Position numbers and translations under genes: made by a program
Shown here: positions 1-37,207 of the stretch, piece after piece
Position numbering within the stretch: position 1 is the stretch's first letter
Layout: each line of letters starts with the position of its first letter
Source of the DNA: a virus
DNA length: 37,207 bases
IMG/VR virus record: IMGVR_UViG_3300034418_007420
Span: 1-37,207 of that record
Strand: one strand, 5' to 3'
Notes under the pieces: model-generated
The model's input: the letters and a program-made list of their open reading frames with translations, nothing else
Database searches by the model: none
What the model was told of the DNA's origin: nothing

Positions 1-1
1 T

Positions 2-1078
2 AATAGTTCTTTTGGTTACTTTGGAGGTGGTCTTCCTGGTTCAAGATCAACAGTAGACCGTGTAGATTACTCAAATGACACGGCAACAGCATCAACAAAA
101 GGACCATTAAGTGCTGCCAAATATCGTTTAGCAGCAACATCCGCAGAGTCTGATGGATTGTCTTATTCTCAACCATTATCAGCAAATAATCCACTACAAG
201 TAAGACCTTTTGGTTACTTTGGTGGCGGTTCTCCTGGTCCACGTTCATCAGTAGTAGACCGTGTAGATTATTCTAATGACACAGCAACAGCATCACCAAG
301 AGGACCATTAAGTATTGATAGACGGTACTCTGGAGCAACAGGTAATAGTTCTTTTGGTTACTTTGGTGGTGGTTCTGGTCCCAGTTTAACATCAACAGTA
401 GACCGTGTAGATTACTCTAACGACACAGCAACAGCATCAGTAAAAGGACCATTAAGTTTTGCTAGATCTGCTTTAGGAGCAACAGGAAATAGTTCTTTTG
501 GTTACTTTGGTGGTGGTATTCCTTTTCCTTACAAATCAGCAGTAGACCGTATAGATTATTCTAATGACACAGCAACAGCATCACCAAAAGGACCATTGAG
601 TGTTGGTAGAGCATACCTAGCAGCAACAGGTAATAGTTCTTTTGGTTACTTTGGTGGTGGTGGTTTTCCTACTTTATCAACAGTAGACCGTATAGATTAC
701 TCTAATGACACAGCAACAGCATCACCAAAAGGACCATTAAGTGGTGCTAGATATGGATTAGCAGCAACAGGTAATAGTTCTTTTGGTTACTTTGGTGGCG
801 GTAGTTCTACATCAATAGTAGACCGTATAGATTACTCTAATGATACAGCAACAGCATCACCAAAAGGACCATTAAGTGCTGTTAGATACTATTCAGCAGC
901 AACAGGTAATAGTTCTTTTGGTTACTTTGGTGGTAGTCTTCCATTTCCAGCAAAATCAACAGTAGAACGTATAGATTACTCTAATGACACAGCAACAGCA
1001 TCTGTAAGAGGATCATTAAGTTCTGCTAGATATGGAATAGCAGCAGCATCACCAACAGCAAATGGACTGCCTCAATAA
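2..1078 (+). CDS. Kelch-like six-repeat beta-propeller protein, 5' end missing
   Basis: The reading frame is open from base 2 to the TAA at 1076-1078 (358 residues visible), so the gene begins left of the window. A TTG at 158 could be taken as a start, but the frame upstream of it encodes another full repeat (FGYFGGG, VDRVDYSNDTATAS, KGPLS), so that start is not credible. Visible architecture: the last repeat of one propeller, a linker ending in ANNPLQVRPF, then exactly six ~47-residue repeats and the tail AAASPTANGLPQ. Each repeat has a GGG turn, a short variable loop, an invariant VDRIDYSNDTATAS block, GPLS, a variable x-x-R-x-x-x patch and AATGNSS, which fits kelch blades (double Gly, conserved Tyr, Arg). 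No signal peptide is visible. A role as a tail-tip or virion adhesin is inferred from the related adhesin at 23908-27030. Confidence 0.85.
   Translation, partial: NSSFGYFGGGLPGSRSTVDRVDYSNDTATASTKGPLSAAKYRLAATSAESDGLSYSQPLSANNPLQVRPFGYFGGGSPGPRSSVVDRVDYSNDTATASPRGPLSIDRRYSGATGNSSFGYFGGGSGPSLTSTVDRVDYSNDTATASVKGPLSFARSALGATGNSSFGYFGGGIPFPYKSAVDRIDYSNDTATASPKGPLSVGRAYLAATGNSSFGYFGGGGFPTLSTVDRIDYSNDTATASPKGPLSGARYGLAATGNSSFGYFGGGSSTSIVDRIDYSNDTATASPKGPLSAVRYYSAATGNSSFGYFGGSLPFPAKSTVERIDYSNDTATASVRGSLSSARYGIAAASPTANGLPQ
208..1050 (+). repeat. Six tandem ~141-bp propeller repeats
   Basis: Six in-frame copies differ mainly in the short stretch after GGTGGTGGT and around the AGA/AAA arginine/lysine codon. 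The intervening ~60 nt coding VDRIDYSNDTATAS...GPLS is nearly identical, including third codon positions. Confidence 0.9.
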
Positions 1079-1081
1079 ATA
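1074..1081 (+). promoter_or_regulatory. Late-promoter-like octamer AATAAATA over the propeller stop codon
   Basis: AATAAATA differs by one base from the T4 late consensus TATAAATA. It overlaps the TAA of the propeller gene and lies 20 nt before the glycosyltransferase ATG. The same CAATAAATAA string ends two other propeller genes in this window. Confidence 0.4.
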
Positions 1082-1100
1082 AACAAAAATCAACTAAACT

Positions 1101-1754
1101 ATGAGTATAATGATTGCTCTTCCGTGTCACGGAGGAATTGTGAGTGAAAAAACTACAATGAGTTTATTTAATCTTGGCAAACTATTAGTCAGAAATAATA
1201 TACCTCACGGACTTCTCACTCAAGCAAACTCTTCTCTAATAACAATAGGAAGATCTAGGTGCGCAAATTTCTTTATCAACAATACAGAGCACGAATATCT
1301 TTTCTTTTTAGATAGTGATATTGGGTTCAATCCAGAAGATGTATTAAAACTACTTTCTCATCAAGTTGATATTGTTTCTGGGGCATATCCTATGAAAACA
1401 ATACCAATTAGATATTGCTGTGATGTTTTACAACCAGAACAAAGAAAGGGAGATTTGATTAAAATTTCTGGAAATGGTATGGGATTTGTTCTCATTCACA
1501 GAAGTGTTTTTAACAATATGGCAAAAAACTTTCCAGAGTTAAAATACACTCCCCCCACAAACGACAGTAGTTATCCAGTATCAGAAGCAGAATTTAATAA
1601 CTCATATCATTACTTTATGGAACATAAAGAAAACAATTCTTTTATGAGTGAAGATAAAAGTTTCTTCCATCGTTCTAGAATGTTGGGTTATGATATTTGG
1701 CTAGATACAACAATCAAACTACAACATATTGGTTCACATATTTTTACGGAGTGA
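1101..1754 (+). CDS. GT-A fold glycosyltransferase
   Basis: The 217-residue product has GT-A features. There is a hydrophobic beta strand running into Asp-Ser-Asp at residues 71-73 (the metal/nucleotide-sugar binding DxD), then VSGAYPMK around 92-99, GNGMGF, and a C-terminal SEDKSFFHR (183-191) followed by a late His (H209), matching the acidic pair and terminal His of phage GT2-like enzymes. It would transfer a sugar from a nucleotide-sugar donor; donor and acceptor cannot be read from sequence. The start could also be the ATG at 1110. It sits 20 nt after a propeller gene and 4 nt before the next glycosyltransferase, suggesting co-expression. Substrates could be virion adhesins, phage DNA or host glycans. 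Confidence 0.85.
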   Translation: MSIMIALPCHGGIVSEKTTMSLFNLGKLLVRNNIPHGLLTQANSSLITIGRSRCANFFINNTEHEYLFFLDSDIGFNPEDVLKLLSHQVDIVSGAYPMKTIPIRYCCDVLQPEQRKGDLIKISGNGMGFVLIHRSVFNNMAKNFPELKYTPPTNDSSYPVSEAEFNNSYHYFMEHKENNSFMSEDKSFFHRSRMLGYDIWLDTTIKLQHIGSHIFTE

Positions 1755-1758
1755 TAAA

Positions 1759-3513
1759 ATGAAATCAGGTGCTAGTGAAAGTTCTTATCATTATCTTTCT
1801 CAACATTACACATTGCCAGAGGATGTAGAAGTTTCTCATCTTCCCGAAGTTCTCAAAAAATCAAACAAACCTTATAAGATTTTATGGGGACAACACGCAT
1901 ATGATCAACCAGTTTATATAAATTTCAATCACGAAGATATAACACACATTGTTTCTCCATCACATTGGGCTAAGAAGAAACTCATTGAATTTCACAATGT
2001 TCCAAAGGATAAAATCACAGTCATTCCAACTGGAGTGAGCGATAGTTTTACTTTTAGTGAGAATAAGACAAAGACCTTTATTCATACTTCTATTCCTTAT
2101 AAAGGTCTGGAACTTATGCCAAGCATTATTCGTCTTATTCACAAGAAACATCCAGACGCAAAGTTTAAAATATTTTCGTCAATGTCTCTTTATGGACCTT
2201 CTAATGATCCATATATTGAACTGTATGAAGAACTTAAGACATTACCTAATGTAGAATATTCTTGTGCTGTAGACCAGGAAGAATTGGTAAAAAATTATCA
2301 GGAGTCTGCTTTCTTTATTCATCCAAACATTTGGGAAGAGACCTTCTGCGTTTCTATGGCAGAGGCTATGAAATGTGGTTGTTATCCAATCATTACTGAT
2401 ATTGGAGCACTACAAGAAGTTGCTGGAGAAAACTTTGCTTCTGTTGTTCCTATTGATGGAATTAGAACACCCCAAAAATATGAAGTTACTGATAACTTCA
2501 TAAATACATTCGCAGAGGTTTGTTGTACTGCTCTAGATTATTTTGAAGGAGACAGAACTTATTATAACAATATCTCAAAATCACTTTCTAATCACATTTC
2601 ACAAAAGTGTGATTGGGAAAAAGTTTCTATACAGTGGAAGAAACTTATCACACAAATAACTAGTGGAAAATCTATGACTACCGAAAGCACCGCACTCTCA
2701 TATCAACCAGTATCAGCTCAACAAGCAGTTACAGATGACCAATATCTTGCTCAAGCATTTGAGAATGTTTTAAAGTGGGAAGAAAGTGATAAAGAACTTG
2801 CGCAAGGAAGAACAAACTTCCAGTTAGAAAAGTTTGCTCTTCTTGATACTCATACTCTTCCGGTTGCCTTTGAGAATACTCTCAAGTCAAGAAGGCAAAT
2901 GGCAGAAGGGTATATGTATAAACTGATTGAAATGAAAGAAAAGGTTCGTGAGTTTGATTATAAGTGGAAAGATAAGGATAGAACTCAACCAATTTTCTGG
3001 GAGGAAAGTGGTCCCGGTGGAGGTTCTAAAAAACTGTGTTGGTTTGACTTGGACGAACTTACACTGACTCATTATCTCAAGTCTTGCGAATTAGAAATTC
3101 GTGATCGTCTTCATCAGATGCAGCACCTGGATAAAATTCTAGATAAACTTGTAGAAGAAAATGGCGGAAAACCAGTAAGTAGAGAGCAATTCCTTGAAGG
3201 AGATGGTCTATATTGGGAACGTCGTTTTGCTGATCAGGCAATGGACGAAATGATTTCTGCTCAAACAGGAATTTCTATCGGTAATCTTCACAGTATGCGT
3301 CGTGCTTCTGCTCCAGCTATTGTAGATGAGAGGAATCAACTTCCCGAAGGATATCTGCCACTTAACAAACTTATTGAAAGTCCTCAAGGAAAAATGGACT
3401 TCTTAAATGATCTTCAAAGAAAAGTTCTTACAGGAATCCAAGAAGTTACTGGAGAAAACTTGGGAATGATTACTGGAACTTCCGAAGAGCAAAGAAAACT
3501 TCAAGGGAACTGA
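1759..3513 (+). CDS. GT4-family glycosyltransferase fused to an unrecognised C-terminal domain
   Basis: The start is the ATG at 1759, preceded by ACGGAG, rather than an upstream in-frame TTG at 1729; this gives 584 residues. Residues ~40-300 look like a GT-B/GT4 enzyme: VSPSHWAK (65-72), VIPTGV (88-93), a second Rossmann half starting near KGLELMPSII (115-124), and the GT4 EX7E motif at E194 and E202 within WEETFCVSMAEAM. The N-terminal half is short for the family. Residues ~310-584 form a separate, Glu/Lys/Gln-rich, probably alpha-helical region (FENVLKWEESDKEL, SRREQFLEGDGLYWERRF-like segments) that I cannot assign. The stop codon overlaps the ATG of the next gene by one base. The enzyme probably works with the preceding GT-A enzyme. 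Confidence 0.82.
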   Translation: MKSGASESSYHYLSQHYTLPEDVEVSHLPEVLKKSNKPYKILWGQHAYDQPVYINFNHEDITHIVSPSHWAKKKLIEFHNVPKDKITVIPTGVSDSFTFSENKTKTFIHTSIPYKGLELMPSIIRLIHKKHPDAKFKIFSSMSLYGPSNDPYIELYEELKTLPNVEYSCAVDQEELVKNYQESAFFIHPNIWEETFCVSMAEAMKCGCYPIITDIGALQEVAGENFASVVPIDGIRTPQKYEVTDNFINTFAEVCCTALDYFEGDRTYYNNISKSLSNHISQKCDWEKVSIQWKKLITQITSGKSMTTESTALSYQPVSAQQAVTDDQYLAQAFENVLKWEESDKELAQGRTNFQLEKFALLDTHTLPVAFENTLKSRRQMAEGYMYKLIEMKEKVREFDYKWKDKDRTQPIFWEESGPGGGSKKLCWFDLDELTLTHYLKSCELEIRDRLHQMQHLDKILDKLVEENGGKPVSREQFLEGDGLYWERRFADQAMDEMISAQTGISIGNLHSMRRASAPAIVDERNQLPEGYLPLNKLIESPQGKMDFLNDLQRKVLTGIQEVTGENLGMITGTSEEQRKLQGN

Positions 3514-4040
3514 TGAACAAAAAAATTATTATTGTTGATGACTTTTATGATATTGCCCACAAATATCATAAAAGTTTCTTTGAAGGTCAATTGATGTTAG
3601 AAGAGGAGGTAACCCAAAAAATATCAAATATTTTGGGTCGTAATTTGAAATTTGAACATATATTTAATGAGATTGGATACAAATCTGAAAAAAATAATAT
3701 TACAGCAAACTTACAGTTTGATTTTATTGCTGTAATTTATTTAACTCTTCCAACAGAATTTGTTTTGGAAAAAGGAATATCCTTTTATAGACATAAAAAA
3801 ACAGATTTAGAATCTTTCCCAAATATAGAAGAATGTCAATTTAATGGTTGGGAAAGTCCTAATAAAATATTTAATACTGAAGATTTAAATGAATGGGAAG
3901 AATACTCTAGTATATTTGTAAAATATAATCGTTGCGTAATCTTTAAAGCAGATTATTGGCATTCTTATGGGAATGGTTTTGGTGATTCCATAAATAACTC
4001 AATGCTATACCAAAAGTTACTGATAAAAGATGTCTGTTGA
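3513..4040 (+). CDS. Degenerate 2OG-oxygenase-like protein
   Basis: The 175-residue product is homologous by eye to the 217-residue protein at 5944-6597: both start with a VDDFY/IDDFY segment, share a V-[IL]-Y-[IL] strand, F-[YW]-RH, and a WHS...FGD motif near the end. When aligned on those blocks, the HxD iron ligands of the relative (H87, D89) fall on Thr64 and Asn66 here, and the 2OG-binding Arg (R194) falls on Met164; only the distal His (H150) remains. It is therefore probably not a working dioxygenase as aligned. It could be a scaffold, a regulator of the paralogue or a decaying gene. The frame is intact, and its 3' end overlaps the downstream propeller start by 11 nt, implying translational coupling. 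Confidence 0.7.
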   Translation: MNKKIIIVDDFYDIAHKYHKSFFEGQLMLEEEVTQKISNILGRNLKFEHIFNEIGYKSEKNNITANLQFDFIAVIYLTLPTEFVLEKGISFYRHKKTDLESFPNIEECQFNGWESPNKIFNTEDLNEWEEYSSIFVKYNRCVIFKADYWHSYGNGFGDSINNSMLYQKLLIKDVC

Positions 4041-5922
4041 TATAAGAGGAATATTTAGTCTCAAACAAGCATATGAGGAGCAAATATCGGGAAATTGGCA
4101 AACTCCTGGACCTCCATTATACCCCTATGGTTACTTTGGTGGTGGTCAGTCAGCTTCCACAGAATCGACAGTAGACCGTGTAGATTATTCTAATGACACA
4201 GCAACAGCATCACCAAAAGGACCATTAAGTAGTGCTAGATATAGTTTAGCAGCAACAGGTAATAGATCTTATGGTTACTTTGGTGGCGGTATTCCTACAT
4301 CAGGAGTAGACCGTATAGATTACTCTAATGACACAGCAACAGCATCACCAAAAGGACCATTAAGTCTTGATAGATATAGATTAGCAGCAACAGGTAATGC
4401 TTCTTTTGGTTACTTTGGTGGTGGTTATATTAGTCTTTTCAGTATTGATACATCAAGAGTAGACCGTATAGATTACTCTAATGACACAGCAACAGCATCA
4501 GTAAGAGGACCATTAATTTTTTCTAGACATCAATTAGCAGCAACAGGAAACAGTTCTTATGGTTACTTTGGTGGTGGTCTGCCATCTTCCGTAGGATCAA
4601 CAGTAGACCGTATAGATTACTCTAATGATACAGCAACAGCATCATTTAAAGGACCATTAAGTGTTGCTAGACAATACCTAGCAGCAACAGGTAATAGTTC
4701 TTTTGGTTACTTTGGTGGTGGTCAGTCAGCTTCCTCACTATCAACAGTAGACCGTGTAAATTACTCTAATGATACGGTAACAGCATCAGTAAAAGGACCC
4801 TTAAGTCTTGCTAGAAGTGCCTTAGCAGCAACAGGTAATACTTCTTTTGGTTACTTTGGTGGCAATAGTTCAACAGTAGACCGTATAGATTACTCTAATG
4901 ATACAGCAACAGCATCTGTAAGAGGACCATTGAGTGTTGGTAGATATCAATTAGCAGCATCATCCTCAGAAGCTAATGGAGCATCATTACCAGCAAATAA
5001 TCCAATGCAAGTAAGACCTTTCGCTTACTTTGGTGGTGGTGATAGTCCTACTTCAGTATCAACAGTAGACCGTATAGATTATTCTAACGATACAGCAACA
5101 GCATCAGTAAAAGGACCATTAAGTTTTGCTAGAAGTGGTTTATCAGCAACAGGCAATGGTTCTTATGGTTACGTCGGTGGTGGTACTCCTTATCCTGTGA
5201 AATCAACAGTAGACCGTATAGATTATTCTAATGACACAGCAACAGCATCACCAAAAGGACCATTAAGTTTTGCTAGACTTGGTTCAGCAGCAACAGGAAA
5301 CTCAAACTTTGGTTACTTTGGTGGTGGTTCTTATGGTTATCCAAATACAGTTTCAATAGTAGACCGTATAGATTACTCTAATGACACCGCAACAGCATCA
5401 CCAAAAGGACCATTAACTTCTGTTAAATATTACGTAGCAGCAACAGGAAACTCAAATTTTGGTTATTTTGGTGGTGGTCGAAATGATAATTTTTCTCCTG
5501 GTGAATATTCAACAGTAGATCGCATAGATTACTCTAATGATACAGCAACAGCATCACCAAAAGGGCCATTAAGTTCTGCTAAAAGGGCATTAGGAGCAAC
5601 AGGTAATGGTTCTTTTGGTTACTTTGGTGGTGCTGGTACTTATCCTATTCCTACATTATCAACAGTAGACCGTATAGATTACTCTAATGATACAGCAACA
5701 GCATCACCAAAAGGACCATTAAGTGCTGCTAGAAGGTATGTATCAGCAACAGGTAATAGTTCTTTCGGTTACTTTGCTGGCGGTTTTTCTCCTATATATT
5801 CAACAGTAGACCGTATAGATTACTCTAATGACACCGCAACAGCATCACCAAAAGGACCATTAAGTGTTGGTAGAGGTTACATTGGAGCAGCAGCACCAGA
5901 AGCTAATGGACTGACACAATAA
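4030..5922 (+). CDS. Double kelch-like beta-propeller protein (12 repeats)
   Basis: The 630-residue product has an N-terminal segment DIRGIFSLKQAYEEQISGNW, twelve ~47-residue repeats split into six plus six by the linker SEANGASLPANNPMQVRPF, and a tail APEANGLTQ. Each six-repeat block begins in mid-blade with a GYFGGG strand and ends with the R-x-x-x-AA half, which is the layout expected when N- and C-terminal strands close the last blade of a propeller. Variable loops after GGG differ in length, from NSS to RNDNFSPGEYS. The N-terminal segment resembles that of the 328-residue propeller protein and is a candidate virion docking motif. The start overlaps the preceding gene. A receptor-binding or adhesin role is inferred. 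Confidence 0.85.
   Translation: MSVDIRGIFSLKQAYEEQISGNWQTPGPPLYPYGYFGGGQSASTESTVDRVDYSNDTATASPKGPLSSARYSLAATGNRSYGYFGGGIPTSGVDRIDYSNDTATASPKGPLSLDRYRLAATGNASFGYFGGGYISLFSIDTSRVDRIDYSNDTATASVRGPLIFSRHQLAATGNSSYGYFGGGLPSSVGSTVDRIDYSNDTATASFKGPLSVARQYLAATGNSSFGYFGGGQSASSLSTVDRVNYSNDTVTASVKGPLSLARSALAATGNTSFGYFGGNSSTVDRIDYSNDTATASVRGPLSVGRYQLAASSSEANGASLPANNPMQVRPFAYFGGGDSPTSVSTVDRIDYSNDTATASVKGPLSFARSGLSATGNGSYGYVGGGTPYPVKSTVDRIDYSNDTATASPKGPLSFARLGSAATGNSNFGYFGGGSYGYPNTVSIVDRIDYSNDTATASPKGPLTSVKYYVAATGNSNFGYFGGGRNDNFSPGEYSTVDRIDYSNDTATASPKGPLSSAKRALGATGNGSFGYFGGAGTYPIPTLSTVDRIDYSNDTATASPKGPLSAARRYVSATGNSSFGYFAGGFSPIYSTVDRIDYSNDTATASPKGPLSVGRGYIGAAAPEANGLTQ
4126..4960 (+). repeat. Propeller repeat block A, six copies
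   Basis: Six in-frame repeats; loop texts after GGG include QSASTES, IPTSG, YISLFSIDTS, LPSSVGS, QSASSLS and the minimal NSS. The sixth repeat is the shortest. Confidence 0.88.
5019..5893 (+). repeat. Propeller repeat block B, six copies
   Basis: Six in-frame repeats with loops DSPTSVS, TPYPVKS, SYGYPNTVS, RNDNFSPGEYS, AGTYPIPTLS and FSPIYS. All contain proline, unlike block A, where only two do. Confidence 0.88.
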
Positions 5923-5925
5923 ATA
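5918..5925 (+). promoter_or_regulatory. Late-promoter-like AATAAATA over the propeller stop codon
   Basis: Same CAATAAATAA context as at 1074; 18 nt separate it from the ATG of the downstream oxygenase gene. Confidence 0.4.
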
Positions 5926-5943
5926 ATAAAAATAAATTTTGTT

Positions 5944-6597
5944 ATGAATCAAAATATTATTGTTATTGATGATTTCTATAAAAATCCAAGTGAGGTTAGA
6001 AATTTTGCGTTGAATGCGAAATATCCAAAACAAGATGCTGATGATGACTACACATATCCTGGAAGAAACACACTTAATGGTTTTTATTCTAAAGAAATTC
6101 ATCAGCGCTTTGAGGATATATTACAAGAAGAATTAATACCTTCACAACCAAATGGATACTTTAGAATTTCTTTAAAGAATGATACTCACAGACAAGACAT
6201 TCACGTAGATCCTGGATGGAAGTGGGGTGCTGTTCTTTATATATCAAAACCAGAAGACTGTGTGCCTGAAGGTGGAACATCTTTTTGGAGACACAATAAT
6301 CTTAATTGGGAATTTTGTCCAAGAACTGATGATGAAGCAAAAGTTTATGGATACCCTTCATATAAAGAAGCTTGGTGGACAACTGTTTATGGAGATGGTT
6401 TAAATAGATCAAAATGGACAAGATATTTTCTTTGCCCTATGAAGTTTAATAGATTGGTAATATTTAAAACTCACCTCTGGCATTCTCACAATTATAACTT
6501 TGGAGATAATTTAGAAAATGGAAGACTGGTCCAACTGTTCTTTTTTAACCCAGTCAGAAAAGACGAAGAATATGAGTGTTATTATAGTTTTAGTTAA
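5944..6597 (+). CDS. 2OG-Fe(II) oxygenase-like protein (DUF6445-like)
   Basis: The 217-residue product has a plausible double-stranded beta-helix oxygenase site: H87-x-D89 in DIHVDPGWKWGAVLYIS, distal H180 in LWHSHNYNFGD, and R194 in ENGRLVQLFFF as the 2-oxoglutarate anchor. Such enzymes couple 2-oxoglutarate decarboxylation to hydroxylation of a substrate, which is unknown here. It starts with IIVIDDFYKNPSEVRNFA, a segment typical of this phage oxygenase group. It lies 21 nt after the double propeller and abuts the sulfotransferase gene (TAA directly followed by ATG). It is the intact counterpart of the degenerate protein at 3513-4040. Confidence 0.78.
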   Translation: MNQNIIVIDDFYKNPSEVRNFALNAKYPKQDADDDYTYPGRNTLNGFYSKEIHQRFEDILQEELIPSQPNGYFRISLKNDTHRQDIHVDPGWKWGAVLYISKPEDCVPEGGTSFWRHNNLNWEFCPRTDDEAKVYGYPSYKEAWWTTVYGDGLNRSKWTRYFLCPMKFNRLVIFKTHLWHSHNYNFGDNLENGRLVQLFFFNPVRKDEEYECYYSFS

Positions 6598-7428
6598 ATG
6601 AAAACATATCATTTTATGGCAGGACTTCCAAGGTCAGGAAGCACACTACTTAAGAGTATATTGGATCAAAATCCAAACTTACATACAAATCCCGTGAGTC
6701 CAGTAATGGAATTGATGTATCATACGGAAGAATATTTTAAAAAATCTGAGCAGTATCTTGCGTATGAAAAACCAAAAAATGCTCACAAGATTATAAAGAG
6801 TTATATTGAAAACTATTATTATGAAAGAGAAGAAGATATTATCATTGACCATTGTCGTTCTTGGCCAAATAATATTGAAAGAATAAAAACTTATATCACC
6901 CCAAATCCAAAAATTATATGTCCAGTAAGAGATATCTTAGAAATACTTACATCTTTTATTGAAATGATTCACCGCAATTCAGATCAAACTTCATTCATTG
7001 ACGAATACTTAATGGAGAAAGGTTTTACTGTTGATGATGATAATCGTTGTAAGTATTTAATGGGTGATGATGGAATTGTAGAGCAATCACTTTGGTCATT
7101 ATCTCAGGCATTTATAAAGAATGACACAAAACACTTATTACTTGTAGAATATAATGATTTGGTAAACACTCCAGAAGAAACTTTTAAGAGAATTTATGAG
7201 TTCTTAGAGTTAGATTACTATTCTCACGACTTTATGAGCATAGAAAATACTCATAGGGAAAAAGAAGATCAATGGAGTTTAAAGGATATGCATCATGTAA
7301 GACAAAAACTTCAAAAGACATCGAAAAACCCAGAAGAAGTTTTATCTTCAGATATTCTAAATAAGTATAGCAAACTGGAATACTGGAAGTATCCCGACAG
7401 TCAATATTTAAAGAATGGCATTAACTAA
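6598..7428 (+). CDS. PAPS-dependent sulfotransferase family protein
   Basis: The 276-residue product opens with GLPRSGSTLL (residues 9-18), the 5'-phosphosulfate-binding loop of sulfotransferases, and has CPVRDILEILTSF (108-120), where Arg and Ser fit the 3'-phosphate-binding motif. Further on, VEYNDLVNTPEETFKRIYEFL is the typical sulfotransferase segment before the C-terminal helices. It would transfer sulfate from PAPS to a hydroxyl or amine on a glycan or protein; the acceptor is unknown. It starts right after the oxygenase stop, and its last 14 nt overlap the start of a propeller gene, so an oxygenase-sulfotransferase-propeller unit is likely co-translated. The acceptor could be the propeller itself, a glycan on it, or host surface sugars. 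Confidence 0.85.
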   Translation: MKTYHFMAGLPRSGSTLLKSILDQNPNLHTNPVSPVMELMYHTEEYFKKSEQYLAYEKPKNAHKIIKSYIENYYYEREEDIIIDHCRSWPNNIERIKTYITPNPKIICPVRDILEILTSFIEMIHRNSDQTSFIDEYLMEKGFTVDDDNRCKYLMGDDGIVEQSLWSLSQAFIKNDTKHLLLVEYNDLVNTPEETFKRIYEFLELDYYSHDFMSIENTHREKEDQWSLKDMHHVRQKLQKTSKNPEEVLSSDILNKYSKLEYWKYPDSQYLKNGIN

Positions 7429-8401
7429 TCAACGAGGCATATTTTCTGTAGAGGATGTTAGATTAAGACAAAATACTGGATATTGGCCAACTTCTACCGG
7501 ATCATTACCAACAAATAATCCACTACAAATAAGACCTTTTGGTTACTTTGGTGGTGGTTTTCCTGGTCCAACATCAACAGTAGACCGTATAGATTACTCT
7601 AATGACACAGCAACAGCATCACTAAGAGGACCATTAAGTGTTGCTAGACAATACTCAGCAGCAACAGGTAATAGTTCTTTTGGTTACTTTGGTGGTGGTC
7701 TTCCTACTTCATCAACAGTAGACCGTATAGATTACTCTAATGACACAGCAACAGCATCAGTAAAAGGACCATTAAGTATTGCTAAATATAGCCCAGCAGC
7801 AACAGGTAATAGTTCTTATGGTTACTTTGGTGGCGGCGCTTTTCCTGTTTTATCAACAGTAGACCGTATAGATTACTCTAATGACACAGGAACAGCATCA
7901 CCAAAAGGACCATTAAGTGTTGCTAGACAATTCTTAGCAGCAACAGGTAACAGTTCTTTTGGTTACTTTGGTGGTGGTAATCCTGGTCCATTATCAACAG
8001 TAGACCGCATAGATTACTCTAATGATACAGCAACAGCATCACCAAAAGGACCATTAAGTGATGTTAGATATTACTTAGCAGCAACAGGTAATAGTTCTTT
8101 TGGTTACTTTGGTGGTGGTGCTCCTGGTCCATTTTCAGCAGTATACCGTATAGATTACTCTAATGACACAGCAACAGCATCAGTAAGAGGACCATTAAGT
8201 GTTGCTAGATATTACTTAGCAGCAACAGGTAATAGTTCTTTTGGTTACTTTGGTGGTGGTATCACTCCCTCAGAAGTATCAACAGTAGAACGTATAGATT
8301 ACTCTAATGACACAGCAACAGCATCAGTAAAAGGACCATTAAGTGTTGGTAGATATAGATTAGCAGCAGCATCACCAACAGCAAATGGACTGCCTCAATA
8401 A
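7415..8401 (+). CDS. Kelch-like six-repeat beta-propeller protein
   Basis: The 328-residue product is the simplest complete member of the family. Residues 1-~41 contain RGIFSVEDVRLRQNTGYW and NNPLQIRPF, then six repeats follow, then the tail AAASPTANGLPQ, identical to that of the partial gene at the left edge. Loops are FPGPTS, LPTSS, AFPVLS, NPGPLS, APGPFS and ITPSEVS; all six contain proline and three contain X-Pro-Gly. One repeat has VYRIDY in place of VDRIDY. The ATG lies inside the sulfotransferase gene (14-nt overlap). A six-bladed propeller adhesin is the best reading. Confidence 0.87.
   Translation: MALTNQRGIFSVEDVRLRQNTGYWPTSTGSLPTNNPLQIRPFGYFGGGFPGPTSTVDRIDYSNDTATASLRGPLSVARQYSAATGNSSFGYFGGGLPTSSTVDRIDYSNDTATASVKGPLSIAKYSPAATGNSSYGYFGGGAFPVLSTVDRIDYSNDTGTASPKGPLSVARQFLAATGNSSFGYFGGGNPGPLSTVDRIDYSNDTATASPKGPLSDVRYYLAATGNSSFGYFGGGAPGPFSAVYRIDYSNDTATASVRGPLSVARYYLAATGNSSFGYFGGGITPSEVSTVERIDYSNDTATASVKGPLSVGRYRLAAASPTANGLPQ
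7537..8370 (+). repeat. Propeller repeat block, six copies
   Basis: Six in-frame copies, each about 138-144 bp, with near-identical cores and variable loops. It can serve as the reference block for the family. Confidence 0.9.
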
Positions 8402-8404
8402 ATA
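8397..8404 (+). promoter_or_regulatory. Late-promoter-like AATAAATA over the propeller stop codon
   Basis: Third occurrence of CAATAAATAA at the end of a propeller gene, here 19 nt before the ATG of the prolyl-hydroxylase-like gene. Confidence 0.4.
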
Positions 8405-8423
8405 AGGAAAATGAACTATTGAT

Positions 8424-9086
8424 ATGATTGATAATCCTTTGTCTTATGTTCTTATTAGACCAAATGCGATTAACAAAGAAGGACTACAAGAGCTTATACA
8501 GCACATAGAGTCTTCTTCATCAGAAGATCTTTCTGTTTTTGATGCTCAAGAAACAAATAGAACTGGAAGAACTTCTTGGGCAGTAGATAAAACTACTAGA
8601 GACACACAAATTGTTCCAATGGGGAACTTGTATCCAAAAATTGAAACCCTATTAAGAGAATGTGTAAGTCAAATTATAAATCCATTTTATGATATTGAAG
8701 TGAGTGGTAGTGAAATTCCACAGATACTTTCATATAGTATTGGTGGACACTATAAACCTCATATCGACGGCGAAAGTATTTGGGTAAGTCCAAGAGGAGA
8801 AAAAATTTGGAAGAAGAGTACTGATAGAGACATATCAACTGTATTTTTCTTAAACAATAACTTTGAAGGTGGAGACTTTGTTTTTCCAGATTTAAAGATA
8901 AGAATAAGACCAGAACCTGGAATGATGGTTTGTTTTCCTTCAAATCATCATTATATGCATGGAGTAGAGCCAGTTACAAGAGGAAAAAGATATTCTATAG
9001 TAACTTGGTCTACGATAAAAGGTATTCCTTCTATGAACGATGTTAATAGAGAATTGTCCAAAGAATATTGTGTTAATGTAATATAA
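8424..9086 (+). CDS. Prolyl 4-hydroxylase-like 2OG-Fe(II) oxygenase
   Basis: The 220-residue product carries a full P4H-type catalytic core: SYSIGGHYKPHID with H113-x-D115, an FFLNNNFEGGDFVFP strand pair (141-155), PGMMVCFPSN (165-174), distal H179 in YMHGVEPV, and R189 in GKRYSIVTW for the 2-oxoglutarate carboxylate. The order and spacing match bacterial and phage prolyl hydroxylases. Reaction: Fe(II)/2-oxoglutarate-dependent hydroxylation, possibly of peptidyl proline. It directly follows a propeller gene whose loops contain X-Pro-Gly, the triplet favoured by collagen-type P4Hs, which makes that protein a candidate substrate (inference). An AAGGA lies rather far upstream of the ATG. Confidence 0.88.
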   Translation: MIDNPLSYVLIRPNAINKEGLQELIQHIESSSSEDLSVFDAQETNRTGRTSWAVDKTTRDTQIVPMGNLYPKIETLLRECVSQIINPFYDIEVSGSEIPQILSYSIGGHYKPHIDGESIWVSPRGEKIWKKSTDRDISTVFFLNNNFEGGDFVFPDLKIRIRPEPGMMVCFPSNHHYMHGVEPVTRGKRYSIVTWSTIKGIPSMNDVNRELSKEYCVNVI

Positions 9087-9089
9087 ATA
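9082..9089 (+). promoter_or_regulatory. T4-type late promoter TATAAATA
   Basis: Exact match to the T4 late consensus, overlapping the stop codon of the P4H-like gene and 20 nt before the next ATG. An AGGA precedes that ATG. Confidence 0.6.
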
Positions 9090-9109
9090 TTTAAAAATTT
9101 TTAGGAAAA

Positions 9110-9505
9110 ATGCAGTATATTAAGCACTATTGGATACATACACACTCTGGAACTTATTGTTGTGTAGATAATCCTGTAGAAAAAAGACATCCTGAATCAG
9201 AATTTCCTGGTCTTGATGTAAGAATTTGGTCACACGATCCTGACGGAGTAGATATCTGCATTTCCAAAGTTCCTGATGGAGTTTCAATTTCAGATATCAC
9301 TGATACCGATAGTGGGAAAAAACTGGTACAACAAATCACAGAAGCACAGTTTACCAATATAGAAACTTTGAATTCTGAAGCAAACACTCTTTCTCAAGAA
9401 GCGATGGAGGCAGAATTTTCTGGAGATCAAGATCTTGCGAATGCAAAGAGAGCAGAAGCAAACACTAAAAACTCAGAGTTGCTCGCAGCAATTCATGCTC
9501 TTTAA
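9110..9505 (+). CDS. Hypothetical protein with C-terminal helical region
   Basis: The 131-residue product is not recognised. Its first ~75 residues are mixed (WIHTHSGTYCCVDNP, RIWSHDPDGVDICISKVPDG). Residues ~78-131 are Ala/Glu-rich and likely helical or coiled coil (SEANTLSQEAMEAEFSGD, AKRAEANTKNSELLAAIHAL). It has its own exact late promoter and an AGGA before the ATG, so it is probably expressed late with the structural genes. It lies between two oxygenase genes. It may be a small virion or accessory protein; no function is claimed. Confidence 0.75.
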   Translation: MQYIKHYWIHTHSGTYCCVDNPVEKRHPESEFPGLDVRIWSHDPDGVDICISKVPDGVSISDITDTDSGKKLVQQITEAQFTNIETLNSEANTLSQEAMEAEFSGDQDLANAKRAEANTKNSELLAAIHAL

Positions 9506-9510
9506 TATCT

Positions 9511-9518
9511 CATAAATA
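9511..9518 (+). promoter_or_regulatory. Late-promoter-like CATAAATA
   Basis: One mismatch from TATAAATA, 34 nt upstream of the TTG start of the next oxygenase gene. Confidence 0.45.
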
Positions 9519-9552
9519 CAAAAAAATCATTTCTTTGACGGGAGTTTGAACT

Positions 9553-10188
9553 TTGGCATTTCAATCTATTTGGTATTCTACAGAATTGAATCCAAAAATT
9601 ATAGAAATTATAGAAGAGGATATATCCAACTATTTTGACGAAAAGTTGGAAGATTCTAGAATAGGAGAAGGTGATTATGGAACTCTTGATAAAGAAAAAA
9701 GGAATGCTAGAAATGCCTGGGTCCCAACAAATCATTGGTTGGGTGGATTTGTTTGGCATTATGTACAAAAAGCAAATAGAGAAAACTTTAGATATGATTT
9801 AACTAACATTGATGGTGAGTCTCTTCAATATACTGTATATGGTCAAGGACAACACTATGGTTGGCATAATGACCAGTCCCTAACATCATATTATAAACCA
9901 GTTTCTGGAGGAAATAGGGGACATGGTGTAGATTTATTTCAAGATTTTGTAAATGAAAATTGTGAAAAGGTAAGAAAACTCTCATTTAGTTTATTACTTT
10001 CAGACCCAGATACTTACGAGGGTGGAAATTTACAACTACTTGATGAGTGTGGTAAACCTTATATTGTTCCAAGAAAAAGAGGAACTATCGTACTATTTGA
10101 TTCTAGAACTCAACACAGAGTTCAAAAAGTTAAAAGTGGAGTAAGAAAATCAATTGTTGGTTGGGTAGTTGGTCCAAGGTTTAAGTAA
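9553..10188 (+). CDS. 2OG-Fe(II) oxygenase (PKHD-type)
   Basis: The 211-residue product has no early in-frame ATG; the TTG at 9553 is supported by a GGGAG about 9 nt upstream. Catalytic residues are clear: H105-x-D107 in GQHYGWHNDQS, a SFSLLLSDPDTYEGGNLQL core (144-162), distal H188 in FDSRTQHRV, and R198 in GVRKSIVGWVVGP. This layout matches the PKHD/PiuC-like hydroxylases common in cyanophages. It should hydroxylate a substrate using Fe(II) and 2-oxoglutarate; the substrate is unknown. It is followed 6 nt later by another oxygenase gene. Because it sits in the tail-gene cluster, virion proteins are plausible targets (inference). Confidence 0.87.
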   Translation: MAFQSIWYSTELNPKIIEIIEEDISNYFDEKLEDSRIGEGDYGTLDKEKRNARNAWVPTNHWLGGFVWHYVQKANRENFRYDLTNIDGESLQYTVYGQGQHYGWHNDQSLTSYYKPVSGGNRGHGVDLFQDFVNENCEKVRKLSFSLLLSDPDTYEGGNLQLLDECGKPYIVPRKRGTIVLFDSRTQHRVQKVKSGVRKSIVGWVVGPRFK

Positions 10189-10194
10189 AATATT

Positions 10195-10821
10195 ATGACT
10201 GATCAAAAAGATTTTTTTAATAAGTATGGATATCTTTTGGTAGATAATTTATTCGATCCCAAAATGTTTTTAGAAAAACCACCAAGAGAAAGGGGTCATA
10301 TAAATTATTATGGTAGAGAAGATAGATATTATCATCATGACATAGAACCTCAAGTAAATGGTTCTTTGGCAAGATATAATCACCCAAAGTTTAAATATAT
10401 TCACAGTCAAGTCAGGTTAAAAATACAAAAAATTCTTGGTGAAGATTTATATAACACCTATTACTATGATAGGTTCTATTTTGCTGGGCAAGAATTAAAA
10501 AGACATTCTGATAGAGAGTCTTGCGAAATATCAGTAACTTATCAAATAAGTTCAAACTCATCAAAACCTTGGCCAATATATTTTGAGGATTTGTGCGGAG
10601 ATGATAAGCATTTAAGTTTAAATGATGGACAAGCAGTTATATACAAAGGATGCGAAGTCGATCATTGGAGAAAAAAATTAAAGTCTAGAAATTCACTTCC
10701 CAAAAGAGCATTTAACAAGTTATTTTTTAAAAAAGATGATACATATCACCATCAAATATTTTTTCATTATGTAAGAGTAAATGGACTATTTGCCCACTAT
10801 GCTTATGATACATATAAATAG
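10195..10821 (+). CDS. Putative 2OG-Fe(II) oxygenase of cyanophage type
   Basis: The 208-residue product begins with a helical segment (FFNKYGYLLVDNLF), as phytanoyl/prolyl hydroxylase-like proteins often do. The proposed ligands are H104-x-D106 in LKRHSDRESC, and H157 in EVDHWRKKL. ISVTYQISSNSSKPWPIYF (112-130) fits the core strands, and GQAVIYKG the strand before the distal His. The 2OG-binding Arg is less clear; R159 or R194 are candidates. The C-terminal part (HHQIFFHYVRVNG) is a characteristic ending. It is co-directional with the PKHD-type gene, and its last codons contain an exact late promoter for the next gene. Confidence 0.75.
   Translation: MTDQKDFFNKYGYLLVDNLFDPKMFLEKPPRERGHINYYGREDRYYHHDIEPQVNGSLARYNHPKFKYIHSQVRLKIQKILGEDLYNTYYYDRFYFAGQELKRHSDRESCEISVTYQISSNSSKPWPIYFEDLCGDDKHLSLNDGQAVIYKGCEVDHWRKKLKSRNSLPKRAFNKLFFKKDDTYHHQIFFHYVRVNGLFAHYAYDTYK
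10813..10820 (+). promoter_or_regulatory. T4-type late promoter TATAAATA
   Basis: Exact consensus, only 11 nt before the ATG at 10832. With T4 geometry, transcription would begin about 5-6 nt before the ATG, leaving almost no leader; no Shine-Dalgarno is visible. Confidence 0.6.
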
Positions 10822-10831
10822 TTAAAAAAAG

Positions 10832-11176
10832 ATGGCAGCAACTCCTGTAGTAAACATAATAATTCAGCAGGGGCAGGACTTCAGTGAGATTTTTAGTTCA
10901 ACTGAAACAGATAGTTCTGCTTCAAACTTATCTGGATATCAGGGTCTTTCTTATATAAGAAAACATCCAGAAGCAAAAACATTTGAAAGTTTTTCTGTAG
11001 GTATTACAGGTTTGACTGGAGAAGTTTCTATAGCAATGACATCAGGAAAAACATCCAGTTTAAATCCTGGTAGATATTATTATGATGTTGTTCTAAAATC
11101 TCCTTCAGGTTCTTTGTCAAGACTTGTTGAAGGTATGGCGTTTGTAAATGCTGGAATTACAACAGGAACTCCATAA
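10832..11176 (+). CDS. BppU-like N-terminal-domain virion protein
   Basis: The 114-residue product shows the pattern of the immunoglobulin-like N-terminal domain of phage baseplate proteins: NIIIQQGQDFSEIF (8-21), LSGYQGLSYIRKH (33-45), a middle strand pair with TGEVSIAMT, LNPGRYYYDVVL (72-83), and a closing strand VEGMAFVNAGITT. Here the domain is the whole protein. It probably attaches a fibre to the baseplate or neck. It opens the structural gene run behind an exact late promoter. Assignment is from pattern, so the family name is tentative. Confidence 0.65.
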   Translation: MAATPVVNIIIQQGQDFSEIFSSTETDSSASNLSGYQGLSYIRKHPEAKTFESFSVGITGLTGEVSIAMTSGKTSSLNPGRYYYDVVLKSPSGSLSRLVEGMAFVNAGITTGTP

Positions 11177-11199
11177 GGAAGTAAAATCGCACAATTACA

Positions 11200-11532
11200 A
11201 TGGCAAGAGTTGTAAGGAAAAGTTCTGGTAGTAGAGTTGTAAAAACTTCGACTTCAAAATCATCAGCAGATACTCCAAATGTAAGGTCTACAAGACAACC
11301 ATCTCGTATAAGAGAGATGGGAGACGCTGATTTTGGAACTTTAAATGCTTCAAAAAATGGATATGTAATCACATACGACAGTGCAACTAATGATTTTATG
11401 CTTATATCACCCGATGATGTATTAGTAACATCAACTTCAACTCCAGCACCAGATGAATTTATTGATCAGTTAGAACAACAACTTGATTTGGGAACAATTG
11501 CCACCGGAGACATTGATGGTGGAGGATTCTGA
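11200..11532 (+). CDS. Small structural protein, paralogue of the next gene
   Basis: The 110-residue product has a basic, Ser/Thr-rich N-terminus (RVVRKSSGSRVVKTSTSKSS), then a core GYVITYDSATNDFMLISPDD (54-73) that is paralogous to VLVYDSDTDSFFLESPDK of the next gene, a helix DEFIDQLEQQLDL, and a C-terminus ending IDGGGF. Its stop and the next start overlap (TGATG). The same ending recurs in the 78-residue and 734-residue proteins, suggesting a shared assembly contact. Function is unknown; structural by context. Confidence 0.72.
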   Translation: MARVVRKSSGSRVVKTSTSKSSADTPNVRSTRQPSRIREMGDADFGTLNASKNGYVITYDSATNDFMLISPDDVLVTSTSTPAPDEFIDQLEQQLDLGTIATGDIDGGGF

Positions 11533-11768
11533 TGCCATTAAGGATTAAAGATTTTTTAGATTTTGACAAAAGAGATCTAACTAGCAATAAGGTATTGGTG
11601 TATGATAGCGATACAGATTCTTTCTTTTTAGAATCTCCAGATAAATTATTGTCAGATGCTGTTCCGGATGATCCAGAATCAATTCCAGAAGTATTTGTAG
11701 ATCAAATTGAAAGTCAATTGGATGTAGATAACATGGATTTTGGTGCCATAGATGCAGGAAGATTCTAA
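11532..11768 (+). CDS. Small structural protein, paralogue of the preceding gene
   Basis: The 78-residue product starts MPLRIKDFLDFDKRDL, carries the shared core VLVYDSDTDSFFLESPDK and helix EVFVDQIESQLDV, and ends GAIDAGRF. It lacks the basic N-terminal arm of its 110-residue neighbour. Translational coupling is likely through the one-base overlap. Function is unknown; its position before the fibre gene suggests a virion or tail-assembly role. Confidence 0.72.
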   Translation: MPLRIKDFLDFDKRDLTSNKVLVYDSDTDSFFLESPDKLLSDAVPDDPESIPEVFVDQIESQLDVDNMDFGAIDAGRF

Positions 11769-11795
11769 ATAATATAGATAATATATAAGTAAAAA

Positions 11796-14000
11796 ATGGC
11801 TTCACCCGTAATTCAGCTTAAGAGAGGTGCTCTAGCTAATTTACCAGGTCTCCGAGCAGGTGAACCTGGGTGGACAACAGACGCATTCGACCTATACATA
11901 GGTTTAGATTCTACAACAGGTGGGAATAAAATTGTAGGTTCTCACCGTTTCTGGACAAATAGCACTGCTTCAACTGGAAGTGGTGTTAATCTTGTAGAAG
12001 GAACCAGCAACGGAACTTCATTCATTACCCTTAAGTCTCCAGATAGTCTTGCCGGTATTGTCACATATACTTTCCCCGGAACTGATGGTTCTAATGGAAA
12101 TGTTCTCATTACCGATGGTAATGGGAATCTTTCTTTCTCGGCACCTGCTGCTTCCAGTTTCACTCTTTCTGCAGACACAGGAACTAACGATACTTTCAAT
12201 ACCGGAGAAACATTAACTTTTGCTGGTGGTGAAGGAATTGATACTGCAGTAACCAACAATACTATTACAATTTCTGGTGAAGATGCATCAAGTTCGAACA
12301 AAGGTATTGCTTCTTTCTCAGAAACAACAGATTTTACTGTAACCTCTGGTGATGTAGCACTCGCAGATACAGTTGTTAAGACCGTAACCACAGATAGTGG
12401 TGCTCTGACTCCTTCTTCACATGGATTCAGTGTTCTTGGTGGAGAAGGTTTAGACGTAACTCATACAGGAACCACAATTACGGTTGCTGGTGAAGATGCA
12501 TCAGATACTAATAAGGGTATTGCTTCATTTGTTGCGGCAGACTTTGATGTAGCATCTGGAGCAGTTTCACTTGAGGACACTGTAGTTAAGGCAGTCACAA
12601 CTGACAGCGGTGCTTTAACACCATCTTCACATGGATTTAGCATTCTTGGTGGAGAAGGTTTAGACGTAACTCACACAGGAACTACAATTACGGTTGCTGG
12701 TGAAGATGCTTCTACAACTAACAAAGGTATTGCTCAGTTTAATAGTTCTGATTTTGAAGTATCTTCGGGTGTTGTTGGGATTTCCACACTCTTTATTTCA
12801 ACCATTAGTGTTACTGGTGGTGGAGGAGACATTAGTGGTAGTGGACATTCAATCAACTTTGCTGCTGGAGAGGGTGTAAATATTGGTGCTGCAGGAAGCA
12901 CAATTACTATCTCTGCCGAAGATGCATCTGATAGCAACAAAGGCGTTGCTTCTTTCGATGTTACTGACTTCACAGTAACCTCTGGTGATGTAACAATCAA
13001 CGCTGAGAGAATCCAGGACATTGCTGGAGCAATGGTTACTGGTAACACAGAAACTCTCATTACAGTAACATATCAAGATGCTGATGGCACTATTGACTTT
13101 GAAGTTGATAATGACCTTGCGAATTATAGCAACGCAACTTCAGCGTTCATTACAGCTTCTTCATCGGACACTTTAACCAATAAGACCTTTGATGCTAATG
13201 GAACTGGCAACTCACTTTCAAATGTAGAGGTTGCTGATTTTGCTGCTTCTGCTATCGTAACTGAAGGAGAAGGAATTTCCTCAAATGACAATGATACAAC
13301 TTTACCAACATCAGCAGCAGTAAAGGACTATACTGATACTGCTATTGCTGCTGTAGACTTGACTATTACCACAGCAGGTGACAGTGGATCTGGTTCAGTT
13401 TCAACTTCACAGACACTTACTGTCGCTGGAACTGCAAATGAAGTTGAGACTTCGGCATCAGGTCAAACCGTAACTATCGGTCTTCCTAGTGCTGTAACAG
13501 TTACAACTTCACTGACTACACCAACAGTTCAGGCAACAAACCTGAAGGCAAATGATGGTACAACTTCTATTACCATCACAGATTCTACAGGTGCCGTTGA
13601 GTGTGCTCAAAACTTAACAGTTCAAGGAAACTTAATTGTTAATGGTTCGACCACACAGGTCAATACAACTCAGACAACCATTGAAGACCAACTTCTGGAA
13701 CTGGGTATTGTTGATGGTTCAGCACCTTCTTCAGACCTTAACAAGGACCTTGGTGTTCTGTTCAACTACTATACTTCTTCTGCTAAGAAAGCAGCGATTT
13801 ATTGGGATGACAGCACTTCAAGAATTGCTGTTGCTGATGACGTTTCAGAATCCAGTGGAGTTCTGACTGCTGCTTCATATGCTGCATTTGAAATTGGTTC
13901 ACTTTATGTTAATGACTGTGCCGGTGCTTCTCAAGTTATTTCTTGTAGCGGTAGCACAAGAAGTCTGGAGAATATTTCAATTGATGGCGGATCATTCTGA
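11796..14000 (+). CDS. Tail fibre-like structural protein with internal repeats
   Basis: The 734-residue product starts SPVIQLKRGALANLPGLRAG, GEPGWTTDAFDLYIG: the short N-terminal attachment segment seen in many phage fibres, also present at the start of the 3074-residue protein. Residues ~110-400 hold repeated modules around GGEG-[IL]-D...TITI-[SA]-GEDAS..NKGIASF, and GALTPSSHGFS occurs twice. Later parts have TLTNKTFDANGTGNSLSNVE and a C-terminal half with QGNLIVNGSTTQVNTTQTTI and DQLLELGIV, common in T4-like cyanophage fibres. It ends ISIDGGSF. It uses more C-ending codons than the propeller genes, suggesting a different history. A strong hairpin terminator follows it. Confidence 0.82.
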   Translation: MASPVIQLKRGALANLPGLRAGEPGWTTDAFDLYIGLDSTTGGNKIVGSHRFWTNSTASTGSGVNLVEGTSNGTSFITLKSPDSLAGIVTYTFPGTDGSNGNVLITDGNGNLSFSAPAASSFTLSADTGTNDTFNTGETLTFAGGEGIDTAVTNNTITISGEDASSSNKGIASFSETTDFTVTSGDVALADTVVKTVTTDSGALTPSSHGFSVLGGEGLDVTHTGTTITVAGEDASDTNKGIASFVAADFDVASGAVSLEDTVVKAVTTDSGALTPSSHGFSILGGEGLDVTHTGTTITVAGEDASTTNKGIAQFNSSDFEVSSGVVGISTLFISTISVTGGGGDISGSGHSINFAAGEGVNIGAAGSTITISAEDASDSNKGVASFDVTDFTVTSGDVTINAERIQDIAGAMVTGNTETLITVTYQDADGTIDFEVDNDLANYSNATSAFITASSSDTLTNKTFDANGTGNSLSNVEVADFAASAIVTEGEGISSNDNDTTLPTSAAVKDYTDTAIAAVDLTITTAGDSGSGSVSTSQTLTVAGTANEVETSASGQTVTIGLPSAVTVTTSLTTPTVQATNLKANDGTTSITITDSTGAVECAQNLTVQGNLIVNGSTTQVNTTQTTIEDQLLELGIVDGSAPSSDLNKDLGVLFNYYTSSAKKAAIYWDDSTSRIAVADDVSESSGVLTAASYAAFEIGSLYVNDCAGASQVISCSGSTRSLENISIDGGSF

Positions 14001-14024
14001 TTTTAGTTTAAATAAACTCTAAAT

Positions 14025-14051
14025 AGAGGGGCAAATAGCCCCTCTTTTTTT
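14025..14051 (+). terminator. Rho-independent terminator
   Basis: Perfect 8-bp stem AGAGGGGC / GCCCCTCT (14025-14032 with 14038-14045), loop AAATA, followed by a run of T to 14051. The next ATG starts at 14052, directly after the T-run. Confidence 0.88.
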
Positions 14052-14285
14052 ATGAATGAGCAAGATTTAAAGTATATGGTTTCGACATATCAACAAAAGA
14101 GTTTCGATTTACTATCTCAAGTCATAGCAGCAGAATCAAAGGTTAGACAGTTGTCAGATTTGGTTCAGGCACAAAGTAAACAAATTCAATCGCAAGCAGA
14201 AGAGATTGAAAAGTTAAAGTCTAAAGAATCTACAACTAGAGCAAAAAAGTCAGCGGTAGAAAAGATTTCAGGTGAAGAGTTTTAG
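14052..14285 (+). CDS. Coiled-coil small protein
   Basis: The 77-residue product is predicted all-helical with heptad-like spacing (LLSQVIAAESKVRQLSDLV, QSQAEEIEKLKS), then a Lys-rich tail ending in KISGEEF. No enzymatic motif is present. It has no room for a normal leader because the ATG directly follows the terminator T-run, so translation must rely on read-through transcripts or on signals inside the hairpin. Its place between two fibre genes suggests a fibre or chaperone partner, but this is not demonstrated. Confidence 0.72.
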   Translation: MNEQDLKYMVSTYQQKSFDLLSQVIAAESKVRQLSDLVQAQSKQIQSQAEEIEKLKSKESTTRAKKSAVEKISGEEF

Positions 14286-14293
14286 GATAAATA
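14286..14293 (+). promoter_or_regulatory. Late-promoter-like GATAAATA
   Basis: One mismatch from TATAAATA, immediately after the stop of the coiled-coil gene and 60 nt before the giant fibre gene. Confidence 0.42.
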
Positions 14294-14306
14294 TTTTATA
14301 GTATAA

Positions 14307-14322
14307 CCCAATAAATATTGGG
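14307..14322 (+). other. Small hairpin containing ATAAATA
   Basis: CCCAATAAATATTGGG folds into a 7-bp perfect stem with a two-base loop, followed by ATTTTAGG. It contains AATAAATA, so it may combine a weak terminator with a second late-promoter-like octamer for the giant fibre gene. Confidence 0.4.
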
Positions 14323-14353
14323 ATTTTAGGTAAATACCATCGTCTTTAGTTAA

Positions 14354-17300
14354 ATGGCAAATCCAACAATTAAGTTAAAAAGATCCTCAGTTCAAGGAAA
14401 AATTCCAACAACAGGACAACTTCCTCTGGGTGAGTTAGCTATTAATACTTATGATGGTAAGTTATTTTTAAAGAAAGACGATGGTACAGAAAGTATTGTA
14501 GAAGTTGGAGCAGGAACCGCTAACCAATTAACCACTTCAACTACATTTGGTGGAGATGTTAGTGGAACTTATAATGCAATTGTAGTTGCTAATGATAGTC
14601 ATACACATGACACAAGATACTATACAGAAACAGAATCCGATTCAAGATTCTTAGGTATCAGTGCTAAAGCAGCAGATTCTAATTTACTTGATGGTATTGA
14701 TAGTTCCCAGTTCTTGAGGTCTGATGCTGCAGATTCATTCAGTGGCACACTAACTGGTGCTTTGAGTTCAGGAGGCACCGCAATTGATTTGGCAACAAAT
14801 GACAATTACGCTTCAATGCGCGTAATTAGAAATCAAAATACTGGTGCCTTCGCAGATGGCATGTACATTGGATATGCCAATGGAAATAGTGGTTATACAA
14901 GAATTTTTGGGGGTGGCGCAACAAGTGGCGGCATCACTGTCACAGGAAGTGGAGCAAGTAATGTAACTATTGCAGGAAATGTTGCTTGGAACGCAGGTAA
15001 CGATGGTGCTGGATCAGCGTTGGATGCTGACTTGCTTGACGGTCAACAGGGTTCTTATTACCTTAATTATAATAACTTATCCAACAAACCAACTATTGGT
15101 AATGGAACTTTAACTCTGAATGTTTCTGGAACTGGTTTATCTGGTTCAACATCATTTACGGCAAACCAATCCGGAAATAGTACTTTTACTGTAACTTCTA
15201 ATGCTACATCAGCAAATACAGCTTCAACAATAGTAGCAAGAGATGGTTCCGGTAACTTTAGTGCTGGTGCTATTACCGCAACCTCCGAAAGATTATCAGG
15301 AAATCTTTCTGCTTGGAATACTACAACGCCAGGAACAGGTCTTGGTGGATTACATTTAGGTGCAGCATCTGGAACAAGTAATGTTGGTCCTGCAATTACT
15401 TTCGGCGCAAGAGATATTTCCTCTGGAGGAACCGCACAGGCAGGTATTTACATCAATTCGGATGGTACATATGGAACCAGAATGTACCTTGCAACTTCTG
15501 ATAATTATACAACTGGTTCTAAAGTTGCAATGTCTATCAGTGAATCGGGTATTGTCAATTTTTCAAGAGCAACTCCGACCTCTGGAGGAAACACAATATG
15601 GCACGCAGGTAATGATGGATCAGGTTCAGGACTTGATGCTGACTTACTTGATGGTATTAGTTCTGCCAGTTTCTTAAGATCTGATGCTGCTGATTCGTGG
15701 AGCGGAACACTTTCTTATGGGGCAAGTGATACTCACGGTCTTTCATTCCAAAACGCAACATATTCAGCAAACTCTTTGTATATTGGTGGATGGACAACAG
15801 CGAACACAAATGGCATCTCTAGGATTAGAAATTCTACTGGGAATTTACATATAGATTCTGCCGCAAATGGTTCTTTATACTTAAATCAGTATTCATCTGG
15901 TGGAGTATATGCAAGAGGAAATGTAGTCTGGCACGCAGGTAATGATGGTGCTGGATCTGGTTTAGATGCTGACTTACTTGATGGACAACAGGGTTCTTAT
16001 TACTTAAATTATAGTAATTTTTCCAATACTCCAACTATTGGTAATGGCACTCTAACTTTAAATGTTTCTGGTACAGGTCTTTCTGGTTCTCAGACTTTTA
16101 CTGCAAATCAATCTGGTAATGCTACATTTACTGTAACTTCTAATGCTACTAGTGCAAATACAGCAAGTACTATTGTTGCTCGTGATGCATCAGGTAACTT
16201 TACTGCAGGTACAATTACTGCTGCTTTGAGTGGTAATTCTACAACAGCAACTAATATCAGTGGATATTCGGGAACTTATTGGACTTCTAATAACGATGGT
16301 GCTGGAAGTGGTTTAGATGCTGATTTATTTGATGGACAACAGGGTTCATATTATCAACCTGCTTCAACGGCATTAAAAACATCAACCACATTTGGTGGAG
16401 ATGTCAGTGGAACTTATAATGCTATTGTAGTTGCTAATGATTCTCACCAACACACTCAGATCTACTCTAAAGGGAACTATGTGTGGACATCTAGCACTGC
16501 TCCCAGAAACTTCCCAGATGGCATTTCTTTATCGTTTGTTCAATCATCTAATGGGTGGCAAAGCTACGGGACTGTAGTCAACTTCCATACATACCCCAAC
16601 GATGGCGCAACTGCGCAGTTCTATTTTCCTTATAGCGCCTCGTTTGGAGGAAACTCCATGCAATACCGCCTAGGTCTCTACAACAATGCCGGGTGGACTG
16701 GGTGGAAAACAATTTGGGATAACACTAACGACGGAGCAGGTTCTGGACTTGATGCGGACCTGCTTGATGGTCAACAGGGTTCTTACTATGCGCCTAAAGC
16801 ATCTCCTTCATTTACAGGAACTCCAACAGCACCGACTGCTTCTGCGGGGACAAACACAACTCAACTTGCTACCACTGCATTTGTCTCTACTGCAGTTTCA
16901 AATCTGGTAGATTCGGCACCAGGAACACTTGATACTCTGAATGAGTTAGCTGCTGCTTTAGGTGATGACTCCAACTTTAGCACAACTGTAACTAATTCTA
17001 TCGCCACTAAATTGGCTCTTAGTGGCGGTACAATGACAGGAAACATTGCGTTTTCTGGTGCTCAAACTGTAGACGGTCGAGACCTTTCAGCAGATGGATC
17101 AAAATTAGACGGAATAGCAGCAGGAGCAGAAGTTAATGTTCAGTCTGATTGGAATGCTACTAGCGGTGATGCGTTAATTCTCAACAAACCAACAATCCCC
17201 ACCAATAACAACCAACTGACTAATGGTGCTGGTTATATAACTTCTAGTGGAAGTATTACTGGTAGTGCTGGAACTCTTGATGGTCTTGATAGCACTCAGT

Positions 17301-20300
17301 TCTTAAGGTCTGATGCTGCAGATACTTCTTCAACAACTTATACCTTTACAAATACTTCTATTAATCCAAAATTGGATTTTAGCGGACATGCTGGTGCTGC
17401 TAACTACAACTACTTTATGAGAGCGAGTAATGACACTGGAGTTAAAGCAGTTCATTTTGTGAACGGCTCTACAAGGACTGGCGATGGAGGAATTAATACT
17501 TATACGATTAGAAACGACGCGGGAAGTCTCAGGCTGGGCAGATCAGAGTATTCCACTCTGATTGAAGGTTCTGGTGATTTAACCTTTAACGCCAATGAAG
17601 TTTGGCACGCAGGTAACGATGGTGCTGGTAGTGGTTTAGATGCCGATTTACTAGACGGTATTTCTTCCGCAAGTTTCTTAAGAGGTGATGTAGATGATAC
17701 ATTTACCAGACTGAGTGGAATCAGAGTAAGTTGTGGATTTGATTCGGGAAATGATAATTCTGTTGGTTGTTCAAACTGGTTTAGATCTAGTGGTTCTACA
17801 GGTTGGTATAATCAAACATATGGTGGTGGTTGGTACATGCAAGACACCACCTGGATTAGATCCTACAATAACAAGTCAATCTACCACAACACAGGAACAT
17901 TAAGAACTGATGGAACTCTCCAAGTAGGTAGCGGCGGCGCAACATTTAATGCTCCAAATGGTGGAACAGTTACTATTTCAGGTAGTACTGCTTGGCACGC
18001 AGGTAATGATGGTGCTGGATCTGGTTTAGATGCTGACTTACTTGATGGTCTTAATAGCACTCAGTTCTTAAGGTCTGATGCTGTTGCTGCTGCGAGTCAA
18101 CGAATACAATTCACAGCGAATAGTACTAATAATTGGGACAACATAGCAACAACCCAGGGAAATCTAGGTTGTATTGAAATTCGCAACGATGGTGCTGGAA
18201 ATGATGCTTTTATGGCATTCCATGCTAGTAGTGACTTTGCCTTCTACTTTGGTCTTGATGCAAGTACTAATGACCTTTCTGTTGGTGGCTGGTCAATGGG
18301 TGCCAACAAATATAGAGTATGGCACGCAGGTAATGATGGTGCTGGTAGTGGTTTAGATGCTGACATTCTTGACGGTCAACAGGGTTCTTATTATCTTAAC
18401 TACAATAACTTCACAAACACTCCAACAATCCCCACCAATAACAACCAACTGACTAATGGTGCTGGTTATATAACTTCTAGTGGAAGTATTACTGGTAGTG
18501 CCGGAACTCTTGATGGTCTTGATAGCACTCAGTTCTTAAGGTCTGATGCTGCAGATACCGCCACGGGCATAATAACATTTAATGCCGATACCAGATATGG
18601 AAGTCAAAGTTCTCAGCAGGGTGGAGGATTAGCAGTTCAAAGGGTATGGAATAAAAGCGTCGCAGCTGGTCAATTATATCAATTAGGAACTTGGCACGAT
18701 ACGGAAGGAACCGCTTCTATTTTAATTCAAGTTTCATCTGAAACCTCCGGAAATTCAGGAACTTCTACTTATCTTTGGCAGGGTGGATTTTCCCAATTAA
18801 CAGGTAGTTATTATAGATTATATCCATTAAATGTAGGAAGAGGGCACGGTCAGGGTGCTGATACTGGAGAGAATACTAATGCTTGGCAAGTTTTCATATA
18901 TGGAACAACTGTAACAGGAAGTAACTATATCTACGGTCTTGCAGTTCATGTAGCATCTGGTGCCAGTAATAAAAATTTAGTTGTAACTGCAACTGAGTTA
19001 AAGCGTGGCATGTCATTTACTGACCAAGGTAGTTCGTCAGTAATTACATCTTTTACTAACAGTGGTAACATCTTTAGTAACAGAACTGTTTTAGCAGAAA
19101 ATGTAAAAATAGGAAGTTCTTTCAGTCAAGTTTGGCACGCAGGTAATGATGGTGCTGGATCTGGATTAGATGCTGACCTACTCGATGGTCTTAATGCAAA
19201 CACTGCTGGAGCAAATGTTATATTAAAAACAAGTTCCAGTGGATACATTCTTCACGATAACTGGATTCGTATTGGTAGTGGAAATGGACTCTATAATTCC
19301 AATGGTGCGTATTTCTATGAAGATACAACATATGGGTGGTTCTCTAGATCAAGAATTTCTAATTCATCTTCAATAAGACTGCAAGTTTATAATGGAACTA
19401 ATGTAGGTTGGTTGTATGCAGATTCTAGTTTAAATCAAGGATTTTTAAGCAGTGGGGGAGGTTGGAGATTATTTATCCCAAATAGTGGAAATATCAAGAG
19501 AGATAATTTATATGGGTTGTGGGATTCTGGTAACGATGGATCTGGATCTGGTTTGGATGCTGACTTACTTGATGGACAACAGGGTTCATATTATCTTAAC
19601 TATAATAACTTATCCAACAAACCAACTATTGGTAATGGAACTTTAACTCTGAATGTTTCTGGAACTGGTTTATCTGGTTCAACATCATTTGCGGCAAATC
19701 AGACTGGCAATGCTACATTTACTGTAACTTCTAATGCTACATCAGCAAATACATCTTCAACAATAGTTGCTCGCGATGGTTCTGGTAACTTTAGTGCTGG
19801 TATAATTACTGCAGCATTATCTGGTAATGCAACTACAGCAACTAATATTAGTGGTTACTCAGGAACTTATTGGACTTCAAATAACGATGGAGCAAGTTCT
19901 GGACTTGATGCTGACCTACTTGATGGTCAACAGGGTTCTTATTATCAAAATGCTAGCAATATTAATGCAGGAACTCTCAATGATGCTAGATTAAGTTATA
20001 AAGAATTGGGAAGATCGCCTGTTGGTAATTTTGGACAATGGGCAAGTCATACAGCATTTAATGATTTTAATACACCTCCAACATATTGGGGATGGACATA
20101 TCTGAATGGTACAGCAAATGCTCCAAATACATCCTCAGTACAGTGGTATAGAGGAAGATTTAGTTTAGGAAATGCATATGGTCTAGGCAGTGATGTTAGT
20201 GATTATTGGATGGAAATGGCAATACCAAGGTATAGTCAAGGTGGAGCTCCAGGTAATCTTTGGATTCGTACCTGTGAAAATGGTTCTGAACAGTCTTGGT

Positions 20301-23300
20301 ATCAGGTAGCAGCAACCGTCAGCGGCAATACAACTTGGCACGCTGGCAACGATGGTGCTGGTAGTGGACTTGATTCTGACTTACTTGATGGTCAACAAGG
20401 TTCATATTACCTCAACTACAATAACTTATCTAACAAACCAACAATTCCCACTAATAACAATCAACTGACGAATGGCGCTGGTTACATCACCAGCGCAGAT
20501 GGCGGCAACGCTGCAACAGTTGATGGTCTGGACAGCAGTCAGTTCTTGAGGGCGGACGCCAACGATACCTTCTCGGGCTCTCTGACAGGCAGCGGCAGCG
20601 CGAAGATCACCTTTGGACCAAACAGTACTTGGGGTAAGTATCTCGTTGTTGGCGGAAATGGTTACGGCGGAAATGCAAACACCGCCTCCATGGTTACGAC
20701 TAACGGCAACCTGCATTTAGATGCAGCGACCAGTAGTGCCACTTACTTGAACTACTACGCCGGGACCGCAGGTGTTGCGTTCGGAACTGGTTCTACAGGC
20801 ATCGTTGCTTGGATGGGTCCAGACGGCGATCTATGGAAGGGCGGTGCTGATAACTCTGGAAGTAAGTATTGGCACGCAGGCAATGATGGAGCAGGTTCAG
20901 GACTTGATGCTGACTTACTTGATGGTATTAGTAGTGCTGGATTTGTTACAACTCCCGGAAGTTCATCACAATTTATATCCGGAAATTCCGGTGGTGCCGT
21001 AAATCCAAATAATGTTACTATTAATGGAATTCAGTATGCGAATAGTGTTTCATTATTTGGACAAACTGATGGAGCATTATTCTCCCAGGCATATAATTCT
21101 TCTTGGATTGGTCAGATTTTCCAAGACTACAGAACAGGACAACTTGCAATCAGAGGTAAAAATAATGGAACTTGGCAGGCTTGGAGAACTGTCTGGGATT
21201 CATCAAATGATGGATCAGGTTCTGGTCTTGATGCTGACTTACTTGATGGTCAACAGGGTTCTTATTACCTAAACTACAATAACTTTACAAACACTCCAAC
21301 AATTCCCACCAATAATAACCAACTGACTAATGGAGCTGGTTATATAACTTCTAGTGGAAGTATTAGTGGTAATGCTGCAACAGCAACCACTCTTCAGACG
21401 GCACGCACGATCAATGGAGTGAGCTTCAATGGTTCGGCAAACATTACTGCCGAACCTTACGTCGAACGCGATGACAGCACAAATGCCACGCGCTATCTAA
21501 CGTTTGTAGATGACGCCACGGCCGCCTACAAGCGTCTGAACATGGACGCAAATCTTACCTATAACCCTTCAACGAATACCCTAGCTACCTCTATCAGCGG
21601 CAATGCTGCAACTGCAACTAATATCAGTGGATACTCAGGAACTTATTGGACTTCAAATAACGATGGAGCAGGTTCTGGACTTGATGCTGACTTACTCGAT
21701 GGACTGAGTAGTGGAAGTTTCTTCAGAGCAGATGCTGCAAACAGTGTAGACGCAAGACTAGCAGCTGGAGACGGAAGAGGACTTAGATTCTGGGATAGTG
21801 ATAATTATAAAATCTGGATGTCCCATTCAGGAAATGCAACCTGGGGCGGAAGACTAGATTCCACTTCTGATTACAATATGTACTTCAGAATGACTGGAGG
21901 AACAAATAGAGGATTTGTATTTAAAAATAGCACTACAAATGTATTCCAAATTGAGTCTAATGGACAAGTAAGACTTGCTTCAAATAATATCTACGCAGGT
22001 AATGCCAATATTGTATGGCACGCTGGTAACGATGGTGCTGGAAGTGGACTTGATGCTGACTTACTTGATGGTCAACAGGGTTCTTATTACCTTAACTATA
22101 ATAACTTATCTAACAAACCAACAATTCCCACTAACAATAACCAACTGACTAATGGTGCTGGATATATAACCTCTAGTGGAAGTATTACTGGTAGCGCAGG
22201 AACTCTTGATGGTATTGATAGTTCCCAGTTCTTAAGGTCTGATGCCAATGATGAGGCTACTGGTTCTTATCTATTCAATAGAAACACTACAACGATTTCC
22301 AATAGTTCATATGCACAAGGACAGAACCACATTGAATTAAGAACTACAAACCAAACAAATCCAATTATCGGATTCCATAGGTCTGGATATAGTGCTACTG
22401 CGCTATATCACGCAGGTTATGGTATAAATTCCCTTAGAATGAGAAATGCTGATGGCAATGATGGACCTATATTCTCAACATTTAATGATGGTGCTGGATC
22501 TGGTTTAGATGCTGACTTACTTGATGGATATAACACTGCAACTGGAGCAACAGCAAATACTGTTGCAGTGAGAGATGGCAGCGGTCACTTGACTATGAAC
22601 TATGGTTTCGCGGCATACTTTAATATGAGCCATGGAACTAGTACTCGTACTGCTGATACCATTTTCTATTCCTCAACAGACAACTATATCAGAAAAAATG
22701 ATGCAACTGGAATGAGGTCATCTCTCAATGTTCCAACAAGAACTGGTGGTGATGCTAGTGGAACTTGGGGAATTAATATTACCGGTAGTGCTGCTACTGC
22801 TACTAGTGCTACTAGTGCTTCTTATTCCGATTACTTAACAGGTAGTGCTTTTGCGACTACAGGATCGCCATCAAATGCTCTGGAGTATCAGCAAGCTGCT
22901 AGTATTTCAGACACAAGATTAGCACCCACTACAGATTGGTATAACACAATCAGAATGGGTCATGGAAATCCTTATAATTATTATAGCAATACTCTTGCTA
23001 TGCAAATGACCGGTACTGGTGCTGGTCAAATAAGGACTCAGTTAATTTCAAATAATAGTCCACAAGGATGGAGAACTGTCTGGGATTCGTCGAACGATGG
23101 ATCAGGTTCTGGATTAGATGCTGACTTACTTGATGGTCTTAATGCTGCAACAACAGGTGCAAATACAATTGTAAGAACTGATGGTTCCGGAAATATTGCA
23201 GCATCTGGTAATGTCACAGCATACTCTTCTGATAGAAGACTGAAAGAAAACTTCAACCATATTGATTCTCCAGTTGAGAAAATACAAAAACTTAATGGTT

Positions 23301-23578
23301 ATACCTTTGACTGGAATGAGAAATCAAAAGAACTTGGATTTACTCCAAAGCATGAAAAGAATGATATTGGTTTAATCGCACAAGAAGTTGAAGATATTCT
23401 TCCACAGGCAGTTGCACCAGCACCATTTGATACAAAATCAAATGGAGAATCTAAATCTGGAGAGAACTACTTAACAATTCAATATGAGAGACTTGTTCCA
23501 TTGCTGGTTGAAGCAATTAAAGAACAACAAAACCAGATAAATAAATTGACTCAAGAAATTGAGCAACTTAAAAACTAA
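14354..23578 (+). CDS. Giant mosaic tail fibre with peptidase S74 chaperone C-terminus
   Basis: The 3074-residue product starts with the fibre N-domain NPTIKLKRSSVQGKIPTTGQ, LPLGELAINTYDGKLFLK. The body alternates standard linkers (WHAGNDGAGSGLDADLLDG, QQGSYYLNYNNLSNKPTI, DSTQFLRSDAAD; at least 18 copies of the LDADLLDG-type element) with different insert domains, several resembling pyocin-knob segments (for example GNYVWTSSTAPRNFPDG ... WTGWKTIWD near 16460-16725). The last 116 residues are an S74 intramolecular chaperone: S2959-D-R-R-L-K2964 supplies the Ser-Lys dyad that normally self-cleaves just before the Ser, followed by GYTFDWN, DIGLIAQEVEDILPQAV, LTIQYERLVPLLVEAI and a coiled coil. 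The chaperone trimerises the fibre and is then released. GC content varies sharply between inserts. This is probably the main long adhesion fibre or a side fibre. Confidence 0.92.
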   Translation: MANPTIKLKRSSVQGKIPTTGQLPLGELAINTYDGKLFLKKDDGTESIVEVGAGTANQLTTSTTFGGDVSGTYNAIVVANDSHTHDTRYYTETESDSRFLGISAKAADSNLLDGIDSSQFLRSDAADSFSGTLTGALSSGGTAIDLATNDNYASMRVIRNQNTGAFADGMYIGYANGNSGYTRIFGGGATSGGITVTGSGASNVTIAGNVAWNAGNDGAGSALDADLLDGQQGSYYLNYNNLSNKPTIGNGTLTLNVSGTGLSGSTSFTANQSGNSTFTVTSNATSANTASTIVARDGSGNFSAGAITATSERLSGNLSAWNTTTPGTGLGGLHLGAASGTSNVGPAITFGARDISSGGTAQAGIYINSDGTYGTRMYLATSDNYTTGSKVAMSISESGIVNFSRATPTSGGNTIWHAGNDGSGSGLDADLLDGISSASFLRSDAADSWSGTLSYGASDTHGLSFQNATYSANSLYIGGWTTANTNGISRIRNSTGNLHIDSAANGSLYLNQYSSGGVYARGNVVWHAGNDGAGSGLDADLLDGQQGSYYLNYSNFSNTPTIGNGTLTLNVSGTGLSGSQTFTANQSGNATFTVTSNATSANTASTIVARDASGNFTAGTITAALSGNSTTATNISGYSGTYWTSNNDGAGSGLDADLFDGQQGSYYQPASTALKTSTTFGGDVSGTYNAIVVANDSHQHTQIYSKGNYVWTSSTAPRNFPDGISLSFVQSSNGWQSYGTVVNFHTYPNDGATAQFYFPYSASFGGNSMQYRLGLYNNAGWTGWKTIWDNTNDGAGSGLDADLLDGQQGSYYAPKASPSFTGTPTAPTASAGTNTTQLATTAFVSTAVSNLVDSAPGTLDTLNELAAALGDDSNFSTTVTNSIATKLALSGGTMTGNIAFSGAQTVDGRDLSADGSKLDGIAAGAEVNVQSDWNATSGDALILNKPTIPTNNNQLTNGAGYITSSGSITGSAGTLDGLDSTQFLRSDAADTSSTTYTFTNTSINPKLDFSGHAGAANYNYFMRASNDTGVKAVHFVNGSTRTGDGGINTYTIRNDAGSLRLGRSEYSTLIEGSGDLTFNANEVWHAGNDGAGSGLDADLLDGISSASFLRGDVDDTFTRLSGIRVSCGFDSGNDNSVGCSNWFRSSGSTGWYNQTYGGGWYMQDTTWIRSYNNKSIYHNTGTLRTDGTLQVGSGGATFNAPNGGTVTISGSTAWHAGNDGAGSGLDADLLDGLNSTQFLRSDAVAAASQRIQFTANSTNNWDNIATTQGNLGCIEIRNDGAGNDAFMAFHASSDFAFYFGLDASTNDLSVGGWSMGANKYRVWHAGNDGAGSGLDADILDGQQGSYYLNYNNFTNTPTIPTNNNQLTNGAGYITSSGSITGSAGTLDGLDSTQFLRSDAADTATGIITFNADTRYGSQSSQQGGGLAVQRVWNKSVAAGQLYQLGTWHDTEGTASILIQVSSETSGNSGTSTYLWQGGFSQLTGSYYRLYPLNVGRGHGQGADTGENTNAWQVFIYGTTVTGSNYIYGLAVHVASGASNKNLVVTATELKRGMSFTDQGSSSVITSFTNSGNIFSNRTVLAENVKIGSSFSQVWHAGNDGAGSGLDADLLDGLNANTAGANVILKTSSSGYILHDNWIRIGSGNGLYNSNGAYFYEDTTYGWFSRSRISNSSSIRLQVYNGTNVGWLYADSSLNQGFLSSGGGWRLFIPNSGNIKRDNLYGLWDSGNDGSGSGLDADLLDGQQGSYYLNYNNLSNKPTIGNGTLTLNVSGTGLSGSTSFAANQTGNATFTVTSNATSANTSSTIVARDGSGNFSAGIITAALSGNATTATNISGYSGTYWTSNNDGASSGLDADLLDGQQGSYYQNASNINAGTLNDARLSYKELGRSPVGNFGQWASHTAFNDFNTPPTYWGWTYLNGTANAPNTSSVQWYRGRFSLGNAYGLGSDVSDYWMEMAIPRYSQGGAPGNLWIRTCENGSEQSWYQVAATVSGNTTWHAGNDGAGSGLDSDLLDGQQGSYYLNYNNLSNKPTIPTNNNQLTNGAGYITSADGGNAATVDGLDSSQFLRADANDTFSGSLTGSGSAKITFGPNSTWGKYLVVGGNGYGGNANTASMVTTNGNLHLDAATSSATYLNYYAGTAGVAFGTGSTGIVAWMGPDGDLWKGGADNSGSKYWHAGNDGAGSGLDADLLDGISSAGFVTTPGSSSQFISGNSGGAVNPNNVTINGIQYANSVSLFGQTDGALFSQAYNSSWIGQIFQDYRTGQLAIRGKNNGTWQAWRTVWDSSNDGSGSGLDADLLDGQQGSYYLNYNNFTNTPTIPTNNNQLTNGAGYITSSGSISGNAATATTLQTARTINGVSFNGSANITAEPYVERDDSTNATRYLTFVDDATAAYKRLNMDANLTYNPSTNTLATSISGNAATATNISGYSGTYWTSNNDGAGSGLDADLLDGLSSGSFFRADAANSVDARLAAGDGRGLRFWDSDNYKIWMSHSGNATWGGRLDSTSDYNMYFRMTGGTNRGFVFKNSTTNVFQIESNGQVRLASNNIYAGNANIVWHAGNDGAGSGLDADLLDGQQGSYYLNYNNLSNKPTIPTNNNQLTNGAGYITSSGSITGSAGTLDGIDSSQFLRSDANDEATGSYLFNRNTTTISNSSYAQGQNHIELRTTNQTNPIIGFHRSGYSATALYHAGYGINSLRMRNADGNDGPIFSTFNDGAGSGLDADLLDGYNTATGATANTVAVRDGSGHLTMNYGFAAYFNMSHGTSTRTADTIFYSSTDNYIRKNDATGMRSSLNVPTRTGGDASGTWGINITGSAATATSATSASYSDYLTGSAFATTGSPSNALEYQQAASISDTRLAPTTDWYNTIRMGHGNPYNYYSNTLAMQMTGTGAGQIRTQLISNNSPQGWRTVWDSSNDGSGSGLDADLLDGLNAATTGANTIVRTDGSGNIAASGNVTAYSSDRRLKENFNHIDSPVEKIQKLNGYTFDWNEKSKELGFTPKHEKNDIGLIAQEVEDILPQAVAPAPFDTKSNGESKSGENYLTIQYERLVPLLVEAIKEQQNQINKLTQEIEQLKN
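15068..15157 (+). repeat. 90-nt exact direct repeat, copy 1
   Basis: Identical to 19601-19690, inside the giant fibre gene; codes NLSNKPTIGNGTLTLNVSGT and flanking residues. Confidence 0.88.
17189..17325 (+). repeat. 137-nt direct repeat, copy 1
   Basis: Matches 18422-18558 with a single T/C difference; codes PTNNNQLTNGAGYITSSGS and the following LDGLDSTQFLRSDAAD linker. Confidence 0.88.
18422..18558 (+). repeat. 137-nt direct repeat, copy 2
   Basis: Second copy of the element at 17189-17325, one mismatch (GTGCCGGAAC against GTGCTGGAAC). Confidence 0.88.
19601..19690 (+). repeat. 90-nt exact direct repeat, copy 2
   Basis: Identical to 15068-15157, 4.5 kb away in the same reading frame. Confidence 0.88.
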
Positions 23579-23587
23579 GTTTTACAA

Positions 23588-23595
23588 TATAAATA
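23588..23595 (+). promoter_or_regulatory. T4-type late promoter TATAAATA
   Basis: Exact consensus between the giant fibre gene and the 91-residue gene, 25 nt before its ATG; AAAGGA lies between. Confidence 0.6.
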
Positions 23596-23620
23596 AAAAA
23601 GCAAAGGAAATTTTACAATA

Positions 23621-23896
23621 ATGAGCATTACATATGAAATGGCAACATATGCTGCCGAAGATACCACTGTAGAAGTAACATATACAAATGCAGATGGGCA
23701 TACCCATAAAAGAACTATCAATATTCCACGTTTGGAAGATGGTTCTGTAGACGCAGATTACCTTCAAGAGATTCTTGAAGGACAACTTAGAGGAGTTGAG
23801 AATAAGGTTGCTGTTGGAGCAATTACTTTTGTTGATCCAAATGCAGCACCTGAATCAGACCCAGCAGCAGCGGAAGAACCACCAGCAGCAGAGTGA
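23621..23896 (+). CDS. Hypothetical small late protein
   Basis: The 91-residue product is not recognised. It has a beta-like first half (TTVEVTYTNADGHTHKRTIN), a central DGSVDADYLQEILEGQLRGV segment, and an acidic Ala/Pro/Glu tail (ESDPAAAEEPPAAE). It sits behind an exact late promoter, 11 nt before the adhesin gene, so it is likely made late together with the adhesin. It may be a small virion component or an assembly helper. Confidence 0.72.
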   Translation: MSITYEMATYAAEDTTVEVTYTNADGHTHKRTINIPRLEDGSVDADYLQEILEGQLRGVENKVAVGAITFVDPNAAPESDPAAAEEPPAAE

Positions 23897-23907
23897 TTAA
23901 TTAACTT

Positions 23908-26900
23908 ATGACACTACCGTCTTCTGGAGCAATATCTTTATCACAAATAGCAGGCGAGTTCGGTGGAAAGAATCCACTAGAGCTTGGTGAATATCGTGGT
24001 CAAGATAATGCTCCAACGACTGGTGCCATAAGTTTTTTCAATTTTTATGGGACCGATGGTATTCCTACAAGTGGTCTCCAATATCATTATGATGGTCAGA
24101 TTTCTGAACATAATGATCCTTCAGCAGGAAATGTTCAAGATTTAGGTTCAAGTAACTATACCGGAACCTTGACCAATGGTGCTGCGTATAACACTGGAGA
24201 CTTTGGTAAGGTAGTACTTGATGGTGTTGATGACTATGTAAATCTGTCTGGATATAATGGAGTCACTGGTACAGGAGCAAGAACTTCCATTGTATTTTTT
24301 AAACTTGATGCATCACCACCATCTGCAGTTCAAAGACTTTTAACTTGGGGAGACCCCACTGCCGGAACCGGTAAAAAGTGGGCAATGGAAATCAATACCA
24401 GTGGTCAATTTAATTTGGGGGTTGGTGGTGCTTATAGATTAGCAACTAAAACCCTGACTACAAACACTTGGAATATGATTGCTGCCACATTTTCCGGTGG
24501 TTCTGGTGCGGGTACACCATCTGCTATTTTTAATTTTCTTTATGTTGGCACTAGAGTTAGTGGAACCGGAGTTCCTGCCAATACAACAGTTACCGCATTT
24601 AATAGCAGTACAGGTGCTATTACATTATCAAATAATCTTACTACCACTTTATCTAACACTACTTTAACATTTACCAATGACTACCTAATTGCTACTGGTG
24701 GATCTGGTGGTGGCGGTGGTGGTGCCAGTGGAGGTAGTGGTGGTTCTTCTAGTGGATTAGAAAGAACCGCTGGTGGATCTGGTGGAAACGGAGGAAACTC
24801 TGGTTCTAATAGCTCTTATGGCGGCGGCGGTGGCGGTGCTGCTGGTTATTCTGGTAATGGTGGTAATGGTAATAATGGAACTAGCGCCAGTGGTAGTTCT
24901 GGTTCCGGAGGAGGTGGCGGTGGTGGTGGTTCCACTAACGGTGGCGGTGGTGTAGGAATATACGGTGCTGGATCTAGTGGATCTGGTTCTGGTGGTGGTT
25001 CTGGTGGTGGTTCTGGAAATAGTTCAAGTTCCATTGATGGTGGAGATGGAGGAGCATATGGTGGCGGCGGCGGTGGCGTTAGAGGTTCTGCTTCCTCTTC
25101 ATATATTGGTGGTTTTGGTGGATATGGAGTAGCAAGATTTGTTTGGGGTAGCAATTCATATCCGTCAAATGCAGCAAATGGAATATCAACACAACAAACA
25201 TTCACCTCTAGTGGAACATTCACAGTTCCTTCAGGAGTAACATCTATCTCTGCTCTCGTCGTCGGTGGTGGCGGCGGTGGTGGAGATAACGACCCAGACA
25301 AGCACGATGAACCAGGCGCTGGTGGTGGCGGCGGCGGACTTGCTTATGGAAGTTGGACCGTTTCTGCTGGTCAACAATATACAGTAACCGTTGGAACTCG
25401 TGGAAATAGAGGTAATGGAGATGGTTCTCCCGGAGGTTCTGGAGGAACTACAAGTATTTACAGATCAGAAACAGAATCAGTATCAGGAACCACAGGAACC
25501 AACACAATTACTGCTGGATCCGGTGCTGCTAATGACATTCCCAATATAACCTTATACCATAACGCACAAAAACTTATAAATTATAGTGATGTTGCTGGAG
25601 CTATTGACACATCAACGGGAACAAATGTTGCTATCGGTCGTGCTAATGCTGGGGCAGCAGGTAATGTTGATGGAGAGGTTGCCAAAGCATTAATTTATAA
25701 TAGAGAGTTAACTCACGCAGAAATTGGTCAGATATACAATGCAAAATGCGTAGCACTTGGACTATCTCAAGAAAGTATATCAACTGAAACTGGAGGGGGA
25801 AGTTATTTTTCACCATACCCATATGGTTACTTTGGTGGTGGTGCTGTAGTATCAAGAGTAGAACGTATAGACTACTCTAACGACACAGCAACAGCATCAC
25901 CAAAAGGACCATTAAGTAGTGCTAGAGGATACCTAGCAGCAACAGGTAATAGTTCTTTTGGATACTTTGGTGGTGGTACTCCTGGTTCATTATCAACAGT
26001 AGACCGTATAGATTACTCTAATGACACGGCAACAGCATCACCAAAAGGGCCATTAAGTTCTACTAGATATAGATTAGCAGCAACAGGTAATAGTTATTTT
26101 GGATACTTTGGTGGTGGTCAACCTGGTCCAAGATCAACAGTAGACCGTATAGATTACTCTAATGACACAGTAACAGCATCACCAAAAGGACCATTAAGTG
26201 TTCAGAGACATCTTTTAGCAGCAACAGGTAATAGTTCTTTTGGTTACTTTGGTGGCGGTTTTCCTGGTCCAGCATCAAGAGTAGACCGTATAGATTACAC
26301 TAGTGACACAGTAACAGCATCACCAAAAGGACCATTAAGTACTCAGAGATATGCTTTAGCAGCAACAGGTAATAGTTCTTTTGGTTACTTTGGTGGCGGT
26401 TATTCTCCTTATTTTTCAAGAGTAGACCGTATAGATTACTCCAACGATACAGCAACAGCATCAGTAAAAGGACCCTTAAGTCTTGCTAGAAGTGGATTAG
26501 CAGCAACAGGTAATAGTTCTTTTGGTTACTTTGGTGGAGGTGTTTATAGTTCAACAGTAGACCGTATAGATTACTCTAATGACACAGCAACAGCATCTGT
26601 AAGAGGACCATTGAGTTATATATCATACCTATCAGCAGCATCCGCAGAAGCTAATGGATATTCCGGACCTACCCCTCCTCCTTCCCCTGCTCCTGCTCCA
26701 ACATATTCCATTACACAGACAGCAATAGAAATTTGGGAAACAACTAATGGACCTACACAATCCACAACATTTACAATAACTACGGCCAATGTTGCAAATG
26801 GAACAACTCTATATTGGACTTGTGGTGGTGGTAATGTTTCATCTGCAGACTTTACTCAAAATACAACTTCCGGATCTTTCACTATTAACAACAATACTGG

Positions 26901-27030
26901 TTCTGTAACTTTAACTGCCAGAAATGATGGAGTTTCCGACAATAAGGAAACATTCTTTTTGCAAGTTAGAACTGGAAGTACTTCAGGAACAGTTGTAGCA
27001 ACCAGTTCACAAATTACAATTAGGGAGTAA
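23908..27030 (+). CDS. Multidomain adhesin: split LamG, Gly-rich insert, six-repeat propeller, Calx-beta-like
   Basis: The 1040-residue product starts LPSSGAISLSQIAGEFGG (3-20), a common N-terminus of marine phage tail proteins. Residues ~57-198 look like the first half of a LamG/concanavalin-like jelly roll (DGVDDYVNLSG, WNMIAATFSGG). The second half appears only at ~546-618 (NITLYHNAQKLINYSD, NVAIGRANAG, GEVAKALIYNRELTHAEIGQ). Between them lie ~345 residues dominated by polyglycine runs, with GTFTVPSGVTSISALVVGGG as seen in phage glycine-rich adhesins. Residues ~639-918 hold six propeller repeats, then a PTPPPSPAPAP linker and a Calx-beta-like domain (SADFTQNTTSGSFTI, DNKETFFLQV) to the end. 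It shows that the propeller is used in a virion-type adhesin. Confidence 0.85.
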   Translation: MTLPSSGAISLSQIAGEFGGKNPLELGEYRGQDNAPTTGAISFFNFYGTDGIPTSGLQYHYDGQISEHNDPSAGNVQDLGSSNYTGTLTNGAAYNTGDFGKVVLDGVDDYVNLSGYNGVTGTGARTSIVFFKLDASPPSAVQRLLTWGDPTAGTGKKWAMEINTSGQFNLGVGGAYRLATKTLTTNTWNMIAATFSGGSGAGTPSAIFNFLYVGTRVSGTGVPANTTVTAFNSSTGAITLSNNLTTTLSNTTLTFTNDYLIATGGSGGGGGGASGGSGGSSSGLERTAGGSGGNGGNSGSNSSYGGGGGGAAGYSGNGGNGNNGTSASGSSGSGGGGGGGGSTNGGGGVGIYGAGSSGSGSGGGSGGGSGNSSSSIDGGDGGAYGGGGGGVRGSASSSYIGGFGGYGVARFVWGSNSYPSNAANGISTQQTFTSSGTFTVPSGVTSISALVVGGGGGGGDNDPDKHDEPGAGGGGGGLAYGSWTVSAGQQYTVTVGTRGNRGNGDGSPGGSGGTTSIYRSETESVSGTTGTNTITAGSGAANDIPNITLYHNAQKLINYSDVAGAIDTSTGTNVAIGRANAGAAGNVDGEVAKALIYNRELTHAEIGQIYNAKCVALGLSQESISTETGGGSYFSPYPYGYFGGGAVVSRVERIDYSNDTATASPKGPLSSARGYLAATGNSSFGYFGGGTPGSLSTVDRIDYSNDTATASPKGPLSSTRYRLAATGNSYFGYFGGGQPGPRSTVDRIDYSNDTVTASPKGPLSVQRHLLAATGNSSFGYFGGGFPGPASRVDRIDYTSDTVTASPKGPLSTQRYALAATGNSSFGYFGGGYSPYFSRVDRIDYSNDTATASVKGPLSLARSGLAATGNSSFGYFGGGVYSSTVDRIDYSNDTATASVRGPLSYISYLSAASAEANGYSGPTPPPSPAPAPTYSITQTAIEIWETTNGPTQSTTFTITTANVANGTTLYWTCGGGNVSSADFTQNTTSGSFTINNNTGSVTLTARNDGVSDNKETFFLQVRTGSTSGTVVATSSQITIRE
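25822..26640 (+). repeat. Propeller repeat block within the adhesin, six copies
   Basis: Six repeats with loops AVVS, TPGSLS, QPGPRS, FPGPAS, YSPYFS and VYSS; three contain X-Pro-Gly. The core is the same at DNA level as in the region 1 propeller genes, despite 17-25 kb separation. Confidence 0.9.
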
Positions 27031-27042
27031 ATATCAATAATA

Positions 27043-27684
27043 ATGGAAAGAACTGTTGGAAGATTGTTATATCCTCGTGGTCCTGGAAAGGATCATTTTA
27101 GTTATGAGGAAAATAAAAGAAGGCAAAATATATCAGATAGAACCGCACTCAAAAGAGCAGGTTATAAAAGACACCCAAAAAGTTTATCCCAAATAAAATT
27201 TAAAAAAGGACACCATACATTTTCGGATTATCATTATACTAGAGTTATAATATATTCAGATTTATCTGATTATGTGACAAGAATTTTAAAAGTAAAAACT
27301 CCAATACAGGGTGGAGTTACACCTACTCGGAAAAGATCTCTTCATGCAAAGCAAGTAAAAAGAAAAGTTGGTGGAGATAGAACTGAAAGAAAGGTATATA
27401 ATTTAACAGTGAGGTTAAAAGAAGATGTAACTACCGCTGGTGTTTCTTTAATGACACTTGGCAGAAGTTTCCATAGAGAAATTTTTATTGGTTGTCCAGA
27501 AACAATGAAAATATACGATGTAAAACCAGGATATTTATTAACATCAAGACCAACTTCGCACTCAAGACTAAAACAATTTACAAAGTGTGGAGAAAATTAT
27601 GACTTGAGAATGAGAGATTATAAAATAACATCTAATGGGTGTTGGTTTATTGGAATAATATCAAAAATTCAAAGAGTAAAATAA
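27043..27684 (+). CDS. Hypothetical basic protein
   Basis: The 213-residue product is Lys/Arg-rich throughout (RRQNISDRTALKRAGYKRH, KRSLHAKQVKRKVGGDRTER) with alternating beta-like segments (VYNLTVRLKEDVTTAGVSLM, GYLLTSRPTSHSRLKQF). No enzymatic motif or transmembrane segment is visible. It lies 12 nt after the adhesin gene on the same strand, so late expression is likely. The high positive charge could mean nucleic-acid or lipopolysaccharide contact, but this is only a guess. Confidence 0.68.
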   Translation: MERTVGRLLYPRGPGKDHFSYEENKRRQNISDRTALKRAGYKRHPKSLSQIKFKKGHHTFSDYHYTRVIIYSDLSDYVTRILKVKTPIQGGVTPTRKRSLHAKQVKRKVGGDRTERKVYNLTVRLKEDVTTAGVSLMTLGRSFHREIFIGCPETMKIYDVKPGYLLTSRPTSHSRLKQFTKCGENYDLRMRDYKITSNGCWFIGIISKIQRVK

Positions 27685-27686
27685 AA

Positions 27687-27926
27687 ATGATAAACAGAAC
27701 ATATCTTATAATTCCCGCAGGAGAAGTATCAAAAGTTGATTTCTCTCAGATAGTGGAAAATTCAGACAATCTTCAATACTCTCCTGATGGACAATACACT
27801 GTTATAAAATGGGATTCTGATTCCCCAGAACCAGATTTTATTTCAAATATTGCAGGTTCTCATGGGCCATATAATCATGATCAAATGAAAGAAATTATCC
27901 GGATGTATTCTCATCTTTATGATTGA
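27687..27926 (+). CDS. Hypothetical small protein
   Basis: The ATG at 27687, 2 nt after the previous stop, is preferred over an upstream in-frame start inside the previous gene; the product is 79 residues. It begins INRTYLIIPAGEVSKVDFSQ and contains QYTVIKWDSDSPEPDF and MKEIIRMYSHLYD. It resembles small conserved T4-like cyanophage proteins, from memory only, with no known function. Its end overlaps by 10 bp the end of the convergent minus-strand cupin gene. Confidence 0.7.
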   Translation: MINRTYLIIPAGEVSKVDFSQIVENSDNLQYSPDGQYTVIKWDSDSPEPDFISNIAGSHGPYNHDQMKEIIRMYSHLYD

Positions 27927-28420
27927 TTTGATTCATATGCAGAAATATTTTCAACATGAAGTGGACCCATAGGATCTCCAACCCAATCATCTGCAACTGT
28001 CGATGGTTTAACACCATTCAACCATTCCTGCACTGAAAGAAATACTCCTCCTTGGTCTGAAGAATATCCACCATGCCATTGGTCATGACCAACATATATT
28101 GCTCTACCTATTAGATCGTTTCTATTTGGAGTTAAAAATACACTTCCAGAGTGCCTAAATGTTACTCCTCTTATTGCAACTTCAAAACTATCAACATTTG
28201 GGTGAGTGTGATCTGGAACAATAATATTTGGGCGCAAAATATAAAGTTGAACTTGGAATTGTCCTTCTCTATGAAGAGTGTATGCATGAGTTCCATCAAT
28301 AAAACTCACACTGTCTTCTGGAGATAACCATGGAGAAATCTTTAATTCATTAGTGACAAACTTAAGATATTTCTCAAGACCAGTCTTTGGTTCAAAATTC
28401 CAGGTGTCTATAATATGCAT
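27917..28420 (-). CDS. Cupin-fold protein
   Basis: The 167-residue product, and the only convincing minus-strand gene here, has a cupin-type metal site: IVPDHTHPNVDSFEVAIRG (92-110) gives H-x-H followed by Glu, near cupin motif 1, and YVGHDQWHGGY resembles the motif 2 His. Cupins include dioxygenases, isomerases and sugar-binding proteins, so the activity cannot be named. The family also includes jumonji and AspH-type hydroxylases, so relation to the nearby oxygenases is possible but not shown. It is transcribed divergently from the carbohydrate genes starting at 28488. Confidence 0.75.
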   Translation of the reverse strand: MHIIDTWNFEPKTGLEKYLKFVTNELKISPWLSPEDSVSFIDGTHAYTLHREGQFQVQLYILRPNIIVPDHTHPNVDSFEVAIRGVTFRHSGSVFLTPNRNDLIGRAIYVGHDQWHGGYSSDQGGVFLSVQEWLNGVKPSTVADDWVGDPMGPLHVENISAYESNQS

Positions 28421-28452
28421 ATTTTTTTTATTTTATGCATATTTAGTATCAC

Positions 28453-28460
28453 CATAAATA
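28453..28460 (+). promoter_or_regulatory. Late-promoter-like CATAAATA
   Basis: One mismatch from TATAAATA, 27 nt before the ATG at 28488, in the divergent spacer between the minus-strand cupin and the carbohydrate genes. The spacer also holds a direct repeat ATGCATATTT at 28415-28424 and 28435-28444. Confidence 0.45.
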
Positions 28461-28487
28461 GTCCAAATTAACACATTGACTTCGTGT

Positions 28488-29480
28488 ATGGATAACTTTG
28501 TCAAATTGGCACTTGAAAATGGTGGCAGTATTCACCCACTTATAATACCATCTAAAGATTTAAAGGGTCCAGCACTCACAAATCCTTCAGTATATTTGGA
28601 TGGTGATAAGGTTAGAGTAAACTTAAGAAATATTAATTATACTCTATACCATTCAGAAAAGAAAAAATATTCTCATCCTTGGGGTCCTTTGGTGTATATT
28701 CACCCAGAGAATGATATTCATTTGAGAACTAATAATATCATGTGCGAATTGGATGATAACATGAACATAACCAGGTATGATCATGTAGACACAAGCACAC
28801 TTGACAAAACTCCAATATGGGAATTTGTAGGTCTTGAGGACTGTAGAATTGTTAGGTGGGATGGCAAACTATACATTACAGGTGTTCGTAGAGATACTAC
28901 AACAAATGGACAAGGAAGAATGGAATTGTCCGAGTTGGATATAACACCAGAAGGTATAAAAGAAGTTTCAAGACACCGTGTACCCGTTCCTGGAGATGAT
29001 TTAGGTGACGAAAGTTCTTATTGCGAAAAGAACTGGATGCCTATTGAAGACTTGCCATATCATTATGTTAAGTGGACCAACGGAACTGAAGTTGTAAAAT
29101 ATAATATAGAAACTGGAAAGACTGAACAAGTAGCAATATCTCACTGGAGAGAACTTGGTTGTATTGCTTTGCGTGGTGGTTCTCAAGTAATTCCTTTTGG
29201 CGAATATAGATTCTGTCTTGTCCATGAAACATTTCTAAAGAGAAGTCTAGTAGATAGAAAAGACGCTACTTACAGACACAGATTTGTTGTGTGGGATAAA
29301 GACTGGAATATTGTAAAAGTATCCAGACAGTTTTCTTTTATGGAAGCAGAAATTGAGTTTGCTGTAGGAATGACTAGATATAAGAATGATTTACTTATAA
29401 CTTTCGGATTCCAAGACAATGGTGCATATCTTTTGAGAGTAAATAAAGAATTTATAAAGGAGTATATTACAAATGACTGA
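28488..29480 (+). CDS. GH130/GH43-like five-bladed propeller protein
   Basis: The ATG at 28488 (330 residues) is preferred over the upstream in-frame TTG. The sequence has the pattern of GH130/DUF377-type carbohydrate proteins: ALTNPSVYLDGDKVRVNLRN (29-48), GLEDCRIVRWDGKLYITG (115-132, in place of the usual EDPR), a CEKNWMPIEDLPYHYVKW segment near 183-200, GGSQVIPFGEYRFCLVHE, and YRHRFVVWDKDWNI. GH130 enzymes act as mannoside phosphorylases or hydrolases, but phage relatives often lie with glycosyltransferases and may only bind or transfer sugars. The gene overlaps the next glycosyltransferase by 8 nt. It is structurally unrelated to the kelch-like repeats of region 1. Confidence 0.75.
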   Translation: MDNFVKLALENGGSIHPLIIPSKDLKGPALTNPSVYLDGDKVRVNLRNINYTLYHSEKKKYSHPWGPLVYIHPENDIHLRTNNIMCELDDNMNITRYDHVDTSTLDKTPIWEFVGLEDCRIVRWDGKLYITGVRRDTTTNGQGRMELSELDITPEGIKEVSRHRVPVPGDDLGDESSYCEKNWMPIEDLPYHYVKWTNGTEVVKYNIETGKTEQVAISHWRELGCIALRGGSQVIPFGEYRFCLVHETFLKRSLVDRKDATYRHRFVVWDKDWNIVKVSRQFSFMEAEIEFAVGMTRYKNDLLITFGFQDNGAYLLRVNKEFIKEYITND

Positions 29481-30321
29481 TATGAAAGTTTCCATTATTT
29501 GTCCATGTAAAGATAGAGATGAACCATTACAGACTGCGATACATTCATGGATAGCACATGAAGAAGTATCTGAAATTATTATTACAGATTGGTCTTCAAA
29601 GAAGTCTCTTGACTACCTTACAAAGATTAGTGATAAGATCAAAATAATAACAGTGAAGGGTGAAGAATACTTCAACATGCAACAACCACTTAACTTAGCA
29701 TTGAGTGTTGCCACTGGAGATTACATTCTCAAAATGGATACTGATTATATTTTAAATACATACCCCGAGTTTAACTTTTTTAATGCTGTAAATTTGGAAG
29801 ATGATTCATATTTTTGTGGGGACTATATTACAGAAGATGTGAATGATAGATCTGTTGCTGATAGTCATTATGTAAAGTATTTGAGGGGTGTTTTATATGT
29901 AAAGAGAGAACACTTACTAAAAATAGGAGGATATAATGACAATTTTGGAGATTACTATGGAAATGATGATGGTGAAGTTAATCAAAGGTTGAGTCTTCTT
30001 GGTTTAAAGAGAAGGACTTTTGATTCGCAATGTCCATATTTTACAATGATTCATATGCCACACAAAAACAAGAGAAGATATGAAAACTTTAAAGCATTTA
30101 ACGTAGACAAGACGGAAGAAAACTTGATTAGGTCTCAACTATCAAATAACTGGAGTGGTGACCCTTTAGAATGGCAATTGGAATACATTTTAGCAAATAG
30201 GCATATTCATATAAATCAAACTCAACAAAATCCACAGTCTTATTATGTTGAACCTAAAACTAAATGGAAGACAACCAAAATAAGTGATCAAATGTTTTTT
30301 GCTGAAAAGATTGGAGGTTGA
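29473..30321 (+). CDS. GT2/GT7C-like glycosyltransferase
   Basis: The 282-residue product starts with MKVSIICPCKDR (4-15), the nucleotide-sugar-binding strand of GT-A enzymes. It has D89-T-D91 as DxD in YILKMDTDYIL, and a galactosyltransferase C-terminal type motif GGYNDNFGDYYGNDDGEVN (152-170), followed by H194/H197. The ATG is preceded by AAAGGAG about 10 nt upstream, within the previous gene. It transfers a hexose, donor unknown. It is likely translated with its neighbours and may act on glycans attached to virion adhesins or on host polysaccharide precursors. Confidence 0.85.
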   Translation: MTDMKVSIICPCKDRDEPLQTAIHSWIAHEEVSEIIITDWSSKKSLDYLTKISDKIKIITVKGEEYFNMQQPLNLALSVATGDYILKMDTDYILNTYPEFNFFNAVNLEDDSYFCGDYITEDVNDRSVADSHYVKYLRGVLYVKREHLLKIGGYNDNFGDYYGNDDGEVNQRLSLLGLKRRTFDSQCPYFTMIHMPHKNKRRYENFKAFNVDKTEENLIRSQLSNNWSGDPLEWQLEYILANRHIHINQTQQNPQSYYVEPKTKWKTTKISDQMFFAEKIGG

Positions 30322-30326
30322 GTTGA

Positions 30327-32408
30327 ATGTCTTTAATATCAGTTACAGAGTCTGTTAGGTCAAACAACTTAGATGTGAAAGGAGTTATTCATATCGGTGC
30401 TCATTATGGTGGATACGATGGAGAAGAGATAAAGGAATATGTTGACCTAGAAGCAAAAAGAATTGTATTGTTTGAACCATTAAAAGAAAACTTTAGAGTT
30501 TTATATAAAAACTCAGAAAAGTTTAATTTAAATAAAATAGAACTTCACAATGTTGCTTTGGGTAGTCATTGTGGTTTGATTGAAATGAATGTTTCTAGTA
30601 ATGATGGACAAAGTAGTTCTATATTAGATCCAACTATTCATTTAGATGCTCACCCAGAAGTTTCATTTTTGGGTAAAGAAGAAGTCGGCATAAAAACCTT
30701 GGACGAATATAATATCAATGACTGTAATGTCATGGTTATTGATGTTCAGGGATATGAGTTAGAAGTTTTTAAGGGAGCAGAAAAAACTTTAAAGAAAGTT
30801 GATTGTATTTTTTGCGAAGTTAATAATGAGGAACTATACAAAGGAACTCCAAGAGTTGAAGAAATAGATGAGTATTTAAGTCAATATAATTTTAAAAGAG
30901 TAGAGACGAAATGGTGGAATAATAATCTATGGGGAGATGCTCTTTACATTAAAGAAAAGAATAAACTAACAAACTTTCCATTAACTTTTTTTGTAAGTTT
31001 AAATGAAAGTGAAGATAGAAGAAAAAACTTATTAAATCAGTTTAAGGAATATAACTTTGATAAGTATGTCGGCATTTTATCTCCAAGGTTTAAAGACTGT
31101 AAAGATGAAGTTATTGGAGCATATGCATACACACTCAATGATGGAACTAAAGGTTGTTGTGTTTCTCATTTGAAAGCAATTTCTATTTGGTATAACAATA
31201 CAGATGAAGAAATTGCTTTCTTCTGTGAAGATGACTTATCTTTAGAAACTGTCAAATACTGGAACTTTACTTGGGAGGAGTTTATAGAAACTCTTCCTGA
31301 TGATGCTGAATGCGTTCAACTTCTTACTATTAGAGATGACTTTGATACATTTGAATTGAGAGATAGAAAGTGGAATGACTGGGGAGCAACAGCATACATT
31401 ATGACTAGAAAGTATGCTAAGAGGATACTTGATCATTATATCACAAAAGACTCAAAATACAAACTTGAAATACCAAACTCTGATGCTCAACCACTTGTAG
31501 AGAATATTCTTTTTACAAATATGGGTAAAGTTTATACCATTCCTTTATTTGTGGAAGAAAACAAGTTTCAGTCTACTTTTGATCCGGGTGATGATCTAGA
31601 TGTGAAAGGAGGTCAAAAGAATAATCATTATATTGCTAGTAAAACTGTATTGGACTATTGGAAAGGTAAAATGAAAAAATCAACTTTAGAGCAACTTTTA
31701 ACTGAATATGGGTTGGACACAGAAAATCCAGAGATAAACTTTAAAGTTGGTCTTGAATATGAAAGACTTGGACACAATGCTCCAGCACTCTCATTCTTCT
31801 TAAGAGCAGCAGAGAGAACTGAAGACGATCTTCTTGCTTATGAGTCTCTCATACATGGTTCAAACTGTTATGACAGGCAAGGAACTAGAGATACAACTGC
31901 TAAAGGACTTCTTCAACAAGCATTGTGTATTCTTCCCAATAGACCTGAAGCATACTATTTGATTAGTAGGTTTTCTGGTAGAAGAAACTGGTGGCAAGAC
32001 TGCTATATCTTTGCTGATCAAGCACTCAGAGTTTGTGACTTTGAGTGTGAACCATTATCAACTGATGTTGAATATGTTGGAAGATATTCTCTTATTTACT
32101 TAAAGGGAGTTGCTGCTTGGTGGTGGGAAAAGGTAGAAGAATCTAAAGAACTCTTATTGGATATACTCAATAACCATGAAATGAATGAAGAGTTTAAGAA
32201 TCTAACAATAAAGCAGTTAGAACTTATGGGATACAAAGCAGAGATAAAAACAACTCCAAGACTAAGTATTCCCTTGAAGAATGGCATTGAAAGTTTAAGT
32301 AAGATTCTTAAGAGTATAGATTGTTCTATTGAAGACTTGAATATTGATGATGGTGGATATAAGGAACTATCAGAGTATTTGAATGAACTAAGTATAACTC
32401 AAAACTGA
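30327..32408 (+). CDS. FkbM methyltransferase - GT25-like glycosyltransferase - TPR fusion
   Basis: The 693-residue product has three parts. Residues ~10-210 are an FkbM-type SAM methyltransferase: VIHIGAHYGGYDGEE (20-34), IVLFEPLKENF, VMVIDVQGYELEVFKG (135-150). Residues ~217-440 resemble GT25 family enzymes: FFVSLNESEDRRKNL, GCCVSHLKAI (276-285), FFCEDD (298-303) and WGATAYIMTRKYAKRIL. Residues ~455-600 are TPR-like helical repeats (GLEYERLGHNAPALSFFLRA, LPNRPEAYYLISRF). GT25 includes LPS galactosyltransferases and collagen hydroxylysine galactosyltransferases. The protein could add a sugar and O-methylate it, with TPRs holding the target. GGAGG lies ~9 nt before the ATG. It is the last gene of the late block. 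Confidence 0.85.
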   Translation: MSLISVTESVRSNNLDVKGVIHIGAHYGGYDGEEIKEYVDLEAKRIVLFEPLKENFRVLYKNSEKFNLNKIELHNVALGSHCGLIEMNVSSNDGQSSSILDPTIHLDAHPEVSFLGKEEVGIKTLDEYNINDCNVMVIDVQGYELEVFKGAEKTLKKVDCIFCEVNNEELYKGTPRVEEIDEYLSQYNFKRVETKWWNNNLWGDALYIKEKNKLTNFPLTFFVSLNESEDRRKNLLNQFKEYNFDKYVGILSPRFKDCKDEVIGAYAYTLNDGTKGCCVSHLKAISIWYNNTDEEIAFFCEDDLSLETVKYWNFTWEEFIETLPDDAECVQLLTIRDDFDTFELRDRKWNDWGATAYIMTRKYAKRILDHYITKDSKYKLEIPNSDAQPLVENILFTNMGKVYTIPLFVEENKFQSTFDPGDDLDVKGGQKNNHYIASKTVLDYWKGKMKKSTLEQLLTEYGLDTENPEINFKVGLEYERLGHNAPALSFFLRAAERTEDDLLAYESLIHGSNCYDRQGTRDTTAKGLLQQALCILPNRPEAYYLISRFSGRRNWWQDCYIFADQALRVCDFECEPLSTDVEYVGRYSLIYLKGVAAWWWEKVEESKELLLDILNNHEMNEEFKNLTIKQLELMGYKAEIKTTPRLSIPLKNGIESLSKILKSIDCSIEDLNIDDGGYKELSEYLNELSITQN

Positions 32409-32412
32409 CCCC

Positions 32413-32441
32413 TTGACAAGTCACTGGATTGTCTGTAGAAT
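32413..32441 (+). promoter_or_regulatory. Sigma-70-type promoter
   Basis: TTGACA (32413-32418), 17-bp spacer, TAGAAT (32436-32441): a near-consensus host-type promoter starting five bases after the last late gene. It marks the change to the small-gene region. The following leader to the ATG at 32509 has no gene. Confidence 0.75.
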
Positions 32442-32508
32442 ACCTTTGTCAGGGTTGATGGGACATCTATGAGCTCTGATAAACACTTAAAGATCTTTTG
32501 AAATTTTT

Positions 32509-32709
32509 ATGAAAACCAAACGTAAGTTTGTAAATGCCTTTCCTAAGAGTTCTAGTGCAAAGAATTACTTTGACCATAGAATGAGTTCTCTTCATGGTAT
32601 GGAAGTTATGGAAGAAACTGATGACCAGTTCTATTTGGTTTCAATCAATCAAAGATGTGGTTTTTGGTGTGGTAAGAAAGGAAATGATCACTGGAAGATT
32701 ACAAAGTAA
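32509..32709 (+). CDS. Hypothetical small protein
   Basis: The 66-residue product is basic at the N-terminus (MKTKRKFVNAFPKSSSAKNYF), then LHGMEVMEETDDQFYLVSI and RCGFWCGKKGNDHWKITK. Two Cys (CGFWC) could form a small metal or disulfide site. It is the first gene after the sigma-70 promoter, so early or middle expression is expected. Function unknown. Confidence 0.7.
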   Translation: MKTKRKFVNAFPKSSSAKNYFDHRMSSLHGMEVMEETDDQFYLVSINQRCGFWCGKKGNDHWKITK

Positions 32710-32742
32710 TCATAGATAGTATTATAGTATGGTAAGTATGCC

Positions 32743-32910
32743 ATGTTCACTTTAATTGCTGTTGCAGTTATTTCATGCTCTGATGCTAATGCTATTATAA
32801 GGAGAGTTTATAATAACAGTTATCTTAATGATACTGAAAAGAAGGAATTAGTTGACACTGTTCTTTCTGCGACTTCTCCTGACTGTTCTATTTCACAAAA
32901 AACAAAATGA
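32743..32910 (+). CDS. Small putative exported or lipid-anchored protein
   Basis: The 55-residue product starts MFTLIAVAVISCSDANA, a short hydrophobic stretch with a lipobox-like V-I-S-C at residues 9-12, then a polar tail with a second Cys at 49. It lacks the usual basic N-region, so export is uncertain. Its TGA overlaps the next ATG (ATGA). Confidence 0.6.
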   Translation: MFTLIAVAVISCSDANAIIRRVYNNSYLNDTEKKELVDTVLSATSPDCSISQKTK

Positions 32911-33101
32911 AAGACCAAAACCGCATTACAGAACCAGAGTCTAAAGAAATTAAATGGAACAGAGGTTTAGACTTGTTTATTGAGTCTGTATATAAACCAG
33001 ATTCAGAACTTCGTCAATGTGCTCACAATCAGATGTGCTATAATGAGTTAATGGAAATTCGTTCTATTGTTCTAGAAAATCTTAAAACCTTGAGGAAATG
33101 A
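32907..33101 (+). CDS. Hypothetical small protein
   Basis: The 64-residue product (KWNRGLDLFIESVYKPDSEL, then an MEIRSIVLENLKTLRK helix) is likely helical. It overlaps both neighbours by 4 nt (ATGA junctions), which supports it as a real, translationally coupled gene. Function unknown. Confidence 0.7.
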   Translation: MKDQNRITEPESKEIKWNRGLDLFIESVYKPDSELRQCAHNQMCYNELMEIRSIVLENLKTLRK

Positions 33102-33265
33102 CTGAAAGAACACATAAATGGAGAGAAATCTTCAGTGAAATTACAGCAGACAATGGATACTATGAGTTTGGTAAAGTCAACTTTTACAATCTCACTTCGC
33201 TAATCGAAGATCTTTATGTTAAAATTGAAGAACTTGAGGAGAAACTCAATGACAAAGGAAATTGA
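33098..33265 (+). CDS. Hypothetical small protein
   Basis: The 55-residue product begins MTERTHKWREIFSEITADNG and ends in a charged helix EDLYVKIEELEEKLNDKGN. It overlaps the previous gene by 4 nt and the next by 17 nt. Unrecognised. Confidence 0.65.
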   Translation: MTERTHKWREIFSEITADNGYYEFGKVNFYNLTSLIEDLYVKIEELEEKLNDKGN

Positions 33266-33686
33266 CCCACAAAAAGTTGACTTGCATCATCAATATATTA
33301 AAGGTCGTCTCGCTGATATAGTTGGAGAGTATCTTGATGATGATAACTATTCTTGTTTGACATTTATTAATGATCTGAATAACGCTGTAAAAGAATGGGA
33401 AAAATACCATAAAAAGAAGCATGATAAGGCATCAGCAGTTTTGGCATTTATTGCTGGACCTTCTGATAATTTAACGGGAGGTATTACTTGTTCTGATAGT
33501 AGCATCATTCACTTCAATTATACTGAAGAAGAACTGAATGCAATGTGCGACAAAGCAGAATCGGACCAAGAAAAAGAAAGGTGTCAAGATTATAATCTGC
33601 GTGAAGCAGAATATTATAATCAACGTGCTAAACTTGACATTGCGTCTACCAAGAAAGATTGGGATGATTTTTGGGAGCACAAATGA
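33249..33686 (+). CDS. Hypothetical protein
   Basis: The start at 33249 is chosen because GAGGAG lies about 7 nt upstream; an earlier in-frame ATG at 33216 lacks this. The 145-residue product has LADIVGEYLDDDNYSCLTFI, a Lys-rich helix EWEKYHKKKHDKAS, and a tail of charged residues ending KKDWDDFWEHK. No domain is recognised. Its TGA overlaps the next ATG. Confidence 0.7.
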   Translation: MTKEIDPQKVDLHHQYIKGRLADIVGEYLDDDNYSCLTFINDLNNAVKEWEKYHKKKHDKASAVLAFIAGPSDNLTGGITCSDSSIIHFNYTEEELNAMCDKAESDQEKERCQDYNLREAEYYNQRAKLDIASTKKDWDDFWEHK

Positions 33687-33913
33687 AGGAAGTTAATTTG
33701 TTTCCTTATGAAACCTTTGGGATTCGATTGGAGCACAAAGATGACGGTAAAGTCTGTTGGTTTTCTTGTCAGGAACACCTTGACAAGTACATAGACAGAC
33801 ATAAACTTAAACCCAAAGAAGTCAAACTTGATTATAAGAATGACAAGCAAGTTAAAAAAGTTAAAGTCAACAAAACGGTCCTAAACTCCAAACCAAAATG
33901 TCTGAAGAAATGA
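33683..33913 (+). CDS. Hypothetical small basic protein
   Basis: Start at the ATG overlapping the previous stop (ATGA), not the upstream TTG. The 76-residue product has a folded first half (LFPYETFGIRLEHKDDGKVC, WFSCQEHLDKYIDRHK) and a very Lys-rich tail, suggesting nucleic-acid contact. Unrecognised. Confidence 0.65.
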   Translation: MKEVNLFPYETFGIRLEHKDDGKVCWFSCQEHLDKYIDRHKLKPKEVKLDYKNDKQVKKVKVNKTVLNSKPKCLKK

Positions 33914-34053
33914 AACTTCACTTGGCACTTGTTCAAATTGACAACCTGTCACATTTATTTGAAGGAAATGAATTTGAACAGTTTCTACACAACAAACTTG
34001 TAAGTGTAGAAGTAGAAGTTAAACGTCAACTCTCAAAATACCAAAATGCCTGA
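33898..34053 (+). CDS. Hypothetical small protein
   Basis: The 51-residue product (EMKLHLALVQIDNLSHLFEG, HNKLVSVEVEVKRQLSKY) is helical. It overlaps the previous gene by 16 nt and the next by 8 nt. It looks like a conserved small cyanophage gene, from memory only. Confidence 0.65.
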   Translation: MSEEMKLHLALVQIDNLSHLFEGNEFEQFLHNKLVSVEVEVKRQLSKYQNA

Positions 34054-34261
34054 AGAAAAACAATTTTATGATGATGGTGCTTTCTATGTGGAGCAGTCAC
34101 GTTGGAAAATGTGGAACTCCTACGATAAAGACGGAAAATGTATCCTCACATCACTTACTGAAGAGCATTGCGTAAGAGCAACAAGATTCTATCTGAAAGG
34201 TGTTCAAGAAGGTTGGGGAGATTCAGTTACTCATGAAGGAACTGTTGGCGGAAAACTCTAA
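34046..34261 (+). CDS. Hypothetical small protein
   Basis: The 71-residue product (KQFYDDGAFYVEQSRWKMWN, EEHCVRATRFYLKGVQEG) is not recognised. It ends just before a TATAAT box that may serve the next gene. Confidence 0.68.
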   Translation: MPEEKQFYDDGAFYVEQSRWKMWNSYDKDGKCILTSLTEEHCVRATRFYLKGVQEGWGDSVTHEGTVGGKL

Positions 34262-34274
34262 CTTATGGTATAAT
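34245..34274 (+). promoter_or_regulatory. Possible sigma-70-type promoter
   Basis: TTGGCG (34245-34250), 18-bp spacer, perfect TATAAT (34269-34274), 21 nt before the ATG at 34296. The -35 box is only fair. Confidence 0.5.
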
Positions 34275-34295
34275 AATAACAATTACTAAAGAATT

Positions 34296-34421
34296 ATGGC
34301 AACTCGTACATTTGTAAGCACCAAAGGTGATAGTTGGGAATGGGAAGAAACCCCAGAAAGTATCAAGGCACTTGAAATCTACTGGCAAATTGTAGAAGAA
34401 AATAAAAAGAATGCTGGTTGA
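34296..34421 (+). CDS. Hypothetical very small protein
   Basis: The 41-residue product (TRTFVSTKGDSWEWEETPES, IKALEIYWQIVEENKKNAG) is rich in Trp and Glu. It overlaps the next gene by 11 nt. Confidence 0.58.
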   Translation: MATRTFVSTKGDSWEWEETPESIKALEIYWQIVEENKKNAG

Positions 34422-34596
34422 CTTTAGGAAGATAGTTGGGGAATATGACCCAGAACGTCCTGCATTAGATCTTACAACACCATGGTACGAGTGGAACTCT
34501 TACTGTGAATGTTGTAGGAGTTTGAATGCTCCAGGTCAACCACGTTTAGGTAGATTTATGGCATTTCAGAGTTATTTTAAATACATAGGAGTTTAA
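34411..34596 (+). CDS. Hypothetical small protein
   Basis: The 61-residue product includes TTPWYEWNSYCECCRSLNAP, with C-x-C-C that could bind metal, and ends GRFMAFQSYFKYIGV. Unrecognised. Confidence 0.6.
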   Translation: MLVDFRKIVGEYDPERPALDLTTPWYEWNSYCECCRSLNAPGQPRLGRFMAFQSYFKYIGV

Positions 34597-34605
34597 GTAG
34601 AACTA

Positions 34606-34836
34606 ATGTCACTAAGCAATTCTGTAGAAGAAAGTTTGAAAGAAGCAGAATCTAGTCTTCGTAATGCTCTAGCATTCGCAGCAAGACAAGAAAAACCATT
34701 TGTTTCGAGAGAAATCTCTGAAATGATCTGTAAGATTGATAATCTGCGTAAAGCAGATAAAATCATTGATAAAATTGAGAACCGTATGAAGGACGGTGGA
34801 GATAATAATGGATTGTTTGGCACATTCTTTGGTTAA
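34606..34836 (+). CDS. Hypothetical helical small protein
   Basis: The 76-residue product is mostly helical (SVEESLKEAESSLRNALAFA, REISEMICKIDNLRKADKII) with a Gly/Asn/Phe tail GDNNGLFGTFFG. It resembles widespread small cyanophage genes, from memory only; function unknown. Confidence 0.68.
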   Translation: MSLSNSVEESLKEAESSLRNALAFAARQEKPFVSREISEMICKIDNLRKADKIIDKIENRMKDGGDNNGLFGTFFG

Positions 34837-34873
34837 GTTTCATTTAGCAATCCCAAAGAGAATCTTAAGAAAA

Positions 34874-34902
34874 CTTCATTCTTGATTAAATAGCAGTATA
34901 AT
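34874..34902 (+). promoter_or_regulatory. Possible promoter with perfect -10 box
   Basis: TATAAT (34897-34902) lies 21 nt before the next ATG; the best -35 is a weak CTTCAT at 17-bp spacing. Confidence 0.38.
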
Positions 34903-34923
34903 ATCAGGAAACGCACACAAACT

Positions 34924-35088
34924 ATGACACTGACTCAAGAAGAGTGGAAAGAGTTGAAAGATCTTAAGAGAGCAATTAATGAGTATCCTGCTTCCGTTCA
35001 CTGGGATAAGATGGAACGTTTTGGTTATCTTATGGTGAAAAGTTTGAATGGCGATTGTGAGAAATATCAAACAATCAAGACCAAATAA
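34924..35088 (+). CDS. Hypothetical small protein
   Basis: The 54-residue product (TLTQEEWKELKDLKRAINEY, VHWDKMERFGYLMVKSLNGD) is helical. It stands between a possible promoter and a strong terminator and may form a one-gene transcript. Confidence 0.65.
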   Translation: MTLTQEEWKELKDLKRAINEYPASVHWDKMERFGYLMVKSLNGDCEKYQTIKTK

Positions 35089-35094
35089 ACCAGT

Positions 35095-35126
35095 AAGTCA
35101 AGTGGCACATACCACTTGACTTTTTT
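35095..35126 (+). terminator. Rho-independent terminator overlapping a promoter
   Basis: 11-bp perfect stem AAGTCAAGTGG / CCACTTGACTT (35095-35105 with 35112-35122), loop CACATA, then a T-run to 35126. Its 3' arm contains the -35 box of the next promoter. Confidence 0.85.
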
Positions 35127-35144
35127 GTTAAATGGGACTATTAT
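35116..35144 (+). promoter_or_regulatory. Sigma-70-type promoter embedded in a terminator
   Basis: TTGACT (35116-35121), 17-bp spacer including the T-run, TATTAT (35139-35144), 24 nt before the ATG at 35169. The -35 box is the 3' arm of the terminator stem. Confidence 0.65.
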
Positions 35145-35168
35145 CTAAAAGTAATACCAAAGAGGTAA

Positions 35169-35408
35169 ATGGCACAGAAATTCTTATACGTCGTTGATCA
35201 TTTTGTCCCCTTTCCAAGTTCCGAATATGGTGGGGTTTGGAATGTAATCGCAAAAGACGATGATGAATGCTTCGATCTCATTAAAGACTACGATGGGGGT
35301 TTTAACGAAGAGTTTTATGTAAACTTGCGTGATAGAGTTGTAAACTCACGTAATTATCCTCTGTCTTCTAATGAAGAATCGTGTGTAGTTGAGTCCTTTA
35401 CCACCTAA
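35169..35408 (+). CDS. Hypothetical small protein
   Basis: The 79-residue product (KFLYVVDHFVPFPSSEYGGV, WNVIAKDDDECFDLIKDYDG) is not recognised. It is first in a five-gene run driven by the promoter at 35116. Its stop and the next start overlap (TAATG). Confidence 0.68.
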   Translation: MAQKFLYVVDHFVPFPSSEYGGVWNVIAKDDDECFDLIKDYDGGFNEEFYVNLRDRVVNSRNYPLSSNEESCVVESFTT

Positions 35409-35575
35409 TGGCAGAAAAAATGTCAAGAACTGATGCTCTAGTTTTTCATCTCAAGAGAGAACATGCAAATCAAGTTGACTACTTGAGGGAGCAAATACTA
35501 AATCAAAAGAAAGAAATTGAGTTTCTAAAAAACCAAATAAAACTTATAACAGAAGGCAGAACTTACGATTGCTAA
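35408..35575 (+). CDS. Hypothetical coiled-coil small protein
   Basis: The 55-residue product (RTDALVFHLKREHANQVDYL, REQILNQKKEIEFLKNQIKL) has heptad-like Leu/Ile spacing and is probably a coiled coil. It overlaps the previous stop by one base. Confidence 0.62.
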   Translation: MAEKMSRTDALVFHLKREHANQVDYLREQILNQKKEIEFLKNQIKLITEGRTYDC

Positions 35576-35576
35576 A

Positions 35577-35750
35577 ATGACTGATAAAGAATTAAACATA
35601 TACATCCTCGAAGACTTTTGTTGCACAAGAATGGACGAACTTGTTGAAGAAGACAGGTTTGACGATTCTCATGCTATCTTCCAAGAGTTTATGTTTGATT
35701 GCGACAAAAAAGACTACTTCTTTCTTGAGGACTTAACTAATGTTTGTTGA
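35577..35750 (+). CDS. Hypothetical acidic small protein
   Basis: The 57-residue product is strongly acidic (LNIYILEDFCCTRMDELVEE, FMFDCDKKDYFFLEDL). It overlaps the next gene by 11 nt. Small acidic phage proteins sometimes mimic DNA or inhibit host enzymes, but nothing here shows that. Confidence 0.6.
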   Translation: MTDKELNIYILEDFCCTRMDELVEEDRFDDSHAIFQEFMFDCDKKDYFFLEDLTNVC

Positions 35751-35919
35751 AGGTGCCGAAGTAGAATATGATGGTCATTTTGGTGTTATTGCATTTATAT
35801 GTGATGACTATTCAGTTCTTAAACTTCCAGCAGTAGGAAAAAATAACAACCCAGCAAGATTGCTTATATTTAAGCAATATTATTCAAAAGTAACCGTATT
35901 AAAAGATAGTGGGAGGTAA
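35740..35919 (+). CDS. Hypothetical small protein
   Basis: The 59-residue product (FVEGAEVEYDGHFGVIAFIC, ARLLIFKQYYSKVTVLKD) looks like a small beta-barrel (KOW or SH3-like in pattern). Unrecognised. Confidence 0.62.
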   Translation: MFVEGAEVEYDGHFGVIAFICDDYSVLKLPAVGKNNNPARLLIFKQYYSKVTVLKDSGR

Positions 35920-35920
35920 A

Positions 35921-36088
35921 ATGTCAGAAGAAATTCCTTTATATGATCTCCAAGAAGAGTTGACAAATGGATGGTTTACTGTAAATGAGGGAAAAAATTT
36001 AAATAAAGAAGACTGTACTAACCTATACAATACTTTACTTCGACAAGGAGTAAACCCACGTAGGTTAAAGATAGTTAGAGTTGCTTAG
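35921..36088 (+). CDS. Hypothetical small protein
   Basis: The 55-residue product (PLYDLQEELTNGWFTVNEGK, LYNTLLRQGVNPRRLKIVRV) follows GGGAGG. It is the last gene before the second terminator-promoter element. Confidence 0.62.
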   Translation: MSEEIPLYDLQEELTNGWFTVNEGKNLNKEDCTNLYNTLLRQGVNPRRLKIVRVA

Positions 36089-36107
36089 GACACCCGAATA
36101 ACTGGCA

Positions 36108-36146
36108 CAGACCCCTTGACTTTTGGTTGAGGGGTCTGTATTATTT
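36108..36146 (+). terminator. Terminator hairpin overlapping a promoter
   Basis: 13-bp stem CAGACCCCTTGAC / GTTGAGGGGTCTG (36108-36120 with 36126-36138; two wobble pairs), loop TTTTG, followed by an AT-rich tail rather than a pure T-run. Confidence 0.7.
36116..36144 (+). promoter_or_regulatory. Sigma-70-type promoter embedded in a terminator
   Basis: TTGACT (36116-36121), 17-bp spacer, TATTAT (36139-36144), 22 nt before the helicase ATG. Same boxes and spacing as at 35116, again overlapping a hairpin. Confidence 0.65.
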
Positions 36147-36166
36147 GTATATTGATATTTTTATTG

Positions 36167-37207
36167 ATGATTCAACTCCGACCACATCAGTCTCGCGGTT
36201 GTGACGCGATGATTGTGAATGATAAGGGTCAAATCATTGTACCTACTGGCGGTGGTAAGACCCTGACTATGATTATGGATGTTAAGCGTATCCTTGATAT
36301 TCAACCACAAACTATTGTTGTAGTTGTTCCTCGTATTCTGCTCATTGAGCAGATCTGCCATGAGTTTCTTGAAGTTATCGACACCAAGAATGTTCATGTG
36401 ATGCATGTGCATTCTGGAATCACACGTCATTTCAGTAGCACAAGACCCAAGCAAATTCATATGTTTGCGAATGTTGCTCGTACCGCTGGTGAGAGTTGCA
36501 TTATCTTCACAACTTACAACTCCCTCAATCGTATTCAGCAGGCAGACATTGAGGTCAATACCATTTACTTTGACGAGGCACACAATAGCGTAAAGAAGAA
36601 CTTCTTTCCTGCTACTGAGTTTTTCTCCAATGAAGCAGATCGTTGCTATTTCTTTACTGCAACTCCTGTTCACTCTGTTGCCACTAACAAACCCGGCATG
36701 AATGACGCTGAGGTTTATGGTAATGTGATCTGTAAGGTTCCTGCTCCTGAACTTGTTCAGGGTGGATTTATTGTTCCCCCCAAGGTATCTGTAAGGCAGA
36801 TTGATATTGCTTGCTCTAACGCCTTTGAGAGGGACTGTAAGCACCTTCTAGACACTGTTGAGGGTGAATATATCACCAAAGGTCTAATTTGCGCAAAGTC
36901 CACTAAACAGATCGTTGGACTGATGTCTAACACCAGTTTCCTTCAAGAAATGCAAGAGCGTGGTTATTCTGTGCTCTACATTACTGCTAAGACTGGTGCA
37001 GTTATCGACGGCAAGAAGGTCAATCGTGAGGAGTTCTTTGACACTCTGAACGCATGGGGTAAGGATAACTCTAAGAAGTTTGTAGTTCTACATCACAGCA
37101 TCATTTCTGAGGGCATTAGTGTCTCTGGTCTTGAGGCAGTTGTGTTTATGCGTTCTATGAACTATATTGGTATTCTACAGAGTGTAGGTCGCACACTGCG
37201 CCTACAC
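36167..37207 (+). CDS. SF2 DEAD/DEAH-type helicase, 3' end missing
   Basis: 347 codons are open to the right edge. The start MIQLRPHQ leads straight into the helicase core: Walker A PTGGGKT (26-32), motif Ia VVVPRILLIEQ, DEAH (136-139), motif III TATP (164-167), and motif VI QSVGRTLR (338-345). It is an ATP-dependent nucleic-acid translocase. T4 UvsW has a sizeable domain before its helicase core, absent here, so this is either a UvsW relative lacking that domain or another phage SF2 helicase used in replication, recombination or transcript handling. Codon use is richer in C-ending codons than in the small genes upstream. It is driven by the promoter at 36116. Confidence 0.88.
   Translation, partial: MIQLRPHQSRGCDAMIVNDKGQIIVPTGGGKTLTMIMDVKRILDIQPQTIVVVVPRILLIEQICHEFLEVIDTKNVHVMHVHSGITRHFSSTRPKQIHMFANVARTAGESCIIFTTYNSLNRIQQADIEVNTIYFDEAHNSVKKNFFPATEFFSNEADRCYFFTATPVHSVATNKPGMNDAEVYGNVICKVPAPELVQGGFIVPPKVSVRQIDIACSNAFERDCKHLLDTVEGEYITKGLICAKSTKQIVGLMSNTSFLQEMQERGYSVLYITAKTGAVIDGKKVNREEFFDTLNAWGKDNSKKFVVLHHSIISEGISVSGLEAVVFMRSMNYIGILQSVGRTLRLH

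Follow-up and report, generated by a model that had tools for sequence, protein, structure and literature searches.

Two intergenic sites of a cyanophage contig, at 35086-35144 and 36086-36144, each combine, within ~60 bases, a strong hairpin with the hexamers of a sigma-70-like promoter, and they raise the question of whether a single element can end one transcription unit and start the next. The first-pass annotation had proposed as much, describing two terminator-promoter fusions of identical geometry in which the 3' arm of the hairpin supplies the -35 box. The window, meaning the whole stretch of DNA analysed, is an IMG/VR record of 37,207 bases from a T4-like cyanophage with protein-level kinship to the Kyanoviridae. 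Tail-fibre genes are present in it, and a run of small ORFs (~32.5-36.1 kb) is followed by a UvsW-like helicase gene. One ORF of 3074 aa (14354-23578) matched several tail-fibre families, and a 693-aa ORF (30327-32408) joined methyltransferase-like and glucosyltransferase-like regions (phrog_8156, phrog_2835). Rfam and tRNA scans of the whole window returned no matches.

Two composite sites and one ordinary promoter

All features are given on the plus strand. At both sites TTGACT (35116-35121 at site 1, 36116-36121 at site 2) was followed after a 17-bp spacer by TATTAT (35139-35144 and 36139-36144), as annotated, with 10 of 12 consensus matches, and transcription would be predicted to start at ~35151 and ~36151. 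The hairpins were likewise confirmed, both being far stronger than shuffled sequences: the RNA minimum free energy was -17.4 kcal/mol at site 1 (z -4.3) and -25.4 kcal/mol at site 2 (z -5.9), with no shuffle as good in either case.

The two arrangements are not identical. At site 1 an operator-like palindrome, TAAACCAGTA-AGTC-AAGTGGCACA (35086-35109; 16/20 to consensus, left half degenerate and right half intact), overlaps a hairpin of 11 bp with a 6-nt loop (35095-35122), which is followed by TTTTG and is terminator-like on the minus strand too. The -35 box lies within the 3' arm of this hairpin, and the -10 is found 16 bp past the stem and 29 bp past the operator, ahead of a gene for a 79-aa protein of unknown function (35169-35408; phrog_21741). 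At site 2 the palindrome is TAGGACACCC-GAAT-AACTGGCACA (36086-36109; 17/20 to consensus), and the ORF upstream has its stop codon in the first three bases of this palindrome. The hairpin here (36107-36139; 15 bp, 3-nt loop) fills the slot from operator to -10, with the -35 at the loop end of its 5' arm and its 3' arm serving as the spacer between -35 and -10; the -10 abuts the stem, overlapping its last base and the T-rich tail, and the post-stem ATTATTT amounts to a weak U-tract. The UvsW-like SF2 helicase gene that follows (36167-37207; phrog_16; ResIII, DEAD, Helicase_C) continues past the contig end. Supply of the -35 by the 3' arm thus holds for site 1 and fails for site 2, and CTTGAC, which had been taken as a common stem feature, is instead part of a longer motif downstream of the 24-bp palindrome, which had been missed at both sites.

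A third member had been suggested at 32413-32441. The promoter there (TTGACA-N17-TAGAAT, sigma-70-like, 11 of 12 consensus matches) is ordinary, its proposed pairing was at chance level (z +0.6, with 135 of 200 shuffles as good), and an operator was looked for and found to be absent; as judged from these features the site is a promoter only.

The good sigma-70 hexamers of sites 1 and 2, the short intergenic space, and the host-like sigma-70 promoters of cyanomyovirus early genes in published accounts (PMC2984593) would all be expected if ordinary promoters lay by chance beside ordinary terminators in packed phage DNA, with the palindrome as promoter context. This explanation is judged unlikely on the evidence of the palindrome, its spacing and the orthologous loci.

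A palindrome at a fixed distance from the -10 hexamer

Sites 1 and 2 share TGGCACANACCNCTTGACT with no mismatches, in copies exactly 1000 bp apart. When up to three mismatches were allowed, two copies were found in the window against 0.12 expected, the pattern having been derived from the same two sites that were then counted; the bare pattern CCCCTTGACT-N17-TATNAT occurred three times against 1.6 expected, which is not above chance. TGGCACANACCNCTTGACT includes the right half of the 24-bp operator-like palindrome, fixed 29 bp ahead of the -10, and the upstream and downstream boxes together form the consensus TGTGMCASTY-N4-RASTGKCACA.

The inner 18 bases of TGGCACANACCNCTTGACT, scanned against IMG/VR, returned 53 stretches, and a reversed control pattern gave no matches in 20 related contigs. 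When the copies were aligned, a half-site containing CAGTT emerged upstream, and the -10 fell exactly 17 bp past the -35; among non-redundant copies, conservation beyond the search pattern extended to CA and T upstream and to this -10. The copies lie mostly just past a stop codon, with a start codon ~45-47 nt after the motif. Most exact-motif copies lack a hairpin, and the terminator is therefore best regarded as an optional occupant of the slot.

Gaps of 0 to 10 at the palindrome centre were scanned, and N4 alone was enriched (other gaps, 0-1), with 16 copies in S-CRM01, 10 in G002, 6 each in S-PM2 and G005, and 4 in Syn9. In the scanned cyanophage genomes an offset of 29 nt from the palindrome to the start of TATNNT was seen 33 times, no other offset exceeding 8, and both window sites have an offset of exactly 29. 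These spacings were taken from the palindrome scan because a pattern requiring TRNNAT at offset 27 is biased toward TGNTAT at 30. TTGAC was present at +6/+7 in 16 of 159 strand-oriented palindromes, so that the -35 belongs to some copies only, and the S-CRM01 elements at 78828 and 105711 are examples that lack it; so sharply defined a palindrome, kept at 29 bp from the -10 in -35-less copies as well, argues against chance packing. The 29-bp slot may contain a terminator hairpin alone, a -35 alone, or the two together. Several copies in S-CRM01 and S-PM2 hold a full intrinsic terminator within it (e.g. GGGGATCCCTAGGGGTCCCCTTTTT), and over all oriented operator sites terminator-like slots were modestly enriched (18/408 against 4.9 shuffled). 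Upstream of position 601 in contig L391, an operator-like GGACAGTTTGAGAACTGCACAC directly adjoins TTGACT, and the -10 is nearer than the usual 29 bp.

In S-CRM01 (NC_015569) the strongest copies that combine operator and -35 (127458, 139446 and 149118) are located ahead of tRNA clusters. Those of S-PM2 and Syn9 are interspersed with small ORFs or precede the helicase or an anti-restriction gene, the latter in the case of one S-PM2 copy. The tRNA-cluster and anti-restriction positions are consistent with early expression.

The operator belongs to the phages, since host-family genomes hold almost none: 9 of 81 Synechococcus/Cyanobium genomes contained one to three copies at up to two mismatches, compared with the 16 in the 178 kb of S-CRM01, which were scored somewhat differently. 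A host regulon is accordingly not supported, the operator not being recurrent across the 81 genomes. Among known sites, sigma-54 (TGGCAC-N5-TTGC) was ruled out by direct count, the box-to-box spacing being 4 bp too long, and neither NtcA (GTA-N8-TAC) nor Pho boxes (consensus from PMC3037559) matched by eye. A MarR-type cyanophage factor from a T7-like phage binds downstream of the start, and the available text of its description (PMC9692554) gives no matching motif. Nothing relevant came up when the literature was searched for the operator letters. The palindrome scan of genome contigs hit 44 scattered bacterial contigs that pointed to no regulator; six contigs of one Pyrinomonadaceae MAG (SSF56; L126, L133, L137, L143, L155, L158) carried exact palindrome copies, which suggests that an unrelated regulon in bacteria has an identical operator.

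Conservation and turnover at orthologous loci

An orthologue test anchored on the helicase gene 3' of site 2 covered 15 named cyanophages and 61 distinct IMG/VR loci. Most of the named phages had an operator remnant, a hairpin and a -10 in the same order ahead of the helicase, with stem sequences unrelated to one another; the element was absent there from S-B05 and P-TIM68. At the IMG/VR loci a hairpin beside a -10 was found at 42 of 61 (0-5 in shuffled sequences, 4 in coding controls), and an operator (at least 13 of 20 consensus positions) with a -10 at the right distance at 43 of 61 (0.4 shuffled, 0.6 coding controls). At least four T occurred in the 8 nt past the stem in 39 of the 42 hairpins, a count due in part to the T-rich -10. 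Because the same arrangement precedes the orthologous helicase at most loci, site 2 is a typical member, and one instance, of a widespread putative composite promoter-terminator. Neither this excess of operators over expectation nor the placement of hairpin and -10 a few bases apart across unrelated stems fits chance packing. The -35 in relatives' hairpins was located in the 5' arm in 11 cases, in the loop in 5, and in the 3' arm in 0 of 17.

Site 1 behaved differently from the expectation that further copies would be found in related genomes, an expectation borne out at site 2 and essentially failed at site 1. Its arrangement was present, at the usual spacing, in 1 of 40 distinct upstream regions of 35169-35408 orthologues, within the window's own lineage only, and a DNA search of named phages with site 1 gave chance-level matches only; site 1 is lineage-restricted. 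By eye, the other upstream regions mostly carry a plain TTGAC-type promoter, and many share a leader like TAAACTAAAGGAGTAATTTACACAAACAA after the TTGAC box, which amounts to a conserved plain promoter and ribosome-binding region. Of the annotated fusion ending one unit and starting the next, it is therefore the site 2 form, recurrent before the helicase in most cyanophages, that has stood, and the site 1 form is not conserved.

Two near relatives of the window (L017 and L054; 89-93% identical) preserve the pairing of the site 2 stem by compensatory change, with CCTC/GAGG in place of the CCCC/GGGG of the window. Both carry an extra ~840 bp (L054 1190-2040) with a 62-aa ORF and the gene for a NUMOD3-bearing protein of 184 aa, which is probably a homing endonuclease. 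The insert joins at window position 36100/36101, the centre of the site 2 operator, and the inserted ORF ends through AACTGGCACA, its stop codon being the TGA within the -35 TTGACT. The evidence bearing on gene gain and loss at such junctions consists of this single clear insertion, whose end falls within the site 2 operator, and of the lineage restriction of site 1.

It is also conceivable, though quite improbable, that the hairpin is an inverted-repeat protein site, or a cruciform blocking polymerase in the promoter spacer, rather than a terminator. The strong inverted repeat at site 2 spans -35 to -10, its 3' arm lies within the spacer and its T-rich tail is weak, all of which would suit such a function. 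A protein site is argued against by stems that differ wholly in sequence between phages with pairing kept; a cruciform would have no need of the clear T-runs found between stem and -10 in many copies (L322, L344, L350, Sf-FS3), and blocking by a cruciform is required by none of the observations. That the palindrome acts instead as RNA, folding at the 3' end of the preceding transcript into a hairpin for processing or stability, with the promoter secondary, is the least probable explanation: a perfect operator would fold into a 10-bp RNA stem and some copies show paired changes (TGTGACA..TGTCACA, TGTGCCA..TGGCACA), but many conserved copies hold two mismatched positions (TGTGACAGTT with AAGTGGCACA) that are tolerable in DNA half-sites and make a poor stem, the distance from palindrome to -10 is fixed, and as a rule no U-tract follows the palindrome.

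A putative promoter-terminator module and its relation to known systems

The favoured reading, to which we assign a probability of roughly three in four, is that each site is a composite intergenic module, equipped with a putative operator, that would both terminate the preceding unit and drive transcription of the following one. What the sequence itself shows is the architecture, its conservation, its spacing and its phage specificity; promoter activity, termination and early timing are predictions drawn from these. In such a module a 29-bp slot would separate the 24-bp palindromic operator from a -10 hexamer lying ~25-30 bp ahead of the start codon that follows. A -35 or an intrinsic terminator hairpin could occupy the slot, or the two together, as at site 2, where the -35 forms part of the 5' arm. 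RNA polymerase that reads in from the gene upstream would transcribe the hairpin and T-rich tail and terminate, and polymerase would start independently from the -10, together with the -35 where one is present. A putative dimeric protein on the operator probably helps initiation, because many copies have no -35 and yet keep the operator-to-(-10) distance fixed. The new transcript would start downstream of the hairpin and for that reason would not itself be terminated. In a bolder version, which we think unlikely, -35-less early promoters are driven by a dimeric activator specific to the phages, and the terminator, fixed in place inside the promoter, hands polymerase to the next start, in termination-coupled re-initiation; were it true, early regions would be chains of self-restarting cassettes.

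A 'novel regulatory element' reportedly described by Doron et al. (2016, ISME J) is said to drive early genes in T4-like cyanophages (Syn9, P-TIM40). The palindrome occurs at least four times in Syn9, with several copies within a small-ORF block, and that element may be the present operator; if the motifs are identical, what is new here is limited to the terminator-in-slot reading and its spread, the operator having been described before. Middle promoters of T4, composed of a MotA box and a -10, are comparable in having an upstream activator box at a fixed distance that replaces the -35, as the operator would in many copies here. The MotA box of T4 is a short site near -30, whereas the present palindrome spans 24 bp and has its centre near -54. 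Neither motA nor asiA is present in cyanomyoviruses (PMC2984593).

Judged by sequence, the site 2-type module is similar to the PeSLs, composite early-promoter/stem-loop elements of T4-like myoviruses (Arbiol 2010; Comeau 2014, as described in PMC4503421). A terminator-like stem-loop is in both cases fused to an early-type promoter in an intergenic position; the module lies in a variable small-ORF region of a T4-like phage (window 32.5-36.1 kb, with Kyanoviridae relatives), and in L017 and L054 a module boundary falls at an indel, the ~840-bp insertion. It differs from PeSLs, as far as these are described in PMC4503421, in its palindromic operator and fixed 29-bp slot and in a hairpin that replaces or contains the -35. 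Few PeSLs are reported in S-PM2 (PMC4503421), and a search of that text found no mention of a palindrome; one S-PM2 stem loop given there (11369-11391) falls at the same place as an element at 11347 made up of operator, hairpin and -10.

Early and middle control in T4-like cyanophages is unclear, the motA, asiA, alt and mod genes being absent (PMC2984593, review). An operator with fixed spacing in the cultured phages S-CRM01, S-PM2 and Syn9 and in many metagenomic phages would offer a handle on early control, through the protein that may bind it and the possible replacement of the -35. A terminator placed in the promoter slot would, in turn, provide a simple rule by which small early cassettes may be added or lost with their neighbours undisturbed.
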